DNA of 35,412 nucleotides from assembly GCA_903910795.1 (NCBI GenBank), contig CAIWAX010000302.1:1-35412 (forward strand), given 5' to 3'. This document shows positions 1 to 35,412 of this stretch, piece by piece. The notes under the pieces were generated by a model, which saw only the letters and a program-made list of their open reading frames with translations, searched no databases and was not told the DNA's origin. The stretch comes from an uncultured Anaerolineae bacterium (GTDB lineage: Bacteria; Chloroflexota; Anaerolineae; Anaerolineales; Villigracilaceae). Position 1 is the stretch's first letter; every line of letters starts with the position of its first letter. The translations under genes were made by a program, and so were the position numbers.

Positions 1-23
1 ACTAAATATATAATATATATAGT
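1..23. promoter_or_regulatory. AT-rich imperfect palindrome, possible Rrf2-family operator
   Basis: The first 23 bases begin with ACTA, end with TAGT and consist of A/T between, forming an imperfect inverted repeat. A similar site (ACTATATATAGT core) lies directly before the Rrf2 gene start. Its place beyond the 3' end of the Rrf2 gene suggests it may serve a gene to the left of the window. The binding role is inference; low-complexity AT sequence can look palindromic by chance. Confidence 0.35.
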
Positions 24-38
24 TATTGCCAAAAAAAA

Positions 39-467
39 CTATTTATTGAGGTCTGCCATCAAATCTGCAATTGTGGTTTGCGCCAAATGGGATTTCATCG
101 CCGCTTCCGCATCGGTAAGAATTGCAAAGACAGACTTCTGGGCGCGGGTTGGTTTTTCTCCTGTCACCCGCAACTTGTAATCCTGACGAAACATGGATTT
201 ACCTGTTTCGATGGCAGTGAAAACATCCAAAAGCGTGATGTCCTGAGGGGGCTTTGCCAGGCGCACCCCGCCGTGTGAACCCTCGCGGGTTTCAATGATC
301 CCTACGCTGGCAAGGTTTCCAAGAATCTTGACCGCCGTTGGGTTGGGAATATTCAATGCGGCGGACAGCTCCTTGGTCGGGACAAAGTCATAGAAGTTCT
401 GCCCGACTTTATCGCCGACAAAGAGAACTGCAAAGATTGCTTGTGAGAATGAAAGTGAATAGCTCAT
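39..467 (-). CDS. Rrf2 family transcriptional regulator
   Basis: A 142-residue protein with the layout of Rrf2-type winged-helix repressors. The N-terminal helices are followed by a recognition-helix region (residues about 32-55, LSAALNIPNPTAVKILGNLA), then the wing with the family-typical GSHGGVRLAKPP near residues 63-74 and a C-terminal dimerisation helix. There is no cysteine anywhere, so it cannot ligate a 2Fe-2S cluster as IscR and NsrR do; it should be a cluster-free member. The length matches the family (about 130-160). The start has a weak AGAGAT ribosome site about eight bases upstream. A 12-base perfect palindrome sits just upstream of the start, which is the usual place for autoregulation. 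The target genes and effector cannot be read from the sequence. Confidence 0.87.
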   Translation of the reverse strand: MSYSLSFSQAIFAVLFVGDKVGQNFYDFVPTKELSAALNIPNPTAVKILGNLASVGIIETREGSHGGVRLAKPPQDITLLDVFTAIETGKSMFRQDYKLRVTGEKPTRAQKSVFAILTDAEAAMKSHLAQTTIADLMADLNK

Positions 468-478
468 GTTTTGATCTC

Positions 479-502
479 TTACTATATATAGTATATATGT
501 AG
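479..502. promoter_or_regulatory. Palindromic site upstream of the Rrf2 gene
   Basis: ACTATATATAGT at 481-492 is a perfect 12-base palindrome, followed by ATATATGTAG, which extends it into a longer imperfect inverted repeat. It begins 14 bases upstream of the Rrf2 start codon. Rrf2 proteins commonly repress their own genes through AT-rich dyads at this position, so an autoregulatory operator is the simplest reading. This is inference, supported by the similar element at 1-23. Confidence 0.5.
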
Positions 503-507
503 ATTAT

Positions 508-1008
508 TTATTTGTCAAGGGCAATTATTGGGAATATAGGCGAGGATCGCGGTTTTGCCTGCCCATCCAGTTCCTTCGTCGATGGAATGGATTCCCCCAT
601 TCGGTGTTGAAAGGTAGCTCGAAAATCAAGATGATGATCGATACAGAGAAGATGCCAAGCAGCGGCGCCATGCTTCTGATTCAATCGAGGGTTTCTTCTG
701 AAAAAGCATTCGCCACTGAAAACGGGATGGCTCACGGCTGGATGAACAGGAAGCGATAATCCATGCCCGCCTTGCAGTGTGACGCGGGTTTCTTGCTGGC
801 GCGCAGCGGCCGGATTCCTGTGGGCATGGAGGAGTGGGGGGGATGATACGGGATTCAAGATGGCAGGGAGAGGCGCCGGCGCAGTCGATAAGAAACGAGC
901 GAACGCTGATCGCCCAGCACGGAGGTTGTTTGTGCGCCTGGGGAAAAATTCGGTGGCTCGCGGGAAAGCCCGGGGTTCAGGCGGCCATTCCCCTTTGCCT
1001 GAAACCAA
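508..1008. other. Gene-poor stretch with no recognised gene
   Basis: About 500 bases lie between the Rrf2 promoter and the tRNA-Asp terminator. Long open frames exist on both strands, but their translations are Arg/Pro-rich, have no recognisable domain and lack good ribosome sites, so I do not call them. One feature stands out: a 9-bp perfect inverted repeat, TCCATGCCC at 760-768 and GGGCATGGA at 822-830, enclosing a GC-rich 53-base loop. I do not see the hallmarks of RNase P RNA, tmRNA or SRP RNA. It may be decayed sequence or an unrecognised RNA. Confidence 0.5.
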
Positions 1009-1055
1009 AAGCCCCGGAATTAGATGATTTCTCATCCAATTCCGGGGCTTTCTTT
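1009..1055 (-). terminator. Intrinsic terminator after tRNA-Asp
   Basis: GCCCCGGAATT at 1011-1021 pairs with AATTCCGGGGC at 1038-1048, and the bases between add further pairing (GATGA with TCATC). On the minus strand the stem is followed by a T-rich run. It lies 16 bases past the CCA end of tRNA-Asp. The plus-strand side also has a T-rich tail, so it may work in both directions. Confidence 0.75.
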
Positions 1056-1071
1056 TGCTGCAAGTTCCTCT

Positions 1072-1147
1072 TGGCGATCCCGACGGGATTCGGACCCGCG
1101 ATCTCGGCCTTGACAGGGCCGCATGTTAGCCGCTACACCACGGGATC
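1072..1147 (-). tRNA. tRNA-Asp (anticodon GTC) with encoded CCA
   Basis: The minus strand folds into a complete cloverleaf. The acceptor stem pairs GATCCCG with CGGGATC, followed by discriminator G and an encoded CCA. The anticodon arm is CGGCC-CTGTCAA-GGCCG, with anticodon GTC at 1114-1112. The T arm is GCGGG-TCCGAAT-CCCGT. The GUC anticodon and G73 are known aspartate identity elements. A mild oddity is C instead of U at position 55 of the T loop. The gene stands alone, with a strong terminator 16 bases downstream. Confidence 0.95.
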
Positions 1148-1248
1148 ATACTTTGAGCGATCAGCAGGTTTTTACTCCGCTATTCGTTAAGCGAGCGGTA
1201 GTTTACCATGCCGCTGATGGGGCGTCAAGGGAATTTTATTAGCAGATT

Positions 1249-1740
1249 TTAAGAAGCTGGCAGGAAGCCAAATAAGTTCCATAATCTGCGCATGAAGCCA
1301 TGGAAAGGATCGGGTTTGATGTACTGGTTCGGGCAGGAGCCCGGGATAACCTGGATGCCGTGCGCGCGGCACATCTGTACCGCGCTGCTTGAGACGCTGC
1401 TCATTCCGCTGCCTGCGCCCGGTTTCGTACCCATCATACAATGCATCCAGATGTAACCAACGCCCAGATCAACGCATTGCTTGACGATTTCTTCGGTGAC
1501 ACCCGGGCTTGTAAAAATGAAGACCGCCCGTGGCTTGACGGGAATGGATTTCAGATCCGGATAGCAGGGATCGCCCTGATATGTGCTGATGTGTGGGTTG
1601 ACGGCGAAAACCTGGCAGCCAGTTTCTTTGAATTTGGCATAAGCCAGGTTGCAGCCGGTTTCGCGTTTATCAGAAACGCCAACCACTGCGATAACCTTTT
1701 GAGCGAGAAAATCCTGAACGAGAGCGTCAATTTTTGGCAT
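1249..1740 (-). CDS. CoA-binding domain protein (YccU-like)
   Basis: A 163-residue single-domain Rossmann protein of the CoA-binding (YccU/CoA_binding_2) type. The nucleotide-binding loop is near residues 17-28 (VIAVVGVSDKRE). The family-typical NPH segment follows at 48-50, then a conserved region around VIPGSCPNQY near the C-terminus. The length fits the stand-alone family, which is related to the CoA-binding domain of succinyl-CoA synthetase and the NAD-binding domain of Rex. The biochemical role of these proteins is poorly defined; CoA or acyl-CoA binding is expected from the fold. It lies downstream of a methylmalonyl-CoA-type mutase gene on the same strand, which fits acyl-CoA metabolism. 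A sharp palindrome lies between the two genes, so it may have its own regulated promoter. The ribosome site (AGAAGA) is weak. Confidence 0.85.
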   Translation of the reverse strand: MPKIDALVQDFLAQKVIAVVGVSDKRETGCNLAYAKFKETGCQVFAVNPHISTYQGDPCYPDLKSIPVKPRAVFIFTSPGVTEEIVKQCVDLGVGYIWMHCMMGTKPGAGSGMSSVSSSAVQMCRAHGIQVIPGSCPNQYIKPDPFHGFMRRLWNLFGFLPAS

Positions 1741-1763
1741 GGGGTCTTCTTTTTTGAGAATAA

Positions 1764-1789
1764 TATATTGTGATCTTATTCACAATATA
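1764..1789. promoter_or_regulatory. Rex- or CRP-like operator palindrome
   Basis: A 10-bp perfect inverted repeat, TATATTGTGA (1764-1773) and TCACAATATA (1780-1789), is separated by six bases. The core TTGTGA-N6-TCACAA matches the published Rex pattern (TTGTGAA-N4-TTCACAA) except at one symmetric base. It also matches the CRP pattern TGTGA-N6-TCACA exactly, so sequence alone cannot separate these two. It lies 24 bases upstream of the CoA-binding protein gene. Confidence 0.6.
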
Positions 1790-1812
1790 CGTAATTTAAT
1801 CCCAAAAGGTTG

Positions 1813-3465
1813 TTAAAATGCCACGGGCTTGTATTCGCCCCACACACCGCGCAGGGTGTTGCAAACCTCTCCCAGGGTCATATTTTGATCAACACATTCA
1901 ATGAAGAGCGGAATCAGGTTTTCGCTGCCGCGAGCGGCGCTTTCCAGGTGAGATTTCAGTTCGTTCATGCGGGTGCTGTCGCGCTTTGTGCGCAGAACGG
2001 CCAGGCGCTGGTGGGCGTTGGCTTCAATCGCCGGGTCAATTTTCTGCCGTTCGAGGCTGATTTTTTCATTTGTTTGGAACTGGTTGACGCCCACCACGAT
2101 TTGTTCATTTTTCTCAATTGCCATTTGGGCGGCGTAAGCAGCATCCTGGATTTCATTCTGCATGTAACCACGCTCAATAGCGATCAACGCGCCGCCCATC
2201 TCATCCACGCGCTTCAGGTAATCATTGGCACGAGCCTCGATTTGATCGGTGAGATATTCGATCAGATAGGAACCTCCCAGTGGGTCGATCACATCCGCGG
2301 CGCCTGATTCGTAAGCGATAATCTGCTGGGTACGCAAGGCCACTTGCACCGATTTTTCAGTTGGCAGCCAGAGTGCCTCATCCATCGAGTTGGTATGCAG
2401 CGATTGGGTTCCTCCCAGCACAGCCGAAAGCGCCTGCAAGGTTACGCGGGCCACGTTATTTTCGGGCTGCTGAGCTGTAAGCGTTGAACCGGCGGTCTGG
2501 GTATGGAAGCGAAGCTGCCAGGAGGCGGGTTTCTGGGCGCCAAAGCGTTCACGCATCAGCCGCGCCCACATGCGCCGTGCGGCGCGGAACTTGGCGACTT
2601 CCTCAAGAACGTTGTTGTGGGCATTAAAAAAGAAGGATAGCTGCGGAGCGAACTCATCCACCGGTAGACCGGCTTTGAGGGCGGCTTCCACATAGGCGAT
2701 GCCGTTGGCCAGCGTAAAGGCCACTTCCTGCACAGCCGTGGAGCCAGCCTCGCGGATGTGATAACCGGAGATCGAGATGGTGTTCCAACCCGGCACGTTC
2801 CGGGCGCAAAAATCGAAAATGTCTGTGATCAGGCGCATGGATGGCGCGGGCGGATAAATGTATGTGCCGCGCGCGATGTATTCTTTTAAAATATCATTCT
2901 GAATGGTGCCCTTTAGATTTTTCATCTCAACGCCCTGCCGGCGGGCTACGGCAATGTACATGGCCAGCAGCACTCCGGCAGGGGCGTTGATGGTCATGGA
3001 AGTGGAAACCTGACCGAGTGGGATCTGGTCAAAAAGGATGGCCATATCTTCTACCGAGGAGATCGAGACGCCAACTTTGCCAACTTCACCCAGCGCCATT
3101 GGATCGTCAGCATCGTAACCGATCTGGGTGGGCAGGTCGAACGCCACCGAAAGCCCGGTTTGCCCGGCTCCGAGCAAATAGCGGTAGCGGCGATTTGATT
3201 CTTCCGCGGTGGAAAAACCGGCGTACTGGCGCATGGTCCAGAACCGGCCCCGGTACATGGTGGGTTGAACACCGCGCGTGAAGGGGTATTCACCCGGAAA
3301 GCCCAGTTTTTCGATGTAAAGGGTCTCTTCCTGGGAGGGCGGCAGAACGGGAGGCAGCTCGATGCCTGAACTCGTTGAAAATATTTTTTTCCGCTCAGGG
3401 AATTTATCGGTTGATTTCTTGAGTGTGGTTGTTTTCCAGCGGGAGTATTGATCGTGTATGGTCAT
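1813..3465 (-). CDS. Methylmalonyl-CoA mutase large (substrate-binding) subunit, no B12 domain
   Basis: A 550-residue protein covering only the TIM-barrel substrate domain of the acyl-CoA mutase family. The N-terminal signature [10 protein letters not shown] is followed by [15 protein letters not shown], the NDILKEY...[11 protein letters not shown] region and the [19 protein letters not shown] segment. The tyrosine of RQYAG is the residue associated with methylmalonyl-CoA specificity; isobutyryl-CoA mutases usually carry phenylalanine there. The cobalamin-binding domain (DxHxxG) is missing, so it must pair with a separate small subunit, which is not in this window. The start at 3465 is chosen for its AAAGGAAA ribosome site; a start 63 bases further upstream is open but has no good site. 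A role in succinyl-CoA/propionyl-CoA conversion is likely. Ethylmalonyl- or hydroxyisobutyryl-CoA-type activity cannot be excluded. Confidence 0.88.
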
Positions 3466-3691
3466 TTTATTCGTTTCCTTTCGCGGAGGGAGGACAGTCA
3501 GTTGCGGTTGAGTCCGTCTCTCTGGCATTAGAACACTGGATCAGTTCACAGGATGCTTATTATGCGTGAATTTTATCAGTCTAACGGCAACTTTTTTTCT
3601 GAAATTCCGTAAATTAATAGACGAATGTCATTTGTTTCCTGCCTGACATGGTGCTACACTATTTAAGAATGAGATCAATTCGGAGGCAGTT

Positions 3692-4096
3692 ATGGGTCGC
3701 ACATTGATGTATATCGGAGCGGGGATTTTGTTCTTGTTAGGTATCGTCGTGGTGGGTTTTGGTGGAATAACCATGTACGGTTCGACAGCATTAACTGGTG
3801 ATCCTGCGTGGCTTTCGACTGGGATTGTTATAACCTGTGTCGGATTGTTTATGCTGGCAGGTGGGGCAGGTATGCTCTGGTTGGGCACACGCAAAGGCAG
3901 CGCCGGTGGAGCTGATGCGCAGCCGGTTGTGCTGAAAATTGACCTGCCGGGAGATACCAAGATCAGCCAGATGAAGTGCACTTCCTGCGGCGGGCCGATC
4001 ACCTCCAACGATATTAAAATGATGGCGGGCGCGCCGGTGGTTACCTGCCCGTACTGTCAGGCAACCTATCAACTAACCGAAGAACCCAAGTGGTAG
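3692..4096 (+). CDS. Two-helix membrane protein with C-terminal zinc ribbon
   Basis: A 134-residue protein with hydrophobic helices at about residues 5-27 and 42-65. A soluble tail follows, with CTSCGG near 97-102 and CPYC near 119-122, a CxxC/CxxC zinc-ribbon arrangement. The tail would face the cytoplasm if both ends are inside. The GGAGG ribosome site lies a few bases before the ATG. It is the first gene of a tight operon: the next gene starts 16 bases downstream and encodes the exported protein with the cysteine tail. I do not recognise a named family. Given its position it may be an accessory or chaperone for the membrane protein, but that is inference. Confidence 0.75.
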   Translation: MGRTLMYIGAGILFLLGIVVVGFGGITMYGSTALTGDPAWLSTGIVITCVGLFMLAGGAGMLWLGTRKGSAGGADAQPVVLKIDLPGDTKISQMKCTSCGGPITSNDIKMMAGAPVVTCPYCQATYQLTEEPKW

Positions 4097-4112
4097 TCCG
4101 GGGAGGCAGGTT

Positions 4113-5780
4113 ATGAAGTATCGAATTTTAGTATTGTTTCTGGCATTGGTATTCCTTTTTGGATTGACCAACGCGGCATCGGCGCAATCCAATTATTCTT
4201 TTCAACTGACCAATGAGGTAGTGCAAGTCTTTTTAAATAAAGATGGCACCATGGCGTTGGATTACCAGTTAACCTTTGTGAACGACCCCGGCGCGCATAT
4301 TCTTGATGCCGTTGACCTGGGGCTGCCAAATAATAATTATGACATGGGCAGCATTCGGGCGGATGTGGGCGGCAAAGCCGTTGATGTAACCAGTGATTAT
4401 CAGGGCAGCGGCAGCGGTGTGGCGCTGAACCTCGGCGGATATTCCATTTTCAATAAAGCCACCGTTCATGCCTATGTTGGCAGAATTTCCCGCATGTTTT
4501 ACCCGGATTCAAGCGATCAAAATTATGCCAGCAGCGAGTTCTCTCCAACCTATTTTGGCTCCCAATATGTGCACGGGAATACCAATCTGACAGTAGTTTT
4601 TCACCTGCCGCCGGGAGTGCAGCCGAATGAGCCCAAGTATCACCCCGCTCAGAATTGGCCGGGGGATAAAAATCCTGCAGGCGGGTTGGATTCTAATGGG
4701 CGGGTCACTTATACCTGGAACAGCCCCAATGCGAATGGAGCGACGCAATATACGTTTGGGGCTTCTTTCCCAAAACAATATATTCCTGCCTCTGCGATCG
4801 TAACCACTTCGATTTTCGATATTTTAGGTGGGATGATCAATTCTTTGATGGATTATCTGCCGTTTATTTGTTTCGCGGGTTTCTTCTTCGGGGTACCGAT
4901 CTTGAGCGCTTTCAGTAACCGCAAGCGCAAACTGGAATATATAACGCCGGGGATTTCCATCGAGGGGCACGGCATTAAGCGCGGCCTGACGGCCGTGGAA
5001 GCGGCCATTCTGATGGGCCAATCGCTGGATAAGGTGATGACGATGATCCTGTTTGGGGCTGTCAAAAAGGGCGCCCTGCAAGTTGTGACAAAGGATCCAT
5101 TAAAGGTTGAACTGCTCCAGCCGCAACCGGCAGATCTGCAAACCTACGAAACTGAATTTGTGCAGGCTATGGTTAAAGGGGATTCTGACCGTCGAAAAGA
5201 TTTGCAAACCATGTCGATTAACCTGGTAAAAAGCGTCAAGGAGAAAATGAAAGGTTTCAGCCGCAAAGAAACCCTGGATTATTACAAAGCTATCAACGAA
5301 AAAGCCTGGCAGCAAATTAACGCGGCTGGTACACCGGAAGTAAAAAGCGAGATGTTTGAACAGGCGCTGGAATGGACGATGCTGGACAAGGATTATGATG
5401 AACGCGCCCGGCGTACGTTTACCGGCCCGATTTTTATGCCCATGTGGTGGGGACGTTATGATCCGGTCTACCGCCAGCCTTCCATGCCGCAAACAACCTC
5501 GCTCGGGATGCCATCCACAACCTCCGCGCCATCGGGTTCAGGCGGACGGGTTTCTTTACCAGGTGCAGACCTGGCGGCTTCGATGGTGGGCGGCGTACAG
5601 AACTTTTCTGGCAAGGTGCTGGGCAATCTGAATGATTTCACAGGCAAAGTGACCAATGTCACCAATCCGGTGCCTGTTTCAACCAGTTCGGGCGGCAGCT
5701 ACCACGGTGGCGGCGGGGGCTGCGCCTGCGCCTGTGCTTGTGCGGGTTGTGCCTGTGCCTGTGCGGGCGGCGGGCGATAG
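4113..5780 (+). CDS. Exported membrane-anchored protein (DUF2207-like) with Cys-Ala repeat tail; putative radical SAM substrate
   Basis: A 555-residue protein. Residues 1-24 are a signal peptide ending in ASA. Residues 25-235 form a beta-rich extracytoplasmic domain resembling the DUF2207 type. One hydrophobic segment at about 247-267 is followed by NRKRK, which places the rest in the cytoplasm. Residues 285-440 are a charged helical region, and 450-530 a Ser/Gly/Thr-rich linker. The last residues hold five glycines, then seven cysteines alternating with alanine (537, 539, 541, 543, 546, 548, 550), and end AGGGR. This tail is unlike the body, which is poor in cysteine (one, in the membrane segment). 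The next genes encode a radical SAM/SPASM enzyme with a PqqD-like domain and a degenerate paralogue, so the tail is a natural candidate for modification. Metal or cluster binding without modification is the main alternative. The ribosome site is GGGGAGG. Confidence 0.8.
   Translation: MKYRILVLFLALVFLFGLTNAASAQSNYSFQLTNEVVQVFLNKDGTMALDYQLTFVNDPGAHILDAVDLGLPNNNYDMGSIRADVGGKAVDVTSDYQGSGSGVALNLGGYSIFNKATVHAYVGRISRMFYPDSSDQNYASSEFSPTYFGSQYVHGNTNLTVVFHLPPGVQPNEPKYHPAQNWPGDKNPAGGLDSNGRVTYTWNSPNANGATQYTFGASFPKQYIPASAIVTTSIFDILGGMINSLMDYLPFICFAGFFFGVPILSAFSNRKRKLEYITPGISIEGHGIKRGLTAVEAAILMGQSLDKVMTMILFGAVKKGALQVVTKDPLKVELLQPQPADLQTYETEFVQAMVKGDSDRRKDLQTMSINLVKSVKEKMKGFSRKETLDYYKAINEKAWQQINAAGTPEVKSEMFEQALEWTMLDKDYDERARRTFTGPIFMPMWWGRYDPVYRQPSMPQTTSLGMPSTTSAPSGSGGRVSLPGADLAASMVGGVQNFSGKVLGNLNDFTGKVTNVTNPVPVSTSSGGSYHGGGGGCACACACAGCACACAGGGR
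5721..5777 (+). other. Cys-Ala repeat tail, candidate modified region
   Basis: Codons 537-555 of the upstream protein read as four Cys-Ala pairs, a Gly, three Cys-Ala pairs, then GGGR. The cysteines use both TGC and TGT and the alanines use GCC, GCT and GCG, so the pattern is not a recent exact DNA expansion. The alternation appears to be kept at the protein level. The stop follows directly, so the tail is free and C-terminal like a precursor core peptide. Its modification is inferred from neighbouring genes only. Confidence 0.65.
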
Positions 5781-5804
5781 GTTATTTTTTGAATAAGGAG
5801 AGTT

Positions 5805-7172
5805 ATGCTTTCCACTCTTAATGGTGTGCAGCGTTGGTTGGTTTCCCGGAAAGGTGTTGCCTCACATAAAGCCGGCAGTGGAGCCGGGATGTTTCATTTT
5901 CGGATTGAGGATGATCAGGGTAAGAGCCGCGTACACCTACGAGTTGATCCGGATGGACATGGCACCTTGATGATCAACGCCAACCGGGTGGTGCATTTGA
6001 ATCCCACCGCCGCGTTGATGGCCCGCATGTTGCTCGAAAAAAAATCGGATGCCGATGTTGTTAAAGTCTTGCGCAGCCGCTATCATGTCAGCGCGGAGCA
6101 GGCGCGCGCTGATCTGCAAAGCATTCGCTTGCAGATCAATGAATTGATCCGCCCAGACGGCGCCTGCCCCATCCACGATCTGGAGCTGGAGACCACTGCG
6201 CCTTTCAGTACCCGGCCGTCAGCGCCTTACCGCATGGATCTGGCGCTAACTTATCGTTGTAACAATGCTTGCAGCCATTGTTACAACGCACGCGAGCGCA
6301 ATTTCCCGGAACTTTCCACAGCAGATTGGAAAAAGATACTGGATATTACCTGGTCGTTGGGAATCCCACATGTGGTTTTCACGGGCGGGGAACCGACCCT
6401 GCGAGAAGATTTACCTGAATTGATAGCGCATGCCGAGGGCAACGGCCAGATCACAGGGCTCAATACGAACGGGCGGAGGCTCAAAGATTCTGCCTATGTT
6501 CAGCGACTGACGGATGCAGGTCTGGATCATGTGCAAATCACGGTTGAGTCTCACGATGCGAAGATTCACGATGCCATGGTAAATGCCCGCGCTTTTGAGC
6601 AAACCATGGCCGGGGTCAAAAACGCCCTGACCAGCCCGCTGTTTGTCATGACCAACACAACCATGCTGCGAACGAATGTCGGCGAAATCCCCGCCACCCT
6701 CGATTATTTGGCTGATATTGGTGTGCCAACAATCGGGCTGAACGCCCTGATCCATTCCGGGCATGGCGCCAGTGTCGGCACTGGTTTGCCGGATAGCGAA
6801 CTGACCGGACTGCTGGCAACCGCGCGCCAGAAGACCGAAGCGCGCAGCCAGCGCCTGATCTGGTATACGCCCACACAGTACTGCGGTTTTGATCCACAGG
6901 CCCTGGATCTGGGGGTCAAAGGCTGCACCGCGGCTCTGTACAATATGTGTATTGAGCCGAATGGGGATGTGCTGCCTTGCCAGTCTTATTACAAGCCTGT
7001 GGGGAATATTTTGCGGGATGGATGGGATTCGATCTGGAATCACCCGCTTTCCACCCGCTTGCGGGAACGCCAGGGTTTGCCGGAGAAATGCGGCGGCTGT
7101 GAGCTGCTGGCCGAATGCGGGGGCGGCTGCCCGCTGCAATTTGAAAACCAGACTATTGACACCAATTTGTAG
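5805..7172 (+). CDS. Radical SAM/SPASM maturase with PqqD-like N-terminal domain
   Basis: A 455-residue enzyme. Residues about 42-118 form a PqqD-like winged helix (RiPP recognition element type; HLNPTAALMARML is typical). The radical SAM domain starts near 143, with the cluster motif C152-x3-C156-x2-C159 and the SAM-binding GGEPT at 194-198. The C-terminal SPASM region has C374, C382 and C392 (CIEPNGDVLPC) and C429-x2-C432-x5-C438-x3-C442. The last cysteine usual in SPASM domains is missing; the protein ends 13 residues later, and C360 or C382 could compensate. Two auxiliary 4Fe-4S clusters are expected. AAGGAG precedes the ATG, and the gene lies 24 bases after the Cys-tail protein, its likely substrate. 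The reaction (thioether formation, epimerisation or another) cannot be read from sequence. Confidence 0.9.
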   Translation: MLSTLNGVQRWLVSRKGVASHKAGSGAGMFHFRIEDDQGKSRVHLRVDPDGHGTLMINANRVVHLNPTAALMARMLLEKKSDADVVKVLRSRYHVSAEQARADLQSIRLQINELIRPDGACPIHDLELETTAPFSTRPSAPYRMDLALTYRCNNACSHCYNARERNFPELSTADWKKILDITWSLGIPHVVFTGGEPTLREDLPELIAHAEGNGQITGLNTNGRRLKDSAYVQRLTDAGLDHVQITVESHDAKIHDAMVNARAFEQTMAGVKNALTSPLFVMTNTTMLRTNVGEIPATLDYLADIGVPTIGLNALIHSGHGASVGTGLPDSELTGLLATARQKTEARSQRLIWYTPTQYCGFDPQALDLGVKGCTAALYNMCIEPNGDVLPCQSYYKPVGNILRDGWDSIWNHPLSTRLRERQGLPEKCGGCELLAECGGGCPLQFENQTIDTNL

Positions 7173-7199
7173 AAGAAAACCTGACTGGAGACGAATCTT

Positions 7200-7535
7200 A
7201 TGCATGAATGGATCAAAGAATTTCCGGCAGCAGTGACCGTTTGTGATCCAGATGGCATTATTCTTGAGATGAATGACAAAGCTGCTAAAACGTTTGAAAC
7301 GGACGGCGGCTATGGTTTGATCGGATTGAATATGCTGGATTGTCACCCCGAGCCTGCCCGCTCCAAAACAGAGCGCCTGCTGGCCGCCCGCCAAAAGAAT
7401 GTCTACACCATTGAAAAAAAAGGCGTCAAAAAAATGATTTACCAATCCCCCTGGTTTCAGGATGGAATATACGCCGGGTTTGTGGAGCTGTCACTCGAAA
7501 TTCCGTTTGAATTGGAGCATTTTATCAGGCGCTGA
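7200..7535 (+). CDS. Stand-alone PAS domain protein
   Basis: A 111-residue protein that is a single PAS domain. The opening FPAAVTVCDPDGIILEMND is a typical PAS first strand and loop. The segment LLDCHPEPARSK resembles the PAS domain found at the end of DUF438 proteins. The closing strands are FQDGIYAGFVELSLEIP. There is no kinase, cyclase or DNA-binding part. It sits 27 bases after the radical SAM gene and 33 bases before the degenerate paralogue, so it is part of the cassette. Cys15, Cys and His in the DCHPE motif could bind a metal or heme, but nothing proves this. It may sense redox state or oxygen and tune the maturase, or serve as a protein-protein module. Confidence 0.8.
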   Translation: MHEWIKEFPAAVTVCDPDGIILEMNDKAAKTFETDGGYGLIGLNMLDCHPEPARSKTERLLAARQKNVYTIEKKGVKKMIYQSPWFQDGIYAGFVELSLEIPFELEHFIRR

Positions 7536-7568
7536 CCCATTGTGGGCCGCATTCTGCGAGGAGGCGAT

Positions 7569-8723
7569 ATGAAAATTTTCGGTCGACTTACCGGGTTATT
7601 TACACCGGTCAAATCTTTACCAGAAGGCGTTTATCATTTCCAATCCGTGGCGGATGATAAAAAGCCATATCGGCTGCATTTACGTTTGCAGAAGGGCGGG
7701 GCGGGCATCCTGATCTTGAATGCATCCACTGTCCTGCAGCTCAACCCGACCGCTGCTGAATTTGCTTTCCATTATATCCAGGGCAGCAAACCTGAAAATG
7801 CTGCCAAAGCCATCGCCAGCCGCTACCGGATTAAAAAATCACTGGCGCTGCAGGATTACAACGAATTTGTTGAAAAAATCTCTGCCCTGGTTCATGGTCA
7901 GGATGTTGATCCTATTTCGATGCTGGGCTTTGAACAGGCGCAGCCCAATAGCTCAGAGCTGAGCGCACCGCTGCGCCTGGACTGCGCCCTGACCTACCGA
8001 TTGTCTCCGGGCAGCGATCCGATCGATGCACCCGAAAAGCGCGTGGATCGCGAATTGACCAGCGTGGAATGGCAAGCTATTCTGGATAAAGCTTGGGTCG
8101 CGGGTATCCCGCATGTCGTATTTACTGGCGGGGAGGCTACCCTGCGTGAAGATTTGCCGGAGTTGATCATACATGCCCAGGAAATCGGACAGGTGACCGG
8201 CTTGCTGACTGATGGAATAAAGCTGGCTGATAAGGGTTATCTGGAGCAACTCTTGCAAACTGGTCTGGATCACATGATGATCCTTGCGCCAGTAAATGGT
8301 GAGCCAGATTGGCCGGTCATCAAGAGTGTTATTCAGGCCGATATTTTCCTGACCGTTCATCTGACGGTAACCCAGCAAAATTCAGAGAGCCGGATGGCGC
8401 TGCTCGAGAAACTGGCAGCGGAAGGATTGGAGAATGTCTCCATCAGTATCTCCGATCCCGCGTTGCAGGAAGTAGGCGCCCGCCTGCACAGTCGTGCGGC
8501 GGAATTAAACCTGCGGCAGGTTTCGGATCTGCCTGTCCCGTATTCGGACGCGCATCCGGTGGCGCTTGAATCGGCAGAGGATGCCGAACCAGGCGGGGCA
8601 GGCAAAACATGGCTGTATGTGGAACCGGACGGAGATGTGCTGCCAGCCCAGGGTTTTGCTGACCAAATCCTGGGGAATATTTTGCGTGACAACTGGGAGA
8701 AGATTTACTCGCCTGGAAAGTAA
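7569..8723 (+). CDS. Cysteine-free radical SAM paralogue (pseudoenzyme) with PqqD-like domain
   Basis: A 384-residue paralogue of the upstream maturase. It keeps the PqqD-like domain (about residues 35-112, with QLNPTAAEFAFHY) and the radical SAM barrel, including the SAM-site motif FTGGEATLREDLPEL, almost identical to the partner. At the place of the CxxxCxxC motif it reads LTYRLSPGSDPIDAPEK, so the catalytic cluster cannot form. The SPASM region is cut short and its cysteines are replaced (YVEPDGDVLPAQGF for CIEPNGDVLPC). One cysteine (139) remains in the whole protein. The frame is intact, so this looks like a maintained non-catalytic partner and not decay. The start at 7569 is chosen for the GAGGAGG ribosome site; a GTG 27 bases earlier is less likely. 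A substrate-presenting or scaffold role is inference. Confidence 0.85.
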   Translation: MKIFGRLTGLFTPVKSLPEGVYHFQSVADDKKPYRLHLRLQKGGAGILILNASTVLQLNPTAAEFAFHYIQGSKPENAAKAIASRYRIKKSLALQDYNEFVEKISALVHGQDVDPISMLGFEQAQPNSSELSAPLRLDCALTYRLSPGSDPIDAPEKRVDRELTSVEWQAILDKAWVAGIPHVVFTGGEATLREDLPELIIHAQEIGQVTGLLTDGIKLADKGYLEQLLQTGLDHMMILAPVNGEPDWPVIKSVIQADIFLTVHLTVTQQNSESRMALLEKLAAEGLENVSISISDPALQEVGARLHSRAAELNLRQVSDLPVPYSDAHPVALESAEDAEPGGAGKTWLYVEPDGDVLPAQGFADQILGNILRDNWEKIYSPGK

Positions 8724-8771
8724 CAACCAGCTTTTGTGTGACGCTTCATGATGGATGGAACGTTCCAATTG

Positions 8772-8813
8772 CGCATAATCTCTGTTTATGCGTGGTCTTT
8801 CAGCGAGTATAAT
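8772..8813 (+). promoter_or_regulatory. Promoter with overlapping palindrome
   Basis: TATAAT at 8808-8813 is a perfect -10 box. TTTATG 17 bases upstream is a weak -35. The palindrome CGCATAA-N7-TTATGCG (8772-8792) covers the -35 region and could be an operator. The ATG of the next gene begins eight bases after the -10 box, so the transcript would be leaderless or nearly so. Confidence 0.5.
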
Positions 8814-8821
8814 TCAACATT

Positions 8822-9235
8822 ATGAAAGATAAATTGTCTTTTCGCACCTTTTTGTTCCCAACTATTCTGTTAATTTTGACCGGGTGGGGTGGGTTGGCCC
8901 TGCTCTTGAACTTCACCCTGCCCTATCTATGGCCGCGTTGGGGCATGTATGCCCTGATTGTGCTGGCCAGTACCGGCACTTTCCTGCCAATTTCTTATCT
9001 TTTTAACTCTATTTTTTCAAATCTCACGATTGCCCGGGCAGGCGTGATTGTGCGTGAGTCCGTGGCGGTTGGTGTTTATTTTGCGTTGATAACCTGGCTG
9101 GAGATTGGCCGGGTGCTCAATTTTCAAATCGCGGTCTGGCTTGGGCTGGGTTTGACCATTGTCGAGTATCTACTGCGCCTGTACGAAAGCTCAAATCATT
9201 CCGAAAATGTCCCTCCGCAATCTGCCGTCCGTTGA
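8822..9235 (+). CDS. Small integral membrane protein
   Basis: A 137-residue protein with about four hydrophobic helices (roughly residues 9-31, 40-63, 78-97 and 99-119) and a short polar tail. No family is recognised with certainty. There is no ribosome site upstream; a perfect -10 box eight bases before the ATG suggests leaderless translation. Its last 29 bases overlap the start of selA, so the two genes are probably co-transcribed and translationally coupled. No functional link to selenium metabolism is evident. Confidence 0.7.
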   Translation: MKDKLSFRTFLFPTILLILTGWGGLALLLNFTLPYLWPRWGMYALIVLASTGTFLPISYLFNSIFSNLTIARAGVIVRESVAVGVYFALITWLEIGRVLNFQIAVWLGLGLTIVEYLLRLYESSNHSENVPPQSAVR

Positions 9236-10568
9236 CCGGCTGCTGCTGGCGGCCAGTTCTTTTATTTCCAGCTATGGCCGCCCTTTGACGTTGAAAGCTC
9301 TCCGGGCAACCCTGGATGAAATCCGTACCGAGATTACGGCTGGGCAGCGTGCAGAGACCGCTCAGGAAGACATCCTGCAGCGGGCCGAATCCCTCCTGAA
9401 AACATGGACCCAACCTACCCTGCTGCCGGTGTTAAATGCCACCGGTGTGATTCTGCATACCAACCTGGGCCGTGCGCCGCTCTCGCCATCTGCCATGCGG
9501 GCCATACAGGAAATCTCTGAGGGCTATTCCAATCTGGAGTTCGATCTGGTGACAGGCAAACGCGGCAGCCGTTTGACCCACGTCGAAACCGTGCTGCAGA
9601 ATCTGACCGGCGCTGAAGCGGGGCTGGTGGTGAATAACTGCGCCTCGGCGGTCTTGCTGGTGCTTACGGCGCTGGCTCGCAGGAAGTGGGTTATCATACC
9701 CCGCTCGCAATTGGTGGAAATTGGCGGCGGTTTTCGCATCCCGGAGGTTATGCAGCAGTCTGGGGCGCGGCTGGTAGAAATCGGTACCACCAACAAAGTG
9801 CGCCTGTCTGACTTTGAGGAAGCCCTCGCGGCTGTTCCAGAGGCATCCAGCGCAGTCGTGATGCGCGCGCACAGATCCAATTTTAAGATTGTTGGTTTTA
9901 CCGAAGAACCTGAATTGAAAGAGATTGCAGTCTGTGCCCACCAGCGCGGGGCTGTTTTTGTGGATGACCTGGGCTCAGGCGCTTTGCTTGATACGGCCCG
10001 CTATGGCATGGAGCATGAGCCCACTGTTCAGGAATCGCTGGCGGCGGGCGCAGACCTGGTCATGTTTTCTGGGGATAAATTATTGGGCGGACCGCAGGCC
10101 GGTATTATTATTGGAAGAGCTGATCTGATTGCGAAAATAAAACGTCATCCATTGGCGCGTGCTTTACGGGCTGACAAGGCCTGTCTGGCGGGTCTGTATG
10201 CCACATTGCTGCATTATCTGCTGGATGAGGCGGAAAGCCAGGTGCCGATCTGGCGCATGATCTCCTTGCCGTTGGAGGAAGTCAAGCTGCGGGCAGAAAA
10301 CTGGCAGCGCAGGCTTGGGTTTGGGGAGGTGGTCATGAGCGAATCCACTGTGGGCGGGGGCTCGCTTCCAGGCGAATCTTTCCCGACCTGGGTGCTTTCG
10401 GCGGCCGTTAAGTCCCCGGACAAGGCTCTGGCCAGGCTTCGGAAATCCAAACCGGCCTTGATTGCGCGCACTCAAAATGAGTGTTTGCTGTTTGACCCGC
10501 GCACTGTGCTGCCTGAACAGGATGATGTTTTGCTGGCCTGTCTGAAAGCCAACCTGCCGGCCAGTTGA
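9207..10568 (+). CDS. selA: L-seryl-tRNA(Sec) selenium transferase
   Basis: A 453-residue PLP enzyme that converts seryl-tRNA(Sec) to selenocysteyl-tRNA(Sec) with selenophosphate. The N-terminal helical domain (LPSVDRLLL) matches SelA, as do LPVLNATGVILHTNLGRAPLS near residue 73 and GGGFRIPEVM near 173. Lys291 in MFSGDKLLGGPQ corresponds to the PLP lysine (Lys295 in E. coli). The length fits the family (about 460). The usual VNNNAAAV segment reads VNNCASAV here. The start at 9207 is preferred because the conserved N-terminus begins there; an earlier GTG would lie deep in the upstream gene. selB, selC and selD are not in this window and no in-frame UGA selenoprotein was found, so use for selenocysteine is assumed from the family. 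Confidence 0.92.
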   Translation: MSLRNLPSVDRLLLAASSFISSYGRPLTLKALRATLDEIRTEITAGQRAETAQEDILQRAESLLKTWTQPTLLPVLNATGVILHTNLGRAPLSPSAMRAIQEISEGYSNLEFDLVTGKRGSRLTHVETVLQNLTGAEAGLVVNNCASAVLLVLTALARRKWVIIPRSQLVEIGGGFRIPEVMQQSGARLVEIGTTNKVRLSDFEEALAAVPEASSAVVMRAHRSNFKIVGFTEEPELKEIAVCAHQRGAVFVDDLGSGALLDTARYGMEHEPTVQESLAAGADLVMFSGDKLLGGPQAGIIIGRADLIAKIKRHPLARALRADKACLAGLYATLLHYLLDEAESQVPIWRMISLPLEEVKLRAENWQRRLGFGEVVMSESTVGGGSLPGESFPTWVLSAAVKSPDKALARLRKSKPALIARTQNECLLFDPRTVLPEQDDVLLACLKANLPAS

Positions 10569-10587
10569 AAAAAAACAGGAGAATAAA

Positions 10588-11838
10588 ATGAAGTCTGATC
10601 TTGACAATTTGATGCGTTCCAGAAATTTTAATGCCATCCTGGTCTTTGGGAACGCCGAAAATAACCCACCCATGACCTATCTGACAGGCGGCGGCCACGT
10701 TACCAGCGCAACCCTGGTCAAAAAATTGGATCAGGATGCGGTGTTGTTTTGCGGTTTGATGGAAAGGGATGAAGCCGCAAAATCTGGTCTGAAGGTGCGT
10801 TTATATGATGAATATCCATGGCAGGAATTGTTGAAAGAGGCTAACGGTGATAACTCCCTGATGGCAGCCCTGCGCTTGCGCAACATTCTGACGGATATGG
10901 GCATCCAGGGCCGGGTCGGGCTGTATGGTCATATTGAGCTAGGCGGGATGTTCTCCACCCTGGGACATCTGCAAAAGGTTATGCCATCTGTTGAATTGGT
11001 GGGTGAAGCGCGTGAGAGTTCACTTTTTTTGTATGCGATGGAAACCAAAGAGGATGCTGAGGTTGCCCATATTCGAAACATGGGGCGAATCACCATCGAG
11101 GTTGTGGGGCTGACCGCGCAGTATCTCACCAGCCGGGCGGTAGGTGCGGATGAAGTTTTGCTGGATGAAGCCGGGGCTCCGCTCAAACTTGGGGTTGTGA
11201 AGGGCAAAATCAACCTTTGGCTGGCGGAACGGAACGCCGTGCCAAGTGAGGGTTTTATCTTTTCGTTGGGCCGCGATGCGGGCGTGCCCCATTCCCAGGG
11301 CAATCCGGATGATTTGATGCGCCTGGGTCAAACCATCGTTTTTGACATTTACCCCCAGGAGCCGGGCGGCGGCTATTTTTATGATTTTACCCGCACATGG
11401 AGCCTGGGCTATGCCACGCCGCAAGCCCTCAAGCTGTACGGGCAGGTGCACAGTTGCTATGACCGGTTAATTGAAAACCTCTTTTTGAACGCCCCGTTCA
11501 AGGACAGCCAGGTGCTGACCTGTGAGATTTTTGAGGCGGATGGGCATGCAACCCCGCGCACCCATAAGGCTCCCATGCAGGGTTATATCCACTCCATCGG
11601 TCATGGCGTAGGCGTCAACATCCATGAGCGTCCCTGGAGCGGGCTGACTGCCGCGGAGGACAACCTTCTCAAGCCCGGGGTGGTCATCACCATTGAACCA
11701 GGCCTGTACTATCCAGAGCAGGGGATGGGCTTCCGCATTGAGGATACTTATTGGGTTAATCCCAATGGCAAGATCGAACTTCTGGCGGAATACCCTTATG
11801 ATTTTGTGTTACCGATGAAGAACTGGAAAGCCAGCTAG
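10588..11838 (+). CDS. M24 family metallopeptidase (Xaa-Pro aminopeptidase-like)
   Basis: A 416-residue protein with a creatinase-like N-terminal domain (about 1-150) and a pita-bread catalytic domain. All five metal ligands are visible: Asp253 (VFDIYP), Asp266 (YDFTR), His339 (SIGHGVG), Glu370 (TIEPG) and Glu385 (RIED). GVPHSQGNP supplies the usual upstream histidine. No signal peptide is present, so it acts in the cytoplasm, probably removing N-terminal residues before proline or hydrolysing proline dipeptides. It follows selA by 19 bases with an AGGAG site, so it may be in that operon. A strong hairpin terminator lies behind it. Confidence 0.88.
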   Translation: MKSDLDNLMRSRNFNAILVFGNAENNPPMTYLTGGGHVTSATLVKKLDQDAVLFCGLMERDEAAKSGLKVRLYDEYPWQELLKEANGDNSLMAALRLRNILTDMGIQGRVGLYGHIELGGMFSTLGHLQKVMPSVELVGEARESSLFLYAMETKEDAEVAHIRNMGRITIEVVGLTAQYLTSRAVGADEVLLDEAGAPLKLGVVKGKINLWLAERNAVPSEGFIFSLGRDAGVPHSQGNPDDLMRLGQTIVFDIYPQEPGGGYFYDFTRTWSLGYATPQALKLYGQVHSCYDRLIENLFLNAPFKDSQVLTCEIFEADGHATPRTHKAPMQGYIHSIGHGVGVNIHERPWSGLTAAEDNLLKPGVVITIEPGLYYPEQGMGFRIEDTYWVNPNGKIELLAEYPYDFVLPMKNWKAS

Positions 11839-11865
11839 AAATTTCCCCAAATACTTTGCACTAAA

Positions 11866-11902
11866 AAAGACCTCCGAATTCGATAAGAATTCGGAGGTCT
11901 TT
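11866..11902. terminator. Bidirectional intrinsic terminator
   Basis: GACCTCCGAATT (11869-11880) pairs perfectly with AATTCGGAGGTC (11888-11899) around a seven-base loop. A-rich sequence lies on the left and TTT on the right. It separates the convergent M24 peptidase and NYN-domain genes and can serve both. Confidence 0.85.
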
Positions 11903-11909
11903 CCATTGG

Positions 11910-12698
11910 TCAACCCTGTTCCGGGCCCTCTTTCAGCTTTACGTAGAACAGGCTCGAGCCCTCGATTTCCTGGGATTTCATTTCGAAATTTTCTTTCAAA
12001 TTCCCAACCAGGCGGGAAAGCTGGCGCTGACCATATGTACGCGGATCAAAAGCCGGGTCAATTTGGTAAAGCGCGTTGCCCATGTGATCGAGACGCGCCC
12101 AGCCATCCTCCTGGACTGCCATTCCAAAAGCCTTCTCAAGAATGGGCATCGGATCGGCTTCTTCCTTTTCCTCTTTTTCTTCCTTCTTTTTGTCGCCTTT
12201 ATTGACCGGTTTTTTTACGGATTTTTTGACAGGTTTGGTCTCTGTTACAAGATTTTCGGTATAGACAAACATGTCGCAAGCATTAACGAAGGGCTTGGGT
12301 GTTTTCCTTTCGCCGATGCCCATCACAAAAATGCCGGTCTCACGGATGCGGGTAGCCAGCCGGGTGTAATCGCTGTCGCTGGAAATAATGCAGAAGCCTT
12401 CAACAAAGCCGGAGTGCAGAATATCCATCGCATCGATAATCATGGCGCTATCGGTAGCATTCTTGCCGATGGTATAACGGAACTGCTGGATGGGTTGAAT
12501 GGCGTGGAAGTTAAGAACATCCTTCCACGAGTTCATGTTGGGCGTGGTCCAATCGCCGTAGATGCGGCGAATTGTAACCATGCCATATCTGCCAGCCTCG
12601 ACCAACATTTGGGGCAGAAGGCTGGATTGGGCATTGTCGCCATCGATCAGCATGGCGATTTTACGTCTGGATAGTGAGGAAATTTGCTCTTCGGGCAT
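11910..12698 (-). CDS. NYN-domain (LabA/DUF88-like) protein with C-terminal LOTUS/OST-HTH-like domain
   Basis: A 262-residue protein. The N-terminal half (about 10-150) is an NYN PIN-like nuclease fold: IAMLIDGDNAQ has the first acidic residues, NATDSAMIIDAMD the next, and CIISSDSDYTRLA the third. A Lys/Glu-rich linker follows at about 165-190 (VKKSVKKPVNKGDKKKEEK). The C-terminal 70 residues (ILEKAFGMAVQEDGWARLDHMG) resemble the OST-HTH/LOTUS RNA-binding module common with this nuclease. An RNA-processing or RNA-decay role is expected from the family. The start at 12698 is chosen because the conserved domain begins there and an upstream extension would run over the divergent YHS gene. No ribosome site is seen, and TATAAT lies eight bases upstream, suggesting leaderless translation. 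Confidence 0.85.
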   Translation of the reverse strand: MPEEQISSLSRRKIAMLIDGDNAQSSLLPQMLVEAGRYGMVTIRRIYGDWTTPNMNSWKDVLNFHAIQPIQQFRYTIGKNATDSAMIIDAMDILHSGFVEGFCIISSDSDYTRLATRIRETGIFVMGIGERKTPKPFVNACDMFVYTENLVTETKPVKKSVKKPVNKGDKKKEEKEEKEEADPMPILEKAFGMAVQEDGWARLDHMGNALYQIDPAFDPRTYGQRQLSRLVGNLKENFEMKSQEIEGSSLFYVKLKEGPEQG

Positions 12699-12733
12699 GA
12701 TATGATTATACTTGTTTATCTCATGGAGGCTAA

Positions 12734-12904
12734 ATGGAAATCGACCCTGTTTGCAAAATGAACGTGGACCCAAAAACAGCTCAATGGACATCTGAATATA
12801 AGGGCAAAACTTATTATTTCTGTGCGCCTGGCTGCAAACACACATTTGAAAAAGACCCCGAAGCTTATTCAACTGGCAAGGGGCCGCTGATCAAGATGAT
12901 GTAA
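12734..12904 (+). CDS. Small YHS-domain protein
   Basis: A 56-residue protein beginning MEIDPVCKMNVDPKTAQ and continuing with YKGKTYYFCAPGCKHTFEKDPEAY. This is the full YHS motif with the three cysteines (7, 30, 34) of metal-binding members, as in domains attached to copper P-type ATPases. The length equals one isolated YHS domain. A GGAGG ribosome site is five bases upstream of the ATG. It is divergent from the NYN gene, with only 35 bases between the starts. Metal binding is the likely role. The two-component system downstream could be related, since the sensor loop is rich in Met and His. Confidence 0.85.
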   Translation: MEIDPVCKMNVDPKTAQWTSEYKGKTYYFCAPGCKHTFEKDPEAYSTGKGPLIKMM

Positions 12905-12908
12905 TTTC

Positions 12909-12955
12909 AACGATATCGCTCCTTGCCGCAACTGCCGGCAAGGAGCGATATCGTT
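12909..12955. terminator. Perfect 20-bp hairpin after the YHS gene
   Basis: The bases 12909-12928 (beginning AACGATATCGCT) are the exact reverse complement of 12936-12955, with a seven-base loop. The hairpin starts five bases after the YHS stop codon. There is no clear T-run after it (TAATCTCAATTTC), so it may be a terminator or an mRNA-stabilising 3' structure. Confidence 0.6.
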
Positions 12956-12978
12956 AATCTCAATTTCTTTGCGCAATC

Positions 12979-13008
12979 TTTACATTTGCTTGTCCATTTC
13001 ACTATATT
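12979..13008 (+). promoter_or_regulatory. Putative promoter of the two-component operon
   Basis: TTTACA at 12979-12984 and TATATT at 13003-13008 are separated by 18 bases, close to the standard housekeeping pattern. The -10 box ends 21 bases before the response-regulator start. No clear ribosome site lies between. Confidence 0.5.
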
Positions 13009-13029
13009 GATGGGATACACTCGAACATC

Positions 13030-13710
13030 ATGACTACTAAAATCCTTATTATTGACGATGAGCCATCCATTGTCACCCTGGTGAGCGCCTACCTCAAACC
13101 GGAGGGTTACGAAGTTTACACCGCCAATGAGGGCATAGCTGGTTTAAAAGCCGCCAGAGCCTTCAAGCCAGATTTGATTGTGCTGGATCTAATGCTTCCC
13201 GGGCTGGATGGTCTGGAATTGTTATCGAGGCTGCGCCGCGAATCAGATGTGTACGTGATCCTGCTGACGGCCCGCACGGAGGAAACGGATAAGATCGTTG
13301 GTCTCTCGGTGGGAGCAGATGATTATGTCACCAAACCTTTTAGCCCGCGGGAGTTGGTCGCGCGCATAAAATCTGCACTGCGCCGCCTGCAGGTGGGCAG
13401 CGGGGTAAGCGATGGCGATTTGCTGGCGTTCAAGCATGTCAGCATCGATACCGCCTCCCGGATCGTGACAGTAGATGGACAGCAGATTGAGTTAACCGCG
13501 CTTGAGTTCAATTTATTGAAAAGCCTGGCTGAAAACCGGGGGCGGGTGCTTTCCCGTGAACAATTACTGGAAAAAGTGTGGGGTGCCTCGTATTTTGGAG
13601 ACATGCGTGTAGTGGATGTGCATTTGGGGCATGTTCGGCAGAAACTTGGCGGCGATTTTATCACCACAGTAAGAGCTGTGGGTTACCGTTTTGAAGATGA
13701 GCAGGCATGA
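13030..13710 (+). CDS. OmpR/PhoB-family response regulator
   Basis: A 226-residue protein with a receiver domain (1-120) and a winged-helix DNA-binding domain (about 130-224). Asp53 (VLDLMLPG) is the phosphorylation site, D9/D10 the acidic pocket, and Lys in VTKPFSPREL completes the active site. The C-terminal part has the expected LTALEFNLLKSLAENRGRV and the recognition region VVDVHLGHVRQKL. It overlaps the sensor kinase gene by four bases (ATGA), so the two are translationally coupled. The regulon is unknown. Confidence 0.94.
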   Translation: MTTKILIIDDEPSIVTLVSAYLKPEGYEVYTANEGIAGLKAARAFKPDLIVLDLMLPGLDGLELLSRLRRESDVYVILLTARTEETDKIVGLSVGADDYVTKPFSPRELVARIKSALRRLQVGSGVSDGDLLAFKHVSIDTASRIVTVDGQQIELTALEFNLLKSLAENRGRVLSREQLLEKVWGASYFGDMRVVDVHLGHVRQKLGGDFITTVRAVGYRFEDEQA

Positions 13711-14876
13711 TCAAAGCCATTCGGGAACACATCAGCGTCAAATTATTGGTTTCCTATTTGGTGGTATTGCTGGTCAGCGGGATTGTTTTGGCTCTGGCAG
13801 TGACGTTTACCGCGCCAGAAGCTTATAGCCGGCACATGCAGATGAGCAGCAATTTTATTGGTGATGGCACTCATACGCCCGGTGCGATGATGGGACAGGG
13901 TCGCGGGTCTGGTTATGGGCCTGGGCCTGGCCCGGGTGCCGGGTTTGCGGATTTTCGAGCTGGCGTTTTTGAATCACTGGGTTATGCAGTTATTTTCGTA
14001 GTGTTGGTGGCTGTGGTGGTCAGTGTTGTGTTCAGCCGTCAAATTGTAGCCCCTTTGCGGGCCCTAATGAGCGCATCCCAGCGGATTGCTGACGGGCGCT
14101 ACACTGAAAGGGTACAGGTTAGCGGAACGGATGAACTCTCGCAGCTCGCTGAGCGTTTCAATCGGATGGCAGAACGCCTGGAAGAAACTGAAACGCGGCG
14201 TTTGCAAATGATTGGAGATGTGAGCCATGAACTACGAACACCGTTGACCGCGATTAGTGGTTATATGGAAGCCATGACAGATGGGGTTTTACCCGCATCT
14301 CCTGAAACGTATGAACAGGTTCGCCTGGAAGCCAGCCGCCTGAGCCGTCTGGTGGATGATCTGCAAGAACTCAGCCGTGTGGAAGCCGGGGCTTATCACC
14401 TGGATCTTCAACCGGTCAGCCTGGCTGATTTAGTCAGGACAACTGCTAAAAGACTTTCCAAACAATATTTGGATAAACAGGTCAGGTTGGATGTGAGCGG
14501 GCTGGATGCGGCGCTGCCCGCCGTATTAGCTGATCAGGATCGTCTGATCCAGGTGCTGACGAATTTGCTGGGGAATGCGCTGATCTACACTCCTGCGGGC
14601 GGCGATGTAAAGGTTTCCGCGGTCTTGGGCACCCTGGAAATACAGGTGTCAGTGCAAGATAGCGGTCTTGGCATCAGTTCCGAGAATATGGAGCGTATTT
14701 TTGACCGCTTTTACCGTGTGGATCAATCCCGTTCACGGGCTGGCGGCGGCGGTTCCGGCATCGGGCTGACGATTGCGAAGGCCCTGGTCGATGCGCACGG
14801 CGGAAGGATCTGGGTGACAAGCCCGGGAGAGGGTCAGGGCAGCACGTTTTTTTTCACACTGCCAACTGCCAGATGA
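13707..14876 (+). CDS. Sensor histidine kinase with Met/His/Gly-rich extracytoplasmic loop
   Basis: A 389-residue protein. Helix 1 spans about 12-34 and helix 2 about 91-111, with an extracytoplasmic loop of some 55 residues between. HAMP lies at about 111-163, HisKA follows with His174 (DVSHELRTPLT), and the HATPase has N, G1 and G2 boxes (NLLGNALIYT, DSGLGIS, GGGGSGIGLTI). The loop is unusual: it contains HMQMSSN, THTPGAMMGQ and a run of Gly-Pro (GPGPGPGAG), so it has several Met and His residues and no folded sensor domain. This may bind metal, or the kinase may sense the membrane. Pairing with the overlapping response regulator gene is certain from arrangement. Confidence 0.92.
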   Translation: MIKAIREHISVKLLVSYLVVLLVSGIVLALAVTFTAPEAYSRHMQMSSNFIGDGTHTPGAMMGQGRGSGYGPGPGPGAGFADFRAGVFESLGYAVIFVVLVAVVVSVVFSRQIVAPLRALMSASQRIADGRYTERVQVSGTDELSQLAERFNRMAERLEETETRRLQMIGDVSHELRTPLTAISGYMEAMTDGVLPASPETYEQVRLEASRLSRLVDDLQELSRVEAGAYHLDLQPVSLADLVRTTAKRLSKQYLDKQVRLDVSGLDAALPAVLADQDRLIQVLTNLLGNALIYTPAGGDVKVSAVLGTLEIQVSVQDSGLGISSENMERIFDRFYRVDQSRSRAGGGGSGIGLTIAKALVDAHGGRIWVTSPGEGQGSTFFFTLPTAR

Positions 14877-14967
14877 GATTGCCCGATCAATATCGACCTA
14901 ACAATTACCTTAAAAAATTAAAAACTACTTGAATCGACGCCTGGTTTGTGCAAAAATAAGAATGCAC

Positions 14968-15058
14968 TTCGATAAAAAGCAAAACCAGCCAAAGCTGGTG
15001 ACGCAAAATCAAGGATCTAAAGCGTAGAGAAAAGCGCCAGGACAGCCTGATTATCGAA
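14968..15058 (+). ncRNA. Cyclic-di-GMP-I (GEMM-I) riboswitch aptamer, copy 1
   Basis: TTCGATAA (14968-14975) pairs with TTATCGAA (15051-15058) as the closing stem. Inside are the class-defining elements: GCAAAACC, a hairpin ACCAGC-CAAA-GCTGGT, GACGCAAA, a short stem ATC-AAG-GAT, then CTAAA and a second arm starting GCG and closing CGC. The G before CAAAACC corresponds to the position that is G in c-di-GMP aptamers and A in the cGAMP class. Identification is by motif and pairing from memory of the family. Confidence 0.8.
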
Positions 15059-15156
15059 AATAGCAAAACCAGTGAAAACTGGCGGCACAGAGTCTGTGGA
15101 TTTAAAGCCATGGGATGCTCAATCAGCACAAATGGCCAGGATCGCCCGACCAGCCG
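15059..15156 (+). ncRNA. Cyclic-di-GMP-I (GEMM-I) aptamer, copy 2 (diverged)
   Basis: It has the same layout as copy 1: GCAAAACC at 15063, hairpin CCAGT-GAAA-ACTGG, then GGCACAGA in place of GACGCAAA, TTAAA, and the second arm GCCAT pairing with ATGGC, followed by CAGGATCGCCCGACCAGCC. The stems are kept by different base pairs than in copies 1 and 3. The core around GACGCAAA has changed, so ligand binding may be weaker or altered. Confidence 0.68.
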
Positions 15157-15250
15157 AAAGGCAAAACCGCTGAAAAACGGTGACGCAAAGTCAAGGGTCT
15201 AAAATCAGTAGCGTTCCAAGTAAGCTGATGATGATCGCCCGACTGCCGAA
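15157..15250 (+). ncRNA. Cyclic-di-GMP-I (GEMM-I) aptamer, copy 3
   Basis: This is the most canonical copy: GCAAAACC at 15161, stem ACCG/CGGT, GACGCAAAG, the short stem around TCAAGGG, TCTAAA, then ATCAG pairing with CTGAT and the conserved end GATCGCCCGACTGCCG. The boundaries are approximate. A further GCAAAACT at 15255 looks like the beginning of a fourth, truncated copy. Confidence 0.8.
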
Positions 15251-15265
15251 AAGTGCAAAACTTCC

Positions 15266-15297
15266 CATCGCTGCGCACCCCCCTTTGCGCAGCGATG
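15266..15297 (+). other. 12-bp perfect hairpin after the aptamer array
   Basis: CATCGCTGCGCA (15266-15277) pairs exactly with TGCGCAGCGATG (15286-15297) around a C-rich eight-base loop. No T-run follows it. It may be part of the expression platform or a 3' stabilising structure of the RNA that carries the aptamers. Confidence 0.6.
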
Positions 15298-15306
15298 TTC
15301 ATTACA

Positions 15307-15350
15307 AAAAAAACAGCCGCAGGACGATTTTCCTGTGGCTGTTTTTTATT
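15307..15350. terminator. Bidirectional intrinsic terminator
   Basis: AAAAAACAGCCGCAGGA (15307-15323) pairs with TCCTGTGGCTGTTTTTT (15331-15347). The single non-Watson-Crick pair is G-U in the plus-strand RNA but A-C in the minus-strand RNA. It ends the aptamer-bearing transcript on the plus strand. On the minus strand it lies just past the molybdenum hydroxylase gene, where the A-run gives a U-tract. Confidence 0.85.
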
Positions 15351-15360
15351 CTTGATCTGT

Positions 15361-17571
15361 TTAGATTTTACCTAAACCGCGTAAAACGCGCTCTGCGGTC
15401 AGTGGAAATTCGTTGAACCACACGCCGGTCGCGTCATGCACAGCCGAGATGATGGCTGGCGCCAGCGGCAGGTACATAAGCTCGCCCAGGCCCTTGGCGC
15501 CCCACGGCCCGCGCTCATCCGGTACCTCTACGATCATGGATTCAACCTGTTCAGGGATATCGCGGATGGTAGGGATCAGGTAGGTGCTGAGCTGATCTGT
15601 CAGCACATATCCGCCGCGGGTAATGAAATTTTCCATCATCACATAGCCCTGGGCCTGTACCACGCCACCTTCGATTTGTCCAACCACCTGCATTGGGTTC
15701 AGCGCTTTACCAACATCGTTGGCTGAGATGATTTTCAGAATGCGGATTTGGCCGGTCTCGGTATCCACTTCCACTTCGGCGGTCTGGGCCACATACGCAT
15801 AGGCAAAGTTGGGCATACAGGCGCCAGTTTCCTTATCAAAGGGCGTGGTTTCGGGTGCCAGATAGGTATATTCAATAATGGCTGGACGATCTTCGGCATC
15901 CCAGCGGGCGCGCGCACGTTCTGCGGCACCTTTGACTGCATTGCCTGACATGAAAGTCAGCCGGGAAGCAGAGGCCGAACCGGCGTTCCCCATATTGAGC
16001 GTATCCATCGTAATCATTTCAACTTTATCAAAACTTACGCCCGCGGCTTCGGCGGCCAACTGTGCCAGGATGGTATGGTTGCCCTGCCCGACTTCTGCGG
16101 CGGCATTGTAAACCACCACACGCTCAATCTCAGTATGGCCATGCAACTCCACGCGCGCCCAACAGTTTTCCTTATACCCGAAACTGAAACCGATGTTCTT
16201 GAAGCCAGCCGCCAGGCCCACACCGTGCACTACCGGCGATTGCCCGGCGGATGTCAAACTGGCTGCAGGGCGCTGCCACTGTCCATCGGTGAAATTCCAG
16301 CCTGCCCGGCGGGCGGCTGCTTCGATGACTTCCGGCGCTGAAATAGGGCCGGGCGGAACGGACTGCACATCCAGGGTATCTCCCTGGCGGAGTACATTAC
16401 GCATTCGGAATTCCACCGGATCCAGCCCAAGTTTTTCGGCAAGTTTGTCCATTTGCATTTCAGCCATGAAGAGCGCCTGGGGGGCGCCGAAACCACGGAA
16501 GGCCGCGCCTGGAATATTGTTGGTATAAACGCCGATGACGTCGGATTTTACGTTAGGGATGGCGTATGGCCCGGTTTGAGTAATGGTGGCATTCCCCAGC
16601 ACCTTGTTGGATGTATACATGTAGGCGCCGCCATCGGCAATAAAGGTTGTTTCAGATGCCGTCAGTTTGCCAGCGCGGGTGGCGCCCCATTTGGCGCGGA
16701 TCACCATTGCATGGCGTTTACCGTGCCCGATGAGCGATTCTTTGCGCGACCAGATGATTTTGACCGGGCGGTTCAGTTTCCAGGCTGCCAGCGCCAGCAC
16801 AATTTGCACTGACATATCTTCACGGCCACCGAATGCGCCGCCTATTTCGGGATACTGAACCCGGATTTTCTCATCCGCTAAACCAAGCGCATGGGAGATT
16901 TGTTTCTGGTCGGCATGTGTCCATTGTCCCGCGGCCTTAACGGTTAGCAAGCCGTTTTCATCAATGTATGCCACGCCCGCTTCGGGCTGGAGATAGGCGT
17001 GTTCCTGGACAGGTACACGGTATTCGCCTTCCACAATCACATCCGCCTGGGCGAAACCGGTTTCCACATTGCCCTTGCGGATTTTGTCATGCACGCAAAT
17101 ATTCGAAAGTCCGATTTCAGGGTGTAGGGAAAGGGCTCCGGGCTGCAAGGCTTCTTCAGCATCTGTTAAAACCGGCAAATCCTGATACTCTACTTTAATA
17201 AGTTTCCTGGCTCTCGCAGCCAACTCTTCTGTTTCAGCGATAATGACAGCCACCTGGTCGCCCACAAACCGGACGACATCCGCGCCAGGTTTGCTCGAAC
17301 CTGGCCCGCACAATACCGGCTGATCGCTTATTTGCAAACCGTATTCATTGACTGGCACGTCTTTGGCAGTATAAACGGCCACCACACCTGGGGCCGCTTC
17401 GGCGGCGGCGGTATCAACACTTATGACGCGGGCGTGCGGCCGCCCGGCAAATAAAACCTTCATGTGCAGCATGCCGTCCATATTAATATCGCCAGAATAT
17501 TTGGCATTTCCGGTAACTTTGTCTTTCGCGTCTACTCTGGCAATAGATTGGCCTACGATTTTTGTAGTCAT
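15361..17571 (-). CDS. Molybdenum hydroxylase large subunit (xanthine dehydrogenase family, Mo-cofactor binding)
   Basis: A 736-residue protein with both molybdopterin-binding domains of the xanthine dehydrogenase/aldehyde oxidase family. Visible motifs include GGAFGGRED near residue 240, GAAFRGFGAPQALF near 350, an EVGQGNHT segment, and the catalytic glutamate in GAKGLGE near the C-terminus. The CoxL form-I signature (AYxCSFR) is absent, so it is not a true aerobic CO dehydrogenase. The substrate (purine, aldehyde, nicotinate-like or other) is not determined. It is cytoplasmic, with no twin-arginine signal. The start at 17571 is chosen for its AGAGGAAA ribosome site; a start 15 bases upstream would place that site inside the gene. 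It is the last gene of an operon with the fused FAD/2Fe-2S subunit. Confidence 0.92.
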   Translation of the reverse strand: MTTKIVGQSIARVDAKDKVTGNAKYSGDINMDGMLHMKVLFAGRPHARVISVDTAAAEAAPGVVAVYTAKDVPVNEYGLQISDQPVLCGPGSSKPGADVVRFVGDQVAVIIAETEELAARARKLIKVEYQDLPVLTDAEEALQPGALSLHPEIGLSNICVHDKIRKGNVETGFAQADVIVEGEYRVPVQEHAYLQPEAGVAYIDENGLLTVKAAGQWTHADQKQISHALGLADEKIRVQYPEIGGAFGGREDMSVQIVLALAAWKLNRPVKIIWSRKESLIGHGKRHAMVIRAKWGATRAGKLTASETTFIADGGAYMYTSNKVLGNATITQTGPYAIPNVKSDVIGVYTNNIPGAAFRGFGAPQALFMAEMQMDKLAEKLGLDPVEFRMRNVLRQGDTLDVQSVPPGPISAPEVIEAAARRAGWNFTDGQWQRPAASLTSAGQSPVVHGVGLAAGFKNIGFSFGYKENCWARVELHGHTEIERVVVYNAAAEVGQGNHTILAQLAAEAAGVSFDKVEMITMDTLNMGNAGSASASRLTFMSGNAVKGAAERARARWDAEDRPAIIEYTYLAPETTPFDKETGACMPNFAYAYVAQTAEVEVDTETGQIRILKIISANDVGKALNPMQVVGQIEGGVVQAQGYVMMENFITRGGYVLTDQLSTYLIPTIRDIPEQVESMIVEVPDERGPWGAKGLGELMYLPLAPAIISAVHDATGVWFNEFPLTAERVLRGLGKI

Positions 17572-17658
17572 TTTTTCCTCTTTCAAAATCCTGCTGAATG
17601 TTGGTTATCAGCCTCTGCAGGTTTTCTGGGATGCTGAAGTGGCTGCTGGCAGCCCTGT

Positions 17659-18081
17659 TTAGCGAGATTTTTTCTTGGCATTGCCCTTCAGCGGGGGTGA
17701 ATCAATATCCGAATATTTGGGCGGGCCAAACATTCGATATAGAATGGCATTCAGAATGGCGAAAATACCCGAGAACAGAAGCAGAAATAGCACAAAGAAG
17801 ACAATTAGAGCTTCTAGTAAGGGTACACTCGAAAGATAGTAAGCTGCCGAATTTATGACCGGTATCTGGTAAAAAATATTCGGGAATTGAATCGGTCCGG
17901 CCAATGCCAAAACATAAGGTAATTTTTTGCTGATACCATAATCAACCAGAACCTTTGCGGCCGCCCCAGAAATGATGGGCGTGATAATCGACATGATGCA
18001 CCCGATTCCATACCAGACAGGGTGCAGGGTTTCTCTTTTAATCCTTTCTCTTTTCTGCATTTCGCCCTGGTATTTGGCCAC
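17659..18081 (-). CDS. Small membrane protein inside the molybdenum hydroxylase operon
   Basis: A 140-residue protein with a basic N-terminus, a hydrophobic helix near residues 23-45, a short hydrophobic stretch near 52-63 and a strong helix at about 88-114. Its tail is charged (KGNAKKKSR). A GTG start at 18081 is chosen because CAGGAG lies eight bases upstream, and it falls one base after the stop of the FAD/2Fe-2S gene, indicating translational coupling. No family is recognised. Its place between the two enzyme subunits suggests a transport or membrane-association role, but this is inference. Confidence 0.7.
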   Translation of the reverse strand: MAKYQGEMQKRERIKRETLHPVWYGIGCIMSIITPIISGAAAKVLVDYGISKKLPYVLALAGPIQFPNIFYQIPVINSAAYYLSSVPLLEALIVFFVLFLLLFSGIFAILNAILYRMFGPPKYSDIDSPPLKGNAKKKSR

Positions 18082-18082
18082 T

Positions 18083-19504
18083 TTAAGACTCCTGTAATTG
18101 ACTGGCAGTTTCGATCGCCTGCACAATTTTATAATAGCCGGTGCAACGGCAAAGGTTACCGGTTATGGCTTCTTCAATTTGGTTTTTGGTGGGTTGAGGT
18201 TTTTCTTCCAATAATTTTGCCGCTGACATGAGGAAACCCGGAGAGCAATAACCGCATTGAACCGCTCCATCCTGAATAAATGCTTCTTGCACCGGGTGCA
18301 AATGTTCACTGCCGGATGGAGCGAGTCCTTCCACGGTGACAATTTCGGCGTTATGGGCGCGAGGGGCGGGTACCATGCAAGCCATCACGGCTGTGCCATC
18401 CAGGAATACAGTGCAGGCGCCGCATTCTCCTTCAGCACAGCCTTCTTTTGTACCAATCAACCCGGCTTCTTCGCGCAGCAGCCGCAGCAGCGTCTTCTCT
18501 GAACCACTGTTGAAGGTGTAATCTTTGCCGTTAATGCGGGTCTGGATGAGTGAGCCGTCAACGTGCCGGGTACCTGGCTGGATGTTTTTTATGGTTTGGG
18601 GCTTGCCCATCAGTGTAACGGGTTCCGCAGGCATGCCAGCCAGTTCATCCCCGGTGAGCAAGGATTTAAGAGCGCGCACTGTGAAAACTCTCACCATTTC
18701 ACGCCGGTAATCGGCTGATCCGCGAATATCATCGATGGGTGTCGCGGCTTCACGGGTCAATTCAGCCGTCCGGGTGATCACCTCATCGGTCAGGTTTTTC
18801 CCCGCCAGATAGGCTTCGGCGGCATGGGCGTGGATGATGGTTGGCGCAACTGCGCCGAGGGTAATGGATGCCTGTGCTACTGAGGTTCCATCCATCGTCA
18901 GGATAACGCTCAAATTGACAATTGAAATGGCCTGGGCCCGGCGCAAGGCTATCTTGACAAAGGTGCCGCGCTGGTTGGAGGACAAGCCCTGAAAGGCAAT
19001 ATCGACCAGCATTTCATCGGGTTGTAAAACTGTTTTACGAACTCCAATGTAAAAATCCTGTAGTTTCACCTTGCGTTCGCCACTCGCAGATTTGAGCATA
19101 ACCCAGGCATCCAACGCCATAAGCGGTGTGATCGTGTCGTTGGCTGGCGAAGCGGTGATCAAGTTGCCTGCCACCGTGGCACGGTTGCGGATTTGCGGCG
19201 CACCGACTTCCCAACTGGCGCGAGCCAGGGGATATGCCTGTTCGCGAAGTAATTTGGATGTGGCAACCTGGTTATGTGTGACAAGCGGGCCAAGATGGAT
19301 GATGCCATCCTCGTCCCGGCTGATTCGATCCAATCCTGGGATACGGGTGATGTCTATCATTGTTTCGATGCCGGAGCGAGCGCCGCGTTCCAGTTCGAGA
19401 ATTAAATCTGTAGCCCCAGCTACTATACGTGCCTGAGAACCCTTTTTTGTCAAAATTTGCAAAACTTCGTTAATTGAAACTGCGCTGATGTATTCATTCC
19501 ACAT
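18083..19504 (-). CDS. Fused FAD-binding and 2Fe-2S subunit of a molybdenum hydroxylase
   Basis: A 473-residue fusion. Residues 1-170 are the FAD-binding domain (IVAGATDL at 27-34, GNLITASPAND at 113-123), and 175-285 the CO-dehydrogenase flavoprotein C-terminal domain. Residues 320-473 form the iron-sulfur subunit, with eight cluster cysteines: C356, C361, C364 and C376 for the ferredoxin-type cluster, and C417, C420, C452 and C454 for the second. The domain order is FAD then Fe-S, the reverse of eukaryotic xanthine dehydrogenase, and in many bacteria these are separate genes. It passes electrons from the Mo site to FAD and an external acceptor. The start at 19504 follows an AGGAGG site seven bases upstream. 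It is the first gene of the operon. Confidence 0.92.
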   Translation of the reverse strand: MWNEYISAVSINEVLQILTKKGSQARIVAGATDLILELERGARSGIETMIDITRIPGLDRISRDEDGIIHLGPLVTHNQVATSKLLREQAYPLARASWEVGAPQIRNRATVAGNLITASPANDTITPLMALDAWVMLKSASGERKVKLQDFYIGVRKTVLQPDEMLVDIAFQGLSSNQRGTFVKIALRRAQAISIVNLSVILTMDGTSVAQASITLGAVAPTIIHAHAAEAYLAGKNLTDEVITRTAELTREAATPIDDIRGSADYRREMVRVFTVRALKSLLTGDELAGMPAEPVTLMGKPQTIKNIQPGTRHVDGSLIQTRINGKDYTFNSGSEKTLLRLLREEAGLIGTKEGCAEGECGACTVFLDGTAVMACMVPAPRAHNAEIVTVEGLAPSGSEHLHPVQEAFIQDGAVQCGYCSPGFLMSAAKLLEEKPQPTKNQIEEAITGNLCRCTGYYKIVQAIETASQLQES

Positions 19505-19601
19505 GGATGAGCCTCCTGGTATTGTGCTTTCTACCACTACTTATATTAAAACACAAAAGCGATTTATTTGTCATACAATTCCCCTGCAATTCTAAAGATG
19601 C

Positions 19602-19638
19602 AAAACATCCCGGAGGTTTCCAAACCTCCGGGATGTTT
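19602..19638 (-). terminator. Intrinsic terminator
   Basis: AAAACATCCCGGAGGTTT pairs perfectly with AAACCTCCGGGATGTTTT around a two-base CC gap, so a few inner pairs probably open. T-runs lie at both ends. It sits 23 bases past the 173-residue gene on the minus strand and isolates the molybdenum hydroxylase promoter. Confidence 0.8.
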
Positions 19639-19660
19639 TATTTTTTGTGGAACCTGTGAG

Positions 19661-20182
19661 CTATTTGCTGCCAGTAAATATTTCGTAGCGTTGGTCGTAT
19701 GTTGTGACAGCCTGGCGCGCCAGGGTCGTCAGATTGCGGATGGTCGCGGGCATGCCTTCCGGGGTACCAAGGGAGGCTTCCAGCGTATCCATCGCGTTCT
19801 TGGTTTGTTCGGCCAGGTCAAAGAAAGCTGCATCATAGGTATAAATCTTTGCCAGTTCATCCTGGTTGATTTTCACAGCATCAAACAGGCCGGAATAGCC
19901 ATAGCTGGCGTTGCGGATCTTATCGGTAAAGGTGCGAATCAGCAGAGCCGCTTTTTCCATATCATCCACATATTCGATGTTCCCCTGTGAGATGACATCG
20001 GTTTGCAAGGCAGAGAGTCGTTTGTATAACTCTTCAAAGCGCCGGGCTACGGTGTCGCGCAAGAGTTTGTCTGCCGCACGCCGGTTATCGCGCTCGATAT
20101 ATCCGCCGAAACCGGGTATGAATGAAACCAGTTTTTTGAAAGGATCCTGATCGCTGGTAACACGTCCAAAAAAGTCGCTCAT
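19661..20182 (-). CDS. Conserved hypothetical helical protein
   Basis: A 173-residue, soluble, strongly helical protein with no cysteine. It opens with MSDFFGRVTSDQDPFKKLVSFIPGFGGYIERDNRR, given here in two parts: a short loop-rich head (about 1-30) and then long amphipathic helices. The segments FEELYKRLSAL, YDAAFFDLAEQTKNAMDTLE and the Asp/Glu-rich faces could form a coiled-coil bundle. An AGGAGG ribosome site precedes the start. I do not recognise a characterised family. It is transcribed alone, with its own terminator, and divergent from the aldolase gene. Confidence 0.75.
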   Translation of the reverse strand: MSDFFGRVTSDQDPFKKLVSFIPGFGGYIERDNRRAADKLLRDTVARRFEELYKRLSALQTDVISQGNIEYVDDMEKAALLIRTFTDKIRNASYGYSGLFDAVKINQDELAKIYTYDAAFFDLAEQTKNAMDTLEASLGTPEGMPATIRNLTTLARQAVTTYDQRYEIFTGSK

Positions 20183-20266
20183 CGTTTCCTCCTGGGAAAA
20201 CTACGATTGGAAAGGATTTTATTTATTATAGCTTGAGTTTATAGGTACTGCGTGCCCGATTCTGGG

Positions 20267-20272
20267 TATAAT
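20267..20272 (+). promoter_or_regulatory. Possible -10 box of the aldolase promoter
   Basis: A perfect TATAAT lies about 107 bases upstream of the aldolase start. No good -35 is seen at the right distance. The leader that would result contains no structure I recognise. Confidence 0.3.
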
Positions 20273-20378
20273 CAAGTTTGTATCAAGCTACATACCTATT
20301 TACGATGGGTGCGGCAAAAAAGTTGCAAGTTACCTTGTCGATACCTATCGAATTTCATTCTCCAGAAAGGGAGTTACC

Positions 20379-21326
20379 ATGATCGTCACTACCAAGAAAT
20401 TGTTTGAAGCAGCCTATGGCAAATATGCGATTGGCGCGTATAACATTAACAATCTGGAACAGGCTATGGGTTTATTCCGTGGCAACGTTGAGAGCAAAGC
20501 CCCATTCATCATTCAGATCAGTAAGGGTGCCCGCTCGTATACCCACAAGAAAATGCTGGAAGGGCTGATCACTTCTGCCGATAAGGTATTCCCGGAGGCC
20601 GTTTTTGCCGTCCACCTGGATCACGGCGATGAAGAATCCTGCTACGACTGCATCAACAGCGGGTTTTACAGCTCGGTGATGATCGATGCCAGTCACGAGT
20701 CTTTTGAAAAAAATATTGAGGTAACCCGACGTGTCGTGGATGCCGCCCATGCCAAAGGCCTGGTGGTTGAATCCGAACTCGGCCAGTTGGGTGGTGTTGA
20801 AGAGCATGTGGCTGTGGATGAAGCCAACGCCAAGCTGACTGATCCGCGCCAGGCGCGAGAATTTGTTGAAAAGAGCGGCTGCGATTCGTTGGCGGTCGCC
20901 ATCGGTACCAGTCATGGTGCTTTCAAATTTTCTGGCACCCAGGGCCTGCATTTTGAAGTTCTGACCGAGATACAGAAGATCCTGCCTGGTTTCCCGCTCG
21001 TCATGCATGGCTCCAGCTCTGTTCCGCAGGAAGAAGTTGCGCGCATCAACGCCGCAGGTGGGTCACTGAAGGGTGCCAAGGGTGTCGATGACAACCAGTT
21101 CAAGCAGGCTGCCATCCTGGGTGTGACCAAGATCAACATCGATACTGATGGCCGGCTGGTCTGGACCCGCGTTCACCGCGAATACTTCCGTGACAACCCG
21201 TCCGATTTTGATTTGCGGCCAGTCGGCAAGATCTTCATGGCCGAATATGCCAAGTTCATCGCTGCCAAGAACGTTAAACTCGGTTCCGCTGGACAGCTTG
21301 ACGAAGTTCGCAAGCTGGTAGGCTAG
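20379..21326 (+). CDS. Class II fructose-bisphosphate aldolase
   Basis: A 315-residue zinc aldolase that interconverts fructose 1,6-bisphosphate with dihydroxyacetone phosphate and glyceraldehyde 3-phosphate in glycolysis and gluconeogenesis. Conserved residues are visible: GAYNINNLEQ at 19-28, catalytic Asp81 and zinc ligand His82 in HLDHG, Glu134 in ESELGQLGG, His179 in GTSHGAFK, and His210 in MHGSSSVP. The NIDTDGRL segment binds substrate phosphate. The length fits the family. The GGGAG ribosome site is good. Tagatose-bisphosphate specificity is possible but less likely for a single-copy housekeeping gene. A strong terminator follows directly. Confidence 0.93.
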   Translation: MIVTTKKLFEAAYGKYAIGAYNINNLEQAMGLFRGNVESKAPFIIQISKGARSYTHKKMLEGLITSADKVFPEAVFAVHLDHGDEESCYDCINSGFYSSVMIDASHESFEKNIEVTRRVVDAAHAKGLVVESELGQLGGVEEHVAVDEANAKLTDPRQAREFVEKSGCDSLAVAIGTSHGAFKFSGTQGLHFEVLTEIQKILPGFPLVMHGSSSVPQEEVARINAAGGSLKGAKGVDDNQFKQAAILGVTKINIDTDGRLVWTRVHREYFRDNPSDFDLRPVGKIFMAEYAKFIAAKNVKLGSAGQLDEVRKLVG

Positions 21327-21335
21327 AAAATAATC

Positions 21336-21372
21336 AGAGCCGGAAGGGTTTGAACCCCTCCGGCTCTTTTTT
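21336..21372 (+). terminator. Intrinsic terminator after the aldolase gene
   Basis: AGAGCCGGAAGGGTT (21336-21350) pairs with AACCCCTCCGGCTCT (21353-21367), with one mismatch, and is followed by a run of seven T. It lies nine bases after the aldolase stop and ends only about 12 bases before the Nudix start codon. Confidence 0.88.
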
Positions 21373-21383
21373 TGAGAGAAAAT

Positions 21384-21890
21384 ATGCCAGCCTCAGATCA
21401 GAACATCAATCCGGCTCGCTACCAACTTATTCCCAGGGTATTGATTTTCCCGATGCGCGATGAGGCGGTGTGCTTGATCAAACTGCTGCCCAAAAACGGG
21501 AAAGTCACGAACTGGACGGGCAAATATAACGGCCCTGGCGGGCATGTGGAGCGCAGGGAGGATCTCTCTTCTGCTGCTCAGCGCGAATTGCTGGAAGAAA
21601 CAGGGCTGCACGGGCAGGTTTCCCTGGTGGGTACACTGATGGTGGATGCTCCCGGGCCAGCCGGAATCGGTCTATTTATCTTCCGCGCTGATCACCTTTT
21701 TGGCGAACTGCTATCCTCGCCGGAAGGTATCCCGGAATGGCTGCCGTTTGACAGGCTGGATGAATACCCGCTGGTGGAGGATGTTGCTTTAATTCTGGCG
21801 CGCATCCGCCAGATGCAGCCTGGTGAGCCGCCCTTTGCCGGGCGTTCGTATTATGATGACAAGGAAAAACTGCAGGTTGTATTTTGCTGA
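21384..21890 (+). CDS. Nudix hydrolase
   Basis: A 168-residue Nudix protein. The box spans about 52-74 (GGHVERRED then RELLEETGL), matching Gx5Ex7REUxEExGU. It has the strand pattern of 8-oxo-dGTP or nucleotide-sugar hydrolases, but the substrate cannot be told from sequence. The start at 21384 is chosen over a TTG 12 bases earlier; GAGAGA gives a weak ribosome site. The aldolase terminator ends immediately upstream, so the gene depends on read-through or on a promoter inside the aldolase gene. The stop is followed by a short hairpin (GACCT-GGC-AGGTC). Confidence 0.9.
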   Translation: MPASDQNINPARYQLIPRVLIFPMRDEAVCLIKLLPKNGKVTNWTGKYNGPGGHVERREDLSSAAQRELLEETGLHGQVSLVGTLMVDAPGPAGIGLFIFRADHLFGELLSSPEGIPEWLPFDRLDEYPLVEDVALILARIRQMQPGEPPFAGRSYYDDKEKLQVVFC

Positions 21891-21909
21891 CCTGGCAGGT
21901 CGGCAGGAT

Positions 21910-22395
21910 TTAGAACTTATATCCAATCATCCTCAGGAAGTTTTTGCGCCAATCTTTTTCGGCGGCGTCTTCCACGCCTAGCGGTGATGAACCATCGATG
22001 ACGCCCAGGATGCCGCGCCCCTGCTTCGTCTCGGCGACGAGCACCTGGGTGGGATTGGCGGTGGCGCAGAAGATATGGGCCACTTCGGGGACATTTTTGA
22101 CCGCGCTTAGTATATTGATCGGGTAAAAGCCTTCTCCCAGGAACAAGATGAAGGAATGTCCCGCGCCAATCGCCAGGGCGTTTTTAGTTGCCAACGCCAG
22201 CATGACATCATCATTTCCACTGGTGCGTACCAGGCACTTGCCAGAGGCTTCACAAAAGGCCAGCCCAAATTTGATACCTGGCACGCTGCTTACCAGAATT
22301 TCGTGAATATCCTCAACGGTCTTGATGAAGTGGGATTGCCCCAAAATAAAATTAATCAGTTCGGGTTTTTCAATTTCAACAACTTTGATTTCCAT
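21910..22395 (-). CDS. Adenosine-specific kinase family protein (DUF355)
   Basis: A 161-residue protein matching the DUF355 'adenosine specific kinase' family by length and by conserved segments. These are GIKFGLAFCEASG near residues 40-52, TSGND near 58-62, GHSFILFLG near 79-87, NPTQVLVAET and GRGILGVIDG. The annotation of the family as a kinase rests on a structure and limited assays, so the function is uncertain. It is the last gene of the long minus-strand run and follows rsmD by 14 bases with a GGAG site. Confidence 0.88.
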   Translation of the reverse strand: MEIKVVEIEKPELINFILGQSHFIKTVEDIHEILVSSVPGIKFGLAFCEASGKCLVRTSGNDDVMLALATKNALAIGAGHSFILFLGEGFYPINILSAVKNVPEVAHIFCATANPTQVLVAETKQGRGILGVIDGSSPLGVEDAAEKDWRKNFLRMIGYKF

Positions 22396-22409
22396 ATCAG
22401 GCTCCGTGA

Positions 22410-23042
22410 TTATTTTTCATGGTAATCCCGGTTTCTGCACGGGATGGTAATCCCGGTTTCTGCACGGGATGGTAATCCCGGTTTCTGCATGGGAATTGAT
22501 TCGTAAAAAATAAGCAATGTGCTGCCGTATTTTCGCTCATCAAATTTTTGCAGGTTGGCAAGCGGGATATCTTGATATTCGCGTGGGTGAATCTGGACGA
22601 TGACTTCGCCGGTTTCGGTCAGCCAGCCTGGGTTGCCATCGACAACTTTAAGAGCCTGGGACCACATTTCTTTGTACTGCGGCGGGGCGATGTAAATGTA
22701 ATCGAAATGAGAGTCGGGCGGTAGTTTCAGCATGGCAAAGGCATCCGCCCGGCGCACTTCAGCCTGGGCGCTTAATCCGCAGACAGCCAGATTTTCTTTG
22801 ATGGTTTCCACCGGCAGCCGGTTGATGTCTGTAAAACGGATGAAGGTAGCCTCCCGGCTGAGAGCTTCAATGCCAATCGCACCGGTTCCGCCAAATACAT
22901 CCCACCAGCGCGAATCAATCACATCCTCGCCCAGAATATTGAACAGAGCTTCCTTGACCATATCCGTAACAGGGCGGGTGGTGTCGCCCGGAACTGTTTT
23001 TAACTTTCGTCCTTTGACCCGGCCCGCGATGACGCGCAGCAT
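22410..23042 (-). CDS. rsmD: 16S rRNA (guanine(966)-N2)-methyltransferase, with repeat-derived C-terminus
   Basis: A 210-residue RsmD-type methyltransferase. It starts with MLRVIAGRVKGRKLK and contains TRPVTDMVKEALFNIL, the SAM-binding DVFGGTGAIGIEALSR (48-63) and the acidic TDIN (71-74). Motif IV, normally DPPY or NPPY, reads IAPPQY (118-123), so the usual acidic or amide residue before PP is Ala. This may be lineage-specific or affect catalysis. The last 25 residues are encoded by three 25-bp tandem repeats that are read in three frames, giving MQKPGLPS, RAETGITIP and CRNRDYHEK. The normal C-terminus probably ended near LLIFYESIP. Its start overlaps the stop of the UroD-like gene. coaD, a common neighbour, is absent. 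Confidence 0.88.
   Translation of the reverse strand: MLRVIAGRVKGRKLKTVPGDTTRPVTDMVKEALFNILGEDVIDSRWWDVFGGTGAIGIEALSREATFIRFTDINRLPVETIKENLAVCGLSAQAEVRRADAFAMLKLPPDSHFDYIYIAPPQYKEMWSQALKVVDGNPGWLTETGEVIVQIHPREYQDIPLANLQKFDERKYGSTLLIFYESIPMQKPGLPSRAETGITIPCRNRDYHEK
22419..22493. repeat. Three tandem 25-bp repeats at the 3' end of rsmD
   Basis: Three head-to-tail copies of a 25-base unit (ATGGTAATCCCGG then TTTCTGCACGGG); copies 1 and 2 are identical and copy 3 differs at one base. Each unit holds a small hairpin ATCCCG/CGGGAT across copy joints. They lie inside the coding sequence. The unit is not a multiple of three. Confidence 0.93.
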
Positions 23043-24022
23043 TATTGTTCCACGCCCGCGCGCACGGCCAGCAAATTGCCATACGGTGCGATAATGGGCA
23101 CCACGCAGCCTGTGCCCAGCAGCAGCCGTTGGCCCAGGGTCTGGTGAATGGCGTCATTTAGTTCGGCCTGAACATCGGCACTGGAACCATATACAATTGT
23201 TTCGCGGCGCAGCCCGCCGCACAATACCGCTCGCGTTCGTGAGAGTGCATCCGTCAGACTGGGGGGAGTATCGCGGTCGTGCCAGTTAATGATATGAACA
23301 GGATAATCGGCTACACTGCTGAAGTAGACATTATCGCCATGCAAGTGCAGCATATTCAACCACAGCGGCCGTGCGGATTCGAGGGTCAGCAGATCATAAG
23401 AACGCCCAAACTCTATAAACTCACTTTTGGAAAGCAGGCTGGTCTGGGCATGCTGAACAGCATAGAAAACCCCATCCACCAGGCCGTTGGCGCGGGCGGC
23501 GCGGATAAAACGCCGGGTACTTTCGGCGATAATTTCCATACCACGCCCAACCAGATCGGGGCGCATGCGAATGTGGGAGATCAGAACATCTCCACCAGCC
23601 AGGTTTTTGGCCTGTGCAAGGGGAGAAAAAATTGTCTGAATCAGCGGCACATCGGGCCCGAGTTTGGAGCGCAGAATGGCCAGACACTTGAGTTGGTTGG
23701 CAAGAAAAGGCGAGTCAGCATCCAGAATGCTCAGTCTGGCCCAATCATCGATCGAAAAGACCGCCCTTTTGGTATATCTGCGTGTGCCTTCGCTATCCCC
23801 ATGCCATTCATCATTCACGCCCCAATCTTTGATGGCGAACGATGAGGCCGGGGTGACTTTGACCAGATCCCAATCAAAGGTTTTCTGCCATTGCAGTGTC
23901 GCGGCAGCCAACTTTTCTGGAGTCTGGTCATCAACCGGAAAATGTCTCCATAACGCCACAGGTTGGCGGTCGAGATCCTGGCCTGCCAGGCAGGCTTCCA
24001 TGCGTTGGCGATGATTCATCAT
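23042..24022 (-). CDS. Uroporphyrinogen decarboxylase (UroD)-fold protein, probable methyltransferase-type
   Basis: A 326-residue protein of the UroD/MtaA superfamily. It begins with RMEACLAGQDLDRQPVALWR, the usual family opening, but lacks the arginine-rich segment that binds uroporphyrinogen in HemE. His228 (LHLHGDN), Cys268 and Cys306 (GTGCVVP) are placed like the zinc ligands of cobamide-dependent methyltransferases, so methyl transfer to or from a corrinoid or thiol is more likely than heme synthesis. No corrinoid protein gene is nearby, though a B12-dependent mutase is in the window. It overlaps the acetyltransferase stop by four bases (ATGA) and the rsmD start by one base. HemE function cannot be fully excluded. 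Confidence 0.8.
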   Translation of the reverse strand: MMNHRQRMEACLAGQDLDRQPVALWRHFPVDDQTPEKLAAATLQWQKTFDWDLVKVTPASSFAIKDWGVNDEWHGDSEGTRRYTKRAVFSIDDWARLSILDADSPFLANQLKCLAILRSKLGPDVPLIQTIFSPLAQAKNLAGGDVLISHIRMRPDLVGRGMEIIAESTRRFIRAARANGLVDGVFYAVQHAQTSLLSKSEFIEFGRSYDLLTLESARPLWLNMLHLHGDNVYFSSVADYPVHIINWHDRDTPPSLTDALSRTRAVLCGGLRRETIVYGSSADVQAELNDAIHQTLGQRLLLGTGCVVPIIAPYGNLLAVRAGVEQ

Positions 24023-24633
24023 AAAAGGCTTCTTTCTGCCGCATCAAAGGCGGCGCAGGCTTGTTTTGCGCTGGGTGATTTTGGGAAATCTTCGGAGAAT
24101 AAGCTCCAGATCATCTGGTCGGATGGCTGGCCGTTGGCAAAACTTCGTTCGCGCAGGGTAGCCTCGCAAGTGAAACCCAACTTGCGGGGCACGGCTGCCG
24201 AACGAATATTTTTCACTGAGTGATGGATTTCAACACGGTTGACTTTGTTGATTTCAAAGGCAACCCTGGTTAGGGCGGCCGAGGTTTCGGTGGCATAGCC
24301 CTGGTTGATGAAGTCTTTGTGTATCCAGTATCCGATTTCGAGAGCGCCAGCACCCAGGCGGGGGTGAAGCCCTGTACCGCCAAGCAGGCGGGTATTTTCC
24401 AGGTTGAAAATGCCATAGATGTAATTAATATTCAGATCAAAGCTGGAGCGCATCCGGCGCAGCCGCTCCACTTTCATGGAAAATGGTTCAGGTTCAGCCG
24501 CGGCCCATGGCATCCAGGGCAACAGGTGATCCAGGCTTTCAGTGACTGCATCGGCCAGCATGCCAGCATCCGTCGGGTTATAACAGCGGATGAGCAGGCG
24601 CGGGGTGATGATGCGATAGGCGGGGTTGAACAT
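24019..24633 (-). CDS. GNAT family N-acetyltransferase (RimJ/RimL-like)
   Basis: A 204-residue acetyltransferase. ITPRLLIRCYNPTDA near the N-terminus is typical of the RimJ/RimL branch. The sequence LEIGYWIHKDFINQGYATE carries the acetyl-CoA pyrophosphate loop (Q/N-G-Y-A), and NKVNRVEIHHSVKNIRSAAVPRKLGF gives the C-terminal part, split here for length. The substrate could be a protein N-terminus or a small amine. The start at 24633 is chosen because GGAG lies eight bases upstream; an earlier ATG would overlap the previous gene. Its stop overlaps the next start as ATGA. Confidence 0.88.
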   Translation of the reverse strand: MFNPAYRIITPRLLIRCYNPTDAGMLADAVTESLDHLLPWMPWAAAEPEPFSMKVERLRRMRSSFDLNINYIYGIFNLENTRLLGGTGLHPRLGAGALEIGYWIHKDFINQGYATETSAALTRVAFEINKVNRVEIHHSVKNIRSAAVPRKLGFTCEATLRERSFANGQPSDQMIWSLFSEDFPKSPSAKQACAAFDAAERSLL

Positions 24634-24650
24634 GAGGATTTCTCCGTCGG

Positions 24651-26189
24651 TTATTTTTGTTTGATCAGACAAAATTCTGCGCCGTCGCGTCCGATGGTGT
24701 GGATCACAGGCATTTTTCGGTAGATGGACCGGATATCCAGATCGCCGCGGGTATGGAACAGCAGCAAGTCACCCGATTGTACATCGGCTTCCGTTTCCTG
24801 TTCCAGGTTTTTTAAGTTCATTCCCTGTCCATAATATTGGGCCAGCGGAAATTCGCGTTGAATGTGCAGGGTCGAATTGGGATCATTGACGCGAGCCCAT
24901 TCAACGGCCTCCTTGTAACAGGTCAGCCAGTATTCGGTTTCAAACGAACGAAACGCTCCACTTTCCCCGCCACTCATAAAATTGTAATAAGCATATTCAT
25001 AAGGATGCAAATGAACAATTCCAATCAATCCGGGTAAAACCAGCAGCAGGATAATAACCGACCATAATAGCGGGTTGAGTTTTTCGAACAGCCATTCAAA
25101 TCCAAAACCAATCATCAAGAAGATAGGCGGGGTGATAAAAAAGAAATGGCGAAAGCCATCGTAAACCGATGGTTTGTTGTAGAGTAAATAGGCCAGCATG
25201 AAGGTGAAAAGGCTAAAAACCACTAGAAGGCCACGCCATTCCAGATTCCGATTTCGCACGCGCCATATAGCAACAAAACATCCAAAAACAAACAGGAACC
25301 AGGTCGGGTCTGTCAGCGTGCGGGCGAACATCTGTAGCAGATAACTGCGCGGCATATCGTTGGCACGAAAGATCTGACCTTCAAACAATACTGCCAGTTC
25401 AGTGGGATTGTTTGACATGTGTTTGAAGACTTCCACCAGACGATTCAGCGGGTCGGCCCATAAATACGGCCAGAAAATGTACATAATAATGACCGCAATG
25501 CTGCCATATAGGATGAACAATGGCAGAGACCGCCAGCCTTTTTTGAATAAGAAATATACAAAAATGAGCGCGCCAGCCAGCGGGCCAATGACCCGCGTGG
25601 CGGAAGCTAATCCAAGAACCAAAGCAGATACCAGCAGGTAACCCCAGGGTTTTTTCTCTTCACCAGTCAGGCGGTCAACCAGCCCCAATCCCAGGAGCAG
25701 CGACAGCATGAATAGAACCATGAATGGAATATCCTTCGGGTTGATGAAGGCATGTCCCCAAAAAACCGGCTGCCAGGCCATGAAAGCTGTGGCGGCGGCG
25801 GCCGGCCAGGGCGCCAGCCAGCGCCTTGCCAGGAAATAAAAAATCAGCAGGCCAATTTGGAAGGTCAAGAAGTTGATCAGATGCCAGGCTGAGGCCATAT
25901 CGATGCCCGGAGCAGCGGTGAGCATCTGTTCAAAAGGCCGTGCCATTAACAGATACGCCGGGCCGTAGATTTTGTGATCTTCCGGGCTTTTACCGAATAC
26001 CGAGTAAAAATCAAAACCAGGTGAGAAGGCTTGCGGAGTGTAGGCAATGCGGATCGAATCGGCGTAGTTGTAAAACAGCGGCTCATCCCACGAAAGGCCG
26101 TAATCTTTAAAAGTCAACACACCGGCTGCCATGTTGATCAGCAATAGCAGAACGATCGGGGTGAGGGGATGTCTGGTAAAGCGTGACAC
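24651..26189 (-). CDS. Multi-pass membrane glycosyltransferase (GT39/ArnT-like)
   Basis: A 512-residue protein with about ten to twelve membrane helices and a soluble C-terminal region of some 100 residues. The first extracytoplasmic loop has an acidic pair in LSWDEPLFYNYAD, the hallmark of polyprenyl-phosphate-dependent GT-C transferases. A second loop has HAFINPKDIPF, similar to the dolichyl-phosphate mannosyltransferase family. It probably moves a sugar from a lipid carrier to a protein or glycan outside the membrane. The acceptor is unknown. The GTG start at 26189 is chosen because it follows the upstream stop by four bases. UDP-xylose synthase and GtrA genes lie upstream on the same strand, consistent with a surface glycan function. 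Confidence 0.85.
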   Translation of the reverse strand: MSRFTRHPLTPIVLLLLINMAAGVLTFKDYGLSWDEPLFYNYADSIRIAYTPQAFSPGFDFYSVFGKSPEDHKIYGPAYLLMARPFEQMLTAAPGIDMASAWHLINFLTFQIGLLIFYFLARRWLAPWPAAAATAFMAWQPVFWGHAFINPKDIPFMVLFMLSLLLGLGLVDRLTGEEKKPWGYLLVSALVLGLASATRVIGPLAGALIFVYFLFKKGWRSLPLFILYGSIAVIIMYIFWPYLWADPLNRLVEVFKHMSNNPTELAVLFEGQIFRANDMPRSYLLQMFARTLTDPTWFLFVFGCFVAIWRVRNRNLEWRGLLVVFSLFTFMLAYLLYNKPSVYDGFRHFFFITPPIFLMIGFGFEWLFEKLNPLLWSVIILLLVLPGLIGIVHLHPYEYAYYNFMSGGESGAFRSFETEYWLTCYKEAVEWARVNDPNSTLHIQREFPLAQYYGQGMNLKNLEQETEADVQSGDLLLFHTRGDLDIRSIYRKMPVIHTIGRDGAEFCLIKQK

Positions 26190-26193
26190 GATG

Positions 26194-27420
26194 TTATTTT
26201 TCCCGTTCTGGTGGAGCGGCCAGTGTGTTGAGTAAATTTTCCAACTCGGTTTCTTCATCCTGCTGCTGGTTGAAATACTCAGCCATGAAAGCTGAGCGGC
26301 GCAGGCGCAAAGCCATGCGGGCAACTGCGCTTAAATCTTGCGCGCTGACCAGTTCGCGTGCATCGGCTGCGGCGTAGGCGCGGGCAGCTTCGAACCAGGT
26401 GATCTCGGCGCGCAAAGAATCGATGCCCATTTTTTGGATCAGTTGGATGGCCTGACTGGCCAGGTCATCTGATAAGCGCACATGCCGCAAATGAGCGCGG
26501 GCTTCCTGGAGTTCATGGTTGGCGGCATTAATTTCACCGGCGTACTGGTTGATCAGGGCACGCGGGTTAGTCATATAAGCGGTAACCCGCCGGTAGGCCT
26601 CCAGACGTTCATCTGGGTTTTCCAACCCGCGCACGACCACCCGCAGCCCAAAACGATCCAGTATTTGCGGGCGAAGTTTGCCTTCCTCGGGGTTCATTGA
26701 GCCGATCAGTACAAAGCGTGCGCGATAGGTGGCCGAAACCGGTCCACGGCGGACGGTGTATATGCCTTGTGCCGCCGCATCCAGGATAGCGTCGATGATT
26801 TCATCGCTGAGCAAATTGATTTCGTCGATATAGAGCAGGTTTTTGTCTGCCTGTGCCAGGATGCCGCGTTTGATGCGCATGCGCTCGTCGCGCAGCGTGG
26901 CAGCCCGTTCGTCAATGCCACCAACCACATCTTCCAGCCTGGCATTAAGCGGCAGTTCCACCAGACGCACACGATCAGATGCGGTAAGAGGTTGACCTTC
27001 GGCATATTTTTTTGCGCATTCGGGGCAGACCGCATCGATGCCGCCTGTTTCGATATCTTCCGGCAGGCAGCCGTAATAACAAGTGGAGCGTTCTGTTTGA
27101 GGAAGAAGGTCAAGCAATGAGCGGACGGCCGTGGTTTTCCCAGTTCCGCGCGGTCCCACCAACAGGATTCCCCCCACATTTGGGTTGATCAGACCCAGCA
27201 TCAAGGCCAGTTTCATGTCATTTTGGCCAACCAGGGCCAGGAAGGGGAAGGGCAGCGGTTCAGCTAACCCGGAATCACCCATTTGCTCCATGCTTTTGGC
27301 CAACTCTTTCCCGGAGGCAAAATCCAGCAGTTCCTTCAGAGAACGGAACTGCCGTGCGGGCTGCGCCTCCCCTGGCAAGTTGTTGATTTGTGGGAGCGGG
27401 GCTGATTCTGGTGTGGTCAT
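26194..27420 (-). CDS. Magnesium chelatase ChlI/BchI-like AAA+ ATPase with cysteine insertion
   Basis: A 408-residue AAA+ protein. Walker A is GPRGTGKTTA (89-98), Walker B is LLYIDEINLL (195-204), and sensor 1 is IGSMNPEEG. The region RLEDVVGGID is typical of ChlI. Between Walker A and B are C114-x3-C118 and C132-x2-C135, which could bind zinc; this insertion is present in bacterial ChlI relatives. ChlD/BchD and ChlH are absent here and no other pigment genes are seen, so it may be a chelatase-like motor for another target. The N-terminal extension of about 50 residues is not typical of BchI. It sits four bases after the thioesterase stop and is coupled to the glycosyltransferase gene. Confidence 0.87.
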   Translation of the reverse strand: MTTPESAPLPQINNLPGEAQPARQFRSLKELLDFASGKELAKSMEQMGDSGLAEPLPFPFLALVGQNDMKLALMLGLINPNVGGILLVGPRGTGKTTAVRSLLDLLPQTERSTCYYGCLPEDIETGGIDAVCPECAKKYAEGQPLTASDRVRLVELPLNARLEDVVGGIDERAATLRDERMRIKRGILAQADKNLLYIDEINLLSDEIIDAILDAAAQGIYTVRRGPVSATYRARFVLIGSMNPEEGKLRPQILDRFGLRVVVRGLENPDERLEAYRRVTAYMTNPRALINQYAGEINAANHELQEARAHLRHVRLSDDLASQAIQLIQKMGIDSLRAEITWFEAARAYAAADARELVSAQDLSAVARMALRLRRSAFMAEYFNQQQDEETELENLLNTLAAPPEREK

Positions 27421-27424
27421 GCTT

Positions 27425-27892
27425 TCATCTTTTTAACCGAAGCGCCTGACGCTGTTTCGCGATGTCCAGGCGATACTGCTCCGCGGGTGTTTCAGCGATG
27501 ACCTGCGGGATTTCAACAGGTTTTCCGGTTTCATCGAGGGCTACATACACCAGGTGGGCGTTATTTGTGTACACTTTTACACCAGTGATGGGGTTTTCAG
27601 CCTCGACATGCACTTCGGCTTCCATCGATGTACGACCGGTGTAGGTCACTTCGGCGCGCAGATTGACCAGATCTCCGATTTTGATAGGCTGCTGAAAGGT
27701 CATGCTATCCACCGCGACCGTTACCACCCGGCGCTGCGCGTGGCGCATACAGGCCAGCGCACCACATTCGTCTGCCAGCTTCATGATCCAGCCGCCATGC
27801 ACATTCCCGAGGTTGTTGGCATGTTCGGGCTGCATCAATTGGGCAATGCTGATCTGAGAGTGGCTCATTGTTTTGGGCGAAAGTTCTGTCAT
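27425..27892 (-). CDS. Acyl-CoA thioesterase (hotdog fold, YciA/BFIT-like)
   Basis: A 155-residue hotdog-fold thioesterase. NNLGNVHGGWIMKLADECGALA (split: NNLGNVHGG, then WIMKLADECGALA) carries the catalytic Asp and the central helix. VAVDSMTFQQPIKIGDLV and GRTSMEAEVHVEAEN match the acyl-CoA hydrolase branch. The C-terminal 35 residues resemble the short tail of this group. It hydrolyses acyl-CoA to free acid and CoA; chain length is unknown. The start at 27892 lies at the edge of a 25-bp dispersed repeat. No ribosome site is visible; TATACT 19 bases upstream could be a -10 box. Confidence 0.9.
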   Translation of the reverse strand: MTELSPKTMSHSQISIAQLMQPEHANNLGNVHGGWIMKLADECGALACMRHAQRRVVTVAVDSMTFQQPIKIGDLVNLRAEVTYTGRTSMEAEVHVEAENPITGVKVYTNNAHLVYVALDETGKPVEIPQVIAETPAEQYRLDIAKQRQALRLKR

Positions 27893-27915
27893 GGAAAGTA
27901 CCCATAAGTTCAGTA
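27891..27915. repeat. Dispersed 25-bp repeat, copy A
   Basis: An exact 25-base match (ATGGAAAGTACC then CATAAGTTCAGTA) to two other sites at 32142 and 34128. Here it lies in the 31-base gap between the 122-residue gene and the thioesterase, inverted relative to the thioesterase, and its first two bases are in the start codon. Confidence 0.9.
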
Positions 27916-27923
27916 TAGGAAGA

Positions 27924-28292
27924 TTAATCCAGATCCAGGCGCATTTCGCCAGCATCCAGGGTATGCAGCAGTTCTGGTTCGTCCTGCAATACATCGATAT
28001 TTTCAGGTGTCAAATCGCTCATCAATTTTGCCAGCGGAATGGTGGCATTAATGCGCAGCGGGGCCGGAGGTCTGGGCGGTTTTAGGCGCTGAGCATATTC
28101 TGATGAGCGTTTACGAATGATGCGCGGATCATTCGTCAGTGTACCCACATAGTAACCCAGCACAGAATACACTTCTCGTTGTGGGGTTACAAAACCGATC
28201 CATTCGCCAGCGCGGTTATACAGGTATGGAAATGCCAGGAAAGCCTCTGCATCTCCGCTGGTAGTATATATTGGAATAATTGAGGTGGCCAT
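27924..28292 (-). CDS. Small hypothetical protein, possibly a beta-flower type domain
   Basis: A 122-residue protein with a repeated aromatic/Gly pattern (YLYNRAGEWIGFV and VYSVLGYYVGTL), then a basic stretch (IRKRSSEYAQRLKPPRPP) and an acidic helical tail. The repeated pattern reminds me of the '4-fold beta flower' proteins, but this is a tentative memory. No catalytic motif is seen. It lies between gtrA and the thioesterase with gaps of about 30 bases, and has no clear ribosome site. Confidence 0.6.
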   Translation of the reverse strand: MATSIIPIYTTSGDAEAFLAFPYLYNRAGEWIGFVTPQREVYSVLGYYVGTLTNDPRIIRKRSSEYAQRLKPPRPPAPLRINATIPLAKLMSDLTPENIDVLQDEPELLHTLDAGEMRLDLD

Positions 28293-28325
28293 ACTGTTTA
28301 TTTTACGCCAGAACCATTCGATTCG

Positions 28326-28796
28326 CTAAGCAAATCGTTCACTATCAATATCGTTATAAGTCCAGTAACGATTGACAAAGAAATTCCACATCATCACAAC
28401 TCCCACGGCAATCGCCAGGGTTCCGTTGTGGCTCAAAAGCTGGTGAATGCCAGTTGTGCCCGGTATATTGCCCAGTAATTGATCAAACGCCGGCTCTCCA
28501 AAATGCAGGATTGGAACCCGGATGAGCAGCCCGGCTGCATTTACCAGCGCAAACTGGAAGAGCTGGCGGGCGAGGGGTTTGGAGCGTGATTCCGGGTAAG
28601 TCCAGAAGCGATTCCAGACAAAGTTGCTGATAACCGCGCAGATGAAGGAAATTGTTCCGGCGAATACCAGTGACAGGCTAAAAAGAGATACCAGCAGGTT
28701 CATCACGCCAAAATCGATAAGGGCGCCAATAACCCCAACCACGGCAAATTTTAGAAAGCGGTTGCGCTCAACCGGATTTGTGATTAGAACGGTCAT
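28326..28796 (-). CDS. GtrA family membrane protein
   Basis: A 156-residue protein with four hydrophobic helices and the GtrA pattern: [19 protein letters not shown] at the start, [12 protein letters not shown] between helices 2 and 3, and [10 protein letters not shown] at the end. GtrA proteins are thought to flip polyprenyl-phosphate sugars across the membrane. It overlaps the UDP-xylose synthase gene by four bases (ATGA), so both likely serve sugar export or glycan modification with the membrane glycosyltransferase downstream. Confidence 0.9.
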
Positions 28797-29749
28797 GCCA
28801 ACCCCAATTTTTGCTTAAAGTACGGGATTGTGCGGTTCAGCCCTTCCTCCAGATCAACCTTTGGTTCCCATCCCAGGATGGTCTGCGCGCGGGTGATGTC
28901 GGGCCGGCGGCGCTGCGGGTCACGTGAAGAACGCGCGTCAACGTAGGTGATTTCGGTGGTATTGTCTGTCATGCGGTTGATGGTTTGGGCGAACTGTAGG
29001 ATGCTCATCTCAACCGGGTTTCCAATGTTGACAGGCATGTGCTCATCTGACATCAACAGCCGGTAAATGCCTTCGACCAGGTCATCCACATAACAAAAGG
29101 AACGGGTCTGGCCACCGTCACCGTAGACGGTCAGGGATTGACCCAGCAAAGCCTGCTTTAACAGGTTTGGCAGGGCCCGGCCGTCTTCCAGATCCATTCG
29201 GGGGCCATAAGTGTTAAAAATACGCACGATGCGTGTATCCACGCCGTGCTGGCGGTGGTAAGCCAGAGTCAACGATTCCGCAAAACGCTTGGCTTCATCG
29301 TAAACCGCGCGGGGACCGGTGATATCGACATTCCCAGCGTAGGTTTCCTTCTGTGGATGTTCGGTTGGGTCGCCGTAGATTTCGCTGGTGGATGCCAGTA
29401 AAAAGCGCGCGTTGTTGGCTTTGGCAACACCCAATGTATTATGTGTTCCCAGCGCGCCGGCTTTCATGGTCTGGATGGGTAGATTGAAGTAGGCATACGG
29501 TGAGGCTGGATTGGGGCTGGCGGGCGAGGCAAAGTGCAGCACGGCATCCAGCTTGGCGGGGATAAAAATATAGTTGGAAACATCGTGTTTGTAGAACGTG
29601 AAATGCTGGCTCCCAAAGAGATGAGCGATATTGTCCTTTGAGCCAGTGACGAAATTGTCCAGACCGATTACATCGTGACCTTCAAGAATCAGCCGGTCGC
29701 ATAAATGAGACCCCAGAAATCCGGCTGCGCCGGTGATCAGAATTCGCAT
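28793..29749 (-). CDS. UDP-glucuronate decarboxylase (UDP-xylose synthase)-like SDR enzyme
   Basis: A 318-residue extended short-chain dehydrogenase. The NAD site is GAAGFLGSH (7-15). YDEAK is the catalytic Yxxx[19 protein letters not shown] and [19 protein letters not shown] closely follow the UXS signature (YGDPxEHPQ, GPRxxYDExKR). [10 protein letters not shown] and RPDITRAQ are also typical. It should convert UDP-glucuronate to UDP-xylose. A related dTDP-glucose dehydratase is less likely given the GDPxEHPQ motif. The start at 29749 follows TTGGAGA; an ATG 12 bases upstream has no site. Confidence 0.9.
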
Positions 29750-29773
29750 GATTTTCTCCAAAAAATGAATTGT

Positions 29774-31393
29774 TTACTTCCACTCTAGCTTCTGCATTAA
29801 GCCATCGGATGTAACCTGGTGAGATTTGCCTGTGGCGGCATCTACCAACCACAGATTGCCCTGGTAGATGACCGCCAGGAAATCGCCTTCCATATACGAA
29901 ACCGGCGCTGGCGCCCAAAGGGGTGTTTGAGGTTCTAATCCCGGTGAGCCCGCATCTGGAAAGAGTATACGGTGGTTGGAACCATCACGATCCATTACTA
30001 CCAATCGATAACCGGATGTGTCAGACTGGTTTTTCGAAAGCGCCTGCAAATAGGCCAGTTCGTAAGAGCGTTCTTTGCCAACCTGCCGCGGCGAGGATAC
30101 GGATGGATAGGCGAACATCCCGCTGCCCTGAACCAACCGGACCGTGACATTGGAATCCAGTGAAATGGCCATCAGGTCAAAGTTGGGGGACTCTTCCGGG
30201 TTGACAAGCTCGGGTGGTGGGGCGTGACTGACCACAAAAAGGGTTCGACCATCCGCGCCCCACGCCAGCCCCGGGATGAGAGCCCAGTCTGAATGTGTTT
30301 GCAGCGGGGCAAAAGTCAGTTGTGAAATAAGGGCCTTGTTGGCGAAGCTCACAAGGCCAACACCGTCAGGGCGGCTGTAAGCCAGTAAACTTCCAACCGG
30401 GGCCCAGAAATAATCGGTGCCCCACCAACCGTATACGCCTCCCGTATTTGCGTCAATGATTTTTTCGCGCACGCCCAGGTTGCCATTGGTTCCTAAAACC
30501 ATTCTGTACAGATCATTATTGGCCTGCCAGCCTGGTGCCGCTGAACGCGGTTCCACTGTGGAATATAACACCCGTAAAATTGAGATAGTGGTTGGATCCC
30601 AATCGGCAAAATGAATGACATTTGAGGTTTTTAAGTCGATGGGCAGGGCCTTTGGATCATTGAGGTTGAGGGCCCACAGCGTGTTGATCTCCACATCTGA
30701 CGCTTTGCTGGATTTGCGGGTGAACAGCAGCCAACCGCCATCGTTTGATAATCTCAAGATGCGCCCATCCAGATCGCCGGTAGTGATCAGCGGCACCCGG
30801 TTCGAAGTTGAAGACTGCATCAGCCAGGCGCTGCCACCCGATAAATAAACCAGTTTGCCAGGGATGGGCAGAGGCGCAAAAGGAACTTGCACGCCAACCA
30901 TTAAAATTTCTGGCAGGGCAGGGTCCAGCACAGTGGAACGTGAAATACTTGTGCTTACGAGTTTATCATCTTCATAATAATACCGATAAACAATTTCCTG
31001 CGTTCCGTTTGTGCCAGGTTGTAAGAGGCGGGTCTGCCCAGTTGGCATATCTTCATTCCGCACGGTCTGGCGCTCAAAGGGCAAGATGGATCGCTTGGTT
31101 TCAAACACTTCGCGGCCGCGAGTGACCTTGATCTCAAGCCCTTCTGTAATCAACGTATAGACAGGGGGAGTTACTTTGTCCAGACTTCCGATGGTGATCC
31201 CGGCAGTTTGAATCACCTGGGAGACTTTGCTGCCAGCCGGAACGCTCATCGATTTGGTTTGACCATCTACAATCAGCGAGACTGTCATACTCAGGTTGCT
31301 CTGGGATACATGTGGAGACAGACACCCGCTGAGCATAAGTGCCAGCAAGCAAGTCAGAAAAACCGGGCGGAGGGTGGGTTTGAGAAAGAACAC
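29774..31393 (-). CDS. Lipoprotein with DUF348/G5-like N-terminus and beta-propeller
   Basis: A 539-residue lipoprotein. A signal peptide ends in the lipobox LSGC (Cys24). Residues about 33-100 resemble the DUF348 ubiquitin-like fold (VSLIVDGQTKSMSVPAG), as in resuscitation-promoting-factor-like proteins. Residues 100-160 resemble a G5 domain (FERQTVRNEDMPTGQTRLLQPG). The rest (about 175-539) has repeated blades with WxxDG and SxxxGGWLLF motifs, a TolB/WD40-like propeller. An anchored cell-surface or envelope role is expected. A GTG start is used at 31393 with no clear ribosome site, 14 bases after the upstream gene. The binding partner is unknown. Confidence 0.78.
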   Translation of the reverse strand: MFFLKPTLRPVFLTCLLALMLSGCLSPHVSQSNLSMTVSLIVDGQTKSMSVPAGSKVSQVIQTAGITIGSLDKVTPPVYTLITEGLEIKVTRGREVFETKRSILPFERQTVRNEDMPTGQTRLLQPGTNGTQEIVYRYYYEDDKLVSTSISRSTVLDPALPEILMVGVQVPFAPLPIPGKLVYLSGGSAWLMQSSTSNRVPLITTGDLDGRILRLSNDGGWLLFTRKSSKASDVEINTLWALNLNDPKALPIDLKTSNVIHFADWDPTTISILRVLYSTVEPRSAAPGWQANNDLYRMVLGTNGNLGVREKIIDANTGGVYGWWGTDYFWAPVGSLLAYSRPDGVGLVSFANKALISQLTFAPLQTHSDWALIPGLAWGADGRTLFVVSHAPPPELVNPEESPNFDLMAISLDSNVTVRLVQGSGMFAYPSVSSPRQVGKERSYELAYLQALSKNQSDTSGYRLVVMDRDGSNHRILFPDAGSPGLEPQTPLWAPAPVSYMEGDFLAVIYQGNLWLVDAATGKSHQVTSDGLMQKLEWK

Positions 31394-31407
31394 TTGGTAT
31401 AATCGCT

Positions 31408-31977
31408 TTACTTTACCCGGCCTGTGAGTGTCAGGATTCCATTTGTAATGGTGATCGATTCCAGACGCAGACCGGTGGCCGCCGGGCCGATAGTCCCGGT
31501 GAAGGCCTGATCAATCATCGCGCTGATGGTATCGTTCAGCCCAACAGGAGCTGGGAGCGGGCCAAAATCAGCCGAAGTAACCGTTACAACGGGTTTCCCA
31601 TCCGGGTTTAGCGCAGCGGATAGGGTGATTCTGACGTTTGCTTCCAGGTTGCCTCGGGAGGCTTTACCGTAAATCTGAATTTGTCCATCACGCAAGTATA
31701 CTTGCGGGTCCAGGATAAATGGATCTGTTTGAGTATCGAGATTATTGGCTAACAGGGAGGTTGCCTGTGTTTCAGTGATTGATACCGCCAGGATTCCGCT
31801 TTGAACCGCAGCCGTTTGCGCGGCCATCAGATTTTGGTTGAATTCAGAAACCGCCTTCGTGGAAACTGCTATTCTCGTTGCAGGATAGGCCGGGCCACCC
31901 ATGGAAATGGTGCAGGCAAGCTGTGCGCCAGCTAAGGCTAATAAGAAGAACAATATTCTGGATGCGGGCAATTTCAC
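31408..31977 (-). CDS. Lipoprotein of unknown function
   Basis: A 189-residue lipoprotein. A short basic start (MKLPASR), a hydrophobic stretch and the lipobox QLAC (Cys22) are clear. The mature part has helix and beta segments, with LLANNLDTQTDPFI, a DGQIQIYGKASRG strand pair and a repeat-like end LESITITNGILTLTGRVK, which suggests a lipid- or ligand-binding beta fold similar to LmeA/DUF2993 proteins. That resemblance is tentative. The GTG start at 31977 is chosen because GGAG is six bases upstream. It is the first gene of the minus-strand run and is divergent from scpB. Confidence 0.75.
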   Translation of the reverse strand: MKLPASRILFFLLALAGAQLACTISMGGPAYPATRIAVSTKAVSEFNQNLMAAQTAAVQSGILAVSITETQATSLLANNLDTQTDPFILDPQVYLRDGQIQIYGKASRGNLEANVRITLSAALNPDGKPVVTVTSADFGPLPAPVGLNDTISAMIDQAFTGTIGPAATGLRLESITITNGILTLTGRVK

Positions 31978-32030
31978 AGAAATCTCCACCCCTGATCGAA
32001 ATGAATCGGGGTTCCTATTTATAATGCCCC

Positions 32031-32124
32031 CGGTCACAAACCCACAGGGCCGTGTGCGGAGCACCATGTTGCGGTTTTCCACTATAAGCAAAAAAACACA
32101 CCCACAGGCCATGATTTGTGACCG
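32031..32124. promoter_or_regulatory. 10-bp inverted repeat pair in the scpB/lipoprotein intergenic region
   Basis: CGGTCACAAA (32031-32040) is the exact reverse complement of TTTGTGACCG (32115-32124), 74 bases apart. Inside are two direct copies of a CCCACAGG-G-CC motif (32041 and 32101). TATAAT/TATAAA-like boxes lie at about 32018-32025. It could be a pair of operator half sites or a large stem. Confidence 0.4.
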
Positions 32125-32141
32125 TGAAAAGTAAAGAAATA

Positions 32142-32166
32142 ATGGAAAGTACCCATAAGTTCAGTA
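32142..32166. repeat. Dispersed 25-bp repeat, copy B
   Basis: An exact copy of the element at 27891, in direct orientation 16 bases upstream of the scpB start. It is preceded by AATA and followed by ACGGAGC, which is the ribosome site. Confidence 0.9.
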
Positions 32167-32182
32167 ACGGAGCAATTATAGC

Positions 32183-32740
32183 ATGAGCGACTCGGCTTCA
32201 ATTGAATTAAGTCTGGCTGCCTCGTTAGAGGGTTTATTGTTTGTGGCGGCTGCACCGGTGACTCCATCCCAATTGGCTGTTGCCCTGGATTTGAAGGTAA
32301 GCGAGGTAGAAAAAGGGCTCGAAGAACTGGAATCCAGCCTGTCAACGCGCGGGCTGCGCTTACAACGACATGCCGGCCGGATCCAGATAACCACTGCGCC
32401 GGAACTGGCTGAGGCGGTGGAGCGATTTCTGGGATTGGAGGCCACTTCGCGTCTGAGCCGCGCAGCGCTGGAAACCCTGGCGATCATCGCATACCAGCAG
32501 CCGGTCACCCGTCCTATGATCGATTCGGTCAGGGGTGTAAATAGCGACGGCGTTATTAAAAGCCTGCTTAGCAAAGGTTTGCTACAGGAAGTGGGCAGAT
32601 CAGAAGGCCCGGGTCGACCTATTTTATATGGCACTACCCCGCAGTTTTTACAGCACTTTGGCTTGAATTCGCTGGTGGAGCTTCCACCTCTTAACCTGCA
32701 AGAGCAAGAAACCAAGGACGTCAGCCTGTTAAAAGGCTGA
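32183..32740 (+). CDS. scpB: Segregation and condensation protein B
   Basis: A 185-residue kleisin-associated protein with two winged-helix domains. LAASLEGLLFVAAAPVTPSQLA opens the first, and LSRAALETLAIIAYQQPVTRPMIDSVRGVNS is the family-defining start of the second (quoted only partly here: ALETLAIIAYQQPVTR). GRPILYGTTPQFLQHFGL is the typical end. It acts with ScpA and SMC in chromosome condensation. scpA, usually just upstream, is missing here; a lipoprotein gene on the other strand takes its place. The start follows CGGAGC. The gene is preceded by a dispersed 25-bp repeat. Confidence 0.93.
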   Translation: MSDSASIELSLAASLEGLLFVAAAPVTPSQLAVALDLKVSEVEKGLEELESSLSTRGLRLQRHAGRIQITTAPELAEAVERFLGLEATSRLSRAALETLAIIAYQQPVTRPMIDSVRGVNSDGVIKSLLSKGLLQEVGRSEGPGRPILYGTTPQFLQHFGLNSLVELPPLNLQEQETKDVSLLKG

Positions 32741-32853
32741 GAGCGGATCGCATCCCTTTGCAGTCCGGTGTGTTATAGTTTTCATATTATGAGATGGGGC
32801 GCAGCTATGCTGCGCTCCTTGTTATTCGATAGAAAAATTTCAGGAGAAATTAG

Positions 32854-34095
32854 ATGCGCAGACGAGTTGTTATTACCGGGTTAGGGTGTGTCAGTCCATT
32901 GGGAAATGATTTCCCGAGCACATGGGCTGCCCTGATCGAGGGAAAATCTGGAGCCGCGCCGATCACCCATTTTGATGCCTCAGGTCATAAAACCCGTTTC
33001 GCCTGTGAGGTCAAAGGCTTTGACCCTGCGGCCCACCTGGGCAGCAAGGAAGCCCGCCGTATGGATCGGTTTTGTCAATTCGCGGTGGTTGCTGCCAATG
33101 AGGCTGCCCAACAGGCTGGATTAAAAGTGACTGATGAAAACCGTGATCGCATCGGCGTGATCGTGGGTACCGGTATTGGCGGGATTGGAACCCTGCTTGA
33201 GCAGGTGGAGGTGATGCGTGAAAGGGGCATCGACCGGGTAAGCCCATTCCTTGTGCCGATGATGATCGCGGATAACGCTGCTGGGACAATTGCCATCCGC
33301 CTGGGTGTGCGCGGACCAAATGCAGCTTTTGTGACTGCCTGCGCTACTGGAACCAACGCGGTTGGTGAGGCAGCCGAAATGATCCGGCGGGGTTCGGCCG
33401 ACGTGATGCTGGCGGGCGGCGCAGAGGCATCCATTGTCAGTGTTGCCATGGCTGGTTTGAACTCGATGACAGCATTATCGACTTTAAATGACAACCCTGC
33501 CGGAGCTTCACGCCCTTTTGATAAAAATCGTGATGGGTTTGTGATGGGAGAGGGCGGGGCCATGCTTGTGCTGGAATCTCTGGAACATGCGCAGGCGCGC
33601 GGGGCTCACATTCTGTGTGAGTTGAGCGGTTATGGAACCACAGATGATGCCTACCATATTTCGGCTCCCTCTGAAAACGGTAGCGGCGCGGCGTTGTGCA
33701 TGCAGCTCGCACTCCAAAATGCCAATCTCCAGCCCGAGCAAATTGAGTACATCAACGCTCACGGCACTTCCACCCAGCTAAACGATAAATCAGAATCCGC
33801 TGCCATCCGCACAGCGTTTGGCAAACACGCGTATCGTCTGGCGGTTTCCTCTACGAAATCCATGACCGGTCATTTATTGGGTGCCTCGGGTGCGGTGGAA
33901 GCGGCTGTTTGCACCAAAATTTTTCAACAGGATATCCTGCCGCCTACTATAAATTATTCCACGCCTGACCCCAACTGTGATCTGGACTATGTTCCTGGCG
34001 TGGCGCGCAAAGCCCATCCTGAACATATCATGTCAAATTCTTTTGGTTTTGGCGGGCATAATGCTACTGCCATTTTTAGCCGGTTTTACGAATAA
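32854..34095 (+). CDS. fabF: Beta-ketoacyl-ACP synthase II
   Basis: A 413-residue condensing enzyme for fatty-acid elongation. The Cys-His-His triad is present: Cys163 (VTACATGTN), His303 (NAHGTSTQLND) and His340 (SMTGHLLGASG), with Lys335 supporting. The N-terminus RRVVITGLGCVSPLG is classic FabF and the length is standard. CAGGAG precedes the ATG. It is followed by fabH; acpP, which often neighbours fabF, is not here. It condenses malonyl-ACP with acyl-ACP in the cytoplasm. Confidence 0.95.
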   Translation: MRRRVVITGLGCVSPLGNDFPSTWAALIEGKSGAAPITHFDASGHKTRFACEVKGFDPAAHLGSKEARRMDRFCQFAVVAANEAAQQAGLKVTDENRDRIGVIVGTGIGGIGTLLEQVEVMRERGIDRVSPFLVPMMIADNAAGTIAIRLGVRGPNAAFVTACATGTNAVGEAAEMIRRGSADVMLAGGAEASIVSVAMAGLNSMTALSTLNDNPAGASRPFDKNRDGFVMGEGGAMLVLESLEHAQARGAHILCELSGYGTTDDAYHISAPSENGSGAALCMQLALQNANLQPEQIEYINAHGTSTQLNDKSESAAIRTAFGKHAYRLAVSSTKSMTGHLLGASGAVEAAVCTKIFQQDILPPTINYSTPDPNCDLDYVPGVARKAHPEHIMSNSFGFGGHNATAIFSRFYE

Positions 34096-34127
34096 TTCCA
34101 GGACGTGATCCTTTCTGCACGTGCCTG

Positions 34128-34152
34128 ATGGAAAGTACCCATAAGTTCAGTA
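34128..34152. repeat. Dispersed 25-bp repeat, copy C
   Basis: A third exact copy, 21 bases upstream of the fabH start in direct orientation. An imperfect hairpin (CAGGACGTG with CACGT-G-CCTG) lies just before it at 34098-34127, after the fabF stop. Confidence 0.9.
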
Positions 34153-34173
34153 TTGGGCAGCCAAGGAGTAATA

Positions 34174-35277
34174 ATGCCTTACGCACATATCACCGGTTGG
34201 GGGATGTCTGTCCCGCATAAGGTGTTAACCAATGATGATTTGAGTAAGCTAGTTGATACAAATGATGAATGGATTCGCGATCATACAGGCATTCGCCAGC
34301 GTTATGTGGCTGGCGAAAATGAAACTACATCTTCCCTGGGGGTTGAGGCAGCTTATAAAGCCCTGATGGTGGCGGGTTTGTTACCCACCGATCTGGAGTT
34401 GATTATTTGCTCGACATCCACACCCGAATTTGTTTTTCCAGCCACAGCCTGTTTGATTCAGGATAAGCTTGGAGCGACCAACGCCGGGGCCTTTGACCTG
34501 CTGGCCGCATGTTCAGGTTTTATTTTTGCCCTGAACATGGGCGCACAGGCTATTCGTTCGGGTTCTGCGAAGACCGTACTGGTAATCGGATCAGAGACTC
34601 TCTCCCGCTATGTGAATTGGAGTGACCGGAACACTTGCATCCTGTTTGGAGATGGCGCAGGTGCTTTTATTCTGCAGGCCAGTGAACAACCCGGTGGTGT
34701 GCAAGGTGCAGTGATGCACTCGGACGGCTCGGGAGGGGAATTCCTGTCTGTCCCGGCCAGTGGCAGCGCCCATCCGGCCAGTGAAATTACCATCCATACT
34801 GGAATGCATTTTATCCAAATGGACGGAAAGGAAGTCTACCGTTTTGCCACCCGTGTGATGGGACAGGCTACACAGGAAGTTGTTGAAAAATCTGGCTGGA
34901 AAGTGGAAGACTTGAACCTCATCATTCCTCACCAGGCAAATTTGCGTATCATTGATGCCGCTGCCCGGCGTTTGAAGCTGCCAATGGAAAAATTTATGGT
35001 CAATGTTGACCGTTACGGGAACACTTCGACGGCTTCCATTCCGATTGCTACGGTTGAGGCCGTTCAGAACGGTCGTTTGAAGGCAGGCGATAAGGTAGTA
35101 CTGGTTGGTTTTGGTGCGGGTTTAACATGGGGTGCATTGGCGGTGCAATGGAGCGGCCCGCTGCCTTCAGAGCACTTCGTCACTGCAGAATGGTACAAAC
35201 CTTGGGCACGGGTGCGTTCGCTTTTCCGGCGGATTTCTCATGGTGTTGAGAGCATTTTTTCAGGCCGCGGTGAATGA
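34174..35277 (+). CDS. fabH: Beta-ketoacyl-ACP synthase III with C-terminal extension
   Basis: A 367-residue FabH that starts fatty-acid synthesis from acyl-CoA and malonyl-ACP. The triad is Cys113 (LLAACSGFIFAL), His253 (IPHQANLRI) and Asn283 (YGNTSTASIP). DTNDEWIRDHTGIRQR is the standard N-terminal signature. FabH is usually about 315-330 residues; this one has roughly 40 extra residues after the last core strand (ALAVQW). The extension contains a basic amphipathic stretch (WARVRSLFRRISHGVESIF), which could bind membrane. The start at 34174 has an AAGGAG site. It follows fabF by 78 bases, a gap that contains the dispersed repeat. Confidence 0.93.
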   Translation: MPYAHITGWGMSVPHKVLTNDDLSKLVDTNDEWIRDHTGIRQRYVAGENETTSSLGVEAAYKALMVAGLLPTDLELIICSTSTPEFVFPATACLIQDKLGATNAGAFDLLAACSGFIFALNMGAQAIRSGSAKTVLVIGSETLSRYVNWSDRNTCILFGDGAGAFILQASEQPGGVQGAVMHSDGSGGEFLSVPASGSAHPASEITIHTGMHFIQMDGKEVYRFATRVMGQATQEVVEKSGWKVEDLNLIIPHQANLRIIDAAARRLKLPMEKFMVNVDRYGNTSTASIPIATVEAVQNGRLKAGDKVVLVGFGAGLTWGALAVQWSGPLPSEHFVTAEWYKPWARVRSLFRRISHGVESIFSGRGE

Positions 35278-35357
35278 TGCACAGCACTTGTCAGGATAGG
35301 CAATCTATTCTGATTATGATATGATGGGTGCAAGTCGAAAATATTAAAGGAGTTCCT

Positions 35358-35412
35358 ATGAGTCTCGGTGTTCCTGAGTTACTGATTATTCTGGTAATTG
35401 TGGTAGTGCTAT
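35358..35412 (+). CDS. TatA/TatE-type twin-arginine translocase subunit (partial, cut by window end)
   Basis: The first 18 codons read MSLGVPELLIILVIVVVL, which is the start of a TatA-family protein: a short start, then GxPELLxIL and a single hydrophobic helix. AAAGGAG lies seven bases upstream of the ATG. The amphipathic helix and tail are beyond the window, so TatA versus TatB/E cannot be decided. Confidence 0.75.
   Translation, partial: MSLGVPELLIILVIVVVL

Follow-up and report, generated by a model that had tools for sequence, protein, structure and literature searches.

A cysteine–alanine tail on a membrane protein and its radical SAM/SPASM partner form a putative protein maturation system in bacteria and Asgard archaea

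A widespread and previously undescribed system built around a cysteine–alanine tail is present in bacteria and Asgard archaea. One copy is encoded in the window, i.e., the whole analysed stretch of 35,412 nucleotides from an uncultured Anaerolineae bacterium. The tail forms the C-terminus of a 555-residue membrane protein (T) and the neighboring gene encodes a radical SAM/SPASM enzyme (R) with a PqqD-like recognition domain. Judging from co-occurrence, linkage and the near-fixed tail sequence, T is very likely the substrate of R, a role already proposed for it in the initial annotation. The cassette as a whole probably matures T, with R acting on the cytosolic tail of the intact membrane protein. 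Radical SAM/SPASM maturases are known chiefly from short peptides; here, an enzyme of this type is linked to the very C-terminal end of a large membrane protein. A literature search by titles and beginnings of abstracts, with subscription journals largely outside its coverage, met no account of the tail or the cassette, in line with its earlier designation as undescribed.

Organization of the cassette

Five ORFs were confirmed at 3692–8723 (Table 1). The intergenic gaps of 16, 24, 27 and 33 nt agree with the close spacing of 16–33 bases proposed before when the ATG at 7569, located behind GGAGG, is taken as the start of the last gene (P) instead of the GTG at 7542 given in the ORF list. The Z protein, annotated as a zinc-ribbon membrane protein, has the two CxxC pairs, but no Pfam zinc-ribbon model matched it above the cut-off. 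Promoter and terminator scans gave a signal no higher than that of shuffled sequence. Assignment to a defence system was rejected, since the only similarity that PADLOC reported for R and P was of the viperin radical SAM type. The Z-T-R-P gene set was found in the named strains Ornatilinea apprima, Bellilinea caldifistulae, Levilinea saccharolytica and Leptolinea sp. HRD-7, and the system is therefore experimentally accessible.

Table 1. Features of the tail cassette in the window.
Feature	Position	Strand	Evidence
Z, small membrane protein with C-terminal zinc-ribbon-like CxxC...CxxC	3692..4096	+	ORF, motif
T, 555-aa membrane protein, remote DUF2207 relative, tail carrier	4113..5780	+	ORF, alignment, hydropathy, profile comparison
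Predicted signal peptide of T, invariant Ala24-Gln25 at its end	4113..4184	+	Alignment, hydropathy
Predicted membrane span of T, residues 248–269; four Lys/Arg within the next 15 residues	4854..4919	+	Hydropathy
Cys-Ala tail CACACACAGCACACAGGGR and stop codon	5721..5780	+	Translation, homologue alignment
R, PqqD(RRE)-radical SAM-SPASM enzyme	5805..7172	+	Pfam, predicted structure
PqqD-like recognition domain of R, residues 55–106	5967..6122	+	Pfam PF05402
Radical SAM cluster CxxxCxxC of R (CNNACSHC)	6258..6281	+	Present in 130/130 full-length R homologues
SPASM domain of R, residues 374–433	6924..7103	+	Pfam PF13186
S, single PAS-domain protein, optional	7200..7535	+	Weak PAS matches
P, pseudo-radical-SAM paralogue of R without radical SAM cluster cysteines	7569..8723	+	Pfam, homologue alignment

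The tail and the enzyme occur together

Among 61 related genomes, T was present in 46 and all of these (46/46) also encoded R at E ≤ 1.3e-100, whereas none of the 15 relatives without T did so at this threshold. The adjacency search suggested by the initial annotation was run on 160 tail loci, which are partly non-independent (151 different last-120 sequences among 159, Hungatella being counted twice) and carry organism names taken from record titles, chiefly of MAGs. For 132 of these loci, the fetched DNA contained a PqqD-radical SAM-SPASM gene, lying within 1 kb in 120 of them, and 157 loci belong to genomes encoding R. Three of the 13 R matches obtained in the genome-level follow-up are partial (G527, G538 and G540). 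The loci for which R was not found (L159, L166 and L180) lie on MAG contigs shorter than 7 kb. Cys-Ala tails regularly devoid of a radical SAM neighbor, which would have spoken against the pairing, were thus not encountered.

The class of the tail, with (CA)3 or (CA)4 preceding GGGR, followed the R tree, requiring 3 changes in comparison with 8.8 in shuffled data; none of 500 shufflings was as low, with three rows labelled by a tail located elsewhere in the same genome. A strict one-to-one relation between tail class and enzyme clade was rejected, since four loci from three genomes (L083, L092, L113 and L124) combine an R of the (CA)4 clade with a (CA)3 tail, the enzymes of L083 and L113 being identical.

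Pairs of T and R were met again, in differing gene orders (Z-T-R-P, Z-R-P-T), in lineages that include Asgard archaea, Armatimonadota, Fermentibacterota and Hungatella. In Hungatella and one genome of its order, a divergent R is encoded beside a divergent carrier of the Cys-Ala tail, with gene overlaps of 1 and 8 nt. The gene for methylmalonyl-CoA mutase was often an upstream neighbor (31 loci). No transporter or peptidase gene was a constant neighbor in the fetched DNA around tail loci; a signal peptidase I gene was detected downstream in 11 loci, and in L243 such a gene adjoins that of the methyltransferase described below.

Conservation of the Cys-Ala tail

Translation confirmed the claimed tail, in which seven cysteines alternate with alanine and GGGR precedes the stop codon. 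In the set collected by protein homology, encompassing 48 complete family ORFs, the GGGR end was present in 44 and the strict tail in 42. Scanning DNA with a degenerate pattern of the tail core yielded at least 119 loci and, among the matches listed, 117 of 119 ended in GGGR-stop, Asgard archaea included. As these loci were chosen by the core CACAGCACACA, only GGGR, the stop codon, the linker and the neighbors are free observations there; the invariance of the core rests on the homology-found ORFs, and the tail column entropies derive mostly from motif-selected loci. Across the family, six to eight cysteines per tail occur in a CxC arrangement.

In the window's own genome, the Cys-Ala-Cys-Ala-Cys pattern combined with GC was found three times, each time within this tail, and the reversed control gave no matches. 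Given this confinement and the retention of the tail across phyla, the tail is not a product of chance. Synonymous codons are mixed at each tail position, which indicates that selection acts on the protein sequence. The linker preceding the tail drifts, while the tail itself hardly changes. T-like paralogues devoid of the tail were detected at three loci (L072, L083 and L092). In two genomes from the order of Hungatella, the protein continues beyond GGGR with AGCSxKDFY.... Viral carriers were also considered and rejected, as the pattern had no matches in viral contigs.

Properties of the R enzyme

The Radical_SAM, SPASM and PqqD models each scored above the Pfam cut-off in R (PF05402 with 34.2 bits against 23.4), which corroborated the annotated radical SAM/SPASM enzyme with a PqqD-like domain. 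In the predicted model, the RRE region (residues 28–115) consists of strands followed by helices. The motifs are intact across the family: CxxxCxxC was retained in 130 of 130 full-length homologues, CX9-15GX4C in 129 and CX2CX5CX3C in 127. The canonical SPASM pattern comprises CX9-15GX4C, CX2CX5CX3C and a seventh cysteine; R has six of these seven, with no cysteine after C442 in the window enzyme. C360 and C382 were conserved in 14/14 sequences.

The best solved structural match of the R model was the sactisynthase SkfB, followed by SuiB and PqqE, with EpeE appearing from rank 34 downward. None of the NCBIfam radical SAM equivalogs exceeded its cut-off among the best 25 of 78 families matched, the top score being that of PqqE (133.7 bits against a cut-off of 381.35).

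Membrane topology and relatives of T

Hydropathy analysis predicted a signal peptide and a single membrane span in the window T and in six others among 16 proteins checked, an arrangement that would place the tail in the cytosol. The cytoplasmic tail proposed earlier is supported for these seven alone; of the others, eight have extra hydrophobic segments, and the Hungatella carrier showed one segment only. The ectodomain is conserved across aligned homologues, and its best matches in a viral structure library were M1-aminopeptidase-like.

Based on profile comparison, T is a remote relative of DUF2207 proteins. The Pfam model (PF09972) did not match any of 15 T members at E ≤ 1, whereas hhalign of T against eight DUF2207 proteins gave a probability of 99.1 over 455 columns, and of 97.1 over 300 columns when the signal peptide and the tail were trimmed. 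The E-values of these comparisons are optimistic due to few effective sequences and a single template. All eight DUF2207 proteins read share a Gly-rich C-terminus with T, but the Cys-Ala tail occurs in none of them. DUF2207-like proteins form a family of unknown function, to which the cassette offers an entry point.

Optional genes P and S

Within the five-gene cassette presented as a unit, the T-R pairing held, but S and P were not seen in many loci and are not part of the core. P is common, not universal, and S is local. P, described as cysteine-free, contains one cysteine, though no CxxxCxxC; its only Pfam match above the cut-off was radical SAM (31.6 versus 29.5 bits). CxxxCxxC has been lost in all full-length P homologues (0/94), with CX2CX5CX3C still present in 10/94. 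P was not seen in 39 loci encoding T and R, some of them ending early; these included loci of Asgard archaea, Fermentibacterota and Acidobacteriota. The ORF of the lone PAS protein S was present, but its PAS match was weak (best E 0.0013, under the cut-off), and homologues were found in only 27 loci, all from Chloroflexota or kin of the window, the one unlabelled locus being the window itself.

A methyltransferase encoded outside the window

A class I methyltransferase, a new addition to the picture of the cassette, appears to be part of the core of the system. Its orthologue was detected in 43 of 46 genomes with T versus 0 of 15 relatives without it; the match was weak in the remaining three (G033, at a contig end, G041 and G054). 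The gene was found within 51 of 79 tail loci having at least 4.5 kb downstream, and it was on the same strand as T in 81 of 85 loci. It was present neither in the window nor in any of seven same-genus loci, the window's genome encoding it on another contig. In two Asgard genomes, it adjoins R, with the T gene on another contig. It is likely that the methyltransferase acts in the pathway of T and R.

Proposed maturation of the tail and alternative explanations

In the proposed mechanism, T would be made with a signal peptide and its beta-rich ectodomain exported, the flexible C-terminus with the Cys-Ala tail staying in the cytoplasm. R would bind T via the PqqD/RRE domain and act repeatedly on (CA)n-G-(CA)n-GGGR by 5'-deoxyadenosyl-radical chemistry. 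The likeliest product would be several thioethers between cysteine sulfur and alanine carbon, similar to sactionines, an assignment for which doubt slightly outweighs confidence. P would probably be a catalytically dead helper, which holds or presents the substrate, and the methyltransferase would serve the same pathway, perhaps adding methyl groups after R. The tail may remain on the protein as a built-in module; its biological role (redox, metal-binding or structural) is speculation. If the tail is modified, it would represent a new protein-derived module of broad spread. More tentatively, and with considerable doubt, it may be an ancient protein-anchored prosthetic tail of one fixed sequence, (CA)n-G-(CA)n-GGGR, in which R and the methyltransferase make a multi-thioether module for one conserved cell-surface protein; if so, the product would be a protein-derived cofactor and not a natural product, present in many bacterial phyla and Asgard archaea.

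CxC repeats are a typical feature of metal-binding proteins, and the six to eight cysteines of the tail would bind metals unmodified. A metallothionein-like metal or iron–sulfur binder with free thiols, R modifying something else or T elsewhere, would also suit the zinc-ribbon neighbor Z, a homologue of which (blastp, E < 1e-4) was found in 98 of 110 tail loci with 900 nt or more of upstream sequence. A metal site would accept other residues in its spacers, so the spacer alanines and terminal GGGR, preserved in 42 of the 48 ORFs collected by homology, speak against this explanation, which also leaves the near-obligate R and the methyltransferase unaccounted for and is quite improbable. The epimerisation of alanines (or cysteines) to D-residues with no cross-links is suggested by the radical SAM epimerases, whose site of action in RiPPs is the alpha carbon (PMC8326336), and by EpeE among the structural matches of R. 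The top match is a sactisynthase, however, and the seven conserved cysteines point to sulfur chemistry, which makes epimerisation alone rather unlikely.

The structural likeness of R to RiPP maturases would also allow T to be a very large RiPP precursor, whose tail, once modified, is cleaved off to give a small free peptide. The extension after GGGR in two genomes of Hungatella's order looks as though GGGR were a cleavage point, and the signal peptidase I genes (downstream in 11 loci, and beside the methyltransferase gene in L243) could be read in the same way. Still, neither a peptidase nor an exporter is a constant neighbor in the fetched DNA, 117 of the 119 proteins among the motif matches listed stop at GGGR, and a conserved ectodomain would be needless in a mere leader; the release of a peptide is therefore considered unlikely. 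T as a whole was rejected as an ordinary short RiPP in view of its 555 residues, signal peptide, ectodomain and membrane span, which upholds the distinction from such precursors drawn in the initial annotation. Finally, T, R, P and the methyltransferase might be merely co-inherited in Anaerolineae, and the methylmalonyl-CoA mutase gene, frequent upstream (31 loci), indicates some lineage-wide synteny. The recurrence of T-R pairs in Asgard archaea, Armatimonadota, Fermentibacterota and Hungatella in differing gene orders, together with the joint absence of T, R and the methyltransferase orthologue from 15 relatives, makes this scarcely credible.

Comparison with known systems

R shares the RRE-radical SAM-SPASM/twitch domain order with SkfB, SuiB, CteB and PqqE, its best solved structural or sequence matches, and, as for SPASM maturases with an RRE, the probable substrate is encoded beside the enzyme. 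The difference lies in the putative substrate, which here would be the last stretch of a large membrane protein. In quinohemoprotein amine dehydrogenase, three intraprotein thioethers are introduced in the cytoplasm by the radical SAM enzyme QhpD, and the operon encodes a second modifying enzyme (PMC7876137). The target there, QhpC, is a small leader-bearing subunit that is transferred to the periplasm and carries Cys to Asp/Glu links; T is a membrane protein with a tail of repeats. Radical SAM enzymes also adjoin substrates with short repeated motifs, as for T, in the case of TvgA (TVGG repeats) and Asp-Cys repeat peptides; these are short peptides with other motifs, and Cys-Ala is not named in the accessible portion of that work (PMC9062424).

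TIGR04222 membrane proteins resemble T in having Cys-containing (Gly/Ser/Cys) C-terminal tails beside a RiPP-type enzyme, according to the part of the source available (PMC12452194). In that part, the partner is an MNIO enzyme and the tails are diverse and predicted to be periplasmic, whereas T is paired with a radical SAM enzyme and its near-fixed tail is predicted to be cytoplasmic. Weak matches to TIGR04222 were observed in 4 of 15 T members (best E 0.0067, below the curated cut-off).

Organization of the cassette

The window corresponds to contig C302 of a 496-contig draft genome. The initial annotation had described a cassette of five genes separated by 16 to 33 bases, and the gaps found (16, 24, 27 and 33 nt) agree with this. 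Its description of the enzyme R as a PqqD-radical SAM-SPASM protein was also borne out, all three domains scoring above the Pfam cut-off. The pseudo-enzyme P exceeded the cut-off for radical SAM only (PqqD match of 19.5 vs 23.4 bits) and, having one Cys, is not the cysteine-free protein initially reported. The commonest gene order is Z-T-R-(S)-P, and with (CA)4 tails it is Z-R-P-T, the (CA)3 and (CA)4 classes being named after the number of Cys-Ala pairs before the terminal GGGR. A conserved 337-aa protein with no Pfam match above cut-off is encoded in L150 and 14 other loci, in 13 loci within the cassette span. Downstream of the cassette lies selA (selenocysteine synthase), for which no link to the cassette was seen, and tRNA-Asp is the sole tRNA found in the window.

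Coordinates of the cassette and related features (L-numbers, fetched loci; C103, a contig of the window's own genome)
Feature	Location	Strand	Remarks
Cassette Z-T-R-S-P	window, 3692-8723	+	five genes
Z	window		TM and zinc-ribbon-like protein
T	window		tail protein
R	window		PqqD-radical SAM-SPASM
S	window		PAS
P	window		pseudo-radical-SAM
selA	window, 9207-10565		
337-aa protein	L150:6781-7794		
Tail-less T paralogues	L072:4199-5038; L083:8323-9195; L092:7102-8112		
Hungatella-order version	L231:5539-8063; L250:3396-5793		carrier gene overlaps end of divergent radical SAM gene
Methyltransferase, window's genome	C103, 3123-3917	minus	
R	L233, 7536-8939	plus	longest ORF
Methyltransferase	L233, 8881-9798	plus	longest ORF
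R	L232, 8346-9716	minus	longest ORF
Methyltransferase	L232, 7501-8289	minus	longest ORF
Other gene row with methyltransferase	L235:1441-4934; L243:3898-7955		

Conservation and distribution of the Cys-Ala tail

The T-family ORFs come from the window and a further 52 loci, fetched around matches to T and R. GGGR terminates 44 of the 48 complete ORFs, and the strict core is kept in 42; small tail changes were noticed in two (L057 and L073), and three more (L072, L083 and L092) are short paralogues lacking the tail, which lie near a tail gene or the enzyme and may serve as adaptors. In L077 the T frame is broken, and the ORF counted is a fragment, the tail being encoded on the piece downstream. 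An alignment of 15 T members with 31-72% identity to the window protein revealed invariant last ten residues. Column entropy in 151 different, mostly motif-selected T C-terminal sequences was about 3.1-3.7 bits at 35-60 residues before the end and dropped along the Gly/Ser-rich linker; of the last 17 columns, 14 have about 0.1 bits and the remaining three up to 0.7, because two tail classes exist. Both Cys codons, and all four codons for each of Ala and Gly, are used at tail positions, leaving the DNA free to vary; these sequences indicate selection on the tail at the protein level.

A degenerate DNA scan for the tail core detected at least 119 loci. An in-frame tail is encoded in all 119 listed core-pattern loci, by 119 different 51-nt sequences, and a stop follows GGGR in 117 of them; in L123 the contig ends directly after GGGR, and in Hungatella hathewayi AGCSQKDFY... 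follows. A second genome of the order of Hungatella encodes (CA)5-GGGR-AGCSRKDFY..., and the AGCSxKDFY... stretch is possibly a follower or a cleavage signal. In a background check, the pattern CACACAGGGR occurred in 1 of 199 genomes of this phylum, namely Hungatella itself.

At least 17 phylum labels, including four Asgard lineages, occur among the loci tallied on the R tree and in the neighbour counts, with Chloroflexota in the majority; Aminicenantes loci were left without a phylum label in this tally. The Asgard tails come from Hodarchaeota (two MAGs), Heimdallarchaeota, Sigynarchaeota and Lokiarchaeota (two). The six Asgard R enzymes fall into two trios with starred support in the R tree, which argues against a single contamination event.

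Association of the tail with the radical SAM enzyme

A protein search with T detected it in 46 of 61 related genomes. R was present at E<=1.3e-100 in all 46 and in none of the 15 without T, where the best R-like match (1e-56, genome G036) is P only. Genome G036 (locus L095) thereby retains P alone, lacking T, R and the methyltransferase orthologue.

In the set of 160 tail loci, R was found in the fetched DNA of 132, less than 1 kb away in 120; for L093 (genome G057) it is encoded elsewhere in the genome. Twelve loci without nearby R were checked genome-wide, revealing R for 11 (ten at E<1e-160, Hungatella at 1e-67) and none for L159. A check of 15 further such loci at E<=1e-60 found R for 13, with three matches partial, and none for L166 and L180. 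As expected from the initially proposed pairing of tail and radical SAM enzyme, 157 of the 160 tail loci belong to genomes encoding R.

The R tree comprised 131 enzymes, 126 labelled by tail class, three of the labels (L092, L232 and L233) being taken from a tail elsewhere in the same genome. Tail class required 3 changes on this tree vs 8.8 for shuffled labels, and none of 500 shuffles was as low. The match is not strict, because in four loci from three genomes the enzyme is of the (CA)4 clade and the tail of the (CA)3 class. The (CA)4-clade enzymes in L079, L083, L084, L089 and L092 possess an extra Gly/Cys-rich C-terminal stretch, e.g., GGGCSGCSGSCGTGG.

Structure, topology and putative chemistry

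In the T model, a confident beta ectodomain (approximately residues 30-225) is followed by a single long membrane helix, a cytosolic part that is helical, and a tail without order. Because of the mean pLDDT of 64.7, the ectodomain alone was used. Its best Foldseek matches, the ribophorin I/OST1 subunit and M1 aminopeptidases (E 7e-8 and weaker), are taken as a predicted shared beta domain; T is too short to hold an aminopeptidase domain. The profile comparison indicates that T is a remote DUF2207 relative.

The cytoplasmic tail proposed at first was evaluated by the hydropathy of 16 tail proteins. It held for 7 of 16, in which a signal peptide and one span followed by Lys/Arg predict the tail in the cytoplasm; 8 of 16 have extra hydrophobic segments and an ambiguous topology. 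The Heimdallarchaeota protein, one of the seven, has as many Lys/Arg before the span as after, the Hungatella protein has one hydrophobic segment, and in the Sigyn- and Lokiarchaeota proteins the tail itself scored hydrophobic.

The R model (pLDDT 72.6, pTM 0.78) best matched SkfB, SuiB and PqqE, in agreement with its sequence profile (PqqE, SkfB). In the most likely step, R would act on the T tail in the cytoplasm. Thioethers would be the favoured product, given that the tail has seven Cys alternating with a small residue as acceptor and that the enzyme resembles SkfB. QhpD, which forms three thioethers in QhpC in the cytoplasm, provides a precedent for chemistry of this type on a protein (PMC7876137). 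R may instead epimerise or otherwise oxidise the tail.

T gave no Pfam or NCBIfam match above cut-off, only weak YfaZ and TIGR04222 matches being of note, and no PADLOC match; for R, no NCBIfam match exceeded the cut-off among the matches listed. A scan of five further relatives gave no match above cut-off for the four tail carriers, and matches to radical SAM, SPASM and Fer4_12 for the enzyme. No published description of the tail or cassette was found in the literature searched by title and abstract start, and the nearest likenesses found are TIGR04222/MNIO proteins (PMC12452194) and Asp-Cys or TVGG repeat peptides (PMC9062424). The cassette is classed with the SPASM maturases, having an unusual putative substrate and a wide spread.

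The associated methyltransferase

Clustering identified a Methyltransf_11 protein as the commonest non-core neighbour (75 loci). By HMM, the methyltransferase was present in 92 of 175 loci and in 51 of the 79 tail loci whose downstream DNA extends over at least 4.5 kb; it shares the strand of T in 81 of the 85 loci that have both genes, and is 100 nt or less from a core gene in 48. It was detected at E<=8.9e-19 in 43 of 46 T genomes vs 0 of 15 T-less ones (best 2.8e-11), with weak matches in the other three T genomes, G033 (contig end), G041 and G054. In two Asgard genomes, of Loki- and Sigynarchaeota (loci L233 and L232), the methyltransferase adjoins R, and T is located on another contig without R within 2.5 kb. 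Because of this arrangement, the methyltransferase is read as functionally linked to R. Several genomes from the genus and family of the window also place the methyltransferase in a different conserved gene row, which in L243 consists of PilZ, a dual-specificity phosphatase, the methyltransferase, signal peptidase I and a DeoC-like aldolase.
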